Assembly (NCBI GenBank): GCA_003153435.1
Contig: PLYR01000105.1
Coordinates: 1 to 58,293 of the forward strand
DNA: 58,293 nt
DNA from: Bacteroidota bacterium
GTDB taxonomy: Bacteria; Bacteroidota; Bacteroidia; Palsa-965
Direction: 5' to 3'
Shown here in pieces: positions 1 through 58,293 of this stretch (the first letter of the stretch is position 1; the number at the start of each line of letters is the position of its first letter). Under the pieces are notes generated by a model that was not told the origin of the DNA, ran no database searches, and was given only the letters and a program-made list of their open reading frames with translations. Position numbers and translations under genes: made by a program.

Positions 1-1359
1 GATGGTCAGATGGGTAATAGCGAAGTTGGGCATATGAATATCGGAGCAGGACGAGTGGTATATCAAGACCTTGTAAGAATCAACAAGGAAGTAAAAGAGA
101 ACAAAATCAGCAAAAATCCGGTTCTTCTTGCCGCGATGGATTATGCGAAGAAGAATGATAAAGCACTCCATCTAATGGGACTTGTTTCCAATGGAGGGGT
201 TCATTCTTCTCAGGATCATCTTCACAAACTTTGTGATATGGCACAGGAGCAAGGTTTAACGAAAGTATTTATTCATGCCTTTACTGATGGTCGTGATACC
301 GATCCAAAGAGCGGGCTGGGATTCCTCACGCAGTTGGAGGAACACATTCAGCATCAGCCGGCAAAGATTGCATCGGTGATCGGGCGGTATTATGCGATGG
401 ATAGAGATAAGCGTTGGGAAAGGATCAAGCTGGCTTATGACCTTCTTTTGAAAGGGGAAGGAAGAATAACCACAGACCCTCTGGAAGGAATCAGGCACTC
501 TTATGCGGAGCAGGTGACAGACGAATTTATTAAACCTGTTGTAATCACCGATAATGACGGCCATCCACTGGGCAGGATTGCGGAGGGAGATGTGGTTATT
601 TGTTTCAATTTCCGAACCGATCGTTGCAGGGAAATAACCAAGGTCTTAACGCAGACCGATATGCCTGACCAGGGAATGAAGACCCTTCCCCTCTATTATG
701 TGACCTTAACTAATTATGATGAGTCTTTCCGGAACCTTCATATTGTTTATGACAAAGACAATCTGAATAATACGTTGGGAGAGGTGATTTCAAGGAATGG
801 AATGAAGCAGATCCGGATTGCGGAAACTGAAAAATATCCGCATGTTACGTTTTTCTTTAATGGAGGACGTGAAGAAATCTATCCGGGAGAGGAGCGGATC
901 CTGATTCCTTCACCCAAGGTTGCCACCTACGATCTTCAACCGGAGATGAGTGCAGAAGCTATTACGGCTGCTATACTTCCCGAACTCAGCAAAGGAGATG
1001 CCAGCTTCATCGCTCTGAATTTTGCAAATGCAGATATGGTTGGCCACACCGGCATTTATGAGGCAGTGGTGAAAGGGGTGGAATGTGTAGACCGATGCCT
1101 TCAAAAAATTGTGGAGACGGGTTTAAAGCACGGCTACTCGTTTATCATCATTGCGGATCATGGGAATGCCGATTATATGGTTAATCCAGATGGTTCCCCC
1201 AACACGGCACATAGCATGAACCCGGTACCTTGTATTTTGATCGACTCCGATTTTCATCACGTAAAGAATGGTAAGCTGGGAGACCTGGCACCTTCTATTC
1301 TTCATCTTCTGGATATTCCGGTGCCTTCAGAAATGGATGGAGCGATTCTGATTTCCTGA
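1..1359 (+). CDS. gpmI: 2,3-bisphosphoglycerate-independent phosphoglycerate mutase, 5' end cut by the window
   Basis: Interconverts 3- and 2-phosphoglycerate in cytoplasmic glycolysis and gluconeogenesis, using two metal ions and a phosphoserine intermediate. The frame is open from base 1 and begins DGQMGNSEVGH, the family's active-site segment, so the catalytic Ser is the codon at 19-21. The real start lies upstream, and about 55-60 residues are missing from a family usually near 510 aa. Further visible motifs are DGRDT, RYYAMDRDKRWER, the metal-binding NFANADMVGHTG and ADHGNAD, and a late HS in NTAHSMNP. The ATG at 10 is internal and not the start. The gene is convergent with ilvC and ends 7 nt before a hairpin. 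The family assignment is certain. Confidence 0.97.
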   Translation, partial: DGQMGNSEVGHMNIGAGRVVYQDLVRINKEVKENKISKNPVLLAAMDYAKKNDKALHLMGLVSNGGVHSSQDHLHKLCDMAQEQGLTKVFIHAFTDGRDTDPKSGLGFLTQLEEHIQHQPAKIASVIGRYYAMDRDKRWERIKLAYDLLLKGEGRITTDPLEGIRHSYAEQVTDEFIKPVVITDNDGHPLGRIAEGDVVICFNFRTDRCREITKVLTQTDMPDQGMKTLPLYYVTLTNYDESFRNLHIVYDKDNLNNTLGEVISRNGMKQIRIAETEKYPHVTFFFNGGREEIYPGEERILIPSPKVATYDLQPEMSAEAITAAILPELSKGDASFIALNFANADMVGHTGIYEAVVKGVECVDRCLQKIVETGLKHGYSFIIIADHGNADYMVNPDGSPNTAHSMNPVPCILIDSDFHHVKNGKLGDLAPSILHLLDIPVPSEMDGAILIS

Positions 1360-1366
1360 AAAAAAA

Positions 1367-1394
1367 AACTCAACCGATCTCCACCGGTTGAGTT
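1367..1394. terminator. Intrinsic terminator between convergent gpmI and ilvC
   Basis: AACTCAACCG (1367-1376) pairs perfectly with CGGTTGAGTT (1385-1394) around an 8-nt loop. Read on the minus strand the stem is followed by an unbroken run of about ten T residues. Read on the plus strand it is followed only by TTAAGTTAA. It should therefore stop minus-strand transcripts leaving ilvC strongly, and gpmI transcripts more weakly. Confidence 0.8.
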
Positions 1395-1950
1395 AAGTTA
1401 ATCCAACTACAGACATTTGTGCTTACTCGGTGATCAACGGAGATAAAGGTTGATACAGGTGGGTTAGGCCTTTCAGCGGAGTGAACTATTTATTCATACG
1501 CAAATTTGCTTCATATATTGCCCTGGGGCAAACTATTTTATACTTGATTCTTTTAAATCGGAAGTCTCTATTTTGTTCCTTCTTTTGTGTCAAACACCTG
1601 ATAATGCTGACGTTGATCCCATTTCAATCTTATCATTCCCCCTCTTTAAAAAAGAATTAAGGTGTTTTTATATTAACCTTCTGCATACATAGTCGTAATC
1701 GGAGGTTGGCTTATCCTGATGTTATGTATGTGAATACCAGAGGTTTATATCATCACCTTCCACACAAGGGGCGATGACTACTACTTCGATCTGTCTTTTT
1801 ACAAAAGAACAGAACCTGTCGGTTATTATAGATTCTAGTCGAACAGACATACTCAGATACTTTTTTTAGGTAAAAAAGGTCTGATTTTACAGTTTTTAAC
1901 CATTTCTCTGAAATACTACATCTCTTATATGATATTCTTTTAATTTTTAT
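1395..1950. other. Gene-free gap between gpmI and ilvC
   Basis: About 555 bp of AT-rich sequence with no convincing ORF, tRNA or repeat on either strand. The only local structure I see is a short inverted repeat TTGCCC-TG-GGGCAA near 1518-1531. If transcripts from ilvC run to the hairpin at 1367-1394, this stretch is their 3' untranslated tail. Confidence 0.5.
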
Positions 1951-2997
1951 TTATTGCCCCTTTGGTCTCAACTTTCTGACCTCTGTACCAGCCATCCACA
2001 ATTCGGATTTCCGAAGGGTGTCCAATTCCTTTTCCAGGCTCTTTCTGTAATCCGGCTTACTTCCTTCCGCAATGACCCTAGCTGCTTCTTTGCCGGAAGC
2101 AACACTTTCATAGAGTTCTTCAAAAAGCGGAGTGGTGGCATCCCTAAAACGGCCTTTCCAGTCTAACGCTCCTCTTTGAGCAGTAACAGAAGTATTGGCA
2201 TACATCCAGTCCATTCCGTTTTCTGCAACCAGGGGCATCAGGCTTTGGGTCAGTTCTTCCACTGTTTCATTGAATGCTTCAGAAGGGGAATGTCCCATCT
2301 TTCGCAATACCTGGTATTGTGCTTCAAATAAGCCGGCAAGAGCGCCCATCAGGATACCTCGTTCCCCGGTGAGGTCGGAATAAACTTCCTTTCGGAAATC
2401 TGTTTCGAAAAGATACCCCGATCCTACCCCTATTCCAAGAGCCAGTACCCGGTCTCTTGCATTGCCAGTGGCATCCTGCCAAATAGCATAGCTGGAATTG
2501 AGCCCTTGTCCTTTCAGAAAAAGGCGCCTCAGGGAGGTTCCAGATCCTTTAGGTGCCACCAGGATTACATCAATATTTTTTGGAGGCACGATCCCGGTTT
2601 GTGCATGATAGGTCACCCCGAAGCCATGTGAAAAGTAAAGTGCTTTACCAGGACTGAGGTGCTTTTTAACCACCGGCCAGGAGGCTATCTGCCCCGCATC
2701 AGAAAGCAGGAATTGAATAATAGTTGCCCTGGAGCAGGCCTCTTCTATCTCAAAAAGCGTTTTTCCTTCCACCCATCCATCCTTCACCGCTCTCTCCCAG
2801 CTCTGGCCACCTTTTCGCTGGCCGACAATTACCCGAAAGCCATTATCTCTCAGATTCATGGATTGCCCGGGCCCTTGAACTCCGTAACCGATCACGGCTA
2901 TAGTTTCATCCTTCAGGGTCTGCAACGCTTTTTTCAAAGGAAATTCCTCCCGCGTAACGACGTTTTCTTTAACACCGCCAAAATTGATTATTGCCAT
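1951..2997 (-). CDS. ilvC: Ketol-acid reductoisomerase (NADP+), Bacteroidota type
   Basis: Second common step of valine and isoleucine synthesis. It isomerises and reduces 2-acetolactate or 2-aceto-2-hydroxybutyrate using NADPH and Mg2+. The 348-aa protein starts MAIINFGG at an ATG at 2997; the frame stays open upstream, but those extra residues overlap the ilvN end and do not look like this family. The nucleotide loop GYGVQGPGQ (37-45) has the Bacteroidota form of the usual GYGSQG. The Mg2+-binding acidic pair sits in the EVYSDLTGERG segment. It is the last gene of ilvE-ilvB-ilvN-ilvC, 31 nt after ilvN, and should be controlled by the operon leader at 6088-6382. Confidence 0.96.
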   Translation of the reverse strand: MAIINFGGVKENVVTREEFPLKKALQTLKDETIAVIGYGVQGPGQSMNLRDNGFRVIVGQRKGGQSWERAVKDGWVEGKTLFEIEEACSRATIIQFLLSDAGQIASWPVVKKHLSPGKALYFSHGFGVTYHAQTGIVPPKNIDVILVAPKGSGTSLRRLFLKGQGLNSSYAIWQDATGNARDRVLALGIGVGSGYLFETDFRKEVYSDLTGERGILMGALAGLFEAQYQVLRKMGHSPSEAFNETVEELTQSLMPLVAENGMDWMYANTSVTAQRGALDWKGRFRDATTPLFEELYESVASGKEAARVIAEGSKPDYRKSLEKELDTLRKSELWMAGTEVRKLRPKGQ

Positions 2998-3028
2998 TTT
3001 ATTTTGTTTTAAATTGTGGATATATAGA

Positions 3029-3334
3029 TTACTGATGAAGACGAGTGTCAGCCAGGAAACGACGCAGTTCCTCGCTGCAGTCATGGCTCTCTTCGTGCAT
3101 GAATACCTTGAGCACCTCCACAAGTTTATGGAGTTGAGCCCTTGCCCGCTCTGCTTTTTCCCGGCTGCTTCGGAGCCTTATATTATACTGATGAACTCCC
3201 GGCACCTCTGACGCATGGATATGCAGTTCGTCAATACAGAGGTTGAGTCGGGCAAGCACCGCTGCAATCCGGCCCAGTAACCCGGGCTGGTTCTCTGTAA
3301 AAATGACAAAAGCGAATTCTTGAAAATCTTCCAT
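3029..3334 (-). CDS. ilvN: Acetolactate synthase small (regulatory) subunit, ACT domain only
   Basis: Regulatory partner of IlvB. In this family the ACT domain binds valine and mediates feedback inhibition. The 101 aa hold one ACT domain (FAFVIFTENQPGLLGRIAAVL near 7-27, then a typical VPGVHQYNIRL strand). The protein stops soon after the LVEVLKVFMHEE helix. Most small subunits of 160-190 aa carry a second C-terminal domain that is absent here. The frame is clean and the gene sits 14 nt after ilvB and 31 nt before ilvC, so this looks like a natural short form and not a frameshift. The identity rests on the ACT signature plus position. Confidence 0.9.
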   Translation of the reverse strand: MEDFQEFAFVIFTENQPGLLGRIAAVLARLNLCIDELHIHASEVPGVHQYNIRLRSSREKAERARAQLHKLVEVLKVFMHEESHDCSEELRRFLADTRLHQ

Positions 3335-3348
3335 TTATTTAGTGCTCA

Positions 3349-5049
3349 TTACTCCGTTAACATCATTTCACTTATGGAGGCACCGGTAGGTACCATCGGG
3401 AATACATTATCCTCCTTTTCAACCATCACTTCGAGCAGGAAGCTTTCCTTGCTTTCAAGCATGGTCTTCAAGCCTTTTTCCAACTTGTTTCGCTCCGTGA
3501 TTCGTGCGGAGCCTATCCCGTAGGCTGCAGCAATAGCAGTAAAATCAGGGTTTTTCATCTCCGTAAAGGAGTATCTTCCTTCAAAGAATAATTCCTGCCA
3601 TTGTCTTACCATACCCAGGAAGCTGTTGTTCAGGATTACAATTTTAACGGCTACACTTGCCTGCACCAACGTACCCAGCTCTTGCATGGTCATCTGGAAT
3701 CCTCCATCACCGATCACAGCGATCACTTCCCGTTCCGGATCCCCTAGTTTTGCTCCTATGGATGCAGGAAGGGCAAAACCCATCGTGCCCAATCCTCCCG
3801 AAGTAACGCTGCTCCTGCGGCTACAGTATTTATAATATCTCGCGGTGACCATTTGATGTTGTCCTACATCTGTGACAACGATAGCCTTGCCCTTTGTCAA
3901 CTCCGATAGCCTTCGTATGGTCTCTGCCATGCCCAGGTCATCGCCTGAACGGTAGAGTTCTTTTTCCATGACCATTGCATATTCCATCTCCCCGAGTTCC
4001 CTGAATTTGGCGAGCCAGTTTTCATGGCTGTTTTGTTTACACAACGGAGCAAGCTCCCGCAATGCAAGCAATGCATCCGCATGGATGGCTACATCCGTTT
4101 TCACATTTTTCCCGATTTCGGAATCATCAATGTCTACATGAATGATCCTGGCCTGGCGGGCATAACGCTTCAGGTCACCTGTAACACGGTCATCAAACCG
4201 CATACCGATAGCGATCAGTACATCACATTCATTGGTGAGGACATTCGCTGCGTAATTTCCATGCATCCCGAGCATACCAGCATAAAGCTTATGCTCAGGA
4301 GGAAAACAAGAAAGGCCCAGCAAGGTACAAGCCACCGGTATTCCTGTTTTTTCAGCCAAGCTCCGTAATTCCTTTTCTGCCCCCGAGAGCAGCACCCCTT
4401 GACCGGCAAGTAAATAAGGCCGCTCCGCTGCATTGATGAGGGCTGCAGCTTCACTGAGCTTCATCATATCCAGAGTTGGTTTGGGGTGATAACTCCGCAC
4501 GTTCCTGCAGGGTACATATTCAAAATCAGTCAACCCTATCTGAGCATCCTTTGTGATGTCAACTAGAACAGGCCCAGGTCGCCCGGTTGAAGCTATATAA
4601 AATGCTTTAGCCATTGCACCGGCAATATCTTCCGCTTTTCTAACCTGTATGTTCCATTTGGTGACCGGCATGGAAATGCCAATGATATCTGTTTCCTGAA
4701 AGGCATCACTGCCCAATAAATGAGAAGCTACCTGCCCGGTGATACATACCAGAGGTGTGGAATCAATCATTGCATCCGTGAGTCCCGTGACCAGATTTGT
4801 TGCGCCGGGCCCGGAGGTAACAAGGCATATTCCTGTTTTCCCGCTGACTCGTGCAAATCCTTGTGCAGCATGAATGGCACCCTGCTCATGCCTGACCAGG
4901 ATATGCCTTATTCGATCTTCATATCGATACAAGAGATCATAAACCGGCATGATGGCTCCTCCGGGGTATCCGAAAAGAAGATCAGCCTGCTCTTCCAGCA
5001 GACAGAGAAGAAGTGCTTCCGCACCTGATATGTTTTTTAAGACTGACAT
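3349..5049 (-). CDS. ilvB: Acetolactate synthase large (catalytic) subunit
   Basis: Thiamine diphosphate enzyme that condenses two pyruvates to 2-acetolactate, or pyruvate with 2-oxobutyrate to 2-aceto-2-hydroxybutyrate. It is the committed step to valine, leucine and isoleucine. At 566 aa the length is normal. The cofactor-activating Glu55 lies in [12 protein letters not shown]. The ThDP/Mg motif starts GDGGFQ at 447 and ends NNSFLGM at 474-480. The N-terminal [13 protein letters not shown] is typical of biosynthetic forms. It lies between ilvE (37 nt upstream) and ilvN (14 nt downstream), so the holoenzyme subunits are co-transcribed. Confidence 0.97.
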
Positions 5050-5086
5050 GGCTATGACCGGGTATAAAGTTTTTCTATGAATTAAT

Positions 5087-5995
5087 TCAGGAACTGGTGA
5101 TCAGGTGATTTACTTTTTTTTCTCTGACCAGATTCCTGTAAGCATCCTGAATACGTTTTCCAGCAGACTCTGCCCAATTCCCACTGAATTTCTTTCCATT
5201 GACAGATTCAATTCCTGCAATCTCGGCTGCTGTTCCGCAGTAAAATGCAAATTCTGCTTTCATCAGGTCAGTCTCCGTGTATCTTCCCTCCTCCACCTCT
5301 AAGCCTAGTTCATCACAAAGACCTATAACGGTAGCCCGGGTAATTCCTTTCAGGATACTCCCCGAAGCAGGCGTGAATAATTTCTTACCTTTTCCAAAAA
5401 ACAAATTTGCCCCCGGCCCTTCTGCCAGAAAACCTTCATAGTCCAGCAACAGCCCTTCATCAAATCCTTTATCTTTTGCTTCAATGGTTGCCAGAATGGA
5501 ATTGACATAATGCCCGCAAGCCTTTGCTGCGATATGCAAAGATTTAGGATGAGGCCGGCAGAAAGAGGAAATATTCAGTTTCAACAATTGTTCTCCCAGA
5601 TATGCTCCCCACTCCCAGGCACAGATCATCAGATGCACCTCTTTCGGCCGGGTTAACGACATATTCGGGCCACAGAAAACCAGGGGCCGGATATAAGCAT
5701 CCTGAAAACCATTCTTCTGAAGGAGTTTATAACTCAATTGGGTTAATTCCTCTGGGTCTGTTTCAAAAGGGATACCTATTAACTTACACGAGTTAAGCAG
5801 CCGCTCGAAATGTTCCTTGGCTTTGAATATCCTGGCCCCTTTTTCAGTTTGGTAGGAACGAATTCCTTCGAATACTCCATATCCGTAATGCAAGGTCTGT
5901 GCATACAGATTCGATTGAGCCTGAGTGGCTTTCTGAAATTTACCATCCAGAAAGATCCATGTTTTTTCAGTGTAATACATGCTTTTTTTTTCCAT
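5087..5995 (-). CDS. ilvE: Branched-chain amino acid aminotransferase
   Basis: Pyridoxal-phosphate transaminase of fold type IV. It carries out the last step of valine, leucine and isoleucine synthesis with glutamate as donor. At 302 aa it shows the substrate loop [12 protein letters not shown] (38-49), the PLP lysine Lys158 in [11 protein letters not shown], and EGPGANLFF after residue 191. D-amino acid transaminase and aminodeoxychorismate lyase share the fold, but the operon context with ilvBNC settles the call. The start is either Met1 at 5995 or Met6 at 5980; [13 protein letters not shown] is the conserved beginning. It is the first structural gene after the double attenuator leader. Confidence 0.95.
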
Positions 5996-6087
5996 TTTGT
6001 TGTAAATATAATTTATGAAACCCCTTTATAAAATACATAATTCAGAATTAATACAATTCCCAAATACATTTCCGGCACTTATAGTCA

Positions 6088-6123
6088 CAAAAAAAGCCTT
6101 CCCCGGTGGATGAGGAAGGCTTT
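6088..6123 (-). terminator. Attenuator terminator 2, ilv leader
   Basis: On the minus strand AAAGCCTTCC pairs with GGAAGGCTTT (6114-6123 with 6093-6102, 10 bp, 11-nt loop), followed by a seven-T run. It lies about 23 nt after the stop of leader peptide 2 and about 95 nt before ilvE. It would stop transcription before ilvE unless the alternative pairing at 6108-6151 forms. Confidence 0.85.
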
Positions 6124-6151
6124 CTGCAGTGCAATGCGAAGCTCCTCATCC
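6108..6151 (-). promoter_or_regulatory. Antiterminator 2, ilv leader
   Basis: GGATGAGGA on the minus strand (6151-6143) covers the last Gly codon, the TGA stop and three more bases of leader peptide 2. It is perfectly complementary over 9 nt to TCCTCATCC (6116-6108), which is the loop and the inner 3 nt of the 5' arm of terminator 2. The two structures cannot coexist fully. A ribosome that reaches the stop codon would mask the first strand and favour termination. A ribosome stalled on the Ile/Val codons would leave it free. This is an inference from base pairing. Confidence 0.7.
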
Positions 6152-6208
6152 GGGAGGGCGGACGATGATCACAATCACACAAATAATGGTAAGCAGGAAA
6201 TAGTTCAT
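6146..6208 (-). CDS. Leader peptide 2 of the ilv operon (20 aa, Ile/Val/Leu-rich)
   Basis: A 20-codon ORF from ATG at 6208 to TGA at 6146. It encodes MNYF-LL-T-II-C-VIVIIV-RPPG: five Ile, three Val and two Leu, half of all residues, in one cluster at positions 5-16. Composition, size, place between a promoter and ilvE, and an overlapping terminator/antiterminator make it a ribosome-stalling sensor of charged Ile, Val and perhaps Leu tRNA. No Shine-Dalgarno sequence is visible, which is usual in this phylum. It begins about 24 nt downstream of the first attenuator hairpin. The TAATTTTA in that hairpin's T-rich tail resembles a -10-type element, so an independent start of transcription for this module is possible. 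Confidence 0.78.
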   Translation of the reverse strand: MNYFLLTIICVIVIIVRPPG

Positions 6209-6220
6209 ATTCAGGTTCGT

Positions 6221-6256
6221 TAAAATTAAAAAAGCCACTCCTTTTAGGAATGGCTT
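6221..6256 (-). terminator. Attenuator terminator 1, ilv leader
   Basis: On the minus strand AAGCCATTCCT (6256-6246) pairs with AGGAGTGGCTT (6242-6232) over 11 positions with one G-T wobble and a 3-nt loop. A TTTTTTAATTTTA tail follows. It lies 22 nt after the stop of leader peptide 1 and just before leader peptide 2. Confidence 0.85.
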
Positions 6257-6291
6257 CTGATCGTTTGTTGAGTATCGATTATACCATTCCT
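6246..6291 (-). promoter_or_regulatory. Antiterminator 1, ilv leader
   Basis: AGGAATGG on the minus strand (6291-6284), spanning codons 22-25 of leader peptide 1, is perfectly complementary to CCATTCCT (6253-6246), most of the 5' arm of terminator 1. Pairing the two destroys the terminator. A five-base CATTC in codons 3-4 could in turn pair with GAATG of the same segment as a protector stem when the leader is not translated. This is the classic order of parts in amino-acid attenuators, inferred from complementarity only. Confidence 0.7.
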
Positions 6292-6356
6292 GTTGGGCTT
6301 GCGACGCTAATCACAATCACTTGCACATTTTCAGAAATGATAATTGAATGTTTCAT
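6279..6356 (-). CDS. Leader peptide 1 of the ilv operon (25 aa, Ile/Val-rich)
   Basis: A 25-codon ORF from ATG at 6356 to TAA at 6279. It begins MKHS-III-SEN, continues VQVIVISV at positions 11-18 and ends SPTGMV. Five Ile and five Val make up 10 of 25 residues, with no Leu. It starts only about 10-15 nt after the transcription start expected from the TACATTTG element at 6375-6382, so it is the first thing translated on the ilv transcript. The core GTG-ATT-GTG-ATT-AGC-GTC matches leader peptide 2 at 16 of 18 bases. No Shine-Dalgarno sequence is visible. Confidence 0.78.
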   Translation of the reverse strand: MKHSIIISENVQVIVISVASPTGMV

Positions 6357-6374
6357 TTTTTATATATAACTCCA

Positions 6375-6382
6375 CAAATGTA
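6375..6382 (-). promoter_or_regulatory. Promoter (-7 element) of the ilv operon leader
   Basis: TACATTTG on the minus strand matches the Bacteroidota consensus TAnnTTTG exactly. The expected start is near 6368, giving a leader of about 370 nt before ilvE. The -33 TTG element is not clear; TTAG lies 22 nt upstream of the -7 box. Confidence 0.6.
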
Positions 6383-6440
6383 CAAAATATTCAATCGAAA
6401 AAACCTAACCCCCTAAAAATATTTGGTTGCGTGGATTAAA

Positions 6441-6457
6441 CTCCTGCGAATCAGGAG
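6441..6457 (-). terminator. Short hairpin after the PKD protein gene
   Basis: CTCCTG (6457-6452 on the minus strand) pairs with CAGGAG (6446-6441) around ATTCG, followed by TTTAAT. It is 54 nt past the stop of the 6511-8715 gene and upstream of the ilv promoter. The T tract is short, so it is a weak candidate terminator. Confidence 0.4.
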
Positions 6458-6510
6458 GAAAATAAAGGTTTTACAGAATGAACCTCCTCAGAAATTTCGG
6501 TACAGGTGAA

Positions 6511-8715
6511 CTACCTGACCAGGGTGACCCTTCCGATATATTTTTCCCTCGATTTACTAACCTCATTTCTGAATTCAATTTTCCAGACATATACGTCTTC
6601 CTGGCATTTGGAACCTTTATAAGTCCCATCCCATCCGCTATAGATATCATTGGTACTGAATATCAACTCCCCCCAGCGATTAAAAATCATAAAATTGTAA
6701 TTCGTCACTCCTTCTATCACGGGTTTAAAAACATCATTCAAGCCATCTCCGTTAGGGGTAAAGGCATTCGGAATCCAGTATTCAAAATATGAATATACTT
6801 CCACGGATAGGAAAAAAGTATCCGGGCAACCAAACTTATTAATATAGATTTCACTGACCAGATAAGTTCCCGGTACTTTTGGAAAGGTGTGAGTGATGGA
6901 GTCCTGACAAACCGCCTGGGTGGTTCCGTCTCCGAAATTCCAGATACAAGTGCAACTGTCTCCTCCATGACCCAGGTTCGTAAAAGTTACGGTTGGGTTC
7001 TTCGCAATCACAGAAAGTGAATCGGCTTTAAAAAGCACTTCCGGGGCAGGGTTAACAGTTATGGCCAAAGGGCCGGCAAAATGAAACGTATCCAGACATC
7101 CATGAGTGGTGATCACCGTAAGACTCACATTATACGTCCCGGTATCTGCATAAATATGACTGGGGTTAGCAAGATTGGAAGTGGTGCTATCACCGAAGGT
7201 CCATAAATAAACCGGGCTCAGTATCGCAGAGACCGCCGGAATCGTGAAGCTTGCTTTATAAGGTGCACATCCGTTGAGTTTTGGAATGACATAGTTCATG
7301 ACCGGAAGTGCAAGTACCACGACCGAATCCTTAAACGTAGTCGTGCATCCATTCGCCTTTACACTCAGAATGACCGGAAAGGTTCCGCTGCTGAGGTAGT
7401 GAACTCCGACAGGGTTTTGGAAAGTAGAGGATGAAGGTGCTGCTGAGAGGCCAAACTGCCATTGAAAAGTAGTGTTCGCAGGCATCGAGCCTCCGGCAGA
7501 AAAATTGAAACTGTTTCCCGTAATACATTGGGGAGCAGGAGGAATGAAAGTGGGATGAAGCGGAGGATAAACATGAAAGGTGGTCACTCCGGTATCTGCA
7601 CAGCTTGTACCTGGGTTACAGATGAGGGTGACATGATAGGTACCGCTGTCGGCATAAATATGTGTCGGAGTAAAGAGACTTGAAGTATCTCCATCTCCAA
7701 AGTTCCAGAGATAAGTTGTTGCGTTTAGACTGGTATTCAAAAAATGGACCGTATCACCAGAACAGAAACTGACCTGTGCTGGGATAGATGATACAGGCTT
7801 TGGAACGCATGCAACCACATTAAACTGAAAATCTCGTTTGTTCGTACTCAGCAACACGCCATGTCTGTATTCCGAAACGCATACAGCCACCACCCACTGT
7901 CCGATTGTATTGGGAGTACCGGTGAGTAGACCAGTGACCGGATTGATGGCAAGGGCCGGGGATGCACTCATAGGATTGCTCCCCGAATAGGGTGCGATAT
8001 AAGTCACAAACGGGTATGGAGGAGGTGGAGGTCCGGTTGGACAAGTAGCAGGACATCCGGCTCCGGAAGGAGGGTATGTGGTTGAGCTGACGATGGGACA
8101 ACAGACGGAGGCACCATCAAATGCATCACACAAAGAATAAACGAGCGAATCGGCATCAGGGTCGGTTGCTGAATTATCAAACGAAAGCTGAGCATTCGCA
8201 CACAAATAGATGGGTGGGAAATTCCGGTATCTGGGAGAACTATTGATGGGGATCGTGGCATTATCCGGGATCTGAATGGAATAAGTAGCGCCGGTGCTTC
8301 CAGGATTTAGCAAATTAAGAATCGTATTGTTCCTGCAACAACGTTGGTAAACCAAAGTATAGCCACCCGGACCTGCAGGTAATGTTTTAACCCCGGTATA
8401 AACCGCTTCTTCTACGCAGGCGGTAGTAGGAGCAGCTGAGCATGAATTGATGGTAGCGGGCAACTGAGTGGCACCCGGAAACGCAAGCCCCAGGCTGTCT
8501 ATGAGAATATTGTTTTTATTAAATACCCAAATCCAGGCCGTAGAATCATAAGGAGTATTCCCGGGGGTGCAGTCACGATAAAGTTTGAGGGTAATCCGGT
8601 AATTATTCCCGCCGAGGTAATCATAGAATATTTCTCCGCCTACTATATGCTTCGCCTGACCACTTACCCAAGTAAGTGCGAAGAGGAAGAACAGGAAGAG
8701 CATTCGCCTTTTCAT
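6511..8715 (-). CDS. Secreted PKD-domain protein with gliding-motility-type (T9SS type B) C-terminal domain
   Basis: Surface or secreted protein of 734 aa. MKRRM then a hydrophobic stretch LFLFFLFALTWVSGQA form a signal peptide; this start (8715) gives a better signal than the upstream ATG at 8748. A Bacteroidota-specific N-terminal region (HIVGGEIFYDYLGGNNYRI) is followed by about four PKD-like beta domains with WNFGDGxT or WTFGDSTT motifs. The C-terminus, WIPNAFTPNGDGLNDVFKP to YIGRVTLVR, is the CHU_C/gliding-motility-associated domain that directs export through T9SS. No catalytic domain is visible. By family, such proteins serve in adhesion or gliding. It stands alone, divergent from the M20 peptidase. 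Confidence 0.9.
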   Translation of the reverse strand: MKRRMLFLFFLFALTWVSGQAKHIVGGEIFYDYLGGNNYRITLKLYRDCTPGNTPYDSTAWIWVFNKNNILIDSLGLAFPGATQLPATINSCSAAPTTACVEEAVYTGVKTLPAGPGGYTLVYQRCCRNNTILNLLNPGSTGATYSIQIPDNATIPINSSPRYRNFPPIYLCANAQLSFDNSATDPDADSLVYSLCDAFDGASVCCPIVSSTTYPPSGAGCPATCPTGPPPPPYPFVTYIAPYSGSNPMSASPALAINPVTGLLTGTPNTIGQWVVAVCVSEYRHGVLLSTNKRDFQFNVVACVPKPVSSIPAQVSFCSGDTVHFLNTSLNATTYLWNFGDGDTSSLFTPTHIYADSGTYHVTLICNPGTSCADTGVTTFHVYPPLHPTFIPPAPQCITGNSFNFSAGGSMPANTTFQWQFGLSAAPSSSTFQNPVGVHYLSSGTFPVILSVKANGCTTTFKDSVVVLALPVMNYVIPKLNGCAPYKASFTIPAVSAILSPVYLWTFGDSTTSNLANPSHIYADTGTYNVSLTVITTHGCLDTFHFAGPLAITVNPAPEVLFKADSLSVIAKNPTVTFTNLGHGGDSCTCIWNFGDGTTQAVCQDSITHTFPKVPGTYLVSEIYINKFGCPDTFFLSVEVYSYFEYWIPNAFTPNGDGLNDVFKPVIEGVTNYNFMIFNRWGELIFSTNDIYSGWDGTYKGSKCQEDVYVWKIEFRNEVSKSREKYIGRVTLVR

Positions 8716-8953
8716 TGTTCCTGAATATAAACAAGCTAAGGTATCCAAATTAGCCCGAACAGCAATGCACTTATCCTGTTTTTCCCTTCATTCATCGATA
8801 TATTCAGCGATTCAATCAATGAAATCAAGGGATATTCCTGTTTGGCAATCAATGCTGGTTTAGAAGAGGATAGCGACCCTGAAATTTATTTTGAGCGATT
8901 TATTGGAATACATTAGGAATTGGAGCAGAGGTTTTAGATTTTTGCTTGCCGTT

Positions 8954-8965
8954 CGGGATATCCCG
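8954..8965. other. Perfect 12-bp palindrome upstream of the M20 peptidase gene
   Basis: CGGGATATCCCG lies 40 bp before the peptidase start in the divergent intergenic region 8716-9004. It could be an operator half-site pair or a small hairpin, but it has no T tract and one copy is weak evidence. The rest of this region shows only weak promoter-like sequence, for example TAGATTTTTG at 8935-8944. Confidence 0.25.
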
Positions 8966-9004
8966 TTCAGGAGGCATAAATACCAGGACTAAAACCCCGA
9001 TCAA

Positions 9005-10378
9005 ATGGAAGAGATTAAATCATATGTTGCCAAGAATCAACAACGCTTTTTAGATGAGTTATTTGTACTCCTTCGCATCCCATCGGTCAGTGCCGATCCC
9101 AAACATGCACCAGACATTCTAAAAACTGCGGATGCTGTAAAAGAAAAACTTATTGCTGCCGGTGCAGAAAAAGTTGAAATCATGTCGACTGGTGGAAACC
9201 CTATCGTATACGGTGAAAAGATAGTGGACCCCAAACTGCCAACCATTCTTGTTTATGGTCATTACGATGTTCAGCCTGCTGATCCTATTGAATTGTGGAC
9301 CAGCCCTCCGTTTGAACCGGTTATTAAAGACGGGAAAATATATGCAAGAGGAGCCTGTGATGATAAGGGGCAAATGTTTATGCATGTGAAAGCATTTGAA
9401 CTCATGATGAAAACAGGAACCCTGGCCTGCAACATCAAATTCATGATTGAAGGAGAAGAAGAAGTCGGTTCTTCCAACCTGGGTCCGTTCATCCGCAAAC
9501 ATAAAGACAAGCTTAAAGCTGACGTTATTCTCATTTCAGATACTTCCATCATTGCAAATGATGTTCCTTCGATCACCGTTGGATTGCGTGGTCTCACCTA
9601 TGTGGAAGTAGAAGTTACCGGACCAAATATCGATCTCCATTCAGGAGTGTATGGAGGTGCAGTCGCAAACCCGATCAATGTGCTTTGCAAGATGATCGCT
9701 TCCATGCATGATGAGAACAACCATATTACCATTCCCGGATTCTATGATAAAGTGGTTGAATTGAGTAAAGAAGAAAGAACCGAGATGGACAAAGCTCCCT
9801 TCGATCTGAACACCTATAAGAAGAATCTGGAAATTGGTGATGTCCGGGGGGAAAAAGGATACAATACCCGTGAGCGTACATCCATCCGTCCAACTCTGGA
9901 TGTGAATGGAATATGGGGAGGATATACTGGAGAAGGCGCTAAGACTGTTCTGCCCTCGAAAGCGTTCGCTAAAATCTCTATGCGTCTTGTGCCCAATCAG
10001 GTTAGTGAAGAAATCACAGTTATGTTTCAGAAATATTTTGAGAGTATCGCACCGGCTTCTGTAAAAGTGGTGGTCAGGCCTCATCATGGAGGCAGCCCGG
10101 TGGTTGTTCCTACGGATACCATTTCCTATAAAGCAGCCAGCAAGGCTATGGAGCAGAGCTTTGGAAAAAAACCAATTCCTGCCCGTGAAGGAGGAAGCAT
10201 CCCCATCGTTGCCTTGTTTGAAGAAGTGCTTGGTCTGAAATCAATCCTGATGGGATTTGGTCTGGACTCCGATGCCATACACAGTCCGAACGAACACTAT
10301 GGAGTCTTTAACTACCTGAAAGGGATTGAAACCATTCCACTGTTCTACAAATATTTTGCAGAATACAGTAAAAAATAA
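9005..10378 (+). CDS. M20 family metallopeptidase (dipeptidase/CNDP-like)
   Basis: Zinc-dependent cytoplasmic exopeptidase of 457 aa. Members of this branch cleave dipeptides or short peptides. Metal and catalytic motifs are present in order: YGHYDVQP with His86 and Asp88, GACDDKGQ with the bridging Asp near 120, EGEEEVGS (149-156) with the general-base Glu, an Asp in ISDTS, the dimerisation-domain HSG, and a late metal His in DAIHSPNEH. No signal peptide is visible. I cannot name the exact substrate. The first gene of a four-gene plus-strand run; a short hairpin (10383-10402) follows. Confidence 0.93.
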   Translation: MEEIKSYVAKNQQRFLDELFVLLRIPSVSADPKHAPDILKTADAVKEKLIAAGAEKVEIMSTGGNPIVYGEKIVDPKLPTILVYGHYDVQPADPIELWTSPPFEPVIKDGKIYARGACDDKGQMFMHVKAFELMMKTGTLACNIKFMIEGEEEVGSSNLGPFIRKHKDKLKADVILISDTSIIANDVPSITVGLRGLTYVEVEVTGPNIDLHSGVYGGAVANPINVLCKMIASMHDENNHITIPGFYDKVVELSKEERTEMDKAPFDLNTYKKNLEIGDVRGEKGYNTRERTSIRPTLDVNGIWGGYTGEGAKTVLPSKAFAKISMRLVPNQVSEEITVMFQKYFESIAPASVKVVVRPHHGGSPVVVPTDTISYKAASKAMEQSFGKKPIPAREGGSIPIVALFEEVLGLKSILMGFGLDSDAIHSPNEHYGVFNYLKGIETIPLFYKYFAEYSKK

Positions 10379-10382
10379 TCAG

Positions 10383-10402
10383 ACCCTCCCTCCGGGGAGG
10401 GT
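10383..10402 (+). terminator. Hairpin after the M20 peptidase gene
   Basis: ACCCTCC (10383-10389) pairs with GGAGGGT (10396-10402) over a short loop, followed by TTTAAG. The T tract is short. It probably separates the peptidase from the lipoprotein gene, with some read-through. Confidence 0.5.
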
Positions 10403-10410
10403 TTAAGCCA

Positions 10411-10935
10411 ATGGAAGTGAATCCCTCTGTCCGAGTTGTTTCCCGTTCTTTACGCAACCTCTCCTTCCTTCTCTTTCTTGCATTCACCGGTTGTTCGGGT
10501 TTCAAGGAGGTCCAGATTACTCAGATTTCAGGTGTCAAAATATTGAAAATTACCGATAAGGGTATAGACATGGAGATCGGCATGAAAATTCTCAACCCGA
10601 ATCATTATGGATTTACCATTTATCCCTCGAGCTTCGACATCAACCTTTCCGGCACCGACCTTGGCACTGCCGTCCTTAATCAAAAGGAAAAAGTGAATGC
10701 AAACTCAGAAGACGTTCACCTGTTTCAGATTACCACTACTTTTGGCAAGCTCCTCCAGGGTGGATTGGGAAGTGTGCTTGGACTTTTCACAAACAAGAAT
10801 GCAGAGATTGAGATTAAAGGAAATCTGAAAGCCGGACGATTCCTTTACCGGAAAAGTATCCCTATTGACCGGAAACAAAAAGCAGCTATTGATAACCAGT
10901 CGGGAGGCTCTATTCTGGACCTCTTTAAGAAGTAA
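10411..10935 (+). CDS. LEA-type-2-like lipoprotein
   Basis: A 174-aa protein with an N-terminal hydrophobic stretch NLSFLLFLAFTGCSG. The Cys following FTG is a good lipobox, so the mature protein is probably lipid-anchored in the envelope. The body matches the LEA14/WHy beta-sandwich pattern: a hydrophobic strand, then MKILNPNHYGFTIYPSSFDINLSGTD-type sequence with the conserved N-P and a following G-F-x-I. In this fold the sandwich binds or stabilises envelope partners; no enzyme residues are visible. It ends 3 nt before the DUF255 gene, so the two are probably co-transcribed. The start at 10411 is 9 nt after the hairpin; an inner Met is absent before the signal. Confidence 0.75.
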   Translation: MEVNPSVRVVSRSLRNLSFLLFLAFTGCSGFKEVQITQISGVKILKITDKGIDMEIGMKILNPNHYGFTIYPSSFDINLSGTDLGTAVLNQKEKVNANSEDVHLFQITTTFGKLLQGGLGSVLGLFTNKNAEIEIKGNLKAGRFLYRKSIPIDRKQKAAIDNQSGGSILDLFKK

Positions 10936-10938
10936 TCC

Positions 10939-12993
10939 ATGTCGCGCGACACCTCTTCAACAAACAAGCTGATTCACGAAAGCAGCCCTTATCTGCTACA
11001 ACATGCCCATAACCCGGTTAACTGGCAAGGTTGGAATGAAGATGCATGGAAACAAGCACGTGAAGAAAACAAATTGGTTCTCATCAGTATTGGTTACAGT
11101 GCCTGCCACTGGTGCCATGTCATGGAACACGAAAGTTTTGAAGATGAGAATGTAGCCAGAATAATGAATGACCATTTTATCTGCATCAAAGTAGACCGGG
11201 AAGAACGGCCGGATGTGGATCAGATTTACATGTCGGCTGTTCAACTCATGACCGGGCATGGAGGATGGCCTCTCAATTGCTTCGCCACTCCTGACGGACG
11301 ACCTGTTTACGGAGGCACCTACTTTCCGAAAGACAAATGGATGAATGTCCTCTTTAATCTTTCGGATCTCTGGAAAACCGAACCGGAGAAAGTTCATGAT
11401 TATGCTGCGCAGCTCACAGACGGGGTAAGACGATCGGAACTCATTGTGGCCAAAAATGAGCAATCCCCGATCCGTTTTGACTCATTAGCAAAATCGTGGA
11501 ATAATTGGTCGAAGCGGATTGACAATACGGAAGGAGGTCCTAACAAAGCTCCAAAGTTTCCACTTCCGAATAATTATCTCTTTTTACTCCATCTTGGTCA
11601 GAGCAGCCTGACAGATCATACCTTGAGGGAAGGGATAAACAGGCACCTCCACCTGACCTTGAAGAAAATGGCATTCGGTGGTATTTATGACCAGGTAGGC
11701 GGAGGGTTTGCCCGCTACTCTACGGATACACTCTGGAAAGTGCCGCATTTTGAAAAAATGCTTTATGACAATGCCCAACTCATCTTTCTTTATTGTGAAG
11801 CCTGGTTGGTGAATCCCGACCCGCTATACAAAACGATAGTCTACGAAACACTTGCTTTTATTAAACGGGAACTGACTTCACGAGAAGGATTCTGCTATTC
11901 GGCACTCGATGCTGATTCGGAAGGAGTAGAAGGCAAATATTATATTTGGACAGAAGAAGAGCTAAAAGAGCTTTGCGGAACTGACTTCCCCTTACTGGCT
12001 GCTCTTTTGAGCGTTGACGAGGATGGCTTGTGGGAACATGAGGAGTACATCCTGCTGCGGAGGGAAGAAGAGGATGAGCTATGCACTAGATTCAATCTTT
12101 CAAAAACGGAATTAAAAGAAAAGACAGACCGGCTCAAGGCGAAACTGCTGGTTCGTCGCGAGCAACGTATCCGGCCTGGCCTGGACGACAAATCGCTCAC
12201 TTCCTGGAACGCGCTGATGATTTCAGCCTGGGTTCAGGCTTATAAAGTCTTTGGTGATCCTGACTTCCTCCAATCTGCTTTACTTATTGCCGAACATATT
12301 CAAGCCAAAGTAAGCAAACCCGATGGTGGACTTTTTCATACCTACAAAAACGGGAAGGCAGGTATTAATGGGTTTCTGGAAGATTATTGCTTCTACACCG
12401 AATCTCTGATAGCGCTGTATGAAGTTACTTTCGATGAAAAATGGCTTATGAAGGCAAGTCAACTATGTGACTACACCTTGAAATATTTCTATGATCCGGA
12501 AAGCAAGTTTTTCTGGTTTACCTCTTCTCAGGATCAGCCGCTCATTTGCAGAAAATTTGAGCTATCAGATAATGTCATTCCTTCCTCCAACTCATCCATG
12601 GGCAAATGCCTCTTTCTGCTGGGCCATTTTACAGATAATCCGGATTATCTTGCAAAGGCAGAGCATATGTTGCAACAGGTGCAGGAAGAACTTGAAGGAT
12701 ACGGAGCCGGATATTCTAACTGGGGTATACTTCAGCTCAGGATGCTCCAGCCCCTCTACGAGGTGGTGTTTGTTGGTAAAGATGTTGATGAAAAACGTGA
12801 AATTATTCAAAAACATTACTTTTCTAATGTGATCTTTGCAGGTAGCAGCTCTGAATCTTCCATTCCTCTTTTGAAAAATCGTTTCAAGGATGGACAGACC
12901 CTGATTTATGTGTGCAGGGAAAAATCCTGTCTGGCTCCGGTTTCGGATCCCGGCGAGGCTTTGAAGATGCTGCAGGAAGACTATGAAAATTAA
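10939..12993 (+). CDS. Thioredoxin-fold DUF255 protein (YyaL/SPATA20 family)
   Basis: A 684-aa cytoplasmic protein of a family found from bacteria to human SPATA20. The N-terminal thioredoxin-like domain has [25 protein letters not shown] sequence and the redox motif [14 protein letters not shown] with Cys56 and Cys59. The C-terminal two thirds is an (alpha/alpha)6 toroid similar to glycan epimerases and hydrolases, with [17 protein letters not shown] and [18 protein letters not shown] as landmarks. The exact reaction is unknown. It starts 3 nt after the LEA-like gene and overlaps the next gene by 11 nt, so translation is probably coupled. Length is normal. Confidence 0.92.
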
Positions 12994-13969
12994 TCAACTC
13001 ATTTCAATACTTTTTCTGTTTCTTGCTTCGAACCTCTCTGCTCAGGTATTCGAACTCAACCCCTCCGATTACTTTTCCTTCGAACCTGTTTTCAGGCATG
13101 ATTACATTGTCAAAAACAAAATCAGGTCGGTTAGAGCTGCCATTGTCTACAAGCGGGACAATGAACCTATAGAAGACAAAGGCCTCACCAAGTCATGGGA
13201 GTATGACGAAGATGGATTTCTTACCCGCTATTATTACACCAGCATTCATGGATTTGTGAATAAGGTAGTGGCCCATCCGGCCGTTATGCGAAGGGGAAGA
13301 AAGATCTCAGGAGCTTACACCACGGAAGAACCAGTCTATTCATATGATACCGTCTCGACAGCCTACTTTTATAACCCTAAAAAACAAATCATTCTTCGCC
13401 GAACACGGGACGGGGATTATTACAGTTCCATCTACTATGAATACGATGCCCAGGGAAATATCCGGAAGCAGCAGGTATTTAGAGAAACCAATGCAAGTGA
13501 AAACAAAAATACATTCAAGCTTGGAGTACAGAATCTTTTGTCGACAGAAGAATTCACCTATGAAAAGCGTTCACCCAGGCAGACTAAAAGAAAGCATCTG
13601 AACGATGAAGGCAAGGTTTATAAAGAAACCATTTTAAATTACGACAGCGTCGGACATCTCCTCGATGAGAATAGCAGCTATACGGTAAGCTGGATGAGGT
13701 CTTCCACCAAAATGACTTATGACTCCAAAGGAAAGATGATTCTGAAATCGTATACCTCTAATGAGAATGGGGATGAGTTGACTAAAAGTGAATACAAATA
13801 CACCGCTTCAAATATGGTGGATATTGAAAACCGGTTTAAGGGGGATATCAGATATTATGAATTCAACTACCTCTATGATAAGCAGACCAATATGCTCACC
13901 TCCCATTTTGTAAGGGAAGAACTGAATAAAGCCATTGTAATCGTAAAGTATTCCTACCTCTACTACTAG
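12983..13969 (+). CDS. Secreted YD-repeat-like protein of unknown function
   Basis: A 328-aa protein with a clear signal peptide ([21 protein letters not shown]). The body is rich in Tyr, Asp, Lys and Asn. It carries repeated segments of the form YExDxxGxxxxxxY, for example [28 protein letters not shown] and [13 protein letters not shown], which resemble degenerate RHS/YD repeats forming a beta sheet. No toxin, protease or anchoring domain is visible, so it is not a complete RHS protein. It overlaps the end of the DUF255 gene by 11 nt and ends on a CTAG shared with the convergent trpS. I do not recognise a function. Confidence 0.7.
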
Positions 13970-14934
13970 TATCCCAGAGTGGCTCTCACCCTCTTCAAAA
14001 CTGCCTGGGCAATTGTTCTGGCCTTATCCGCTCCTAGTTTCAATTTTGCATCCAGGAGCTCTTTGTTATTCATAAGCTCATTGTACATTTCACGTTCCTT
14101 TCCGAACCGTGTAAGTAATAAGTCAAGCAATGCTGCTTTGGCGTGTCCGTATCCATATCCACCCTTTGTGTAATTCAAGCGCATCTCGGTCACCTGATCG
14201 GGTGATGCAAGTAAACGGTACAAGGCAAAAACATTGCAGGTATCAGGGTTCTTGGGTGCTTCCAGGGGAGTAGCATCTGTGACGATACCGGCAATAACCT
14301 TCTTTAGTTCCTTTTCCGGAAGGAATATATTGATAAAGTTGTTATACGATTTACTCATCTTTTGTCCATCCGTTCCGGGAACAATCATCACTTTTTCGTC
14401 GATGAGAGGGTCTGGCACCACAAAGGTTTCTCCGCAATGGCTGTTGAATGATTTCGCGATATCACGTGTCATCTCCAGATGCTGAAGCTGATCCTTTCCT
14501 ACAGGGACAAAATTTGCATCGTATAAAATAATATCCGCTGCCATGAGCACGGGATATGTAAACAAGCCAGCATTTACATCACTCAGTCGCGACGATTTAT
14601 CTTTGAAGGAATGCGCATTTGCCAGCATTGGAAACGGCGTGAAACAACTGAGGTACCAGGTAAGTTCACAAACCTCTGTGACATCGCTTTGCCTGTAAAA
14701 AATATTGCTTTCTGTATCAAATCCCATAGCAATCCAGGTGGCCGCAGTGGCATAGGTGCTTTCACGCATGAAAGACGGGTTTTTGACAGAGGTGAGCGTA
14801 TGAAGATCGGCAATAAAGAAAAGAGATTCATTGCCGGCTTTCTTGGAAAGTTCGATGGCAGGCAGGATGGCTCCGAGGATATTACCCAGATGCGGGACAT
14901 TGGTACTTTGCACACCGGTTAGGATTCTGGACAT
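13966..14934 (-). CDS. trpS: Tryptophanyl-tRNA synthetase
   Basis: Class I aminoacyl-tRNA synthetase that charges tRNA-Trp. The 322-aa length is normal for the compact bacterial form. The HIGH-like motif is PHLGN (14-18) after LTGVQSTN. KMSKS is present at 192-196. The tryptophan pocket sequence YPVLMAADIILYDANFVPVGKDQLQHLE is intact. It is preceded by an Ig-like lipoprotein gene 29 nt away. A TATATTTA element (14959-14952) with TTG 17 nt further upstream suggests it may also have its own promoter inside the end of that gene. Its stop TAG shares the palindrome CTAG with the convergent YD-like gene, so no terminator fits between them. Confidence 0.97.
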   Translation of the reverse strand: MSRILTGVQSTNVPHLGNILGAILPAIELSKKAGNESLFFIADLHTLTSVKNPSFMRESTYATAATWIAMGFDTESNIFYRQSDVTEVCELTWYLSCFTPFPMLANAHSFKDKSSRLSDVNAGLFTYPVLMAADIILYDANFVPVGKDQLQHLEMTRDIAKSFNSHCGETFVVPDPLIDEKVMIVPGTDGQKMSKSYNNFINIFLPEKELKKVIAGIVTDATPLEAPKNPDTCNVFALYRLLASPDQVTEMRLNYTKGGYGYGHAKAALLDLLLTRFGKEREMYNELMNNKELLDAKLKLGADKARTIAQAVLKRVRATLGY

Positions 14935-14963
14935 GGGTATAATTTAGAATGTAAATATAAGAC

Positions 14964-16595
14964 CTATTTAATATACCAATCAACTTCCTGATCCCAATTA
15001 GATCTGATGGTGACAGGCTGTATGTAATATAAAACATGCTCCGGTTGAATCTTCTTCAGATAGTCTCCGGGGTCCCATTTTCCATTGTTATTGGAATCGT
15101 AGATGAATCGAAGCCTGTACTTTGCAGGAGGAAGGTATTCGAAGAATAATTCTTTGTTGCCTGTAACATTGGCTTCCCTCACGATCCCATCCTGCTCATC
15201 CAGCAGCTGCAACACATAGTGTCCGGCTGCAATATGCAGATTGAGTTTTAAAGTGCCATAATATTTAAGTTCCTGCATATGAAAATTAATCTTCACCGTA
15301 TCATTATAGAACCCATAAATATCCTTGAACGACTTTGGAGCCAGATACAGTTTATATTTTCCATTTTCTTTAAGCGGGTGGAGTGAATCTTTCCAGGAAT
15401 AAAAACGGAGGTTTCTTTCCGGATGAAGGGGTCTAATCTGCCCGGGCTTTATGAGGTTCACTTTTATGGTATCTTCTGTAAGCACAACTTTAGTTTCTGA
15501 TGGTGTCAGGTCGGTAACGGGGTTATCAAACTCAAAGGTGATGGGGCTATTCAAATCAAACAATCCCCGACCGACATTTACCTTGACCGACAAGCTTGCC
15601 TTTTGGCCTTTTCGCTGCGCAAGCATTTTATCATAAGTAATAAGCTTGTAACGGAGGGTGTCAATGACCTTATCTTTATCTCCTACCTCCAGAATAAGAG
15701 AATCAGAAGAAGGAGGGGTGAACCAATAAATAAGGCTATCTCCTGCCCCATTCTTTTCTACAAATGTTTTATATTCTGGTCCGGCTTTAAAGTTGAGCGC
15801 TCTGAACTTTATGTCTTCCACAGGTTTATTAAAGGCGAGGACTATCTTCCCACACCCCGCCTGATAAGCCTTACGAAGGTATTGTTTGTGAGGCTTTTCG
15901 GTAAAGAGCATGAAATTTGCAGTATCATTGTGCGTGAGTACGAGGTTCTGATTTTTAAAGCCAGACAGTTCTCCTTCATTGAATTTATAATTACCATTTC
16001 CATCTTTCAGTGCAAACAGCTTATAGGTAGCTGGTTTTATATTGCTGATCCGGTAATTTCCATTTGCATCGGTCCGTCCGAAATAAGACGGAAGGCGTTT
16101 GTAGGGAACAGAATCACCGAGTTTATTATAGAGCATCACCAAAACTCCTTTTTCCGGAACCAGTGTAAGTGCATTCAGTACATTTCCTGTAAGAGCTAAT
16201 GAATCTACATAAGTACCTGTTGAAAACACATAGCGAAAATTACTGATAGGATTATTTTCGTGCAGGTCCTGAATGGCGTTCCCGAAGCTTATGGTATAGG
16301 TGGTACTGTCTTTTAAAGGTTCACGGAATTCGATGCTAAGGCTTTTATTTTTTACTTTAATAATGGGCTGCTTATCCATCGGTGGAGAGATGATAAGCTG
16401 AGAATTGAGATCTTTGAGAACAATGTATTCATCAAATTCAATTTCCACTGTCTTGCTATGAAACAGGGTTGCTGCACTGTCTGGAGTATAAGATCTGGGA
16501 AACGGAGGAGTTTTGTCGGGCCTGCCTCCTGAGGGGGGTACAATCTGAGCGCAGGAAGCGAGAAACAACAAACAAAAAGGAATCCATTTATTCAT
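14964..16595 (-). CDS. Lipoprotein with N-terminal bacterial Ig-like domain
   Basis: A 543-aa envelope protein. MNKWIPFCLLFLASC is a lipoprotein signal with Cys15, followed by the family signature AQIVPPSGGRPDKTPP. The first 120 residues match the Ig_5/SbsA-like Ig fold (HSKTVEIEFDEYIVLKD). A middle region (about 135-225) resembles a carboxypeptidase-like or SdrD-like beta domain with GNYRISNIKPATYKLFALKDGNGNYKFNEG. A second such stretch is near the end (YDSNNNGKWDPGDYL, calcium-loop-like). Function is unknown; the family is widespread and usually single-copy in Bacteroidota. It lies between msrC (10 nt upstream) and trpS, on the same strand. Confidence 0.82.
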   Translation of the reverse strand: MNKWIPFCLLFLASCAQIVPPSGGRPDKTPPFPRSYTPDSAATLFHSKTVEIEFDEYIVLKDLNSQLIISPPMDKQPIIKVKNKSLSIEFREPLKDSTTYTISFGNAIQDLHENNPISNFRYVFSTGTYVDSLALTGNVLNALTLVPEKGVLVMLYNKLGDSVPYKRLPSYFGRTDANGNYRISNIKPATYKLFALKDGNGNYKFNEGELSGFKNQNLVLTHNDTANFMLFTEKPHKQYLRKAYQAGCGKIVLAFNKPVEDIKFRALNFKAGPEYKTFVEKNGAGDSLIYWFTPPSSDSLILEVGDKDKVIDTLRYKLITYDKMLAQRKGQKASLSVKVNVGRGLFDLNSPITFEFDNPVTDLTPSETKVVLTEDTIKVNLIKPGQIRPLHPERNLRFYSWKDSLHPLKENGKYKLYLAPKSFKDIYGFYNDTVKINFHMQELKYYGTLKLNLHIAAGHYVLQLLDEQDGIVREANVTGNKELFFEYLPPAKYRLRFIYDSNNNGKWDPGDYLKKIQPEHVLYYIQPVTIRSNWDQEVDWYIK

Positions 16596-16605
16596 TTCTC
16601 TGCTA

Positions 16606-17085
16606 TCAAAGTTTCCCGATCAGGTGGGCCAGCTGTTCAAGATAATGCTGATCGACTTCATCAAAATCACTTAGCTCTTCACTGTCTACATCTAGGACCA
16701 TTTCCATCTGGCCTGCTTTATTAAAAACAGGAACAACAATTTCCGATTTAGACAAGGAACTGCAGGCGATATGACCCGGGAACTGCTCTACATCTTTGAC
16801 GATCACTGTTTTCCCAATAGAAAAAGAATAACCGCAAACTCCTTTGCCTTTTCCTATGCGGGTACAGGCAACAGGTCCCTGAAATGGACCAAGTACAAGC
16901 TCCTCCCCTCTCACAAAATATACTCCAACCCAAAAAAAACCGAGGCCAAACCTGAGTGCAGCAACGATATTAGAGATATTAGCAATACGATCGGTCTCCC
17001 CCTCTACCAATGCCATTATCTGGGGCAGCAGAGATTCGTATTTTTCTTTTCGGGATGAGCCTTGTACGTTCAGCGATTCAGCCAT
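16606..17085 (-). CDS. msrC: Free methionine-(R)-sulfoxide reductase (GAF domain)
   Basis: Reduces free L-methionine-(R)-sulfoxide with thioredoxin as electron source. It protects the methionine pool in the cytoplasm from oxidation. The 159 aa form one GAF domain. The family's three catalytic or resolving cysteines are in place: Cys74 in GPVACTRI, Cys84 in GKGVCGYSF and Cys108 in GHIACSS. The conserved SEIVVP and LDVDSEE follow. First gene of a three-gene minus-strand run with the Ig-like lipoprotein and trpS; divergent from the SDR gene. Confidence 0.93.
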   Translation of the reverse strand: MAESLNVQGSSRKEKYESLLPQIMALVEGETDRIANISNIVAALRFGLGFFWVGVYFVRGEELVLGPFQGPVACTRIGKGKGVCGYSFSIGKTVIVKDVEQFPGHIACSSLSKSEIVVPVFNKAGQMEMVLDVDSEELSDFDEVDQHYLEQLAHLIGKL

Positions 17086-17226
17086 AATCAGGATATACTA
17101 CAAAGATGCAAAATTTTGTTGGCACTCCTGCCAATCTTCAACAGGGCCAACCGGCAGAGTCCTAAGCAAGAACTGTGCAATTTCTTGCTTTTTCCGTATC
17201 TTGCGCGCCTCTTAATCCAAATTTCT

Positions 17227-18210
17227 ATGAAAGTTCTGCTGACCGGTGCCGATGGCTTTCTCGGTAGTAATATTACCCGTGAATTAATTTTACAAGGATA
17301 TGAGGTGCGGGTGCTTGTGGTGCCCGGACGACAAACGATTACCCTTGATGGATTGAAAATTGAACGTTTTGAAGGGAACCTCCTTCAGGAAGAGGATGTA
17401 ATTAAAGCAGCTTCAGGATGTGATATGGTTATTCATGCCGCTGCCAGTACCAGTGTATGGCCAACCCGGAATGATCTGGTCAACAAGGTTAATATTGGAG
17501 GAACAGCCAATATCATACGAGCGGTCCGCGAACATAAAATAAGAAGACTTGTTTATGTAGGCAGTGCCAGCTCTTTTGGTTTTGGAAGCAAGGAAAAACC
17601 AGGTGATGAATCCAGGCCTTATCTGTCCGGGAAATACCATCTGGATTATGTTGATTCTAAGTATCGTGCCCAACAGCTCATTCTGGAGGCAGTAAAGAAT
17701 GAAAATCTTCCAGCAGTAGTAGTCAATCCCTGTTTCATGTTCGGGCCTTATGACTCTCATCCCAGTTCCGGAGCTATGATTGTTGCCGTTTGCAAGGGAA
17801 AGGTTCCAGGCTTTAGCAACGGAGGACGAAACTATATTTATGTAAAAGATGTGGCAAAAGGCGTTGTGAATGCTCTCCGTAAAGGGAAGATCGGAGAATG
17901 TTATATCCTGGGCAATGCAAACCTGACTTATCAGGAAATTTTCAATCTTATTGCTACAACCACTGGAAGTAAAGTCCCAACCCTGAAGATCCCATCTGTT
18001 CTAACCAAGGCCTATGGATGGATTAATTCAATGCTGGGTAAGATTAGTGGCAAAGCCCCTGTGTTAAGTCTGAACCTGGCTAAGATTGCCTGTGATGAAC
18101 ATTACTATAACCCATCCCGAGCTATCCGTGAACTTGACCTGCCTCAGACTCCTATTTCTGTGGCCGTTAAAGATGCCTTTGAATGGCTCAAAGCGCATCA
18201 ATACGTATAG
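17227..18210 (+). CDS. NAD(P)-dependent epimerase/dehydratase, dihydroflavonol reductase-like (extended SDR)
   Basis: A 327-aa Rossmann-fold oxidoreductase. The start at 17227 gives MKVLLTGADGFLGSN with the nucleotide motif GxxGxxG at 7-13. The frame is open 165 nt further up, but that stretch overlaps the msrC promoter region and is not family-like. The catalytic YVDSK (YxxxK) and an upstream Ser in VGSASSFGFG are present. The overall pattern (HAAAST, VNPCFMFGPYD, YIYVKDVAKGVVNAL) is that of dihydroflavonol-4-reductase-like and hopanoid- or sterol-type SDRs; I cannot name the substrate. TATCTTGC at 17197-17204 is a promoter candidate. It is convergent with sucB, 24 nt away. Confidence 0.85.
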   Translation: MKVLLTGADGFLGSNITRELILQGYEVRVLVVPGRQTITLDGLKIERFEGNLLQEEDVIKAASGCDMVIHAAASTSVWPTRNDLVNKVNIGGTANIIRAVREHKIRRLVYVGSASSFGFGSKEKPGDESRPYLSGKYHLDYVDSKYRAQQLILEAVKNENLPAVVVNPCFMFGPYDSHPSSGAMIVAVCKGKVPGFSNGGRNYIYVKDVAKGVVNALRKGKIGECYILGNANLTYQEIFNLIATTTGSKVPTLKIPSVLTKAYGWINSMLGKISGKAPVLSLNLAKIACDEHYYNPSRAIRELDLPQTPISVAVKDAFEWLKAHQYV

Positions 18211-18234
18211 ACCTGTTCTCCCAAAAAGAAAATA

Positions 18235-19473
18235 TTACAACCCAAGAAGTAAATCATTCGGATCCTTTCCACCGAAAAGCATCCTGACCGGATTTTCACA
18301 AAGCTCTTTCACTTTCACAAGGAAGCCAACAGATTCTCTTCCGTCTATGACCCTGTGATCGTAAGAAAGTGCAATATACATCATAGGCCGGATGACCACC
18401 TGCCCGTTGATTGCCACCGGGCGGTCTACCACATTATGCATCCCCAGGATGGCGCTCTGTGGAGGATTGATAATCGGAGTAGACATGAGGGAGCCAAACA
18501 CCCCGCCGTTAGTGATGGTAAAAGTGCCGCCCTCCATATCCTTTATCTCTATTTTATTATCCCTTGCTTTGAGTGCAAGGCCTTTGATGCCTGCTTCAAT
18601 TTCAGCGAGAGACATGGATTCTGCATTCCGGAGTACCGGGACCACCAATCCTTTAGGCGCACTTACGGCGATACCGATGTCACAATACTTATAATAGACC
18701 AGGTCATCTCCATCAATCATTGCATTGACGGCAGGAAAATGATACAGCGCTTCCGTAACCGCTTTTGTAAAGAAACTCATGAAGCCTAGATTGGTTCCAT
18801 ATTGTTCTTTAAACCGATCCTTGTATTTTGCTCGGATCGCATAAATCTGACTCATATCCACCTCGTTGAATGTTGTCAGCATGGCGGTGGTGTTCTTAAC
18901 AGAAACCAATCTTTGTCCAAGCTTCTTTCTAAGTGGGGTCATTTTTTTACGGTCTTCCTCCCGGGTTCCACTCCATGTATTCAGTGAGCCTCCGTCAAAA
19001 CCCTTACTCAATGTTTCCAACACATCCCCCTTTGTAATTCTTCCCTCTTTTCCGCTTCCTTTAATCTTTCCGGGTTGTATTTTTTGCTCTTCCATTATTT
19101 TCTTCGCTGCCGGAGAAGGAAGACCCTCCGTATAATTCTTTACAGAAAGCACTTCCGTTTCTTTCTTCTGCTGCACCGGAGCTGATTTAATTTCAGAGGC
19201 TTGCTTAACAACAGTCTTTTTAGATTCTCCCTTAACGGAATTATCTACAGAGCAAACAACCTGACCCACTTTCACTGTGGTACCTTCCGGGACCACTATT
19301 TTAATCGCTCCGCTATCTTCAGCATTAATTGTCAATGTAGCTTTATCTGATTCAATTTCTGCCAACTCCTGATCTTTGGAAACATATTCACCATCCTTTA
19401 CAAGCCACTTTGAAATAATTACCTCTGTAATTGATTCACCCGGGCTGGGCACTTTGAGTTCTATGACTGCCAT
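18235..19473 (-). CDS. sucB: Dihydrolipoyllysine-residue succinyltransferase (E2 of 2-oxoglutarate dehydrogenase)
   Basis: Core of the 2-oxoglutarate dehydrogenase complex of the TCA cycle; it moves the succinyl group from lipoamide to CoA. Domains of the 412 aa: a lipoyl domain (1-80) with the modified Lys44 in EIESDKATL, a flexible Lys/Ala/Glu-rich linker, an E1/E3-binding domain near 115-150 ([25 protein letters not shown]), and the catalytic domain. The last ends with [11 protein letters not shown], in which His373 and Asp377 are the catalytic pair. It follows sucA by 21 nt, so E1 and E2 are co-transcribed. The E3 gene is not in the window. Confidence 0.97.
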
Positions 19474-19494
19474 GATTTCTTTTCGGTATTTGAC

Positions 19495-22233
19495 TTATTT
19501 AACCAGTGTTTTTTCAAATAATTGATCCACTATTGCCTGTTGTTGCTGTGCATGAGCTTTACTGAATCCAGTTGCCGGACTCGCGCTTTCATGCCTGCCA
19601 AGATAGCGCAACCGGATGCTGGAAGTGGACTCATGCGCCATAAACGTACGTAGCATAAACCACCATGCACCCATATTTTCAGGTTCTTCCTGCACCCAGT
19701 AATACTCCTTCACATTTTTATACTTTTCGAGAATAGCCGCCACCTGTTTTTCAGGGAATGGATAAAGTTGTTCCAGACGAATGAGAGCAACATCTTCTGA
19801 ATTATTCTTCTGCCGGTTTTCCAGAAGGTCGTAATATATTTTACCCGAACAGAAAGCCAGTCTGGTGACGGTCTTGCTCTTCGCAGTTGCATCATCCATC
19901 ACTTCCTGAAAACTTCCCTGAGTAAAATCTTTTAAAGATGATACGCAGGACGGATAACGAAGGAGTTTTTTAGGTGTGAAGCAGATCAGGGGTTTCCGGA
20001 ATGACCGTTTCATCTGTCTTCTTAATGCATGGAACTGGTTGGCCGGCGTGGTTGCATTGATGAGCTGCATATTATTCTCCGCACATTGCTGCAAAAATCG
20101 CTCAATCCGGGCGCTTGAATGCTCCGGTCCCTGTCCTTCATATCCATGCGGAAGGAGCAATACCAAGCCATTCATCCTTCTCCATTTGTATTCAGAACAG
20201 GTAATAAACTGGTCCACCATAATCTGAGCCCCATTGAAGAAATCACCGAATTGAGCTTCCCAGATGGTCAGTGTATTTGGAGTAGTGAGTGCATAGCCAT
20301 ATTCGAAACCGAGCACTCCATACTCGCTCAGCAGAGAATTATAAATAGAAAGTTTGCCTTTAGCATTGAAATTATTGAGCGGGACATATTCCTCTTCAGA
20401 ATCTTCGAATTTCACAACCGCATGCCGGTGCGAAAAGGTTCCTCTTTCAACATCCTGCCCGCTGAAACGTACATCATGCCCTTCCTGCATTAAGGTTGCA
20501 TAAGCCATCAGTTCTCCCATGGCCCAATCATAAGAATCTTTCTCAATCATGGATACACGCTCCTTGAATATATTCTGGATCTTATTGAAAAACTTTTTAT
20601 CTGAAGGCAGTGAGGCAATCTTTCCGGCTATCTCTAGGAACAGCTTGGATGCCACAGCAGTATCGGGGCTATTCTGAAAATCCTCCGGTCCGGACATCCT
20701 GATTCCTTTCCAGGGTCCTTCCAGGAAAGAGGCGACTTTTGCCTTTTCAACCTGCTTAGCTTCATCCAGTTTATTCTGAAGCATTTGTTTGATATCTGCT
20801 TCCATGGTTTTCCCGAACTCTTCTGTAACAGATCCTTCAGCGACCAGCTGATTCATATAAATTTCCCGGGCATTCGGATGGGTGGCAATAGCTTTGTACA
20901 AAAGTGGTTGTGTAAAGCGGGGTTCATCCCCTTCATTATGTCCGTATTTCCGGAAACAGAGAACATCGATAAACACATCCCGGTGAAACTTCTGCCGGAA
21001 TTCCATGGCAAGCCGGGCAACAAATACACATGCCTCCACATCATCACCATTCACATGAAACACCGGGGCAAGAACTACTTTCGCTACATCTGTACAATAC
21101 GTGCTTGATCTGCCGTCGAGATAATTCGTAGTAAATCCAACCTGATTATTGATCACCAGGTGAATGGTACCTCCGGTTTTGAATCCATCGAGCTGAGACA
21201 TTTGTAATACCTCATAACAAATCCCCTGTCCTGCCAAGGCTGCATCTCCATGAATAAGAATAGGGCAAGCTTTATTATTATCACCTCCATGCCCGATATC
21301 AATTTTAGCTCTAACAATCCCTTCAACAACAGGATTAACCGCTTCCAGGTGAGAAGGGTTAGCAGTGAGACTGATATGCACTTTCTTACCGGTACCCGTA
21401 ACAAGGTCGGAGGAATAACCCATATGATATTTTACATCTCCATCGAAAAGTGAATCTTCAGACAAACGCCCTTCAAACTCTGTAAAAATGTCTTTATGTG
21501 TTTTATTCAGCACATTGGCCAGAACATTCAATCTGCCTCTATGGGCCATCCCTATAACAAAATCCTGGATCCCGAGTTCAGCACCACTTTCGCAGAAGGC
21601 ATGCAGGGTTGGGATAGCTGTTTCTCCTCCTTCCAGAGAAAATCGTTTTTGGCCGACAAACTTTGTATGCAGGAAATTTTCGAAAAAAACCGCCTGACTC
21701 AGCTTTTCCAGGATTTCTTTCTTTTCTCCTACCGTATAATGAGGAGTATTTTGACTTAGTTCCATCTTCTGCTGCAGCCAGTCCAATACATCCGGCGTAC
21801 GGATATACATATATTCAGCTCCAATAGATTTGCAGTAGGTTTGCTTCAGGTGCGCAACTATTTCAGAGAGCTTTGCGGGTCCTATTCCAATTTCGGTACC
21901 AGCTTGAAACACCACTTCCAGATCCGATTGTTCAAGTCCAAAGTTTTCAATATCAAGCGTGGGAGTATAGGACCTTCTTTTCCGCACCGGATTTGTTTCA
22001 GTGAATAGGTGAGCCCGGGAACGATAACCATTAATAAGATTGATAACAGAAAATTCCTTTCTTACATTCACCGGCACTTCAACACTTCCCTGATAATTCT
22101 TCTGGGCAAATTCAAATCCCTGAAAGAATTCCCTCCAGCTCTCTTCCACCAAAGAAGGGTCCTTTATAAATTGTTCGTAGTTAAATTCAAGGGCCGAAAG
22201 ATCCCCATTGCCCAGGTATGAAAATTTGTCCAT
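19495..22233 (-). CDS. sucA: 2-oxoglutarate dehydrogenase E1 component
   Basis: Thiamine diphosphate enzyme that decarboxylates 2-oxoglutarate and passes the succinyl group to the lipoyl arm of SucB. The 912 aa are full length. The N-terminal helix (YLGNGDLSALEFNYEQFIKDPSLVEESW-like, split here) is the usual E2-interaction segment. The substrate His motif GMAHRGRLNVL, the ThDP motif HGDAALAGQG to INNQVGFTT, and the C-terminal LLPHGYEGQGPEHSS and EEPENMGAW are all intact. A TAAATTTG element lies 20 nt upstream of the start. SucB follows at 21 nt. Confidence 0.97.
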   Translation of the reverse strand: MDKFSYLGNGDLSALEFNYEQFIKDPSLVEESWREFFQGFEFAQKNYQGSVEVPVNVRKEFSVINLINGYRSRAHLFTETNPVRKRRSYTPTLDIENFGLEQSDLEVVFQAGTEIGIGPAKLSEIVAHLKQTYCKSIGAEYMYIRTPDVLDWLQQKMELSQNTPHYTVGEKKEILEKLSQAVFFENFLHTKFVGQKRFSLEGGETAIPTLHAFCESGAELGIQDFVIGMAHRGRLNVLANVLNKTHKDIFTEFEGRLSEDSLFDGDVKYHMGYSSDLVTGTGKKVHISLTANPSHLEAVNPVVEGIVRAKIDIGHGGDNNKACPILIHGDAALAGQGICYEVLQMSQLDGFKTGGTIHLVINNQVGFTTNYLDGRSSTYCTDVAKVVLAPVFHVNGDDVEACVFVARLAMEFRQKFHRDVFIDVLCFRKYGHNEGDEPRFTQPLLYKAIATHPNAREIYMNQLVAEGSVTEEFGKTMEADIKQMLQNKLDEAKQVEKAKVASFLEGPWKGIRMSGPEDFQNSPDTAVASKLFLEIAGKIASLPSDKKFFNKIQNIFKERVSMIEKDSYDWAMGELMAYATLMQEGHDVRFSGQDVERGTFSHRHAVVKFEDSEEEYVPLNNFNAKGKLSIYNSLLSEYGVLGFEYGYALTTPNTLTIWEAQFGDFFNGAQIMVDQFITCSEYKWRRMNGLVLLLPHGYEGQGPEHSSARIERFLQQCAENNMQLINATTPANQFHALRRQMKRSFRKPLICFTPKKLLRYPSCVSSLKDFTQGSFQEVMDDATAKSKTVTRLAFCSGKIYYDLLENRQKNNSEDVALIRLEQLYPFPEKQVAAILEKYKNVKEYYWVQEEPENMGAWWFMLRTFMAHESTSSIRLRYLGRHESASPATGFSKAHAQQQQAIVDQLFEKTLVK

Positions 22234-22252
22234 GTGTGTCGTATTCGAACCA

Positions 22253-22260
22253 CAAATTTA
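22253..22260 (-). promoter_or_regulatory. Promoter (-7 element) of sucAB
   Basis: TAAATTTG on the minus strand matches TAnnTTTG exactly and lies 20 nt before the sucA ATG. No clear TTG is found 19-21 nt upstream. The predicted 5' untranslated region is under 20 nt. Confidence 0.5.
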
Positions 22261-22328
22261 CTAAATAACGGGATGCGAAAAGGCATTTGACAAAAGGCTG
22301 TCAAGGGGAATAAAGCCCTGTTACACAA

Positions 22329-22682
22329 TCATTTGAAACCGTTTCTCCAGACTACTTTTTGGAGTTCGCGTTTTAAGATTAGATCTGTTACCACTGCTGA
22401 AAAAGGTTCGGAGGTATTTTCACGTACCGCTTTTTGGACTTGCTCCTCACTGAGATCTATCCGATAGAGGATTCCGAGGAATTTTGCCTGATTTGAATGA
22501 AGTAACTTTTCAAGATTCGGGTGTATCTGTTCAAAAAGCTCCTCATAGGCCGAATAACTATTACCCGAAAACCGAACTTCAAGTCCAAACATATCAAAAT
22601 CTTTAATCACCTGCTCCGCAACCTGCCGGATAATTTCCAGCTTATTAATGTAAGAAGCCAGGTTTTGATTTCCTTCTTTCAT
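22329..22682 (-). CDS. Small conserved-looking protein of unknown function
   Basis: A 117-aa soluble, probably helical protein with no signal peptide, membrane segment or cysteine. It has alternating Leu/Ile heptad-like spacing (YINKLEIIRQVAEQVIKDF) and a C-terminal ILYRIDLSEEQVQKAV helix. Starting at 22682 it lies 19 nt after the [2Fe-2S] protein gene on the same strand and is the last gene of that run. Codon use looks like its neighbours, so I take it as real. I do not recognise the family and give no function. Confidence 0.65.
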   Translation of the reverse strand: MKEGNQNLASYINKLEIIRQVAEQVIKDFDMFGLEVRFSGNSYSAYEELFEQIHPNLEKLLHSNQAKFLGILYRIDLSEEQVQKAVRENTSEPFSAVVTDLILKRELQKVVWRNGFK

Positions 22683-22701
22683 CCAGTGCCGTAGAAATGG
22701 T

Positions 22702-23022
22702 TTAATATTTTGATTTATCCAGGAGCAATCGCGCTACCGGACGGTTATGAATAATATGCTCTTCTATGATTTCATCGACATCACTTTCCTCAACACCCAC
22801 ATAAAAGACCCCTTCGGGGTATACCACCACCGTCTGACCGAAATCACAAATATCCAGACAACCGGATTTCTGAGCTCTTACCTTTATTGTCAATTCTTTT
22901 TCCTTCAGCTTTTTTTTGAAAGCATCAACGATTATCATTCCATGCACTTCTCCGCAACTTTGGCGGGTTGCGGTTGGAGCACGCTGATTAGTACAGATAA
23001 AAATATGCTTGTCGTATTTCAT
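22702..23022 (-). CDS. Thioredoxin-like [2Fe-2S] ferredoxin
   Basis: A 106-aa electron carrier of the thioredoxin-fold ferredoxin type, the same fold as NuoE. Four cysteines are spaced as in that family: Cys10 (HIFICTNQR), Cys23 (RQSCGEV), Cys55 and Cys59 (KSGCLDICDFG). The VVVYPEGVFYVGV strand and the DVDEIIEEHI helix complete the fold. The redox partner is unknown. It sits 46 nt after the polyprenyl synthase gene and 19 nt before the small unknown gene. Confidence 0.9.
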   Translation of the reverse strand: MKYDKHIFICTNQRAPTATRQSCGEVHGMIIVDAFKKKLKEKELTIKVRAQKSGCLDICDFGQTVVVYPEGVFYVGVEESDVDEIIEEHIIHNRPVARLLLDKSKY

Positions 23023-23068
23023 TTTTATGGACGATGGGGGTTAATTGTAATTATTTCTCCTTTAGGAA

Positions 23069-24049
23069 TTACATCTCCCTATTCATCAGGCTTTTTGCAA
23101 GAGCCTGAAGGGATGACTTTTTATCGGAATTGGTATGTATTTTATCCAGCTCCGAAATAGCCTTCAGATAATACTGCCGGCATTCCTCCTCTGCAACAGG
23201 CCGGATATTCAAGTAATCATAGATAGAAGTAATCGCCTTCACTTTTTCGATGGGATTAAACTCAGGAGCATGAATCCATTGAAGCAGTTCTTCCTTCTTA
23301 TAGGGCATCCTTTCGGCAAGCTCCATCGCTTTCAGAAGCAGGAAGGTCTTTTTGTTTGAAATAATATCTCCTCCCGTTCGCTTTCCAAACTGAGCGGCAT
23401 CCCCATAAACATCGAGTATATCATCCTGAAGCTGAAATGCAATACCCATATTTCTTCCAAACTCATAAAGATGGCCAGAATCTTCTGCTCCGGCCTTTCC
23501 AATGATAGCACCTATCTGCAGACTTGCAGCAAGCAAAACAGCAGTCTTCTTTTCAATCATCCGGATATAATCGTTGATCGTGACCTTCTCTTTTTTTTCA
23601 AAATTCATATCCAGCTGCTGACCCTCACAAACCATCAATGCTGTTTCATTGAATATTTTGAGCACAACTGGGAGAAACTCAAGCCGGGTCTCTGCAATTT
23701 GCTGATATGCTTTGATGAGCATAGCATCACCGCTTAAGATTGCAATGTTCCCATCCCATTTTTCATGTATCGTAGGCTGGTTTCTGCGGAGTGGGGCTTT
23801 ATCCATAATATCATCATGGATCAGGGAAAAGTTATGGAACAATTCGATACCCAGAGCTGCCGGAAGTGCATCCTCCGGAGGAGCATCAAAAAGATCACAA
23901 GCGATGAGTGTCAATGCAGGTCTCATCCGTTTTCCTCCCAATCCAAGTACATATTGAAGTGGTCTGTAAAGTTCAGGAGGCTGACCGTTCAGTGGTATTT
24001 GCTTTAACCCTTCATCGATCATTTTCTGGAAGACCTGCAACTTATTCAT
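23069..24049 (-). CDS. Polyprenyl diphosphate synthase (trans, FPP/GGPP-type)
   Basis: Head-to-tail isoprenyl transferase that extends allylic diphosphates with isopentenyl diphosphate. The 326 aa hold GGKRMRPAL (38-46), the first aspartate-rich motif HDDIMDKAPLRR (Asp79, Asp80, Asp83), GQQLDMNFE, and the second motif LQDDILDVYGD. The Phe five residues before the first DD is bulky, which in this family often limits chain length to about C15-C20. Product length cannot be fixed from sequence alone. It overlaps neither neighbour and lies 8 nt after the epimerase gene. Confidence 0.92.
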   Translation of the reverse strand: MNKLQVFQKMIDEGLKQIPLNGQPPELYRPLQYVLGLGGKRMRPALTLIACDLFDAPPEDALPAALGIELFHNFSLIHDDIMDKAPLRRNQPTIHEKWDGNIAILSGDAMLIKAYQQIAETRLEFLPVVLKIFNETALMVCEGQQLDMNFEKKEKVTINDYIRMIEKKTAVLLAASLQIGAIIGKAGAEDSGHLYEFGRNMGIAFQLQDDILDVYGDAAQFGKRTGGDIISNKKTFLLLKAMELAERMPYKKEELLQWIHAPEFNPIEKVKAITSIYDYLNIRPVAEEECRQYYLKAISELDKIHTNSDKKSSLQALAKSLMNREM

Positions 24050-24057
24050 GATTCTTC

Positions 24058-25008
24058 TTAAAGGATATATTGCGTATCCAGGAGAATTTTACTAAGACCG
24101 TCTTCGAGGGAAATCAACTCCCGGTTCAACAACTGTTTCATCTTGGTTGTATCCGGGCGTCTTCGGGTCATATCTCCTTCTTTCAATGGGGAGAGGTGGA
24201 TTATTTTAGATTTCGATTTAGTCATCCGGATAATGGTTTTTGCCAAATCAAGAATGGTGGTTTCAATTTCACCTCCGATATTCACCACATCATTCACGAA
24301 CATATTTTCATAAAATGCATTGACAGTAGCCTGTATGTTATCATCTATATAACAGAAGGTGCGAGTCTGGCTTCCGTCACCATATATGGTAAGATCTGCA
24401 TCGCTCATAGCAGCCGCTAAAAAACGGGAAATAACAAAATCCTTGCTTTGCTTAGGCCCGAAGGTGTTGAAAAAACGGAAAATAGTGTAATCAAGTTGAA
24501 ACTCCCGTTCATATGATTTCAGGTATGCTTCACCGACATTTTTTACAATCGCATATGGAAGTCGTGAATTCAAAGGTGTGGTATCCTCATTCTGGGGATA
24601 TTCAACAGGTTCACCATAAACTTCTGAGGAGGAGGAGAAATAGACCCTCTTAACACCTGTGCTCTTGGCAAGGTTTAGAACATACTTGATTCCTGAAATA
24701 TCAGAGAGCACCTTAACCGGGTTATCCAGTGTCCGCTTAACCCCAACAGTTGCCGCATAATGAAACACATAATCGAAAGAATAGGCATAAAATATGCTGG
24801 AGATATCTCTGAATTCATTTACATCACACTTAATAAATTTGATATTCCCTAATGGAGATTTCGGAATTTTTTCAAGTGACCCCGTTTGAAGATTATCTAC
24901 GAGAACTACAAAATTACCAGGGTTCTGAGCCAGCTTTTCGGCCAGACAACTGGGAATAAATCCAGCTCCTCCTGTTACCAATATGCGGGTGTAAGTGTGT
25001 ATGTTCAT
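24058..25008 (-). CDS. Nucleotide-sugar epimerase/decarboxylase-like extended SDR with an altered glycine motif
   Basis: A 316-aa Rossmann-fold protein acting on a nucleotide sugar by similarity to UDP-glucose 4-epimerase and UDP-glucuronate decarboxylase. The NAD-binding loop reads VTGGAGFIPSCLAEKL (11-26). The third Gly of GxxGxxG is Pro19. The catalytic YAIVK (Tyr152, Lys156), SSSSEVYGEP and the GDGSQTRTFCYIDD segment are all normal, so the enzyme looks functional otherwise. It starts 6 nt after rfbA and ends 8 nt before the polyprenyl synthase gene. The substrate cannot be named; involvement in surface polysaccharide synthesis is inferred from rfbA. Confidence 0.85.
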   Translation of the reverse strand: MNIHTYTRILVTGGAGFIPSCLAEKLAQNPGNFVVLVDNLQTGSLEKIPKSPLGNIKFIKCDVNEFRDISSIFYAYSFDYVFHYAATVGVKRTLDNPVKVLSDISGIKYVLNLAKSTGVKRVYFSSSSEVYGEPVEYPQNEDTTPLNSRLPYAIVKNVGEAYLKSYEREFQLDYTIFRFFNTFGPKQSKDFVISRFLAAAMSDADLTIYGDGSQTRTFCYIDDNIQATVNAFYENMFVNDVVNIGGEIETTILDLAKTIIRMTKSKSKIIHLSPLKEGDMTRRRPDTTKMKQLLNRELISLEDGLSKILLDTQYIL

Positions 25009-25014
25009 AAATTC

Positions 25015-25875
25015 TTATTGAGCTAGTTTCATGAGATAGTTTCCATAGCCGCTCTTTAGTAAGGGCTCTGCTAATTTGCGGAGTTGATTTGCATTGATAT
25101 ATCCCATCCGGAATGCAATTTCTTCGATACAACCTATTCCCAACCCCTGTCGCTCTTCAATAACCTGAACAAACTGGCTAGCTTGGGTAAGCGAATCAAA
25201 AGTACCCGTATCGAGCCAGGCCGTTCCTCTGTCGAGAATCCCAACTTTCAATTTCCCTTCCTGCAAATAGTGTTTGTTCACATCCGTGATTTCATATTCC
25301 CCTCGTGCACTCGGCTTCAGGTTTTTCGCTATTTCAACAACTGAATTATCGTAAAAATAAAGTCCCGGAACGGCATAATTGGATTTGGGTTTTGCCGGCT
25401 TTTCCTCGATGGAAATAGCTTTGCCATCTTTATCAAATTCCACGACCCCGTATCGTTCAGGATCAGAAACGTGATAGGCAAATACCACTCCACCTTCCGG
25501 TTGCTGATGTTGCTGAAGAAGTCTTCCAAGACCTCCGCCGTAAAATATATTATCGCCCAGAATTAAAGCAACCTTATCTTTTCCGATAAACTTTTCTCCA
25601 ATCACAAAAGCTTGGGCAAGACCGTTGGGAATCTCCTGAACTGCATATTTAAAAGAACAACCGAGGCTTTTCCCATCTCCAAGCAAACGTTCAAAATTGG
25701 GTAGATCGTGAGGTGTAGAAATAAGAAGTATTTCGCTCACTCCTGCCATCATCAGCACCGACAAGGGGTAATAAATCATGGGTTTGTTGTAAACAGGCAT
25801 CAGCTGCTTACTAACTGCAAGGGTGAGCGGATGAAGGCGTGTGCCTGAACCTCCGGCTAAGATTATTCCTTTCAT
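25015..25875 (-). CDS. rfbA: Glucose-1-phosphate thymidylyltransferase
   Basis: Makes dTDP-glucose from dTTP and glucose-1-phosphate, the first step to dTDP-rhamnose and other dTDP-sugars for surface glycans. The 286 aa start [16 protein letters not shown] with the nucleotide loop at 7-13. They contain [26 protein letters not shown] and EYEITDVN, all typical of RmlA/RfbA. The other rml genes (rfbB, rfbC, rfbD) are not in the window. The gene heads the run rfbA-epimerase-polyprenyl synthase-ferredoxin, with gaps of 6 and 8 nt between the first three. Confidence 0.96.
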
Positions 25876-25923
25876 TTAGTTTTTGTGCTTGGGTTCTTAA
25901 GTTGTTAATTTAAAAAATCAAAT

Positions 25924-28359
25924 TTACTTTCCATTAATTTGCTCCATGATTTTCAGGTCCACCTGTTCAATATCTTCATCTTCATCGTATAGCTGCACCA
26001 ATGGTTCCTCTATAAACGCTTTATCGGTAAGCCTCTTTTCAAGGGAGAGCAGGAAGCATGGCAGTAAAACCAGGTTAGAGCAATAAGCAACCAATAGAGT
26101 GATGGAGACCAGTATGCCAAGCGCGGCAGTACCTCCGAAGTCAGAAGCCATAAAAATACCAAATCCGCAAAAAAGGATGATCGCCGTATAGATCATACTT
26201 ACTCCTGTTTCTTTGATTGCATGAGACACAGTAAGGGAAATACTAAAGCGGTGATTCCTGAGTTCTTGCCGGTACTTTGTAAGGAAGTACATGGTTCCAT
26301 CAGAAGAAATCCCGAATGCAATGCTGAAAACCAGGATCGTGGAAGGCTTGAGATGTATGTTAAAGAAGCCCATAAGTGCAGCCGTAATAACCAGAGGAAT
26401 TAGGCTGGGCACCACTGAAATAATAACCATCCGGAACGAGATGAAGAGACTAAGCATCACCAGAGTGATCAAAATGATCGCAATGCCAACGCTCTCTATA
26501 AGGTTACCTACAAGAAAATCATTTCCTTTCAGGAACATCAGACAAGTGCCTGTGAGTGTATAGTTGCAGCGTTTGTCTTTATCAAGAAATTGGTTTGTAC
26601 CCGCATCGAAATTCAATGCACTATCTATCCTTGGTTTCAGGGTGGCAACAAGGGCCTTAAGCTTTATTGAACCGATATCGGCCATCTGAATACTCACCCT
26701 TGTAAATCTTTTGGTTGAATCGATGAAAGCTTTGAAACGGTCTTGCTTGTCCTTTGCAGAAGTGGAATATTTTTTGATGTCGGAGAGTCCTTCCGCACCG
26801 GGGAGTCGGTAATATTTGGAGTGACCTTCATTTAGTGCCTGATTGGAAAACTTCACTCCTTCTACGACAGAAATCGGTTTTGAAAAAATCGGATACTCAC
26901 GAAGCATTTTCTGAAGCCGGTCTATTCGATAGAGAATGTCGGCATTATCAGCATAGACCCCATTTTCTTTACGAGTATCTATTGAAATTTCAAGTGGCAG
27001 AACGCCATTGAAATTCTTTTCGAAATAATGTAGATCAGTATATACCGGATCTTTGGCCGGGAGATCGTCAACCACAAAACCCAGAGTTTTGATTTTAGCT
27101 ATTCCGAAAACACAGACTATCATGGTAATAATCACACTCAGGTATATTTTACGCCGGTGATGATGAACCACGTAATCAACCTTGGAAAGCAGGAACGTGA
27201 GCCGCTTTGCTTCCAGGTGTTTGGTCTGCTTTCTCTCCGGCGCAGGAAGGTAACTGAAAACAATAGGGATCAGGATCATGGAGATGGCATAAGTAGCCAT
27301 AACGTTTAAAGAAGAGACCAGTCCGAATTCAATCATAATCCTGCTGTTTGTCAAGCAGAATACTGCAAATCCTATAGAGGTGGTTACGTTCGCAAAGAAG
27401 AGCGAGATCCCAATCTTTTCTATCATACGCAGCAAGGCTAGCCCTTTATTACCGTGCCGGCTGTATTCGGTATGGTATTTATTGAGCAATAGGATACAAT
27501 TTGGAACTCCAATAACTATAATCAGCGGAGGGATGAGCCCGGTGAGTGCTGTTATTCTATATCCAAAGAGGACCAGGCCTCCCAACCCCCAGGTTACGCC
27601 TATAATAACAACCACAAGGGAGAAAATAACCGGAAGAAACGATTTGAAAAAGATATACAGGATTATGGCTGTAACCACCACGGCGAGAGCCATGAAAAGA
27701 AACATTTCATGCGATATTTTCTGAGCTATAACAGAACGGATGTAAGGAAGACCAGAATAGTGGACAGGAGTTCCGTTCTTCTTGGAAAAATTTTCGGTAA
27801 GTACTTTGATGTCATCTACGATCTTAAACCTTGCCTTGGTATTCACATCCCTCTTATTGAATGTTACAGCAATCACGGTTGATGCCATGCCCTTTGTAAA
27901 AGCAAAGCCCTCGAAAAAAGGAAGATGAGTAACGACCCTGCGGATGCTGTCCACCTGCATCTGGCTTGTAGGTCGCGATTTAATGATTGGTGTAAGCTCA
28001 AATTTATGAGAGCTGTCGTTTGCATGAAGGTTGTACAGTCTGGCGATCGACACCACCTCTTCAACTCCATGCACCTTCCGAAGGGATTGGGTAAGGTCAT
28101 ACCAGTTGTTGAATTTATTCAGTTCCCAGATACTGGTATCCGAAATACCAATGACCATCACGGTACCATCCTGCCCAAACTGCTGTTTAAAGCGCTCAAA
28201 GTCAACGTAGGTAGAATCATTACTAGGAAGAAGCTTGGGGAATTCGTACGAAATCTCAGCTGTCCGGCTTTTAAATCCAAGGAACACCGTAATTATTCCC
28301 AGGACAACTAGAAAGGTTATCCGGTTTCGAAGTATGATGCGCGCAATGGATTTCCACAT
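25924..28359 (-). CDS. MMPL/RND-family transporter
   Basis: An inner-membrane export protein of 811 aa with the RND layout: TM1 (FLVVLGIITVFLGF), a large periplasmic loop, five TM helices ending near SYLPAP, then a repeat of that unit. The first loop has the LPSNDSTYVDFERFKQQFG start common to MMPL and hopanoid-RND-like members. The substrate is unknown; relatives move lipids or hopanoids. I start at MWKSIARIILRNR (28359), which matches the family, instead of the ATG 24 nt upstream. A TAATTTCG promoter lies at 28413-28420. The C-terminal tail is acidic (EDEDIEQVDLK). Confidence 0.9.
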   Translation of the reverse strand: MWKSIARIILRNRITFLVVLGIITVFLGFKSRTAEISYEFPKLLPSNDSTYVDFERFKQQFGQDGTVMVIGISDTSIWELNKFNNWYDLTQSLRKVHGVEEVVSIARLYNLHANDSSHKFELTPIIKSRPTSQMQVDSIRRVVTHLPFFEGFAFTKGMASTVIAVTFNKRDVNTKARFKIVDDIKVLTENFSKKNGTPVHYSGLPYIRSVIAQKISHEMFLFMALAVVVTAIILYIFFKSFLPVIFSLVVVIIGVTWGLGGLVLFGYRITALTGLIPPLIIVIGVPNCILLLNKYHTEYSRHGNKGLALLRMIEKIGISLFFANVTTSIGFAVFCLTNSRIMIEFGLVSSLNVMATYAISMILIPIVFSYLPAPERKQTKHLEAKRLTFLLSKVDYVVHHHRRKIYLSVIITMIVCVFGIAKIKTLGFVVDDLPAKDPVYTDLHYFEKNFNGVLPLEISIDTRKENGVYADNADILYRIDRLQKMLREYPIFSKPISVVEGVKFSNQALNEGHSKYYRLPGAEGLSDIKKYSTSAKDKQDRFKAFIDSTKRFTRVSIQMADIGSIKLKALVATLKPRIDSALNFDAGTNQFLDKDKRCNYTLTGTCLMFLKGNDFLVGNLIESVGIAIILITLVMLSLFISFRMVIISVVPSLIPLVITAALMGFFNIHLKPSTILVFSIAFGISSDGTMYFLTKYRQELRNHRFSISLTVSHAIKETGVSMIYTAIILFCGFGIFMASDFGGTAALGILVSITLLVAYCSNLVLLPCFLLSLEKRLTDKAFIEEPLVQLYDEDEDIEQVDLKIMEQINGK

Positions 28360-28412
28360 AAGTTGTCTGGGACTGAATCCCACCGGAATTATCCGGAATA
28401 GTGCTGAATCCT

Positions 28413-28442
28413 CGAAATTACCATAAAAAAGCGGACTGGCAA
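28413..28442 (-). promoter_or_regulatory. Promoter of the MMPL gene
   Basis: On the minus strand TTG (28442-28440) and TAATTTCG (28420-28413) are 19 nt apart. This fits the Bacteroidota -33/-7 arrangement with one mismatch in the -7 box. Confidence 0.5.
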
Positions 28443-28461
28443 GGGTAAATTACTAGGGGAA

Positions 28462-30942
28462 TCAGAAATTGAAAGAAATCGAAAATTTGACTGCTACATT
28501 CTTGGTCTCATCGCTGTATGCATATGGGCCGTAACGGTAATAGAACCCGGCTCCAATTCCCAGATATCCCCTTCTCAAAAGGTTATTAAGCAGAAAACCG
28601 GTTTCAAAATACCCTTTTTCGAGTGTTTTAAATGGCATATTGAATTGATTTGCGGAATTGCTCAGGCTGCCAATGCAAGCCCTGTCAACAAATAGTACCT
28701 GGGGTTGAAAATGTTCTTTTCTGAAAAAGAGTCGCCCAAAATCATGAGTATAGAAAAAGGCAAGATATCGGTCTGAGACAAATTCATTAAGTCCCATGGT
28801 CTCGAAAGTATTGGGCACCGTAATCGAGTAGTTCACAAAAGTTCCTCTTCCGGCAAACAGCTTAGAATAAGGAAGATTTCCGTGGATATAACCTCCCATC
28901 AATTGAAAGGCCGGCTTGCCGGCTTTAGGCGTTATGAATCGTTTATATATCTTGAACTCATATTTTGAGTAGTCGAAATCACCCCGGAACATTCCTGTGC
29001 TTTGAAACCCTTTTGCAATATTTACAAACACAACCGGATAATCGGAACCTTCAGAGATCCTGGTATTGAGAAATTCAGAAAATTTTTCACGATAAATATA
29101 TTTCAACTGGAAGCCGGCTTCGGTAAAATAAAACTGGTTCCATGTTACACTTCCCAGACCTTGATCAAAGGAATAGCCATAACGGTAAGCATTCGTTGGC
29201 TCCCGCTTTTCTTCAGAGAGATAGAGGTTACAAAGAAAATAATTCATCGCCCGAAAACGGATGGAAATTTTTTGAATTTCCTGTTTATCAAAAACCGCAA
29301 GAAGTTCATTGCGAAACGTTGCGGGGCTCAGATTTGTAAATTCCTGAAAAAAACTGATTCCGGCTGATTCCGTGATATCGTTGGAGTAGGCATAGGTGAT
29401 TGCATAGTCTCTATTCTTTCGGTAAGGAAAGAGACTGACATCTCCACCATATTTGAATTGTTTGTCGGCAAAACCCCAGGCCCCATAACCCCCGAATGTA
29501 AACCAGGAGGAAAGCATCCTGCTGGTGTGAAGGCCTAGTCCGGCACGTACCTGTTCATAATCGTTGACATTCAGAATCCGGTTGAGGTCAAAACAAATAT
29601 ACTTCCATGGAAGCTGCCCATCTATTAATGCCGAGAGGGCAGTAATTTTCAAGTCCAGGTTTGATGCTTTTCCAGCACTATCTATTGTATGATAGGTTTG
29701 ATGATCGCGCCGGGTTAATGAATCCTTCCTGTAAAGAGCCCAGAATGTCTCTTTTTTTTCAGAAGCATCCGGAGCTATTTCGAGTTCAAGACTTCCGAAT
29801 TCGCTTTTCTTCAGGACAGGATCCAGAACGATATCATTGATATAACTCCTGCTTACCATTTTCAGTTTCCCTTCCAGACTGTCTTTCTTAGTTTTCTTAC
29901 CACCTCCTATAACCAGGGTGGTATCGGTTACGGAAAAGTCGTTGTAATAAAGATCAGTGTTGAGCTGTACCGGGAACCATTGTTTTCCTTCAACCCATTC
30001 ATACTTTTGCTGTATGCGGATGGTGAATAACCCTTCTGTAACGAAAGGCTGGGCAATTACATTCTGAATCGCATATTGATTCGTATTAATGTAGAGCACG
30101 CCTTTTAATCCATCGAACTTTGTTCCTGGCCTGGGTTTAAATGAAAGCACGAATATGCTGTCCTTCCCCGAGTAAAGCGTATCCTCGAGGATAAACAGGT
30201 AGCGAGAGGTACTACCTGTAACCAGTGGATTCATATAAACCCTGTCAAATAACTTAATTGAGTTATCATAAAAAGAAAAACTCTGCATCTGGTTACCCAG
30301 TGCAGTAAAGAGCGGTGTTTTCATTCCGGAAGTTCTTGTCGCAATCACTTCTTCATGATTCCTTCCCGGATGCAGGTACTTGCGCTTGCTCACCGACTCG
30401 GTCAGGAACAGATGCTGCTTATCAAAGAGTTTTTGAGCCCGGCTTTCCCGGTGCCTGATCGTATCCAGGGAATTGAGCGTATCTGCATCTCCTTTAAAAT
30501 CAGCCGTCATGTATAACTTGTTATAGCTGGTATAGGTGAAGGAGACATTCTTTTCAGGATTGTTTTTGATTCGGTTCTCTGAGGCCCTTTCAATGATCCG
30601 ATTGGCAGGGTTGATCCCAGGGAGGATTTTCACCTCTGCCAGCTCCACTTCTTTTCTTTTTAATCTGACGATGAGTTCGCGATTATCATGAATCCCTACG
30701 ATTTGGGTTTCATAACCCACATAAGAGAATTGTAACTTAAGGATGGGGGTTTTTGATTCAATTCTGAATTTACCATCAATATCGGCTGAAACCCCTTGAA
30801 CCGTATTCAGTATATTGATATTCACAAATGCAAGTGGTTGATGACTACTCGCATCGAGGACCTGGCCTGTAACCAGATACTGAGCGTTTCCGAACGCACA
30901 GCAAAAGATGAATGAAGTCAAAAACAAAAAAGTGCGGGGCAT
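28462..30942 (-). CDS. DUF5686 outer-membrane protein with carboxypeptidase-like regulatory domain
   Basis: An 826-aa outer-membrane protein. The signal peptide is MPRTFLFLTSFIFCCAFGNAQ. Residues 22-105 form the CarboxypepD_reg-like beta sandwich (VTGQVLDASSHQPLAFVNI, FSYVGYETQI). The remainder alternates short hydrophobic and polar segments and ends in Phe (VKFSISFNF), as expected of a beta-barrel; this matches the DUF5686 family. In Bacteroidota these are usually conserved single genes of unknown role in the outer membrane. It follows a divergent radical SAM gene with only 43 bp between their starts, and is 78 nt before the MMPL promoter region. The two may be functionally linked, but nothing here proves it. 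Confidence 0.85.
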   Translation of the reverse strand: MPRTFLFLTSFIFCCAFGNAQYLVTGQVLDASSHQPLAFVNINILNTVQGVSADIDGKFRIESKTPILKLQFSYVGYETQIVGIHDNRELIVRLKRKEVELAEVKILPGINPANRIIERASENRIKNNPEKNVSFTYTSYNKLYMTADFKGDADTLNSLDTIRHRESRAQKLFDKQHLFLTESVSKRKYLHPGRNHEEVIATRTSGMKTPLFTALGNQMQSFSFYDNSIKLFDRVYMNPLVTGSTSRYLFILEDTLYSGKDSIFVLSFKPRPGTKFDGLKGVLYINTNQYAIQNVIAQPFVTEGLFTIRIQQKYEWVEGKQWFPVQLNTDLYYNDFSVTDTTLVIGGGKKTKKDSLEGKLKMVSRSYINDIVLDPVLKKSEFGSLELEIAPDASEKKETFWALYRKDSLTRRDHQTYHTIDSAGKASNLDLKITALSALIDGQLPWKYICFDLNRILNVNDYEQVRAGLGLHTSRMLSSWFTFGGYGAWGFADKQFKYGGDVSLFPYRKNRDYAITYAYSNDITESAGISFFQEFTNLSPATFRNELLAVFDKQEIQKISIRFRAMNYFLCNLYLSEEKREPTNAYRYGYSFDQGLGSVTWNQFYFTEAGFQLKYIYREKFSEFLNTRISEGSDYPVVFVNIAKGFQSTGMFRGDFDYSKYEFKIYKRFITPKAGKPAFQLMGGYIHGNLPYSKLFAGRGTFVNYSITVPNTFETMGLNEFVSDRYLAFFYTHDFGRLFFRKEHFQPQVLFVDRACIGSLSNSANQFNMPFKTLEKGYFETGFLLNNLLRRGYLGIGAGFYYRYGPYAYSDETKNVAVKFSISFNF

Positions 30943-30985
30943 GGTCTGTAAAAGTAAGTCAAATTGGTATCTTTATAGAGAAAGA

Positions 30986-32017
30986 ATGTCTAAACTCAAA
31001 TCACCTTACGGTAATGCCTTGGTAATTTTTAAAAGACTGAGTGCAAAGCGTCTTCTCAATGTATTGAAGGTGGTTTCCTCCTACTATGTTTCGAAAATCA
31101 GCGGAAGAGCCATTCATTGGGGGATGCCTATCAGTATCTCTATTGAACCCACCACTTCCTGTAACCTCCGATGCCCGGAATGCCCAAGCGGGCTTCGTTC
31201 TTTTACACGAGATACAGGCATGCTCGATCCCGGGCTTTTTTCAAAAACCCTTTCTGAGCTTTCTGCTGATCTGATTTATCTCACTTTTTATTTTCAGGGC
31301 GAACCCTACCTCAATCCCCGTTTCCTGGAAATGGTACAGGAGGCCGGAAAGAAAAATGTTTTCACCTCCACATCCACGAATGCCCATTACCTGAATGACG
31401 CGAATGCGAGAGCTACTGTTCTTTCCGGATTAGACCGGCTGATCATTTCTCTTGACGGTACCACGCAGGAAACCTATGAATCATACCGGATCGGTGGAGA
31501 TTTGAACAAAGTCATTGAAGGCACAAAAAACATGATCCGATGGAAGAAGGAGTTGGGTTCAAAAACACCTCTGCTGATATTCCAGTTTCTGGTGGTCAGA
31601 CCCAATGAACATCAGATAGAAGATGTAAAAAAACTGGCAACAGAGCTAGGTGTTGATGAAGTCCGATTGAAAACGGCCCAGATCTATGACTATGAACATG
31701 GCAGTCCACTGATTCCAGAAAATAATATTTACTCCAGATACAAACAGCAGAAGGATGGAAGCTGGAAAATAAAAAACAGTCTCGATAATCACTGTTGGAA
31801 GCTATGGCAATCGCCGGTAATAACTTGGGATGGATTAGTGGTGCCTTGTTGTTTTGATAAAGATGCAAAGCACCGAATGGGAGACTTGAAAGAAACGACC
31901 TTCCGGGAGCTTTGGCACGGAGAGGTCTATCAACAGTTCCGATCATCGGTATTGAGATCGAGAAAGGAAATTGATATTTGCAAGAATTGTTCAGAAGGGA
32001 CGAAGGTTTGGGCTTAA
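30986..32017 (+). CDS. Radical SAM/SPASM domain protein
   Basis: An iron-sulfur enzyme that cleaves S-adenosylmethionine to start radical chemistry. From the start at 30986 the protein is 343 aa. The cluster motif CNLRCPEC puts Cys59, Cys63 and Cys66 in CxxxCxxC. Typical partial TIM-barrel sequences follow (FQGEPYLNP, LDGTTQETYESYR). The C-terminal SPASM-like region has Cys residues in NHCWKLW, VVPCCFDKD and DICKNCSEG, which bind auxiliary clusters. The frame is open 78 nt upstream, but that would overlap the divergent DUF5686 start. No precursor peptide gene is visible nearby, so the substrate is unknown. Confidence 0.9.
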   Translation: MSKLKSPYGNALVIFKRLSAKRLLNVLKVVSSYYVSKISGRAIHWGMPISISIEPTTSCNLRCPECPSGLRSFTRDTGMLDPGLFSKTLSELSADLIYLTFYFQGEPYLNPRFLEMVQEAGKKNVFTSTSTNAHYLNDANARATVLSGLDRLIISLDGTTQETYESYRIGGDLNKVIEGTKNMIRWKKELGSKTPLLIFQFLVVRPNEHQIEDVKKLATELGVDEVRLKTAQIYDYEHGSPLIPENNIYSRYKQQKDGSWKIKNSLDNHCWKLWQSPVITWDGLVVPCCFDKDAKHRMGDLKETTFRELWHGEVYQQFRSSVLRSRKEIDICKNCSEGTKVWA

Positions 32018-32063
32018 CTCCAATCCATTATCCCAATTTCAGGCGGGCTATTAACTAAACAGA

Positions 32064-32627
32064 TTAAACTGTCATTATTTCTTTCTCTTTCTGCTCCAGG
32101 TGTTTGTCGATTTTCAAAGCGAATGCATCAGTGAGCTGTTGGATTTTATCTACTGCACCTTTCGCTTCATCCTCTGGTAAACCATCTTTCTGCAGTCCTT
32201 TTATTCCTTCATTCGCATCTTTACGAGCACTTCGAAGACCGACCTTTGCATGTTCTCCTTCGGCTTTGGTTCTTTTAACCAGGTCTTTGCGGCGTTCTTC
32301 TGTAAGCGGAGGGATGCTGATCATGATCACGCTTCCGTTATTGTTCGGATTAAAGCCCAGATTAGCAGCCTGAATGGCTTTGGTAATTGGTTCCAGCGTA
32401 CCCTTTTCCCACGGTTGTACCGCTAGGGTGCGGGCATCCGGGGTACTCACGTTCGCTACCTGATTCAGGGGTGTATTGACTCCATAATAATCAACGAAGA
32501 TGCCATCAAGCATTTGAGCGCTGGCCCTTCCTGCCCTGATTTTTGAAAGTCCAGTTTCCAGGTGTACAAGGGTTCCTTCCATGGCTTCCTTGGTGGCTTC
32601 AATAATGAAATTAACGTCCTCGTTCAT
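32064..32627 (-). CDS. frr: Ribosome recycling factor
   Basis: Splits the post-termination ribosome with EF-G so that subunits can be reused. The 187-aa length is normal. Landmarks are the helix 1 segment HLETGLSKIRAGRASAQML, the hinge VDYYGVNTPLNQVANVSTPDARTL, and the C-terminal helices with EERRKDLVKR. It lies 58 nt after pyrH on the same strand and is the last gene of the translation cluster. Confidence 0.98.
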   Translation of the reverse strand: MNEDVNFIIEATKEAMEGTLVHLETGLSKIRAGRASAQMLDGIFVDYYGVNTPLNQVANVSTPDARTLAVQPWEKGTLEPITKAIQAANLGFNPNNNGSVIMISIPPLTEERRKDLVKRTKAEGEHAKVGLRSARKDANEGIKGLQKDGLPEDEAKGAVDKIQQLTDAFALKIDKHLEQKEKEIMTV

Positions 32628-32685
32628 AAATAGTAGGTCTTAAAGATTTATTCAATAGGTTGTGAAGGCAAATTTAGCATTTCCT

Positions 32686-33396
<711 letters not shown>

Positions 33397-33440
33397 TTAA
33401 ATAAAAGTTTGATTGGAGTGTTTCAGGAAACAAAAGTCAA

Positions 33441-33466
33441 AAAAAACCCCCCGAATATTCGGGGGG
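33441..33466 (-). terminator. Intrinsic terminator after tsf
   Basis: The 20-bp perfect palindrome CCCCCCGAATATTCGGGGGG (33447-33466) is followed on the minus strand by six T residues. It starts 9 nt after the tsf stop and lies 54 nt before pyrH, so most transcripts from the rplM promoter should end here. Confidence 0.85.
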
Positions 33467-33474
33467 AAAATAAA

Positions 33475-34305
33475 TTAGCTTAATGCGATTCGTTTGAATC
33501 CAGTAACTTTGAGTTCCTTATCTGCATCTGCAAGAAACTGCCTGATTGTTTTCTTGGAATCCTTGATATATTCCTGATTCAACAGTGTCGATTCTTTGTA
33601 GAACTTGTTCAGCTTGCCTTGTGCAATTTTCTCAACCATGTCTTCCGGCTTGCCTTCCTGGCGCACCTGTTCACGGGCAATATCAAGTTCACGTTCGAGC
33701 ATGCGGGTATCCACATCGTCTTTATCTACTGCTACAGGTGCCATGGCAGCAATCTGCATGGCCACATCTTTAGAGATCGAATCTTCATTGGTTTTATTGA
33801 ACCCAACGATTGTCGCAAGTTTATTGCCAGGATGATTATAAGCTACAACCTTTCCAGCCTCTACAACTTCGTATGAAGACAATTCAAGTTTTTCACCGAT
33901 TACACCAATCTGTTCGATTAGTTTTTCTCCGACAGTAACACCGTTACCTGCAAAAGGAAGTGCTTTTAGTTCGTCAATGGATTTAGGTCCCTTCGCAATT
34001 GCCAGATCGAGAATCGTATTTGCAAAATTTCCGAATGCCTCATTCTTGGCAACGAAATCTGTTTCGCAATTCAGAACAATGATCACACCTTTCTTACCGT
34101 CTGTAGTTGTCTTGGCGATAACCAGTCCTTCTTTAGCATCACGGTCGCTGCGGTTTGCAGCCACTTTCTGGCCTTTTTTACGGAGTATATCAACGGCTTG
34201 TTCAAAATCACCTTCCGCTTCGGTAAGTGCTTTTTTGCAATCCATCATTCCGGCTCCGGTTTGGAGTCTGAGTTTATTTACATCTGCTGCTGTAATCGTT
34301 GCCAT
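33475..34305 (-). CDS. tsf: Translation elongation factor Ts
   Basis: Guanine nucleotide exchange factor for EF-Tu. The 276 aa carry the N-terminal UBA-like helix pair (DVNKLRLQTGAGMMDCKKAL), the TDFV motif in NCETDFVAKNEAF that displaces Mg2+ from EF-Tu, and the C-terminal coiled-coil region with EQVRQEGKPEDMVEKIAQGKLNKF. Length is typical. It follows rpsB by 27 nt, the usual order, and is followed at once by a terminator. Confidence 0.98.
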   Translation of the reverse strand: MATITAADVNKLRLQTGAGMMDCKKALTEAEGDFEQAVDILRKKGQKVAANRSDRDAKEGLVIAKTTTDGKKGVIIVLNCETDFVAKNEAFGNFANTILDLAIAKGPKSIDELKALPFAGNGVTVGEKLIEQIGVIGEKLELSSYEVVEAGKVVAYNHPGNKLATIVGFNKTNEDSISKDVAMQIAAMAPVAVDKDDVDTRMLERELDIAREQVRQEGKPEDMVEKIAQGKLNKFYKESTLLNQEYIKDSKKTIRQFLADADKELKVTGFKRIALS

Positions 34306-34332
34306 GTATCTAATACCTATGTAAAATGTAAC

Positions 34333-35223
34333 TTATGCTTTTAAAGAAGGTCTGCGGCCTCCTGGAGCAGGCTTATTCCCTGTTCCTCCGGTACCTGAAG
34401 AAGGTCTGCGTGCTCCACCACCGGTGCTTTTCTTACGCTTCAATCCACCTTCTTCTTCTTCTCTCATTTCGTAGTTCTTGTTGTCAGAAAATTCGTCATC
34501 CTTACCTTCTGTAGTATCCGCTTTGTCCTTATCCAGCTTTCTTTCTTCAAGACCTTCCTGAACTGCTTTAGCGATTACTTTAATGATTAAAGCAATAGAA
34601 GAAGAAGCATCATCATTTGCAGGAATTGCATAATCAACCTGGTTAGGATCGGAATTTGTATCAACGATAGCGAAGGTTGGGATTCCCAGTTTCTTAGCTT
34701 CAGCAACTGCAATATGCTCATTAGCGATATCTACGATAAACAGGGCTGCAGGCAAACGGGTTAGGTCTGCAATAGAACCAAGGTTTTTCTCGAGTTTATC
34801 ACGTTCACGGGAAATCTGAAGACGCTCTCTTTTGGAAATATTGCTGTATGTTCCATCGGCGTTCATCTTGTCGATGGTAGCCATCTTACGAACTGCTTTA
34901 CGGATAGTCGCAAAATTGGTAAGCATTCCACCAGGCCAGCGTTCCGTAACATAAGGCATATTGATGTTTTTCACTTCTTCTGCAACAATATCTTTCGCTT
35001 GCTTTTTAGTAGCTACGAAAAGAATTTTCTTGCCAGCTCTTGCAATCTGCTTAAGTGCATTGGCCGTTTCTTCGATTTTCACTACCGATTTGTTCAGGTC
35101 AATGATATGAATCCCGTTCTTCTCGGTAAAGATATATGGAGCCATTGCTGGGTTCCATTTTCTTTTCAGGTGACCGAAGTGAGCTCCGGCTTCTAACAGC
35201 TCGTTGAAATTTGTTCTTGACAT
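34333..35223 (-). CDS. rpsB: 30S ribosomal protein S2 with long low-complexity C-terminal tail
   Basis: Small-subunit protein at the neck of the head and platform. The start is taken at the second Met (35223), giving MSRTNFNELLEAGAHFGH as in relatives; another ATG lies directly before it. Core motifs are KRKWNPAMAPYIF, FVATKKQAKDIV, ERWPGGMLTNF and IPTFAIVDTNSDP. After about residue 230 the protein continues for about 65 residues of charged and then Gly/Arg/Pro/Ser-rich sequence (EMREEEEGGLKRKKS, then RRPSSGTGG). That tail is not part of the bacterial core. Precedes tsf by 27 nt. Confidence 0.97.
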   Translation of the reverse strand: MSRTNFNELLEAGAHFGHLKRKWNPAMAPYIFTEKNGIHIIDLNKSVVKIEETANALKQIARAGKKILFVATKKQAKDIVAEEVKNINMPYVTERWPGGMLTNFATIRKAVRKMATIDKMNADGTYSNISKRERLQISRERDKLEKNLGSIADLTRLPAALFIVDIANEHIAVAEAKKLGIPTFAIVDTNSDPNQVDYAIPANDDASSSIALIIKVIAKAVQEGLEERKLDKDKADTTEGKDDEFSDNKNYEMREEEEGGLKRKKSTGGGARRPSSGTGGTGNKPAPGGRRPSLKA

Positions 35224-35257
35224 CAAAATTTATCTTTAGTCTTTGTTTATATAAGGA

Positions 35258-35644
35258 TTAACGTTTGCTGAACTGGAATTTCTTCCTGGCCTTTTTCTGA
35301 CCTGGCTTTTTTCTTTCCACCATACGTGGGTCACGGGTTACGAGACCCTGAGCACGGAGTTTGCTTTTGCATTCCGGATCGAGCGCAATGAGTGCACGTG
35401 CAATTCCAAGACGAACAGATTCAGCCTGGCCAGTGATACCACCACCTGCAACGTTTATATTTACATCATACTGACCATGAAGGTTGAGAATGGTAAATGC
35501 CTGAGTTACTTTGTACTGAAGTACTCCGCCACGGAAATATTCTTTAAAATCCCTTCCGTTAACAGTGATTTCGCCTTTTCCGTTCTGAAGGTAGACGCGG
35601 GCTACCGCTGTTTTTCTTCTACCGAGTGTGTTGGTGATTTCCAT
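35258..35644 (-). CDS. rpsI: 30S ribosomal protein S9
   Basis: Small-subunit head protein; its basic C-terminal tail reaches the P-site tRNA. The 128 aa hold GRRKTAVARVYL (8-19), GKGEITVNGRDFKEYF, GGGITGQAESVRLGIARAL, and end in KKARKKFQFSKR with the conserved terminal Lys-Arg. It lies 2 nt after rplM, the standard L13-S9 pair, and 31 nt before rpsB. Confidence 0.98.
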   Translation of the reverse strand: MEITNTLGRRKTAVARVYLQNGKGEITVNGRDFKEYFRGGVLQYKVTQAFTILNLHGQYDVNINVAGGGITGQAESVRLGIARALIALDPECKSKLRAQGLVTRDPRMVERKKPGQKKARKKFQFSKR

Positions 35645-35646
35645 CC

Positions 35647-36105
35647 TTATTCTTTAATTGTGCTGAGTTTTACTTCTTTGGGTTGTTGTGCAGTGTGGGG
35701 ATGTTCGTTCCCTACATATACATGCAGATTGGTATACAATGCATCTCCAAGCTTGGTTTTAGGAAGCATGCGCTTTACTGCAAGCTCAATAATACGCTCA
35801 GGATGGGTAGCCAGAAGTTCCTTCGGGGTAGCGAAACGCTGTCCTCCTGGGTAACCGGTATACCGTGTATATACTTTTTCGGATAATTTCTTTCCGGTAA
35901 ACTTTACCTTCTCTGCATTGATAATGATCACATTATCACCACAATCCACATTCGGAGTAAAGCCTGTTTTATGCTTTCCACGGATCAGATAGGCCACTTT
36001 GGAAGCAAGTCTCCCAACGATTTCGTTCTCTGCATCAATGATCAGCCAGTCCTTTTTTACAGTAGCCTTATTGAGCGATACTGTCTTATAGCTTATTGCA
36101 TCCAC
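35647..36105 (-). CDS. rplM: 50S ribosomal protein L13, GTG start
   Basis: Large-subunit assembly protein, 152 aa. I place the start at GTG 36105 because the next residues DAISYKTVSLNKATVKKDW align with the usual Bacteroidota beginning MDxxSYKT. The frame continues upstream to an ATG at 36204, but that extension is not family-like and would begin before the promoter at 36161-36192. Landmarks: IIDAENEIVGRLASKVAYL, VDCGDNVIIINAEKV, GGQRFATPKELL and VYVGNEHPHTAQQP. First gene of the rplM-rpsI-rpsB-tsf run. Confidence 0.95.
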   Translation of the reverse strand: MDAISYKTVSLNKATVKKDWLIIDAENEIVGRLASKVAYLIRGKHKTGFTPNVDCGDNVIIINAEKVKFTGKKLSEKVYTRYTGYPGGQRFATPKELLATHPERIIELAVKRMLPKTKLGDALYTNLHVYVGNEHPHTAQQPKEVKLSTIKE

Positions 36106-36160
36106 TTGAAAATCAGTTATTTTGGTTAGAAAAATACACAATTCCCTCAAAAAGGGGTTG

Positions 36161-36192
36161 CGAAGATAGACAGTATTTTGAATATCAACAAA
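36161..36192 (-). promoter_or_regulatory. Promoter and short leader of the rplM operon
   Basis: On the minus strand TTTG (36192-36189), a 20-nt spacer and TATCTTCG (36168-36161) fit the Bacteroidota -33/-7 pattern with one mismatch. The expected start near 36155 leaves about 50 nt of leader. It can fold as CCC-TTTTTGA-GGG just after the start, a possible site of autogenous control by L13. That role is speculative. Confidence 0.6.
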
Positions 36193-36315
36193 TTTTATAC
36201 ACAATTTAAATGTTGAAAACCTCCGTAAAGGGGGGCAAATATAGGTTTTTTGTTGATTCCCGGAGGGTTGAAGGCTTATTTAAAGGTTTTAGCAGATTTA
36301 ACATCCTTTACCAGG

Positions 36316-38280
36316 TTAAATACGAATTCCGATTACCAATACATCATCGACTTGTTCAGAGGATCCTTTCCAATCTGCGAAAACAGACTTTAGCTTTTCT
36401 TCTTGTATCTGCAAAGAATTTTTATGTATTTCTTCCAGCACGCTTCTGAAACGTTTGGTGGTAAATTTCTTTCCTTCTTTTCCGCCAAACTGATCGCAGA
36501 ACCCGTCGGTAAACAGATAGATCAGATCTCCTTTCTGAAGTGTGAAATTCAGAGTCTCGAATACCTGATCTGAATCAGTCAGTCCTCCTACCGCTGCTTT
36601 AGTTGGCGTACTAATTATTACTTGTCCATTTCTAAGCAGGTAAAGTGGGCGGTTTGCTCCTGCATAGCTCATGTTCTTCAAATCTTTGTCAAAAACACAG
36701 AGTGCAGCATCCATCCCATCTCTCGATCCGGATTCTGCATGATTTTGTTTGAGTGAATTCTTTACCTGCTGATTCAGGGAAGTAAGCACTTCACCCGGAA
36801 GTGATAGGCCTTTCTTTGTTACTGCATCATGTAACATATCATTCCCAATCATACTCATGAAGGCACCCGGGACTCCATGACCGGTACAATCAACGGCTGC
36901 TATGTAAACTTTCCCTTCTGATTCACTAAACCAGTAAAAATCCCCACTCACAATATCTTTAGGTTGGTAAATTACAAACGATTCCGGAAAAGCTTTCTGG
37001 ATCTGAATTACAGCAGGAAGCATGGCATCCTGAATTTTTTTCGCATAGTTAATGCTGTCAGTGATGTCTTTATTCTTTTGCGCAATGATCTGATTCTGGA
37101 TGGAAAGTTGGCGATGCGATTTATTTTTAATAGAATACCGGTTATACATCACTAATGCGAGCAAAAGCAGCAGAACCGAACCGGCAATCAGTGACCAGGA
37201 AATATAAGTATACATAAGGTGTTCATGACTCGCGTTCAATTCAAGCAGTTCGATCTGTCTTTGTTTTTTTTCAGTTTCATATTTTCCCTGAGCATCGGCT
37301 ATTTTTTTTGTGTTATCTGATGTAAGAAGGGAGTCATGAAGGTTTTGGTATAGCTGAGTGTAATGCCAGGCTTGCTGGTAATCTTTTTTCTGTGAATAGC
37401 TTTCGCCCAGGTTAAGCCATGCATCGGCAACCATCATGGAATTATTCATGCTCTTTGCCAGTTCCAGGCTTCTGTTGAGATACGGAATGGCGCTATCAGG
37501 CCTTTCCAGGTGGTTGTAGGACCGTCCGACATAGGAATTAGAGAAGATGAGGTTGTAATTATCTCCAAGGGCCCTGCAAAGGCGATCCGACTGTTTCAGC
37601 ATTTCCAAAGCTTCCCGATCTTTCCCTTCATCGCTGTAGACGAGTCCTAGGTTATCCAGATTCGCTATTAGTCGGGAGGTGTCTTTCATTTCTTGTTGAA
37701 GATCCCTGGCTTCAAGAAAATATTTTTCAGCTATATTAAGGTTTGCCCTGTCATAGGCTCCTTTCCCATAATAGATATTGCCCATATTTGTGAAGACGAT
37801 CTCCAGTCTGGGCCGGTTGTTGGTTTCCTTATAATAAGACAAGGCCCTCTTATAATAAGTCAAGGCTTCATCTCCTTGATCCTGCAGACCAAAGAGGTTC
37901 CCCAATCCATTACATGATCTGGCAATAAATTCCTTGTTGTTTAATCCTTCTGCGATCCGGAGTGCTTTGAGGAGGTAATCAGAGGCTTCTACATAGTTGC
38001 TGCGGTTCAGGAGCCTGTTACCCAAATTATTGTTTGCCCAGTAAAGGGCATTTTTCTCCCCCAGGTTCTGGGCCAGAGCAAGCGCCTTTCTGGCCAGAAA
38101 TTCTGTTGCAATCTGATCATGAGAGGTCATTTGGTTCGACTGGCTGATTAATTTTCTGACCGTTGCTGTATCAGCCGCGTATGACTCTACAATCTTTTTA
38201 AGAGAATCCAGATTTACTCCAGCCTGCAGGGAATAGGTGTATAATGAAAGGAATAAAACCAGAAACCGATATTTTCTCAT
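36316..38280 (-). CDS. TPR-sensor SpoIIE/PP2C-type serine phosphatase
   Basis: A 654-aa membrane-bound signalling protein. A signal peptide (LVLFLSLYTYSLQAG) is followed by about 330 residues of tetratricopeptide repeats, for example ALYWANNNLGNRLLNRSNY and LIANLDNLGLVYSDEGKDREAL. A coiled coil, one TM helix (ISWSLIAGSVLLLLLALVMY) and a second coiled coil lead to the SpoIIE phosphatase domain. Its metal-binding residues are in GDFYWFSE, AAVDCTGHGVPGAFMS, and LFTDGFCDQ. The layout implies a periplasmic TPR sensor controlling a cytoplasmic serine/threonine phosphatase, probably in a partner-switching system. No anti-sigma or STAS partner gene is nearby. Confidence 0.9.
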   Translation of the reverse strand: MRKYRFLVLFLSLYTYSLQAGVNLDSLKKIVESYAADTATVRKLISQSNQMTSHDQIATEFLARKALALAQNLGEKNALYWANNNLGNRLLNRSNYVEASDYLLKALRIAEGLNNKEFIARSCNGLGNLFGLQDQGDEALTYYKRALSYYKETNNRPRLEIVFTNMGNIYYGKGAYDRANLNIAEKYFLEARDLQQEMKDTSRLIANLDNLGLVYSDEGKDREALEMLKQSDRLCRALGDNYNLIFSNSYVGRSYNHLERPDSAIPYLNRSLELAKSMNNSMMVADAWLNLGESYSQKKDYQQAWHYTQLYQNLHDSLLTSDNTKKIADAQGKYETEKKQRQIELLELNASHEHLMYTYISWSLIAGSVLLLLLALVMYNRYSIKNKSHRQLSIQNQIIAQKNKDITDSINYAKKIQDAMLPAVIQIQKAFPESFVIYQPKDIVSGDFYWFSESEGKVYIAAVDCTGHGVPGAFMSMIGNDMLHDAVTKKGLSLPGEVLTSLNQQVKNSLKQNHAESGSRDGMDAALCVFDKDLKNMSYAGANRPLYLLRNGQVIISTPTKAAVGGLTDSDQVFETLNFTLQKGDLIYLFTDGFCDQFGGKEGKKFTTKRFRSVLEEIHKNSLQIQEEKLKSVFADWKGSSEQVDDVLVIGIRI

Positions 38281-38400
38281 GGAGATATGAACTCCTTCCA
38301 GGAAAGAGAGTACCCGAAAATAGGAAAAATAAGGATAGGACTCTCACATCTGTTTCGGCTTTAGGAATGGAGGTTAGGCTCTTCAGCAAAAGTTATTTAA

Positions 38401-38450
38401 AAGAAAAACCCTGAAGCCTCCACAACCAATATGTGGAATGACTCCAGGGC
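38401..38450 (-). terminator. Isolated two-stem terminator upstream of the phosphatase gene
   Basis: On the minus strand CCCTGGAG pairs with CTTCAGGG (8 pairs, one G-T), enclosing TCCACA-7 nt-TGTGGA, followed by TTTTTCTTTT. It is 450 nt downstream of the kbl stop and about 120 nt upstream of the phosphatase start. It is too far from kbl to be an ordinary end signal. Confidence 0.65.
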
Positions 38451-38898
38451 ACCGAAAAATAAAATTAGTGATGGCACTTTTCCGGATGTATTCTTACGCG
38501 GAAGATGCGGGGTGGGATTGATAATTAATTATTTAGCATACCAAAATAGCCCATCCTGTTATAACTGGGAAGGAATCCCGTTGTTACTGATTTACATCCA
38601 AATCACAGGAGAGTAAAGGAAGGAACGGAAAACCATCACTAAATATGTGTATCTTGTGCTTTAGCGGGGAGAGATGGCTGAAGCGCTAAGAAGAAGAACG
38701 CATTGTATCGATTACTGATACAAAGATGAGCCAGATCTACATCCCCTTCAAACCACAATTCCCTCCAAAAAGGAACAGAATACCCCCCCGAAAAAAGTAA
38801 GGGCTTTCTTTACTATACTGATAATCAATAGATTTAAATGTCCCTTGGAAAGGAAATTCCGGGAATATCAGGAGTATTAACTTATCCTGTTAACAGAA
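38451..38898. other. Gene-free gap between kbl and the isolated terminator
   Basis: About 450 bp with no convincing protein gene on either strand. CATCTTTG on the minus strand near 38727-38720 differs by one base from TAnnTTTG and could start a transcript of about 310 nt that ends at the terminator 38401-38450. That would be a small RNA candidate. It may equally be a long kbl 3' tail. Confidence 0.35.
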
Positions 38899-40089
38899 CT
38901 ATTTAATAACACCAAGCTCCCTACCCACTTTTGCAAATGCGGCTACAGCTTTGTCGATATGCTCCTTCTCATGTCCAGCACTGAGCTGGACACGTATACG
39001 GGCTTGTCCTTTCGGAACAACGGGATAGAAAAAGCCGATGACATAGATTCCTTCTTTCAGCAATTTATCGGCAAAGACCTGACTCAGTTTGGCATCATAA
39101 AGCATTACCGGTACTATTGCTGAATCTCCTTCACGAATCTCCAGGCCGGCAGATTGAATTTCCTTTTTGAAATAAGCAATATTGCGTTCCAGTTTATCCC
39201 TCAGATCGGTAGTACGACTCAACATATCAAACACTGCAATGGAAGCGCCTACAATATGAGGAGCGAGAGAATTTGAAAAAAGATAAGGTCTGGAGCGTTG
39301 GCGCAGCAAATCTATAATCTCTTTCTTTCCGGATGTAAATCCTCCCATTGCTCCTCCCAATGCTTTTCCAAGAGTTCCGGTAACCAGATCCACACGATTC
39401 ATCACATTTTTCAGCTCTATCGTACCTCTTCCAGTTTTGCCGATAAATCCTGTAGCGTGACTTTCATCCACCATAACCAGTGCATTGTATTTGTCAGCCA
39501 GGTCGCAGATCTGATCGAGTTTAGCTACATAACCATCCATTGAAAAAACTCCATCAGTAACTATCATACGAAAGCGTTGGCTCTGGGCTTTCTTCAACTG
39601 CTCCTCCAGATCTGCCATATCACTGTTCTTATATCTGTAACGCTGTGCTTTGCAAAGGCGCACTCCGTCGATGATGGATGCATGATTCAACTCATCTGAA
39701 ATAATTGCATCATCTTCTCCCATCAGTGGCTCAAACACCCCTCCGTTTGCATCAAAACATGCTGCATAAAGGATGGTATCTTCCTGCTGAAGAAACTTTG
39801 AAATCTTTTCTTCAAGCGTTTTATGTATGGTCTGTGTTCCACAGATAAATCTTACAGACGACATCCCATAGCCATAAGTATCAAGCGTTTTATGAGCAGC
39901 ACCGATAACTTCAGGATGGGAAGAAAGACCAAGGTAATTATTCGAGCAAAATATAATGACCTCCTCCCCTGTACTTACCTTGATGGCAGCGCCTTGAGGG
40001 GTGGTAATGATACGTTCTCTTTTGAACAAGCCATTTTGTTCAATGGTATTTAGCTCCTGCTGAAGATGATCCCTGAATTTTCCGTACAT
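38899..40089 (-). CDS. kbl: Glycine C-acetyltransferase (2-amino-3-ketobutyrate CoA ligase)
   Basis: PLP enzyme of the alpha-oxoamine synthase family. It cleaves 2-amino-3-oxobutyrate with CoA to glycine and acetyl-CoA in threonine breakdown. The 396 aa begin with the family's [29 protein letters not shown] (split here for length), typical of KBL and not of BioF or SPT. PLP contacts: [22 protein letters not shown], and the Schiff-base Lys in [12 protein letters not shown]. Other family members (serine palmitoyltransferase, 8-amino-7-oxononanoate synthase) are less likely. Threonine dehydrogenase (tdh) is not in the window. A TATTTTTG element lies 38 nt upstream. Confidence 0.92.
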
Positions 40090-40126
40090 AAAAGAGAGTT
40101 GATTTGGTAGAACTAGGTTGCGACAA

Positions 40127-40134
40127 CAAAAATA
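40127..40134 (-). promoter_or_regulatory. Promoter (-7 element) of kbl
   Basis: TATTTTTG on the minus strand matches TAnnTTTG. It lies 38 nt before the kbl ATG. No good TTG is seen 19-21 nt upstream. Confidence 0.45.
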
Positions 40135-40169
40135 CTTATTATTTTCGTCAGGTTTTTATTCACTCCCAT

Positions 40170-41270
40170 TTAATTCAACCGGTACATTTTTCCCGGAAGA
40201 GATTTAAGAACCGCTTGAAATTCAAGCTGGAGAAGCATTGCTGAGATCCGAAAAACCGGGATCCCTGCCAATGCACTTATTTCATCAATGTGAATATTTC
40301 CTTTGTCACGCATAATATTTACAACAGTTTCCTCCTCCTTACTGAGCTCCACGAACAAAGACCTCTGAGCGGGTATTTTCTTTTTTTTCTGTTCATCCCA
40401 ACCCATCATTCGAACAATGTCTTCCGCATTTTCCACTAAAGCAGCCTTGCTTTCCCGGATCAGATAATTGCAACCGGCGGAAAAAGGATCGTCGGTGCGC
40501 CCTGGAAATGCGAACACATCTCTGCTATAGGAATTTGCAATGTCTGCAGTGATCAGAGAACCTCCTTGCCTGGCCGATTCTACAACTACCAGAGCATCAC
40601 ACAAACCGGCTACAATACGATTTCTGCGTGGAAAATTTTCTCTATCCGGTCTCGTACCACTCGTATAATCACTGATCAGGGCTCCATCTTCAATCATCCT
40701 TTCTGCAATGGAAGTATGAGTAAGAGGATAAATGGCATCCAGTCCATGAGCCAATACTCCCACCGTAGGTACCTTTTGTTTCAGGCAGGCTCTGTGAGCA
40801 CAGATATCGATTCCATAGGCCAGACCACTAACAATCACCACTTGATGAGAAGCAAGTTCTTCCACTAGTTTGTTACAACAGTCCTTCCCATAAGGTGTAG
40901 CATTGCGCGTACCTACGATTCCCAGAATCCGTGGTGCATTCAGATTGGTATTGCCTTTCCTATAGAGCATCATTGGACTATCCGCACATTGCTTCAACCT
41001 TTCTGGGTATTGCTCATCCAGATAAAACAAGGCCGTAATCTCATTATCCTCGATGAAGCGAACCTCCGCCTCCGCCTTTCCGAATACCTTTTGCCTGATG
41101 ATTGCATTTGCAAAACATTTTCCTATCCCCGGTATTTTGAGAAGTGCACTTTTCTTTTGTTTAAATACAGCCTCCGCACTTCCACTATATGCAACCAGCT
41201 TTTTTCCCAAAATATCTCCGATTCCCGGAATGAGTGTTAATGCAATCTTATAAATTAATTCATTCAACAT
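40170..41270 (-). CDS. dprA: DNA-processing protein DprA
   Basis: Loads RecA onto incoming single-stranded DNA in natural transformation; widespread also in non-competent bacteria. The 366 aa have an N-terminal helix-hairpin-helix-like region (LLKIPGIGKCFANAI), the Rossmann-like core with GTRNATPYGKDCC, VVSGLAYGIDICAHRACL, RRNRIVAGLCDALVVVESARQGGSLITA and VFAFPGRTDDPFSAGCNYLI, and a C-terminal winged-helix segment (IDEISALAGIPVFRISAMLLQLE). The start ATG at 41270 follows AAAGGAGAT, although this phylum rarely depends on such a site. Divergent from the TonB receptor gene. Confidence 0.95.
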   Translation of the reverse strand: MLNELIYKIALTLIPGIGDILGKKLVAYSGSAEAVFKQKKSALLKIPGIGKCFANAIIRQKVFGKAEAEVRFIEDNEITALFYLDEQYPERLKQCADSPMMLYRKGNTNLNAPRILGIVGTRNATPYGKDCCNKLVEELASHQVVIVSGLAYGIDICAHRACLKQKVPTVGVLAHGLDAIYPLTHTSIAERMIEDGALISDYTSGTRPDRENFPRRNRIVAGLCDALVVVESARQGGSLITADIANSYSRDVFAFPGRTDDPFSAGCNYLIRESKAALVENAEDIVRMMGWDEQKKKKIPAQRSLFVELSKEEETVVNIMRDKGNIHIDEISALAGIPVFRISAMLLQLEFQAVLKSLPGKMYRLN

Positions 41271-41376
41271 ATCTCCTTTAATTTTCTTTTACTTATTTTT
41301 AGTCCCAACTCCATATTAAAGAATGTTACAAACCCTTTTAGAACCCTGGGGTACTAAAATAAAAGCATAGCGCGGC

Positions 41377-43680
41377 ATGAGAAATTTTACATTCTGTTTA
41401 TTCTTTTCAATCGCTGGTTCATTCCTGCAGGCACAATCTACGGTCAGGGGAAGAGTGACTGACAAGCTAACCGGAGACGGGCTGATTGGTGTAGCGATAG
41501 TAGCGGATACAAAAACCGGAGCGGTAAGCGATGTAAATGGTAACTATTCGCTCAAGCTTTCTGAGGGAAAACATACTCTGGAATTTCGCTTACTCGGTTA
41601 TACCCCATTCACCGCCCAACCTACAATCAAAGCCGGATCTGATACAATTGTACTGAATGTGACTATGGAAACCAGTGCAAGAGCTCTGGATATGGTTGTG
41701 GTTTCTGCAGGGAAATTTGAGCAGAAGCTGGGCGATGTTGTTGTTTCTATGGAAGTCATCACACCTCATCTCCTTGAAAGCAAGAATACCACCACTATTG
41801 AAACAATCATGGACCAGGTTCCCGGAGTAAACATGACTGACGGGCAGGCCAACATCCGTGGAGGAAGCGGTTACACTTACGGAGGAGGCAGTCGTGTACT
41901 GTTGCTGGTAGATGATATTCCCTTGCTCTCCGCAGATGCTGGCGACATTAAGTGGAACTTCCTCCCGATTGAAAATCTGCAACAGATAGAAGTCCTGAAA
42001 GGTGCGTCCTCTGCTCTCTTCGGAGCCTCAGCACTGAATGGGGTAATCAATATCCGGACTGCTTACCCAACCTCCACTCCACAAACTTCTATCGTTATGT
42101 ATTCCGGTATCTATGACCAGCCATCGAGAGGAGACATGATCTGGTGGGGTAAACAAAATCCAATTTTCCAGGGAACCTATTTCTTTCATTCCCGTCAAAT
42201 CAATAACTGGGATCTCGTATTCGGTGGTAACCTTTTCGATAATGACGGATATCGTTATGATGAACCGGAGCGGAGGTACCGCTTTAACGTGAACACCAGA
42301 TACCGTTTCAAAAAAGTGGTTGGTCTAAGTGCAGGAGTGAACTTTAACTACATGGATGTGAGTGGAGGAAATTTTTTACTCTGGCAGAACGATACCTCCG
42401 GAGCCTATAAACCATTGGGGGGAGCGACCCAGCACTATAATAACGTTCGCTTTAATATTGACCCTTACATCACCTATTTCACAAAAAAAGGAGCCAAGCA
42501 TAGCATTCATACACGTTATTACTACACCTTCAATGATAACGACACCCATCAAGGTGCTACCGGCAAACTTTTTTATGCTGATTACCAGTTCCAGAAACAT
42601 TTTGAAAACGGGCTCACCTTTACTTCAGGGATCACAGCCACATCCTCTGTTATCGAGTCACAGCTCTATCTCAACCATAAATCTTCGAATGAAGCGGTGT
42701 ACTTACAAGCCGACAAAAAGTTTTTCAAAAAGCTAACAGCCTCTCTGGGTGTCCGTGCCGAATCTTATAAGATGGATTCCGTACAGACCCGATTTAATAT
42801 TCATAACGGGAAAGATACCATTGCCAAACTCCCTTTTTACCCTGTTATGCGCGCTGGTCTTAACTATGAACTGGCAAAAGCAACCTACATCCGCGTTTCT
42901 TACGGACAAGGCTACCGATTTCCATCCGTTGCAGAAAAATACATCAAGACCGCAGTCAGCGGACTTGAAATTTATCCCAATAACAACCTGAAACCGGAAA
43001 CGGGTTCCAGTTATGAAATAGGAATAAAGCAAGGATTCAGGGTGGGTGGATTCCAGGGGTATGCCGACGTGGCAGCTTTTCAGATGTTATATCACAACAT
43101 GATGGAATTTGCGATGGGGCAATGGGGCAACCCGAATGTGGATCCACTCTATGGAGTTGGATTTAAGTCAACCAATATAGGCACAACCCAGATCAGCGGG
43201 GTGGATGTATCCGTGGAAGGAGAAGGGAAGATCAATAAGGTGGGTGTTCGCTTGCTGGCCGGATATACATATATGGACCCTATAAGTCTTGATTATTCTT
43301 ATTGGCATGACACACTCTCAAACTCTTCCAAACAAAATATTCTCAAGTACCGTTACCATCACATTGCTAAAGGAGATATTGAGTTGAATTATAAAGGCTG
43401 GTCGCTTGGATTCAGTGTGCGCTACAATAGCTTTATGGAGAATATCGACAAGTTTTTTGTTGATCCCTTCTTCGCCCATGTCCTTCCGGGAATTGCTGAT
43501 TACCGCCGACTCCACCCTGATGGAGATCTGGTCTTCGACAACCGCATCTCGTATCAGCTAAACAAAATGGCCAGAATTTCGCTTGTCACCAACAACATAT
43601 TCAATGCCATTGTAAGTTCCAGGCCCGGAGATGTATTACCTCCACGGAATTACGCGCTGCAGGTAGCTCTGAAATTTTAG
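41377..43680 (+). CDS. TonB-dependent outer-membrane receptor with CarboxypepD_reg-like N-terminus
   Basis: A 767-aa outer-membrane transporter powered by TonB-ExbBD. The signal peptide ends near SFLQAQS. Residues 22-105 form the carboxypeptidase-like regulatory domain (VRGRVTDKLTGDGLIGVAI). The plug domain spans about 115-225 (IETIMDQVPGVNMTDGQANIRGGSG, IEVLKGASSALFGASALNGVINI). A 22-strand barrel follows and ends in YALQVALKF with terminal Phe. No SusD partner follows, so it is not a standard polysaccharide utilisation pair. Ligand could be a siderophore, cobalamin or metal; this is not decidable here. Confidence 0.93.
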   Translation: MRNFTFCLFFSIAGSFLQAQSTVRGRVTDKLTGDGLIGVAIVADTKTGAVSDVNGNYSLKLSEGKHTLEFRLLGYTPFTAQPTIKAGSDTIVLNVTMETSARALDMVVVSAGKFEQKLGDVVVSMEVITPHLLESKNTTTIETIMDQVPGVNMTDGQANIRGGSGYTYGGGSRVLLLVDDIPLLSADAGDIKWNFLPIENLQQIEVLKGASSALFGASALNGVINIRTAYPTSTPQTSIVMYSGIYDQPSRGDMIWWGKQNPIFQGTYFFHSRQINNWDLVFGGNLFDNDGYRYDEPERRYRFNVNTRYRFKKVVGLSAGVNFNYMDVSGGNFLLWQNDTSGAYKPLGGATQHYNNVRFNIDPYITYFTKKGAKHSIHTRYYYTFNDNDTHQGATGKLFYADYQFQKHFENGLTFTSGITATSSVIESQLYLNHKSSNEAVYLQADKKFFKKLTASLGVRAESYKMDSVQTRFNIHNGKDTIAKLPFYPVMRAGLNYELAKATYIRVSYGQGYRFPSVAEKYIKTAVSGLEIYPNNNLKPETGSSYEIGIKQGFRVGGFQGYADVAAFQMLYHNMMEFAMGQWGNPNVDPLYGVGFKSTNIGTTQISGVDVSVEGEGKINKVGVRLLAGYTYMDPISLDYSYWHDTLSNSSKQNILKYRYHHIAKGDIELNYKGWSLGFSVRYNSFMENIDKFFVDPFFAHVLPGIADYRRLHPDGDLVFDNRISYQLNKMARISLVTNNIFNAIVSSRPGDVLPPRNYALQVALKF

Positions 43681-43686
43681 GATGGA

Positions 43687-44607
43687 TCAGAAACCGTATC
43701 CTTTGAAAGTCTTCGTGAACTCATCCGCTGCATAAGCCGGATTCACTTTAATGTTCAGATATTCATAAGACTCAAAGAGACCGTTATTATCAAAGACTTT
43801 TGTACTTACCGGAAGCCAGGTTTTCTTATCTACCAGGAGTTCCGTTATCCGTGCATAGGAGGAAGGAATAATCAATATTTTCCCGGTCTTGAGTGCGGCA
43901 TCATATTCGGTTAGCTTATTCAACTCTCCCAATTTGTACTCGCTTAATTTTAACTTTCTTGCTATAGAGATGAGGCTTTCCCCTTTCAGTGCGGAGTAGG
44001 TAGTAAACTTATAAGCCAGGTCAGTGATGGTAATCTTATAACAAGGAATGTTGTTCCAGGAAACTTCTCCATCATACTTGAAATAGTCATCAAATTTAAC
44101 CCCTGTTCGCACAATCGCATCTTTTATAATTTCCGTAAGGAAGTCGAAGCCTACTTCCAGTACCGTATGGTGCTGATCTTTGTGCAGAGTGCTACTATTG
44201 ACATCAAGATTGACGTCCACATACGGAAAACCACCAGGATTGACCAGTACCTTATCGCCATTAACCCCTTTTACATAGAGAAGCTCCGGTCCGCTGAGCT
44301 TCATATAAATTTTCATAGGTTTCCGAAGGAGCTTGACTTTGGAGGTAGATAATCTCATCTTTCCGTTACATCGTTCCTCTATTTTAAGATCGAAGCTCAC
44401 TCCGATGAGGGCATCTGCCGCTCCAATCATGTGATTGATGATCGACTTTGCAGTGGGCGTAGCATCAACGGTTTGCTTAAGTAGCCCCAAAGGAATTCCT
44501 ACGGCGCTTCCAACTAGCTGTTTATCAGTAAATGACAAGGACAAACCGAGGAAGAGAATCACCGGAAGATATCGGCAACAAAGCGGATATGAAGATGGAC
44601 GATACAA
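43687..44607 (-). CDS. DUF1571-like protein with an inserted LysM-like segment
   Basis: A 306-aa protein with an N-terminal hydrophobic stretch (YLPVILFLGLSLSF) that may be a signal or anchor. The body matches DUF1571 features: SFDLKIEERCNGKM, KVKLLRKPMKIYMKL, GPELLYVKGVNGDKVLVNPGGF. Between the beta strand FTTYSALKGES and the strand VDKKTWLPVST lies SLISIARKLKLSEYKLGELN to ALKTGKILIIPSSY, which has the spacing of a LysM domain. The final part (FDNNGLFESYEYLNIKVN) continues the DUF1571 sheet. Function is unknown; LysM suggests peptidoglycan contact. It is convergent with the TonB receptor gene and divergent from the HU/SPOR gene. Confidence 0.7.
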   Translation of the reverse strand: MYRPSSYPLCCRYLPVILFLGLSLSFTDKQLVGSAVGIPLGLLKQTVDATPTAKSIINHMIGAADALIGVSFDLKIEERCNGKMRLSTSKVKLLRKPMKIYMKLSGPELLYVKGVNGDKVLVNPGGFPYVDVNLDVNSSTLHKDQHHTVLEVGFDFLTEIIKDAIVRTGVKFDDYFKYDGEVSWNNIPCYKITITDLAYKFTTYSALKGESLISIARKLKLSEYKLGELNKLTEYDAALKTGKILIIPSSYARITELLVDKKTWLPVSTKVFDNNGLFESYEYLNIKVNPAYAADEFTKTFKGYGF

Positions 44608-44631
44608 CGCCTAAAGTTAGTTTTTTTTTCC

Positions 44632-44639
44632 TAATTTCG
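44632..44639 (+). promoter_or_regulatory. Promoter (-7 element) of the HU/SPOR gene, almost at the start codon
   Basis: TAATTTCG differs from TAnnTTTG by one base and lies only 5 nt before the ATG at 44645. With the usual 5-7 nt to the transcription start, the mRNA would begin at or next to the start codon. No clear -33 TTG is visible. Confidence 0.45.
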
Positions 44640-44644
44640 CAGAG

Positions 44645-45727
44645 ATGAACCTCGAGCAAGCCATAGGAGAATTATTATACCGCCATGATTGTGTTATTAT
44701 TCCTGAATTTGGAGGATTTGTAACAAATTATCATCCTGCACAGGTACATCCTACCCAGCATACATTTAGTCCACCTTCCAAAAGCATTGTCTTTAACAGA
44801 AGCTTGAAAAATAATGATGGCCTTCTGGCTAATCATCTGGTTCAGCTTAATCTGGTGAATTACCAGGAAGCTTGCCAACAGATAAAAGTTTTTGCAGGGA
44901 TGTGCTCAGCCACATTGAACCAGGGGAAGAGGCTCACTCTTGCCTCAATTGGAACACTTTTCCTGGATATTGAAAAGAATATACAATTCGAGCCGGATCC
45001 GGAAACGAATTACCTGCTTGATTCATTCGGATTGGCTGAGATTCAGTCACCTTCTATCAAGAGGGATAATTTCGTGAAACGTCTTGAAAAAGAACCGAAA
45101 GACCGGGAGGTTGTTCCGGCTGAAGTGAAGAGAAAAGTGAATGTTCGAAGGCTTGTGGTAATGACGCTTGCAGCCGGAGTTCTCTTTGCAGGAGTATGGA
45201 TCCCTCTCAAGACTGATCTTTTGAAAGGCATTAACTATGCAAATCTCAATCCTTTCGGTTCAAAAGAAAAAACAATTTATAATGAGGCTCCTTTCACAGC
45301 ACCTTCTATTTCTCCCGCTAAACTAAGAGCCACTTCTGTCATCACCGATGGAACCGATACAACCCGATACCAAAAACTATCTTTTTCAAAAGCTGATACT
45401 ACGCCTGTTGTTGTCAAGCTCCTGGAAACTGCCGAGCCGGAATCTACCGCTGTGGCCAGCCATTCATCTGAAAAGGTTAAAGAAGTTGTTGCCAGAGTGG
45501 CCGCAGGAGAGAAGTTCAGTATTATCGGAGGATGCTTTGCAATTCCGGACAATGCCAGCCGTTTCATTGAGAAATTACGTGCAGAAGGCTTCCAGCCATT
45601 TCTGCTGCAGACTAACAGTCCGCTGAGGCATGTGAGTTACGGAACTTACAGCACCTATCAGGATGCTGTAGCGATGCTCGCCAAAGTAAGGGCCACCAAC
45701 AAAGATGCCTGGATCCTGATCCGTTAA
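44645..45727 (+). CDS. HU-CCDC81 domain and SPOR domain protein
   Basis: A 360-aa cell-envelope protein. The first 80 residues are the HU-CCDC81 N-terminal domain (IGELLYRHDCVIIPEFGGFVTNYHPA), followed by a second HU-like half with AGMCSATLNQGKRLTLASIGTL. One TM helix (RLVVMTLAAGVLFAGVWIPL) follows near 170-190, then a linker and a C-terminal SPOR domain (FSIIGGCFAIPDNASRFIEKLRAEGF and YGTYSTYQDAVAMLAKVRA). SPOR binds denuded peptidoglycan at division sites. The protein is thus an inner-membrane protein with a DNA-binding-like fold facing the cytoplasm and a septal peptidoglycan binder outside. A link between nucleoid and division is inferred from the domains only. Confidence 0.88.
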   Translation: MNLEQAIGELLYRHDCVIIPEFGGFVTNYHPAQVHPTQHTFSPPSKSIVFNRSLKNNDGLLANHLVQLNLVNYQEACQQIKVFAGMCSATLNQGKRLTLASIGTLFLDIEKNIQFEPDPETNYLLDSFGLAEIQSPSIKRDNFVKRLEKEPKDREVVPAEVKRKVNVRRLVVMTLAAGVLFAGVWIPLKTDLLKGINYANLNPFGSKEKTIYNEAPFTAPSISPAKLRATSVITDGTDTTRYQKLSFSKADTTPVVVKLLETAEPESTAVASHSSEKVKEVVARVAAGEKFSIIGGCFAIPDNASRFIEKLRAEGFQPFLLQTNSPLRHVSYGTYSTYQDAVAMLAKVRATNKDAWILIR

Positions 45728-45753
45728 GATTACACCCATTTATTCCTCATAAA

Positions 45754-45785
45754 AAAAACCTTCCCACAACAGCGGGAAGGTTTTT
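45754..45785. terminator. Bidirectional terminator between the HU/SPOR gene and the giant repeat protein gene
   Basis: AAAAACCTTCCC (45754-45765) pairs with GGGAAGGTTTTT (45774-45785) over an 8-nt loop. T runs follow on both strands, so it serves the two convergent genes. A 12-bp stem makes it strong. Confidence 0.9.
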
Positions 45786-45807
45786 CTTTATTCTTTAGAA
45801 CAGGATA

Positions 45808-48800
45808 TTATTGCTTCACGATTCGTTTCATCATCCTCTCGTTACCTGCATTTGCAACGATCAGATAAACACCCTGAGGAAGGGAAGTCAGATCCACATC
45901 AAAACTTTGTGCTTCCACTTTAGCGTTATAAACCTGTTTTCCCAGCAGGTCATAGATGGCAACTGTTCTTTCGGAAGACTCCGCTCCGAATACAACGGTT
46001 ATAGAGTTCTGGAATGGGTTCGGATAAACATTCATTCCGTTGCCTGCTGCTGCAATCTCATCAATACCAAGACAACCAACAGAGATCGACGCGGTAGCAT
46101 GATCTGTACATCCGTTACCGTCGGTATACATATAAACGATCGGCCAGATACCACCGCCTGCAATCACAGGTGTGAACGTGGTTCCCGATACACCAGGTCC
46201 GCTATATGTTCCACCTGCAGGAAGCCCCTGAGAGAGTGTGAATGGAGGATTATTTACACATACTGTATTCGGGTTCTGAACATAGGTAACCACTGGTAAT
46301 GGATTAACAGTAACCGTCTTGGTTGCGGTACCCATGCAACCATTGGCATCCGTTCCGGTAACTGTATACGTGGCTGAAGTAGTAGGAACGAATCCTGCAT
46401 TATTTACAACTCCTGCACTCCAGGAATAAGTATCGGCACCAGCACCAGAGAGATTAACCGTATTTCCTTTGCAGACAGTAGCATTCGCAGGCAGTGCAAC
46501 CACCGTAACCGATGGCAGCGGATTTACCGTTACCAGCTGTGTCGTCGTGCTGACACAATTATGTGTATTGCTGCCCGTAAGCGTATAAGTCATTGAGCTC
46601 ACCGGAGTGAAGAGGGTATCATTCAAAATTCCACCGGACCATGTATAAGTATTCGCACCGGAACCGGCAAGACGAACCATACCTCCAGCACAGACAGTGG
46701 CATTGGATGGTGTCGCAATGACGGAAAGAACCGGAAGGCTTATCACAGCAACCGTTACGTTAGCATCGTTTGCGCAACTATTTACATCCGTACCGGTCAC
46801 ACGGTAGGTAGCCGTAAAGTTCGGGCTAAAGGCAACACCGTTTGTGAGTCCACTGCTCCAGCTGTATGTTCCTCCTCCTGCGCCGGATGCAGTCAGAGTT
46901 ACCGGAGCACCGGCACAGATGGTGTCATTTGCAGGAACAGAAGCTACGGTGATCACCGGAAGCTGATGCACAATGATGGCTTCCGTAGCGGTGTTCATAC
47001 AACCGTTTCCATCAGTACCTGTAACCGTATAGGTTGCCGAAGCGGTAGGATTGAATCCGGTATTGTTGGTGACACCGCCGGTCCATGAATAAAGACTTGC
47101 TCCATGACCGATAAGTGCAATCGTACCACCGACACAGATGGTGGCGTTAGCCGGAACAGCCGAAGTGGTAATCGTTGGCAGCGGATTCACAACCACAGTC
47201 TGGGTTGTCGTGCCTACACAACCATGAGAATTAGAACTTGTAACCGTATAAGTAACCGTTCCGACAGCAGGTGTAAAAGATACGTTGTTGGTGATCCCAC
47301 CTGTCCAGGTATAGGTAGCACCTCCACCCGATCCTGCGAGCGTCACATGAGTACCACTACAAACTACGCCTCCGGGGGGAGTGGCAATGACACTCAGTAC
47401 AGGAAGGCTATCTACCACTACGGTGCGAGTAGCTGTATCTGTACATCCGTGAACATCTGTTCCTGTTACGGTGTAGGTAAGAGAAAGAGAAGGTACGAAT
47501 GAAGTATTATCTGTTATTCCGTTAGACCATACATAGGATACTGCTCCGTGACCCGCGAGTGTAACATGTGCGCCGGCACAAACTTCAGCAGAAGCAGGTA
47601 TAACTGTAGTAGTGATTACAGGGCTCGTATAAACAGTGACTGTTTGTGTGGCTGTATTGGTACAGGTATGAGCATCCGAACCCGTTACGGTATAGGTTTG
47701 TGTACCCAATGGAACAAAAGGTGAATTGTTCACCACCCCACCGGTCCATATATAGGATGTTCCTCCAACACCATTCAACGTTACGTTAGTCCCAGGACAA
47801 ACGGATGCTGCTGGAGAAACCGTTGCGGTGATGGTTGGCAAAGCATAAACTGTGACAGACTGGGTAGCCGTATTTGTACACCCGTGCACATCCGTTCCGG
47901 TTACCGTGTAAGTGGTTGTTCCAACAGGGGAAGGAGTGAAAGCAACACCATCGGTGATACCGCCGGTCCACGAATAAGTCGAAGCTCCTCCACCGGACAA
48001 GGTCAATGTCTGTCCTGTACAAACCGTAGCAGAAGCAGGAGAAGGACTAACATTGACTGTTGGGGCAGGATTCAAGGTTACGGTTTGCATGGCTGTGCCT
48101 TTGCAACCATTTCCATCAGTTCCTGTTACGGTATAGGTTTGTGTAAGAGCTGGAACAAAAGGAGTACCGTCGGTAATAGAAGGATTCCAGGAATAGGTGG
48201 TTCCACCGGGTCCGGTTCCCGTTAAGGTGATGGAAACACCGGGGCAAACCGAATCATTCGAAGGATTAGAAGTGATTCCTATAACCGGTGCAGAGAACAA
48301 GCCAACTGCGAACGTTGCGGTATTGGAACAACCGGTCACTGTATTGATACCGGTTACGGTATAGGTTGTTGGAACAACAGGAGAAACCGTATAGGTAGAT
48401 ACCGAAGGGCCACCGGTCCATACATATCCATTCGCTCCTGTACCGGTCAGTACGTCGTTAGTACTTGGACAGATCGTGTTCGTTCCTGTAATTCCAACAG
48501 CCGGAAGTCCCTTAACCGTAAAGGTGAATAAACTGGATGTAGCTGTTGCAGGAGCGCAGGTATTATTGCTGGTCGTTGTCAGTGTCATCGTAACTGTGTT
48601 TCCGGCATCACCGGCACCAGCAATGTAATAGGGTGTTAATGTATTAGCACCTACTGTAGAGACGGTTCCGGTTCCGTTATGTGACCAGGAAAAAGTTCCG
48701 TTGGTACCATGCATACCAAAAACCTGTGCGGAATCATTCACACAAACATTTGCTGTTCCACCAGGCCCTGACGCTGTAGGTAATTGGTTAATCGTGACCA

Positions 48801-51459
48801 GTTGAGTAAATGGCATTGAACAAGTAGAAATCGCATTGGTTACAGTAACCGTATAGGTGGTGTTAACAGTTAACGGGCCCGGGATGGCATAAATCGCAGT
48901 AGCAGGTCCGCCGGTCCATTGATACGTGTTACCGGGGCCGGGGCTATTTGCAGTCAGTGTTGTGGTATTACCTGTACATATGGTAGTTGTTCCGGTGATG
49001 GTTGCCGTGAGAGTTGGTTTGAAATTAACGTTATAAGTAGCAGTTGCCTGACATCCATCCACATTGGTAACAGTCATGGTCATAGTAACGATACCGGCAT
49101 CAGCATAAGTAGAGTGATAAGTCGGTGTTAATGTAGTACCACCTGTTATGGTTCCAAATCCATTGCTTGTCCAGAGAATCGTTCCGCCTGTAGCTGTTGC
49201 ACCAGCAACAGTAGCATTCGAACCCGGACAGATCAAGGTAGATCCTCCTGCAGTAGCCGTAGGAGTAACGCCAACGGTCATGGTTGCTATGTTTGAAGTA
49301 GTGCCTGGAGGACAAGTAGATCCGATTACACATTGGTAAGTATATCCTGTCATTGCCAGGGTAGGATTCGTAATCGTGAGGGTGCTGGTGGTTACACCAA
49401 CGTATTGAGGAGATCCAACAAGGTTTACAAATCCACCTCCATTGTTTTCCTGCCACTGATAGGTATTGGCTCCACCAGATGCAACAACGGTAAACGTTGC
49501 CGGTTGTCCGTTACAGGCATTAAGGTTTGAAGGTTGTGTGGTGATCACCGGAGGGGTATTCACCGTCAGGATCGCCATGTTCGAAGTATCGACTGGGAGA
49601 CAAGTACCAGTTACATATACACGATACATATATCCATTCATCACTCCGGTAGGAGAAGTAACATTTAAAGTAGCGGTGGTCACTCCCGAATACACGGGTC
49701 CGTTAGTCACGTTGGCATAGGGGCCACCGGTGCTGACTTGCCATTGGTAAGTAAGACCGCTTCCGGTTGCAGTAAGAGAAAAGGAAGCCAGTGTTCCGGC
49801 ACAGACCGTTGTTGGTGAAGGCTGCACCGTAATGGCTGGTGGAGTATTTACAGTAAGCAATGCGGTAGCAGAAGTAGCAGGAGGGTTACAGGTTCCGGTA
49901 ACGATACACTGGTAAGTATAACCGTTCATAGGAGCGGGAACACTTGTAAGACTGAGTGCATTGGTGGTTACCCCTGCATACATACCTCCATTGGAGAGGT
50001 TTACAAAACCACCTCCGTTATTTTCCTGCCATTGGTAGGTTATGCCAGCACCGGTTGCAGCAATCACAAAGTTGGCAGTACCTCCTGCACAAATAGTGGC
50101 AGGTGATGGAGAAAGAGTTACCAAAGGAAGTGTGTTGACGGTTAGCAGACCAGAGGCAGAGGTCACTGCCGGTACGCAGGTTCCGCTAACTACACACTGA
50201 TAAGTATCTCCGCTGATACCAGCAGGTGTGCCGGTAATATTTAAAGTAGCGGTGGTAGCACCGGAATAAACGGCTGAGTTAGTGACGTTGAGGTAAGGAC
50301 CTCCGTTACTTACCTGCCATTGGTAAGAAAGACCTGTACCAGATGCACTGACGGCGAATGAAGTATTTCCTCCAGCACAGACTGTTGCAGGAGCCGGTTG
50401 AATCAGAATACCAGGTATGGTGTTGATGGTGAGTGCCACGCTGTTGGTAGTAGCTGTTGGAGGAAGAGTACCTGTAATCACGCACTGGTAGTTATAGCCA
50501 TTCATTGGATTGGTAACTCCGGTAAGGGTGAGTGTGTTTGTCAACACACCGGAATAAATACCGGTGTTGGTAAGGTTAACAAAACCTGAGCCCTGATTCT
50601 CCTGCCACTGGTAAGTTAATCCCTGACCGGTAACGGTAGTTGTAAATGTAGCCACAGTCCCAGGGCAAGCTGCGGCTGGTGAAGGCTGTACTACAATAGT
50701 TGGGGGAGTATTAACGGTAAGCGTTGCGATGCTGGAAGGAATACTACAGTTTACATTGGAGACGATACATTGGTATGTATAACCATTCATAGGAGCTGTA
50801 ATGCCAGTAAGTGTAAGTGAGCTGGTGGTTGCACCACTGTAGATACCACCATTGCTGATATTTGCAAATCCGGAACCATTATTTTCCTGCCACTGATAAG
50901 TGACCACGCCGCTGGCTGTTACACTAAAGATACGTGTTCCACCGATCGCAGAAGTGGTGTTCGATGGTTGTCCGGTGATGGTTGGGAGTGCATTGACGGT
51001 AAGAAGAGCCGGAATAGTGGGTGTAGCAATCGTACAGATATTGGAGACCAGACATTGGTAAGTATAACCATTCATTGGAACATTCACACCCGTAAGTGTA
51101 AGTGTGCTGGTTAAAGAACCGGAATAAATGCCCCCATCGGTGATGTTAACGAATCCGGAGCCCGTATTCTCCTGCCATTGATACACAGGGGTTGTTCCTG
51201 TAGCAGTGACGCTGAATGTGGCCGTACCACCATCACAAACTATACTTGGAGTTGGTTCTACGGTAATCACAATCGGGGTACAGGGACCAGGATTGATGAC
51301 TGATGAATTTATGAAAGAAGCTTTCGCTTCGGCAGCGAACAAAAACATACCCAGAGTGAGTGCCGCTACACCTGCATAGATCCTGAGGTTACTCATCAAG
51401 CTCTTGGAGGTTAGATTCATCTTCGAAAACCCTTTGAAATTTTGTAGTTGATACTTCAT
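45808..51459 (-). CDS. Giant secreted Ig/PKD-like repeat protein with T9SS type A sorting domain
   Basis: A surface protein of 1,883 aa. A signal peptide ends near FLFAAEAKAS; starts at Met1, Met14 or Met22 are all possible. Seven Ig-like repeats of about 92 aa (66-730) share the pattern PSPxxVCAGGxAxF, YQWQENNGxGFVN, YxGVTTxxLTLT, MNGYTYQC. Four variable repeats follow, then nine tighter repeats of about 74 aa with the pattern YxWTGGITNNxxFxP, TYTVTGTDxxGC, TVTVNPLP. After an unrelated last repeat comes the T9SS type A sorting domain (NVYPNPFQNSITVVF to MKRIVKQ). Such proteins act as adhesins or cell-surface filaments. No enzyme domain is visible. It is transcribed alone, with a strong terminator at its end. 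Confidence 0.92.
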   Translation of the reverse strand: MKYQLQNFKGFSKMNLTSKSLMSNLRIYAGVAALTLGMFLFAAEAKASFINSSVINPGPCTPIVITVEPTPSIVCDGGTATFSVTATGTTPVYQWQENTGSGFVNITDGGIYSGSLTSTLTLTGVNVPMNGYTYQCLVSNICTIATPTIPALLTVNALPTITGQPSNTTSAIGGTRIFSVTASGVVTYQWQENNGSGFANISNGGIYSGATTSSLTLTGITAPMNGYTYQCIVSNVNCSIPSSIATLTVNTPPTIVVQPSPAAACPGTVATFTTTVTGQGLTYQWQENQGSGFVNLTNTGIYSGVLTNTLTLTGVTNPMNGYNYQCVITGTLPPTATTNSVALTINTIPGILIQPAPATVCAGGNTSFAVSASGTGLSYQWQVSNGGPYLNVTNSAVYSGATTATLNITGTPAGISGDTYQCVVSGTCVPAVTSASGLLTVNTLPLVTLSPSPATICAGGTANFVIAATGAGITYQWQENNGGGFVNLSNGGMYAGVTTNALSLTSVPAPMNGYTYQCIVTGTCNPPATSATALLTVNTPPAITVQPSPTTVCAGTLASFSLTATGSGLTYQWQVSTGGPYANVTNGPVYSGVTTATLNVTSPTGVMNGYMYRVYVTGTCLPVDTSNMAILTVNTPPVITTQPSNLNACNGQPATFTVVASGGANTYQWQENNGGGFVNLVGSPQYVGVTTSTLTITNPTLAMTGYTYQCVIGSTCPPGTTSNIATMTVGVTPTATAGGSTLICPGSNATVAGATATGGTILWTSNGFGTITGGTTLTPTYHSTYADAGIVTMTMTVTNVDGCQATATYNVNFKPTLTATITGTTTICTGNTTTLTANSPGPGNTYQWTGGPATAIYAIPGPLTVNTTYTVTVTNAISTCSMPFTQLVTINQLPTASGPGGTANVCVNDSAQVFGMHGTNGTFSWSHNGTGTVSTVGANTLTPYYIAGAGDAGNTVTMTLTTTSNNTCAPATATSSLFTFTVKGLPAVGITGTNTICPSTNDVLTGTGANGYVWTGGPSVSTYTVSPVVPTTYTVTGINTVTGCSNTATFAVGLFSAPVIGITSNPSNDSVCPGVSITLTGTGPGGTTYSWNPSITDGTPFVPALTQTYTVTGTDGNGCKGTAMQTVTLNPAPTVNVSPSPASATVCTGQTLTLSGGGASTYSWTGGITDGVAFTPSPVGTTTYTVTGTDVHGCTNTATQSVTVYALPTITATVSPAASVCPGTNVTLNGVGGTSYIWTGGVVNNSPFVPLGTQTYTVTGSDAHTCTNTATQTVTVYTSPVITTTVIPASAEVCAGAHVTLAGHGAVSYVWSNGITDNTSFVPSLSLTYTVTGTDVHGCTDTATRTVVVDSLPVLSVIATPPGGVVCSGTHVTLAGSGGGATYTWTGGITNNVSFTPAVGTVTYTVTSSNSHGCVGTTTQTVVVNPLPTITTSAVPANATICVGGTIALIGHGASLYSWTGGVTNNTGFNPTASATYTVTGTDGNGCMNTATEAIIVHQLPVITVASVPANDTICAGAPVTLTASGAGGGTYSWSSGLTNGVAFSPNFTATYRVTGTDVNSCANDANVTVAVISLPVLSVIATPSNATVCAGGMVRLAGSGANTYTWSGGILNDTLFTPVSSMTYTLTGSNTHNCVSTTTQLVTVNPLPSVTVVALPANATVCKGNTVNLSGAGADTYSWSAGVVNNAGFVPTTSATYTVTGTDANGCMGTATKTVTVNPLPVVTYVQNPNTVCVNNPPFTLSQGLPAGGTYSGPGVSGTTFTPVIAGGGIWPIVYMYTDGNGCTDHATASISVGCLGIDEIAAAGNGMNVYPNPFQNSITVVFGAESSERTVAIYDLLGKQVYNAKVEAQSFDVDLTSLPQGVYLIVANAGNERMMKRIVKQ
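46291..48285 (-). repeat. Nine tandem PKD-like coding repeats of about 222 bp
   Basis: Within the giant gene, nine successive units of 72-75 codons encode the same motif order: a Cys-Gly start near VCAG, TLxGxGAxxYxWTGG, FxP, TYTVTGTDxxGC and TVxVNPLP. Boundaries are approximate. Sequence between units is diverged but clearly related. Confidence 0.8.
49270..51264 (-). repeat. Seven tandem Ig-like coding repeats of about 280 bp
   Basis: Seven units of about 89-96 codons each encode YQWQE or YQWQV, a GIYSG or VYSG turn and a GYTYQC strand with a second Cys. At the DNA level the ATTTTCCTGCCATTGGTA-type segment recurs on the plus strand with few changes. Boundaries are approximate. Confidence 0.8.
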
Positions 51460-51673
51460 GATGTACTTTATTTAAACTTGTTTTGGATTGCGCTTGTGTT
51501 TAAAAGACCTTCCCCTGTGATTCAAAAAATTCCGTTGGATCGTAAATATAGTATAATAAGGCTTTAGCCCCCCTCTTTAAAGGGTTAGAGCCTTAGACAG
51601 ATTCTCAATATGCTGACTTTCAGTGTATTAATTTGGAATCCATGCTTCCCAATTTATAAGATAGGGCTGTTTT

Positions 51674-52216
51674 TTACTCTTTTAGCCTGCTTTTCTTATA
51701 CAATTGAATGCCGAAATAGAGGGCAACGGCAAAGATCACCAGTCCTACCGCCAGCCACATATTACTGCTGTTATCCTGCAACTTGATTATAAAGACAATA
51801 GCCACCAGCAATACACTGGCCACCTCATTCCACACTCTCAACCACATGGAAGAGTGTTTAAAGGTATCCGACTGTAACTGTTTAAAAATCAGGTGGCACT
51901 GCAGATGATAAAGAGCCAGGCCGAACACGAAACAGAGTTTAAGGATAAAAAAGGCCTGCTGGAGGAGATCGATACGATAAGCGAAAAGCACCAGGGGGCC
52001 CAGGATAAACGTGGCTATTGCTGATGGCCATGTAATTCCATACCAGAGCCTGCGCATCATAATCTTATACTGGTTCTGAAGAATGGTTTTATCAGGTTCA
52101 GCAAGATCTTTAGCTTCTGTCGTGTAAATAAACAGACGAACGATATAGAAGAGTCCCGCAAACCAGGTTACGATGAAGATGATGTGGAGCGCAAGAAGAA
52201 CCTGAATAGATGGCAT
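51674..52216 (-). CDS. hemJ: Protoporphyrinogen IX oxidase HemJ-like membrane protein
   Basis: A 180-aa inner-membrane protein with four to five TM helices. HemJ oxidises protoporphyrinogen IX to protoporphyrin IX in haem synthesis in bacteria lacking HemG and HemY. The start is at 52216 (MPSIQVLLALH); the frame runs further upstream but overlaps the divergent promoter. Family residues include the N-terminal His in LLALHIIFIVTWFAGLFYIVRLF with the following Arg, and a His in YHLQCHLIFKQL. The PF03653 family is also annotated as CopD-like, so biochemical function is inferred. Divergent from the thioesterase gene; gap 117 bp. Confidence 0.85.
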   Translation of the reverse strand: MPSIQVLLALHIIFIVTWFAGLFYIVRLFIYTTEAKDLAEPDKTILQNQYKIMMRRLWYGITWPSAIATFILGPLVLFAYRIDLLQQAFFILKLCFVFGLALYHLQCHLIFKQLQSDTFKHSSMWLRVWNEVASVLLVAIVFIIKLQDNSSNMWLAVGLVIFAVALYFGIQLYKKSRLKE

Positions 52217-52284
52217 TTTTTTATTTGTATGAAGTGCGAAGATAAGAATTCCTTTGCAGTGCACGGATGATGGATAAAGAGGAG

Positions 52285-52316
52285 TTGGTTTTATCTCAAC
52301 CGATGAACTATCTTTG
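52285..52316 (+). promoter_or_regulatory. Promoter of the acyl-CoA thioesterase gene
   Basis: TTG (52285-52287), a 21-nt spacer and TATCTTTG (52309-52316) form a good match to the Bacteroidota -33/-7 promoter. The start codon is 18 nt downstream, so the 5' untranslated region is about 10-12 nt. Confidence 0.7.
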
Positions 52317-52333
52317 CCCAAAGTTCAACCGCT

Positions 52334-52852
52334 ATGAAATCGAAAACGGCAAAGGAAACCTCTACCATTACCACAGAAATTGTCCTTCCCAATGATACTA
52401 ATACCCTAGGTAATCTGATGGGAGGCCGTCTGCTTCACTGGATGGATGTATGTGCTGCTATTTCGGCACACCGTCATTGCAAAAGGGTGGTGGTGACCGC
52501 ATCCGTAAACAATGTAGCTTTTACTCAGCCCATCCGCTTAGCCAGTATCATTACCATTGAAGCTAAAGTATCACGTGCATTTACTTCTTCTATGGAAGTA
52601 TTCATTGATGTGTGGGTGGAAGATCCAGTTACTTCAGAAAGGACCAAATGCAACGAAGCCATTTATACTTTCGTAGCAGTGGATCAGAACGGATCCCCTT
52701 TGCCTGTGCCGGAAATGGTACCTGAAACGGATGAAGAGATAAAGAGGTATGAAGGTGCTTTAAGAAGAAAACAGCTTAGTCTGATCCTTGCCGGTAAAAT
52801 GAAGCCGGAAGATGCCTCGGAGCTAAAAGCTTTGTTCCTTAAAAATTCCTAG
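52334..52852 (+). CDS. Acyl-CoA thioesterase, hotdog fold
   Basis: Hydrolyses acyl-CoA to free acid and CoA. The 172 aa form a single hotdog domain of the YciA/BACH type: the LPNDTNTLGNLMGGRLLHWMD (split across the helix) start carries the conserved Asn and the catalytic-site Asp of the hotdog helix. VTASVNNVAFTQPI and MEVFIDVWVED follow. The C-terminus (60 residues with EEIKRYEGALRRKQ) is helical, as in the BACH group. Cytoplasmic, with no signal. Its stop TAG shares a CTAG with the convergent glycosyltransferase stop. Confidence 0.92.
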   Translation: MKSKTAKETSTITTEIVLPNDTNTLGNLMGGRLLHWMDVCAAISAHRHCKRVVVTASVNNVAFTQPIRLASIITIEAKVSRAFTSSMEVFIDVWVEDPVTSERTKCNEAIYTFVAVDQNGSPLPVPEMVPETDEEIKRYEGALRRKQLSLILAGKMKPEDASELKALFLKNS

Positions 52853-53853
52853 AAAGGGGTTCGGATCGCTTCTATTATTTTTTCTTCAGCAATCAGGTTC
52901 ATGCACTTGAAATGTCCTTTGGGACATTTCTTAAAACCTATTTTTGAACAAGGGCGGCAGCTTAGATTATTTACTTCTACCACTACTCCCCTTCCCTCTT
53001 CTCCATGCCGACTCAGGTAAGGGTACATCCCAAAAGCGGGTACGGTATTTCCCCAGACGGAGATTATTTCTTTTTTGAAAGCCGCAGCAATATGCATGAG
53101 TCCGGTATCATGGGTGATCACTTTTCTGGCCTGTCTTACCAGAGAAGCAGACTGAAGCAAGGTGTATTTCCCGCAGGCATTTATGACTCTTCCATCCAGT
53201 GCACTGCTGATTAACGCTCCACGCTCTGTATCTTCTTTTCCTCCAAGGAGAACAATCTTTTCATCAATCTTTTTGCAGATAGAAATAATTTTCTCTACCG
53301 GAAGTCGTTTCGTTTCGTGTTGTGCCCCGATAGCAAAAGCAATATATCCTTTTCTCAATTCAGGAATCGCATCCACATCTACTTCTTCAGAAGGGGGAAT
53401 ATAAAAATCCAATCCCATCCCATCGTTCTTCACACCCAGGCTTTCCACCACATTCAGATAACGTTCAGAAACATGTATCGCAGGCAGGATATCTTTCTTC
53501 AGATTCACCAGAATCCATTTGCGGATATTCAGTTTGTCGAGTACAGCACCCGGCTTTTTCAACGCTCTTCTTACTTGTGCGCTTCTAAGGTTATGGTGGA
53601 GATCCACAATAAAATCATACCCTTCATTCCGGAGCTGATCGATGACTTCCGAAACCTTTTCTTCAATTGTAAATACCTTATCCACAAATGGATTATTTTC
53701 CACCAGTCCTTTAAATTCTTTTTTGGTCAGGAAATGAACATCTGCGCCGATCTGTGATTTGAGGCAGCGGATAACAGGAGAAGTCAGAACGATATCTCCT
53801 ATCGAACTGAAACGAATAATCAGAACTTTTTTGGGGTGAGCTGGGAAAGGCAT
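52849..53853 (-). CDS. Glycosyltransferase family 9 (heptosyltransferase-like)
   Basis: A GT-B fold transferase of 334 aa acting on lipopolysaccharide or related envelope glycans at the inner membrane. N-terminal KKVLIIRFSSIGDIVLTSPV (8-27) is the family start. DFIVDLHHNLRS, AIGAQHETKRLPVEKI, and DTGLMHIAAAFKKEIISVWG are the donor and acceptor landmarks. A late Cys cluster (LSCRPCSKIGFKKCPKGHFKCMN) is common in Bacteroidota members. The exact sugar is unknown. It starts 1 nt before the small lipoprotein gene ends, so the two are probably co-transcribed. Confidence 0.92.
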   Translation of the reverse strand: MPFPAHPKKVLIIRFSSIGDIVLTSPVIRCLKSQIGADVHFLTKKEFKGLVENNPFVDKVFTIEEKVSEVIDQLRNEGYDFIVDLHHNLRSAQVRRALKKPGAVLDKLNIRKWILVNLKKDILPAIHVSERYLNVVESLGVKNDGMGLDFYIPPSEEVDVDAIPELRKGYIAFAIGAQHETKRLPVEKIISICKKIDEKIVLLGGKEDTERGALISSALDGRVINACGKYTLLQSASLVRQARKVITHDTGLMHIAAAFKKEIISVWGNTVPAFGMYPYLSRHGEEGRGVVVEVNNLSCRPCSKIGFKKCPKGHFKCMNLIAEEKIIEAIRTPF

Positions 53854-53854
53854 A

Positions 53855-54307
53855 TCAATTCGGGGAATAGTGATATTCCATTACATCCCCCTGAACATTT
53901 ACATTCTGCAACCACAAATCATGTTCCTCCAGACGAAGGATCAGATATTGATCGGTTGTGGCTCCACTATAAAGTGCATAGGAAAAATAAACAACTGTTT
54001 TATCCGACGAGAACGACCAGGTGCCCGCATAAGAAATATAAGATCCGTTCGTGGTCAAAAGAGAATAAGAGAATCCGCCCTTTCGATCTATTTTTTTATG
54101 TTCGGCGGAGACATTGGCCAAGGCAGCGGATGTAATATCCTTTCCGTTCTGTAGGACCTTGCTGGTTTTCCAGTCGCCTTGCAACCTCCAGTTTTTAGGA
54201 ATTACACTTATGGATGGTCCGTCAGGATATTTCTTACAACTGCCGGTGAGTATGGAAGTCAGCAGAAACAGGAAGAAGAAAGGAAGCGGTTTCAGGAGTG
54301 ACCTCAT
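53855..54307 (-). CDS. Small lipocalin-like lipoprotein
   Basis: A 150-aa lipoprotein. The signal is MRSLLKPLPFFFLFLLTSILTGSC with Cys24 in a good lipobox (LTGSC), so it is probably anchored in the envelope. The body (WRLQGDWKTSKVLQNGKDI, GGFSYSLLTTNGSYISYAGTW, LRLEEHDLWLQNV) has the strand pattern of the lipocalin-like families common in Bacteroidota. No catalytic residues are visible and the ligand is unknown. It is 1 nt upstream of the GT9 gene on the same strand, and divergent from tatD. Confidence 0.7.
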   Translation of the reverse strand: MRSLLKPLPFFFLFLLTSILTGSCKKYPDGPSISVIPKNWRLQGDWKTSKVLQNGKDITSAALANVSAEHKKIDRKGGFSYSLLTTNGSYISYAGTWSFSSDKTVVYFSYALYSGATTDQYLILRLEEHDLWLQNVNVQGDVMEYHYSPN

Positions 54308-54386
54308 CTTGAATTGTTCGGATTACAAATATAGGCAAAATACAGGTGAAAGCAGCCTACAAAAAGCCTCCGAGTCTGATTTCTGT

Positions 54387-54394
54387 TAATTTTG
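54387..54394 (+). promoter_or_regulatory. Promoter (-7 element) directly before the GTG of the TatD gene
   Basis: TAATTTTG matches TAnnTTTG exactly and ends 4 nt before the GTG start at 54399. Transcription should begin at or right beside the start codon, suggesting a leaderless mRNA. No clear -33 TTG is visible. Confidence 0.5.
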
Positions 54395-54398
54395 CAGA

Positions 54399-55169
54399 GT
54401 GATTCTGACCGATACCCATACTCATTTATACGCTTCCGAATTTAAGGACGATCAGGAAGCTATGATCCTACGGGCCATTGAATCAGGAACGAGCCGCATG
54501 TTCCTTCCCAATATCGACAGCAATTCCATTCCAGGTTTATTCAGCCTGGTGAAAGCCTATCCGGAAAATTGCTTTCCGATGATGGGCCTGCATCCTTGCT
54601 CTGTGAATGAGGAATTTCAGAAAGAACTGAAAGTGGTGGAACACTGGCTCATGCAAAGAACATTTTATGCAGTGGGCGAAATCGGGATCGATCTGTATTG
54701 GGACAAGACTTTTATAGAACATCAGCAATATGCATTTGAGTTCCAGGTAAAGCTGGCCAAGAGACATGGATTACCGGTGGTCATCCATACCCGGAATGCT
54801 TTCGAAGAAGTATTTGAAATTGTGGAGCGGAATAAAAATGAAGACCTGAAAGGAATCTTCCATTGCTTTTCAGGAACCACAGCAGAAGCCGAACGGGTCA
54901 TTGCCTTGGGAGGATTTAAACTCGGCATAGGAGGAGTGCTCACTTTTAAGAATTCAGGACTTGATAAAGTGGTAGAACAAATCGGTTTGGAACATCTGGT
55001 TCTGGAAACAGATTCCCCTTACCTGGCTCCTGTTCCGCATCGTGGAAAAAGAAATGAAAGTGCATACCTTCACTTTATCGCTGAAAAAATTGCTTCGTTG
55101 AAAAAGATTACGGTAGAAGAAGTTGCTGCTGTGACGACAGCCAATTCTAAACAGATCTTTGGAATATAA
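54399..55169 (+). CDS. TatD-family metal-dependent deoxyribonuclease/hydrolase
   Basis: A 256-aa TIM-barrel amidohydrolase-type enzyme; relatives are Mg-dependent DNA exonucleases. The GTG start at 54399 is chosen because it gives MILTDTHTHLYASEF with the two metal His of DTHTHL at once. Other landmarks: GLHPCSVNEE, VGEIGIDLYWDKT with the metal Glu, LPVVIHTRNA, HCFSGTTAEAERV and LETDSPYLAPVPHRGKRNE. The length is normal. It is 21 nt before ansA and 107 nt from the divergent lipoprotein start, and heads the tatD-ansA-hrpB run. Confidence 0.95.
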   Translation: MILTDTHTHLYASEFKDDQEAMILRAIESGTSRMFLPNIDSNSIPGLFSLVKAYPENCFPMMGLHPCSVNEEFQKELKVVEHWLMQRTFYAVGEIGIDLYWDKTFIEHQQYAFEFQVKLAKRHGLPVVIHTRNAFEEVFEIVERNKNEDLKGIFHCFSGTTAEAERVIALGGFKLGIGGVLTFKNSGLDKVVEQIGLEHLVLETDSPYLAPVPHRGKRNESAYLHFIAEKIASLKKITVEEVAAVTTANSKQIFGI

Positions 55170-55190
55170 ACTTAATCCGGCTTTCCGACT

Positions 55191-56219
55191 ATGGCAAAAA
55201 AAACATCGGTTCTCCTGATCTATACCGGAGGCACCATCGGGATGATACAGGATCTCAAAAGCGGTCAGCTCCGCCCATTCGATTTCCAGCATCTTACGGA
55301 ACAAATCCCGGAGCTTAAAAAATTCGACACGCATCTTTCCGCGATCTCTTTTACTCATCCTATCGACTCTTCCGATATGAGCCCGGAGATCTGGGTCAAG
55401 ATTGCAACAATCATTAAAAAAAATTATTCCAAGTACGATGGGTTTGTCATTCTCCACGGCTCTGACACGATGGCTTTTACAGCCTCCGCACTAAGCTTCA
55501 TGCTTGAAAACCTAAGCAAGCCGGTAATCCTCACCGGCTCCCAGCTCCCGATTGGAATTATCCGTACCGATGGAAAAGAAAACCTGATCACGGCTATTGA
55601 GATTGCAGCTTCCAAGAAAAAAGGTCTGCCGGTGGTGAGTGAAGTCTGTATTTATTTTGAATATCATTTATACCGGGGCAACCGAACGCATAAATTCAAT
55701 GCCGAACATTTCCTGGCGTTCCAGTCGTCCAACTACCCTGCCCTCGCCGATGCGGGAGTACATCTCACTTATAATAATTCAGCACTCTATAAAGCAAAGA
55801 AAGGAAAGCTCCAGGTACATACTGCTTTAGATCCCAACATCAGCATCCTCAAACTATACCCTGGAATAACAAAAAACGCAGTACACGCCATCCTGAATAC
55901 ACCTGGGTTAAAAGGTCTGATCCTCGAAACCTTCGGTGCAGGAAACTGCAGCACACAGCCCTGGTTTCTGAAAGCCATAGCTGACAAAATAAAAAAGGGA
56001 ATGATCATTCTGAACATTTCCCAATGCAATGCAGGAAGTGTAGAGCAAGGAAAATATGAAGGCGGTGCAAGCCTGCAGAAGGCAGGAGTGATCAGCGGAA
56101 GAGATATGACTACGGAAGCTGCAGTCACCAAACTCATGTTTGTCCTGGGTCATTCAAAAAGTATTAAAGAAGCCCGTAAACAACTCAACCTTTCCCTCGT
56201 AGGGGAAATGACCCTGTAG
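55191..56219 (+). CDS. ansA: L-asparaginase, type I (cytoplasmic)
   Basis: Hydrolyses L-asparagine to aspartate and ammonia. The 342 aa carry both family threonine motifs: YTGGTIGMIQD (11-21) with catalytic Thr15, and FVILHGSDTMAFTAS with the second Thr. The PVILTGSQLPIG and RTDGKENL sequences are typical. No signal peptide, so it is the cytoplasmic type I enzyme and not the periplasmic type II. It starts 21 nt after the TatD gene and ends 20 nt before hrpB. Confidence 0.95.
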   Translation: MAKKTSVLLIYTGGTIGMIQDLKSGQLRPFDFQHLTEQIPELKKFDTHLSAISFTHPIDSSDMSPEIWVKIATIIKKNYSKYDGFVILHGSDTMAFTASALSFMLENLSKPVILTGSQLPIGIIRTDGKENLITAIEIAASKKKGLPVVSEVCIYFEYHLYRGNRTHKFNAEHFLAFQSSNYPALADAGVHLTYNNSALYKAKKGKLQVHTALDPNISILKLYPGITKNAVHAILNTPGLKGLILETFGAGNCSTQPWFLKAIADKIKKGMIILNISQCNAGSVEQGKYEGGASLQKAGVISGRDMTTEAAVTKLMFVLGHSKSIKEARKQLNLSLVGEMTL

Positions 56220-56239
56220 TCTTCTTCAAAATATGCTTC

Positions 56240-58293
56240 ATGGTTAACGAGTATCCGGTACTATCTCTTCTCCCCCAGCTCAAAGAAACCCTGGCGCAAA
56301 CAAATACGGTCATCCTCCAGGCCCCTCCGGGAGCCGGAAAGAGTACCATTCTCCCGCTTGAACTGATGAATGAGCCCTGGCTGGAAGGGAAGAAAATACT
56401 CATGCTCGAACCCAGGCGACTTGCAGCTCGGTCTGTAGCCTGCCGTATGTCGGATTTAATAAAAGAAGAAGTAGGCACCAGCATCGGTTATAAAGTGCGC
56501 TTTGAAAACCGTACAAGCCGTAAAACACGAATAGAAGTGCTCACCGAAGGAATCCTCACCCGGATACTTCAGGAAGATGATGCACTGGAAGGTATAGGAA
56601 TGGTCATCTTCGATGAGTTTCATGAACGCAGCCTGCATGCAGATCTTGCCCTTGCGCTCTGCAGAGAAATTCAACAAGTGTTGAGAGAAGATCTCCGCAT
56701 CCTTATCATGTCAGCCACACTCGATAGCGGAAACCTCAGCTCTCTTTTAAAAGGAGCACCGATACTGACGAGTGAAGGAAGGCAATATCCGGTGACTATT
56801 CATCATCAGGATGCAGGAGCTAATCCCAATATCCCCAACGAGATGAGTCGTGCCATTGCAAGGGCCTTGAACGAAAACAAGGGCGACATCCTGGCCTTCC
56901 TCCCCGGAGCCGGTGAGATACATCGCACTGCAGAACTGTTAGAGAACCAGATTTCCGGAGTAAGGATTCATACTTTATTCGGAGATCTTCCGCTGAAGCA
57001 ACAGCAAGAAGCTTTGCTCCCTGATGCATCCGGAAGAAGAAAAGTGGTGTTGGCCACCTCTATTGCCGAAACAAGTCTCACGATTGAAGGCATCCTTATT
57101 GTTATCGACAGCGGCTATTCCCGGGCTCCGCGCTTTGATCCTCGTACCGGACTCACCCGTCTGGAAACGATTCGTGTTACTGCCGATGCTGCAGATCAAC
57201 GGGCAGGAAGAGCTGGAAGGTTAGGACCGGGTGTGTGTTACCGCTTATGGAGTGCCGGAAGCCACCATCATCTGCTTCCTCACCGCAAACCCGAAATACT
57301 GGAAGCCGATCTGGCTCCGCTCGTTCTGGAACTCGCCAACTGGGGAACGACCGATGTCACCACCTTAGCCTGGCTCACTCCTCCCCCATCCGCAGCTATC
57401 AGTCAAAGCCGGGAGGTGTTGCGTTTACTGGGTGCATTAGATGGGGATAAGATCAGTGCACGCGGAAAAGAAATGCTGCGCTTGCCCACCCATCCCCGCA
57501 TCGCTCATCTCCTGCTTGAAGGAAAGGATACCGGACTGCTTGCACTCGCCACCGATGTCGCCGCATTGCTCGAAGAACGCGACCCGCTTCCGAAAGAATC
57601 AGGAGTGGATATTGTGTTGAGGGTAGAAGCTTTGCGTAAATGGAGAAACAAAGAATACATCAGTGCCGACCGCTCGCGTCTGGAACGGATTGAGCGATTA
57701 GCAGAAACGTGGAGAAAACTTTTTCAGATCAAGGCTGACAATCATCCTCCTTTGCAGGAGCAAGTAGGGAAGCTGCTTGCATCAGCCTATCCGGAGCGGG
57801 TGGCACGTCAGCATGGGCCAGAACATCGGTACCGTCTGACTAATGGAAGAATGGCAAAGATGGGAGAACATGATCCCCTCATCCGAGAAAAATGGATTGC
57901 CATCGCCGATCTGGATGGAGGAAGTACAGAAGGAAGAATCTATCTGGCCGCTGCTCTCGATCCGGAGGACATTCTCTCTTTGTGTAAGACCGAAGAAGTA
58001 ATCACCTGGGATACCCAAAAAGGAGAACTCGTGGCCAGGGAAGAATCCAAACTCGGGGAAATAACCGTTTCTTCCAAACCCCTTAAACAGGTCAGTGAAG
58101 AAGCGAAGGAAAAGATTCTCCTGCAGGTAGTTCGCAGTGAAGGCCTCAGTCTCTTCCAGTTAACGGAAGAGTTAAAAGAATGGCAAGCCCGACTGAATAG
58201 TCTCCGTAAATGGAGGCCCGAAGAAGAATGGCCCGACCTGAGCGACCAAGCCCTGCTCGATATACTCGAAGAATGGCTCCCTCCCTGGCTGAG
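56240..58293 (+). CDS. hrpB: ATP-dependent helicase HrpB, 3' end cut by the window
   Basis: DEAH-type RNA helicase of the HrpB group. The frame is open from ATG 56240 to the last base (684 codons), while the family is usually about 800-840 aa. An ATG 7 nt upstream is out of frame and closes after four codons. Motifs: Walker A GAGKST (31-36), DEFH (125-128) in place of DEAH, SATLD, ATSIAETSLTIEG, and QRAGRAGRLGPG. The C-terminal HrpB domain begins and is cut at EEWLPPWL. DEFH is normal for HrpB. Cellular role in bacteria is unclear. Third gene of the tatD-ansA-hrpB run. Confidence 0.95.
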   Translation, partial: MVNEYPVLSLLPQLKETLAQTNTVILQAPPGAGKSTILPLELMNEPWLEGKKILMLEPRRLAARSVACRMSDLIKEEVGTSIGYKVRFENRTSRKTRIEVLTEGILTRILQEDDALEGIGMVIFDEFHERSLHADLALALCREIQQVLREDLRILIMSATLDSGNLSSLLKGAPILTSEGRQYPVTIHHQDAGANPNIPNEMSRAIARALNENKGDILAFLPGAGEIHRTAELLENQISGVRIHTLFGDLPLKQQQEALLPDASGRRKVVLATSIAETSLTIEGILIVIDSGYSRAPRFDPRTGLTRLETIRVTADAADQRAGRAGRLGPGVCYRLWSAGSHHHLLPHRKPEILEADLAPLVLELANWGTTDVTTLAWLTPPPSAAISQSREVLRLLGALDGDKISARGKEMLRLPTHPRIAHLLLEGKDTGLLALATDVAALLEERDPLPKESGVDIVLRVEALRKWRNKEYISADRSRLERIERLAETWRKLFQIKADNHPPLQEQVGKLLASAYPERVARQHGPEHRYRLTNGRMAKMGEHDPLIREKWIAIADLDGGSTEGRIYLAAALDPEDILSLCKTEEVITWDTQKGELVAREESKLGEITVSSKPLKQVSEEAKEKILLQVVRSEGLSLFQLTEELKEWQARLNSLRKWRPEEEWPDLSDQALLDILEEWLPPWL

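Follow-up and report, generated by a model that had tools for sequence, protein, structure and literature searches.

Textbook leader-peptide attenuation is a single gate, as in the classical attenuators of the E. coli trp, his, thr, leu, and ilvGMEDA operons and of Corynebacterium ilvBNC. The region upstream of ilvE in the window (the whole stretch of 58,293 nucleotides that was analyzed) raises the question of whether two such switches may stand in series before one operon.

Organization of the region upstream of ilvE

As seen on the minus strand between positions 6086 and 6382, one promoter-like sequence, TACATTTG, is followed by two complete Trp-type leader-peptide attenuators and then by ilvE-ilvB-ilvN-ilvC. 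The order is TACATTTG (6382-6375), ORF1 (6356-6279), terminator 1 (6257-6228), ORF2 (6208-6146), terminator 2 (6124-6089), and ilvE (5995), with ilvB, ilvN, and ilvC close behind on the same strand. The features, with the evidence for each, are as follows.

6375..6382, minus strand: promoter-like -7 box TACATTTG (TAnnTTTG) before module 1; sequence, recurrence in arrays
6279..6356, minus strand: module 1 leader ORF, MKHSIIISENVQVIVISVASPTGMV and stop; Ile/Val codons within the modelled stall-responsive stretch
6332..6342, minus strand: module 1 strand 1 (protector), in the Ile codons of the leader, partner of strand 2; prefix folding, 11-bp 1:2 stem
6282..6292, minus strand: module 1 strand 2, at the end of the leader ORF beside the stop codon; prefix folding, 2:3 duplex
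6246..6254, minus strand: module 1 strand 3, 5' arm of the terminator, complementary to strand 2; 2:3 duplex
6228..6257, minus strand: module 1 intrinsic terminator (3:4) with T-run; -17.7 kcal/mol, z -6.5
6146..6208, minus strand: module 2 leader ORF, MNYFLLTIICVIVIIVRPPG and stop; sequence, stall model
6159..6180, minus strand: module 2 strand 1 (protector), in GTG ATT GTG ATC ATC GTC CGC; prefix folding
6129..6152, minus strand: module 2 strand 2, overlapping the TGA stop, with core GGATGAGGAG at 6142-6151; prefix folding, duplex, antiterminator covariation
6108..6117, minus strand: module 2 strand 3, TTCCTCATCC; 2:3 duplex
6089..6124, minus strand: module 2 intrinsic terminator (3:4) with T-run; -22.3 kcal/mol, z -3.8, covariation in homologues
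5087..5995, minus strand: ilvE, branched-chain aminotransferase (class IV), first structural gene; Aminotran_4, 5e-51
3349..5049, minus strand: ilvB, acetolactate synthase large subunit; TPP_enzyme N/M/C
3029..3334, minus strand: ilvN, acetolactate synthase small subunit; ACT / ACT_AHAS_ss
1951..3123, minus strand: ilvC, ketol-acid reductoisomerase; KARI_N, KARI_C

The original prediction had placed two full modules here, with leader ATGs 148 nt apart and a perfect complement between each ORF end and its hairpin. Every element that it named was found on the minus strand, and the same spacing was measured. The complement is present in both modules, each time with one terminal G-U pair: AGGAATGGT (6291-6283) pairs with GCCATTCCT (6254-6246) in module 1, and GGATGAGGAG (6151-6142) with TTCCTCATCC (6117-6108) in module 2. 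The terminator 1 hairpin spans 6257-6231 and its T-run 6233-6228; for terminator 2, the corresponding limits are 6124-6092 and 6095-6089. Downstream, the listed TTG start of ilvC overlaps ilvN, and translation probably begins instead at the internal ATG of MAIINFGG.

Of 32 arrays, 27 have the TAnnTTTG motif before module 1, against 2.4 expected, and 7 have it inside the array; past the last leader it was observed in none of them. In the window it occurs before module 1 only, with none between the modules; no clear -33 element was seen by eye at TACATTTG. This distribution suggests that a single upstream promoter serves the array.

Predicted folding and independence of the two modules

Growing prefixes of both modules, folded thermodynamically at fixed lengths and thus not describing kinetics, passed through the same succession of structures: 1:2 appeared first, 2:3 replaced it once strand 3 was present, and 3:4 came last. 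In each module, strand 2 has a further partner upstream, strand 1, which falls among the Ile/Val codons; this interaction was absent from the original prediction and makes the three-state anatomy complete in each. Both modules comprise a pathway-codon ORF, an intrinsic terminator before the structural gene, an exclusive antiterminator, and a 1:2 protector.

Both terminators fold far better than shuffled sequences. When the stretch was subjected to dinucleotide shuffling and scanned with a module detector, which demands an ORF, an I/V/L-rich tail, a terminator, and an antiterminator, one module arose in 5 of 1,000 shuffles and two in 0 of 1,000; shuffles of the related loci gave one module in 1 of 768. 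We also considered whether modules 1 and 2 form one large cross-paired switch. The module 1 2:3 duplex reaches -14.4 kcal/mol, versus -9.3 for module 1 strand 2 with module 2 strand 3, and that of module 2 reaches -19.8 kcal/mol, versus -10.8 for module 2 strand 2 with module 1 strand 3. The large switch was rejected, since the own pairs are much stronger, and the weak cross-module pairing indicates two switches rather than one.

Module number in relatives

IlvE searches provided 16 orthologous loci of the class, including that of the window, and 80 named loci, whose leaders were scored by script and by eye. Across the 83 ilvE loci of the IlvE tree, one module was counted in 46, two in 20, and three in 17; these curated counts are partly by-eye calls, and automatic counts vary with stringency, three-module loci numbering 16 in the looser scan versus 2 in the strictest. 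Loci with several modules include those of Flavobacterium, Aequorivita, and Brumimicrobium, and three modules are present in F. psychrophilum (L053), F. limnosediminis (L037), and Brumimicrobium oceani (L059), while Pedobacter, Chitinophaga, and Cyclobacteriaceae carry one. Two or three modules dominate a clade of 38 rows (support 100/98) that takes in the window's genus, Weeksellaceae, and Flavobacteriaceae and has only five single-module rows; two-module loci also occur beyond it (L012, L011, L076, and L087). Both modules look intact at one locus of the window's genus (L004), and in another genome of that genus (G003, locus L003) the second terminator is weak, at -8.3 kcal/mol. The original prediction had been made to depend on conservation in relatives, and both modules indeed recur before ilvE across the class; the covarying hairpins and conserved Ile/Val codons that it called for were likewise found.

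At least 11 changes of module number are needed on the ilvE tree. In some genomes (Myroides, L066), modules 2 and 3 closely copy one another and are of recent origin, with 91% identity between the two versus at most 70% to others. In the third module of L049, the GTGAG stop reads GTTAG, so that the third leader runs on, possibly marking a decaying gate. Two Bacteroidota-type ilvE loci (L054 and L039) lie on contigs labelled as Rhizobium and Limnohabitans MAGs, which are probably binning errors.

Covariation and codon placement

In 30 homologues, the module-2-type terminator was 99.4% paired, with both sides changed at 5 of 11 pairs, and the module-2-type antiterminator, which spans the stop codon of the leader, was 87% paired, with 9 double-change cells. 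The covariation scores of terminator and antiterminator were reached in 0 of 500 shuffles. Because kinship among the rows can inflate such scores, own 2:3 duplexes were also compared with swapped partners; the medians of three sets were -12.0 versus -9.7, -17.2 versus -14.1, and -13.3 versus -8.7, with about a third to a half of individual own duplexes beating 90% of swaps. Since module 1 strand 2 changes register between lineages, per-sequence duplexes replaced column-wise antiterminator covariation there, and the own duplex beat 90% of swapped partners in 8 of 22 module-1 sets.

The position of the control codons was evaluated with a stall model, in which the ribosome footprint is masked codon by codon, taking no account of codon identity, and pairing of strand 3 upstream is scored before strand 4 exists. 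Among 74 leaders, Ile, Val, or Leu occupied 65 to 86% per position over the eight codons leading up to the last permissive position, 25% at the last permissive codon itself, and 2 to 14% over the next five. This placement is the arrangement that the modelled stall mechanism would require. For 27 module-2-type leaders, the median antiterminator probability fell from 0.74 with the footprint on the last I/V/L codon to 0.14 with it on the stop. The contrast between stalled and completed translation was moderate for the window modules (0.76 to 0.40 and 0.74 to 0.38), and a clear modelled contrast was obtained for 27 of 27 module-2-type, 18 of 23 single, and 15 of 24 module-1-type leaders. Synonymous changes exceeded expectation in module-2-type leaders (0.42 versus 0.21) and in Chitinophaga leaders (0.88 versus 0.26), and the bias was weak in module-1-type ORFs (0.33 versus 0.26 expected), lending partial support to translation of the leaders.

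Leaders before other amino-acid genes

Models built from the modules alone were run against 296 genomes, where most of their matches lay before ilvE, ilvB, or ilvD or, unexpectedly, before amino-acid genes of other pathways. The leader codons match the pathway, with Thr/Ile before thrA, His before hisG, Asn before asnA, and Phe before pheA. Exactly one His leader was found at 28 of 30 hisG loci and two at none of the 30, and four genomes (G110, G229, G248, and G297) have two ilv modules and one his module. Two Asn leaders were counted at 2 of 20 asnA loci and one at a further 2. Since hisG leaders are single and some asnA and ilvE loci and one pheA-type locus have several, serial gating is operon specific, rather than genome-wide or an artefact of the detector.

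Upstream of asnA in G280 (L166/L186) and G252 (L132/L193), two tandem Asn-rich leader attenuators stand in series. By eye, a prephenate dehydratase-like gene of the pheA type in G280 (L144) was likewise seen to be preceded by two short ORFs rich in Phe/Tyr, with a terminator-like hairpin after each.

Proposed mechanism and alternative explanations

Sequence and comparison give good support to the predicted anatomy, the single promoter motif, the covariation, the codon placement, and the phylogenetic spread. Very probably, two classical transcription attenuators, each mediated by a ribosome, act in series to control ilvEBNC; the recurrence in the class, the covarying hairpins, the conserved Ile/Val codons, and the single promoter motif leave the serial reading of the original prediction as the best one. 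RNA polymerase would start once, upstream of module 1. With Ile- and Val-tRNA charged, the ribosome would reach the stop of leader 1 and cover strand 2, and terminator 1 would form. Under a shortage of charged Ile- or Val-tRNA, the ribosome would instead stall on the Ile/Val codons and cover strand 1; strand 2 would then capture strand 3, and the polymerase would read on. At module 2, a second ribosome on the second leader would repeat the same test before ilvE. We infer that both gates respond to the same signal and that the output is the product of two pass probabilities, giving low leak and steeper induction, properties for which selection may have kept the second gate.

Whether the two gates share one signal may be questioned, as module-1-type leaders of relatives read Ile and Val and module-2-type leaders lean to Ile. 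Over ten control codons, the former have 41% Ile and 20% Val and the latter 57% Ile and 9% Val, and in Flavobacterium, Aequorivita, and their relatives the control codons of modules 2 and 3 specify almost nothing but Ile (IIIISIII). The signals of the two gates could thus differ in part, module 1 responding to Ile as well as Val and module 2 chiefly to Ile, in which case the array would be an AND gate over amino acids rather than a sharper switch for one signal. We regard this as unlikely, though worth serious consideration: in the window, Ile and Val are heavily mixed in both leaders (VQVIVISV and IICVIVIIV), and the signals therefore overlap here. It is improbable that one gate alone matters and that the other arose by tandem duplication as a neutral or selfish element. 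The repeated changes in module number, the near-copies in Myroides (L066), and the stop lost in L049 would be expected of such duplications; nevertheless, two or three modules persist over the deep 38-row clade, both modules retain covarying switches and control codons, and hisG in the same class, including in the four genomes with two ilv modules, never has two leaders. Least credible, to the point of being nearly discounted, are ordinary terminators beside chance small ORFs, with no attenuation at all. Intrinsic terminators are common, and most of the weak model matches in the window's own genome, which had been considered as further copies and were rejected, are plain terminators, and one is a real single ilvD leader; the shuffle control, the covariation, the codon placement, and the pathway-matched codons contradict this explanation for the ilvE modules.

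Since arrays of two or three modules are kept across the phylum, the textbook switch is apparently deployed serially, an arrangement for which we found no description. Tentatively, at slightly below even confidence, serial leader-peptide attenuation may be a general selected design of Bacteroidota, in which two- and three-gate arrays, also before asnA and pheA, multiply pass probabilities for a tight, steep, or two-input response and histidine-type pathways keep one gate. Natural one-, two-, and three-gate arrays before the same operon make the benefit of serial gating testable in terms of leak, steepness, and two-input logic, with the single-gate his leaders of the same genomes as an internal control.

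Comparison with known systems

The modules share with the classical attenuators their pathway control codons, the 1:2, 2:3, and 3:4 strands, the intrinsic terminator, and the site before a biosynthetic operon. However, the E. coli and Corynebacterium attenuators are single gates, whereas here two stand in series, with up to three in relatives; moreover, strand 2 lies on or directly beside the stop codon of the leader, the phylum is another one, and there is no Rfam match at curated thresholds. In the window region, no Rfam family was matched at curated thresholds or at weak E-values, the best scores being 22.6 bits for Phe_leader and 17.5 for Thr_leader, both versus a threshold of 55, and none was matched in the leaders of ten relatives.

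To our knowledge, leader-peptide attenuation has barely been described in Bacteroidota. Naville and Gautheret (2010; PMC2965389) gave such systems as known in Proteobacteria and Actinobacteria only, to which Firmicutes were then added. In Flavobacterium psychrophilum, leader-peptide attenuation has been noted for amino-acid operons (PMC9723704). That report shares the phylum and the operon type with the present case, and the ilvE locus of the species has three modules in our data; its main text names neither ilv nor a tandem arrangement (PMC9723704). Tandem leader-peptide attenuators for the same amino acid were described in none of the open-access papers searched, a provisional result, and within that literature the original statement on the lack of a described tandem pair for the phylum holds.

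In the Salmonella mgtCBR leader, ATP is the signal for one of two short translated ORFs and proline for the other, their effects on transcription are additive, and the two terminators of a tandem riboswitch are lacking (Lee and Groisman 2012; PMC3641672). Our leader likewise has two short ORFs, both predicted to be translated and to act on transcription, but here each module has its own terminator and both would read branched-chain amino acids. Tandem T-boxes and riboswitches likewise repeat sensors before one operon, sometimes with the same specificity and in up to three copies (PMC12452182); they bind tRNA or ligand directly, whereas a translating ribosome is the predicted sensor here.

Other leaders in the genome of the window

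Leaders of this kind give Bacteroidota easily annotated regulatory RNAs for Ile/Val, His, Thr, Asn, and Phe that Rfam misses. In the window's own genome, ilvD (contig C3, L114) is preceded by a single Ile/Val leader attenuator, MKSMNSSYFIIAVIISSH and stop, whose switch consists of GGGAAAGG / GCCTTTCC..GGAAGGGC and whose leader ATG lies 177 nt before the ilvD ATG. Before hisG (contig C51, L185), a single His leader, MNKNLTLNHHHHLLKTVG and stop, is followed by a terminator-like hairpin. Furthermore, a possible Thr leader, MSICGMLFHIISTTTITSGATLWVTR, was observed before an aspartokinase-type gene (contig C75, L182).
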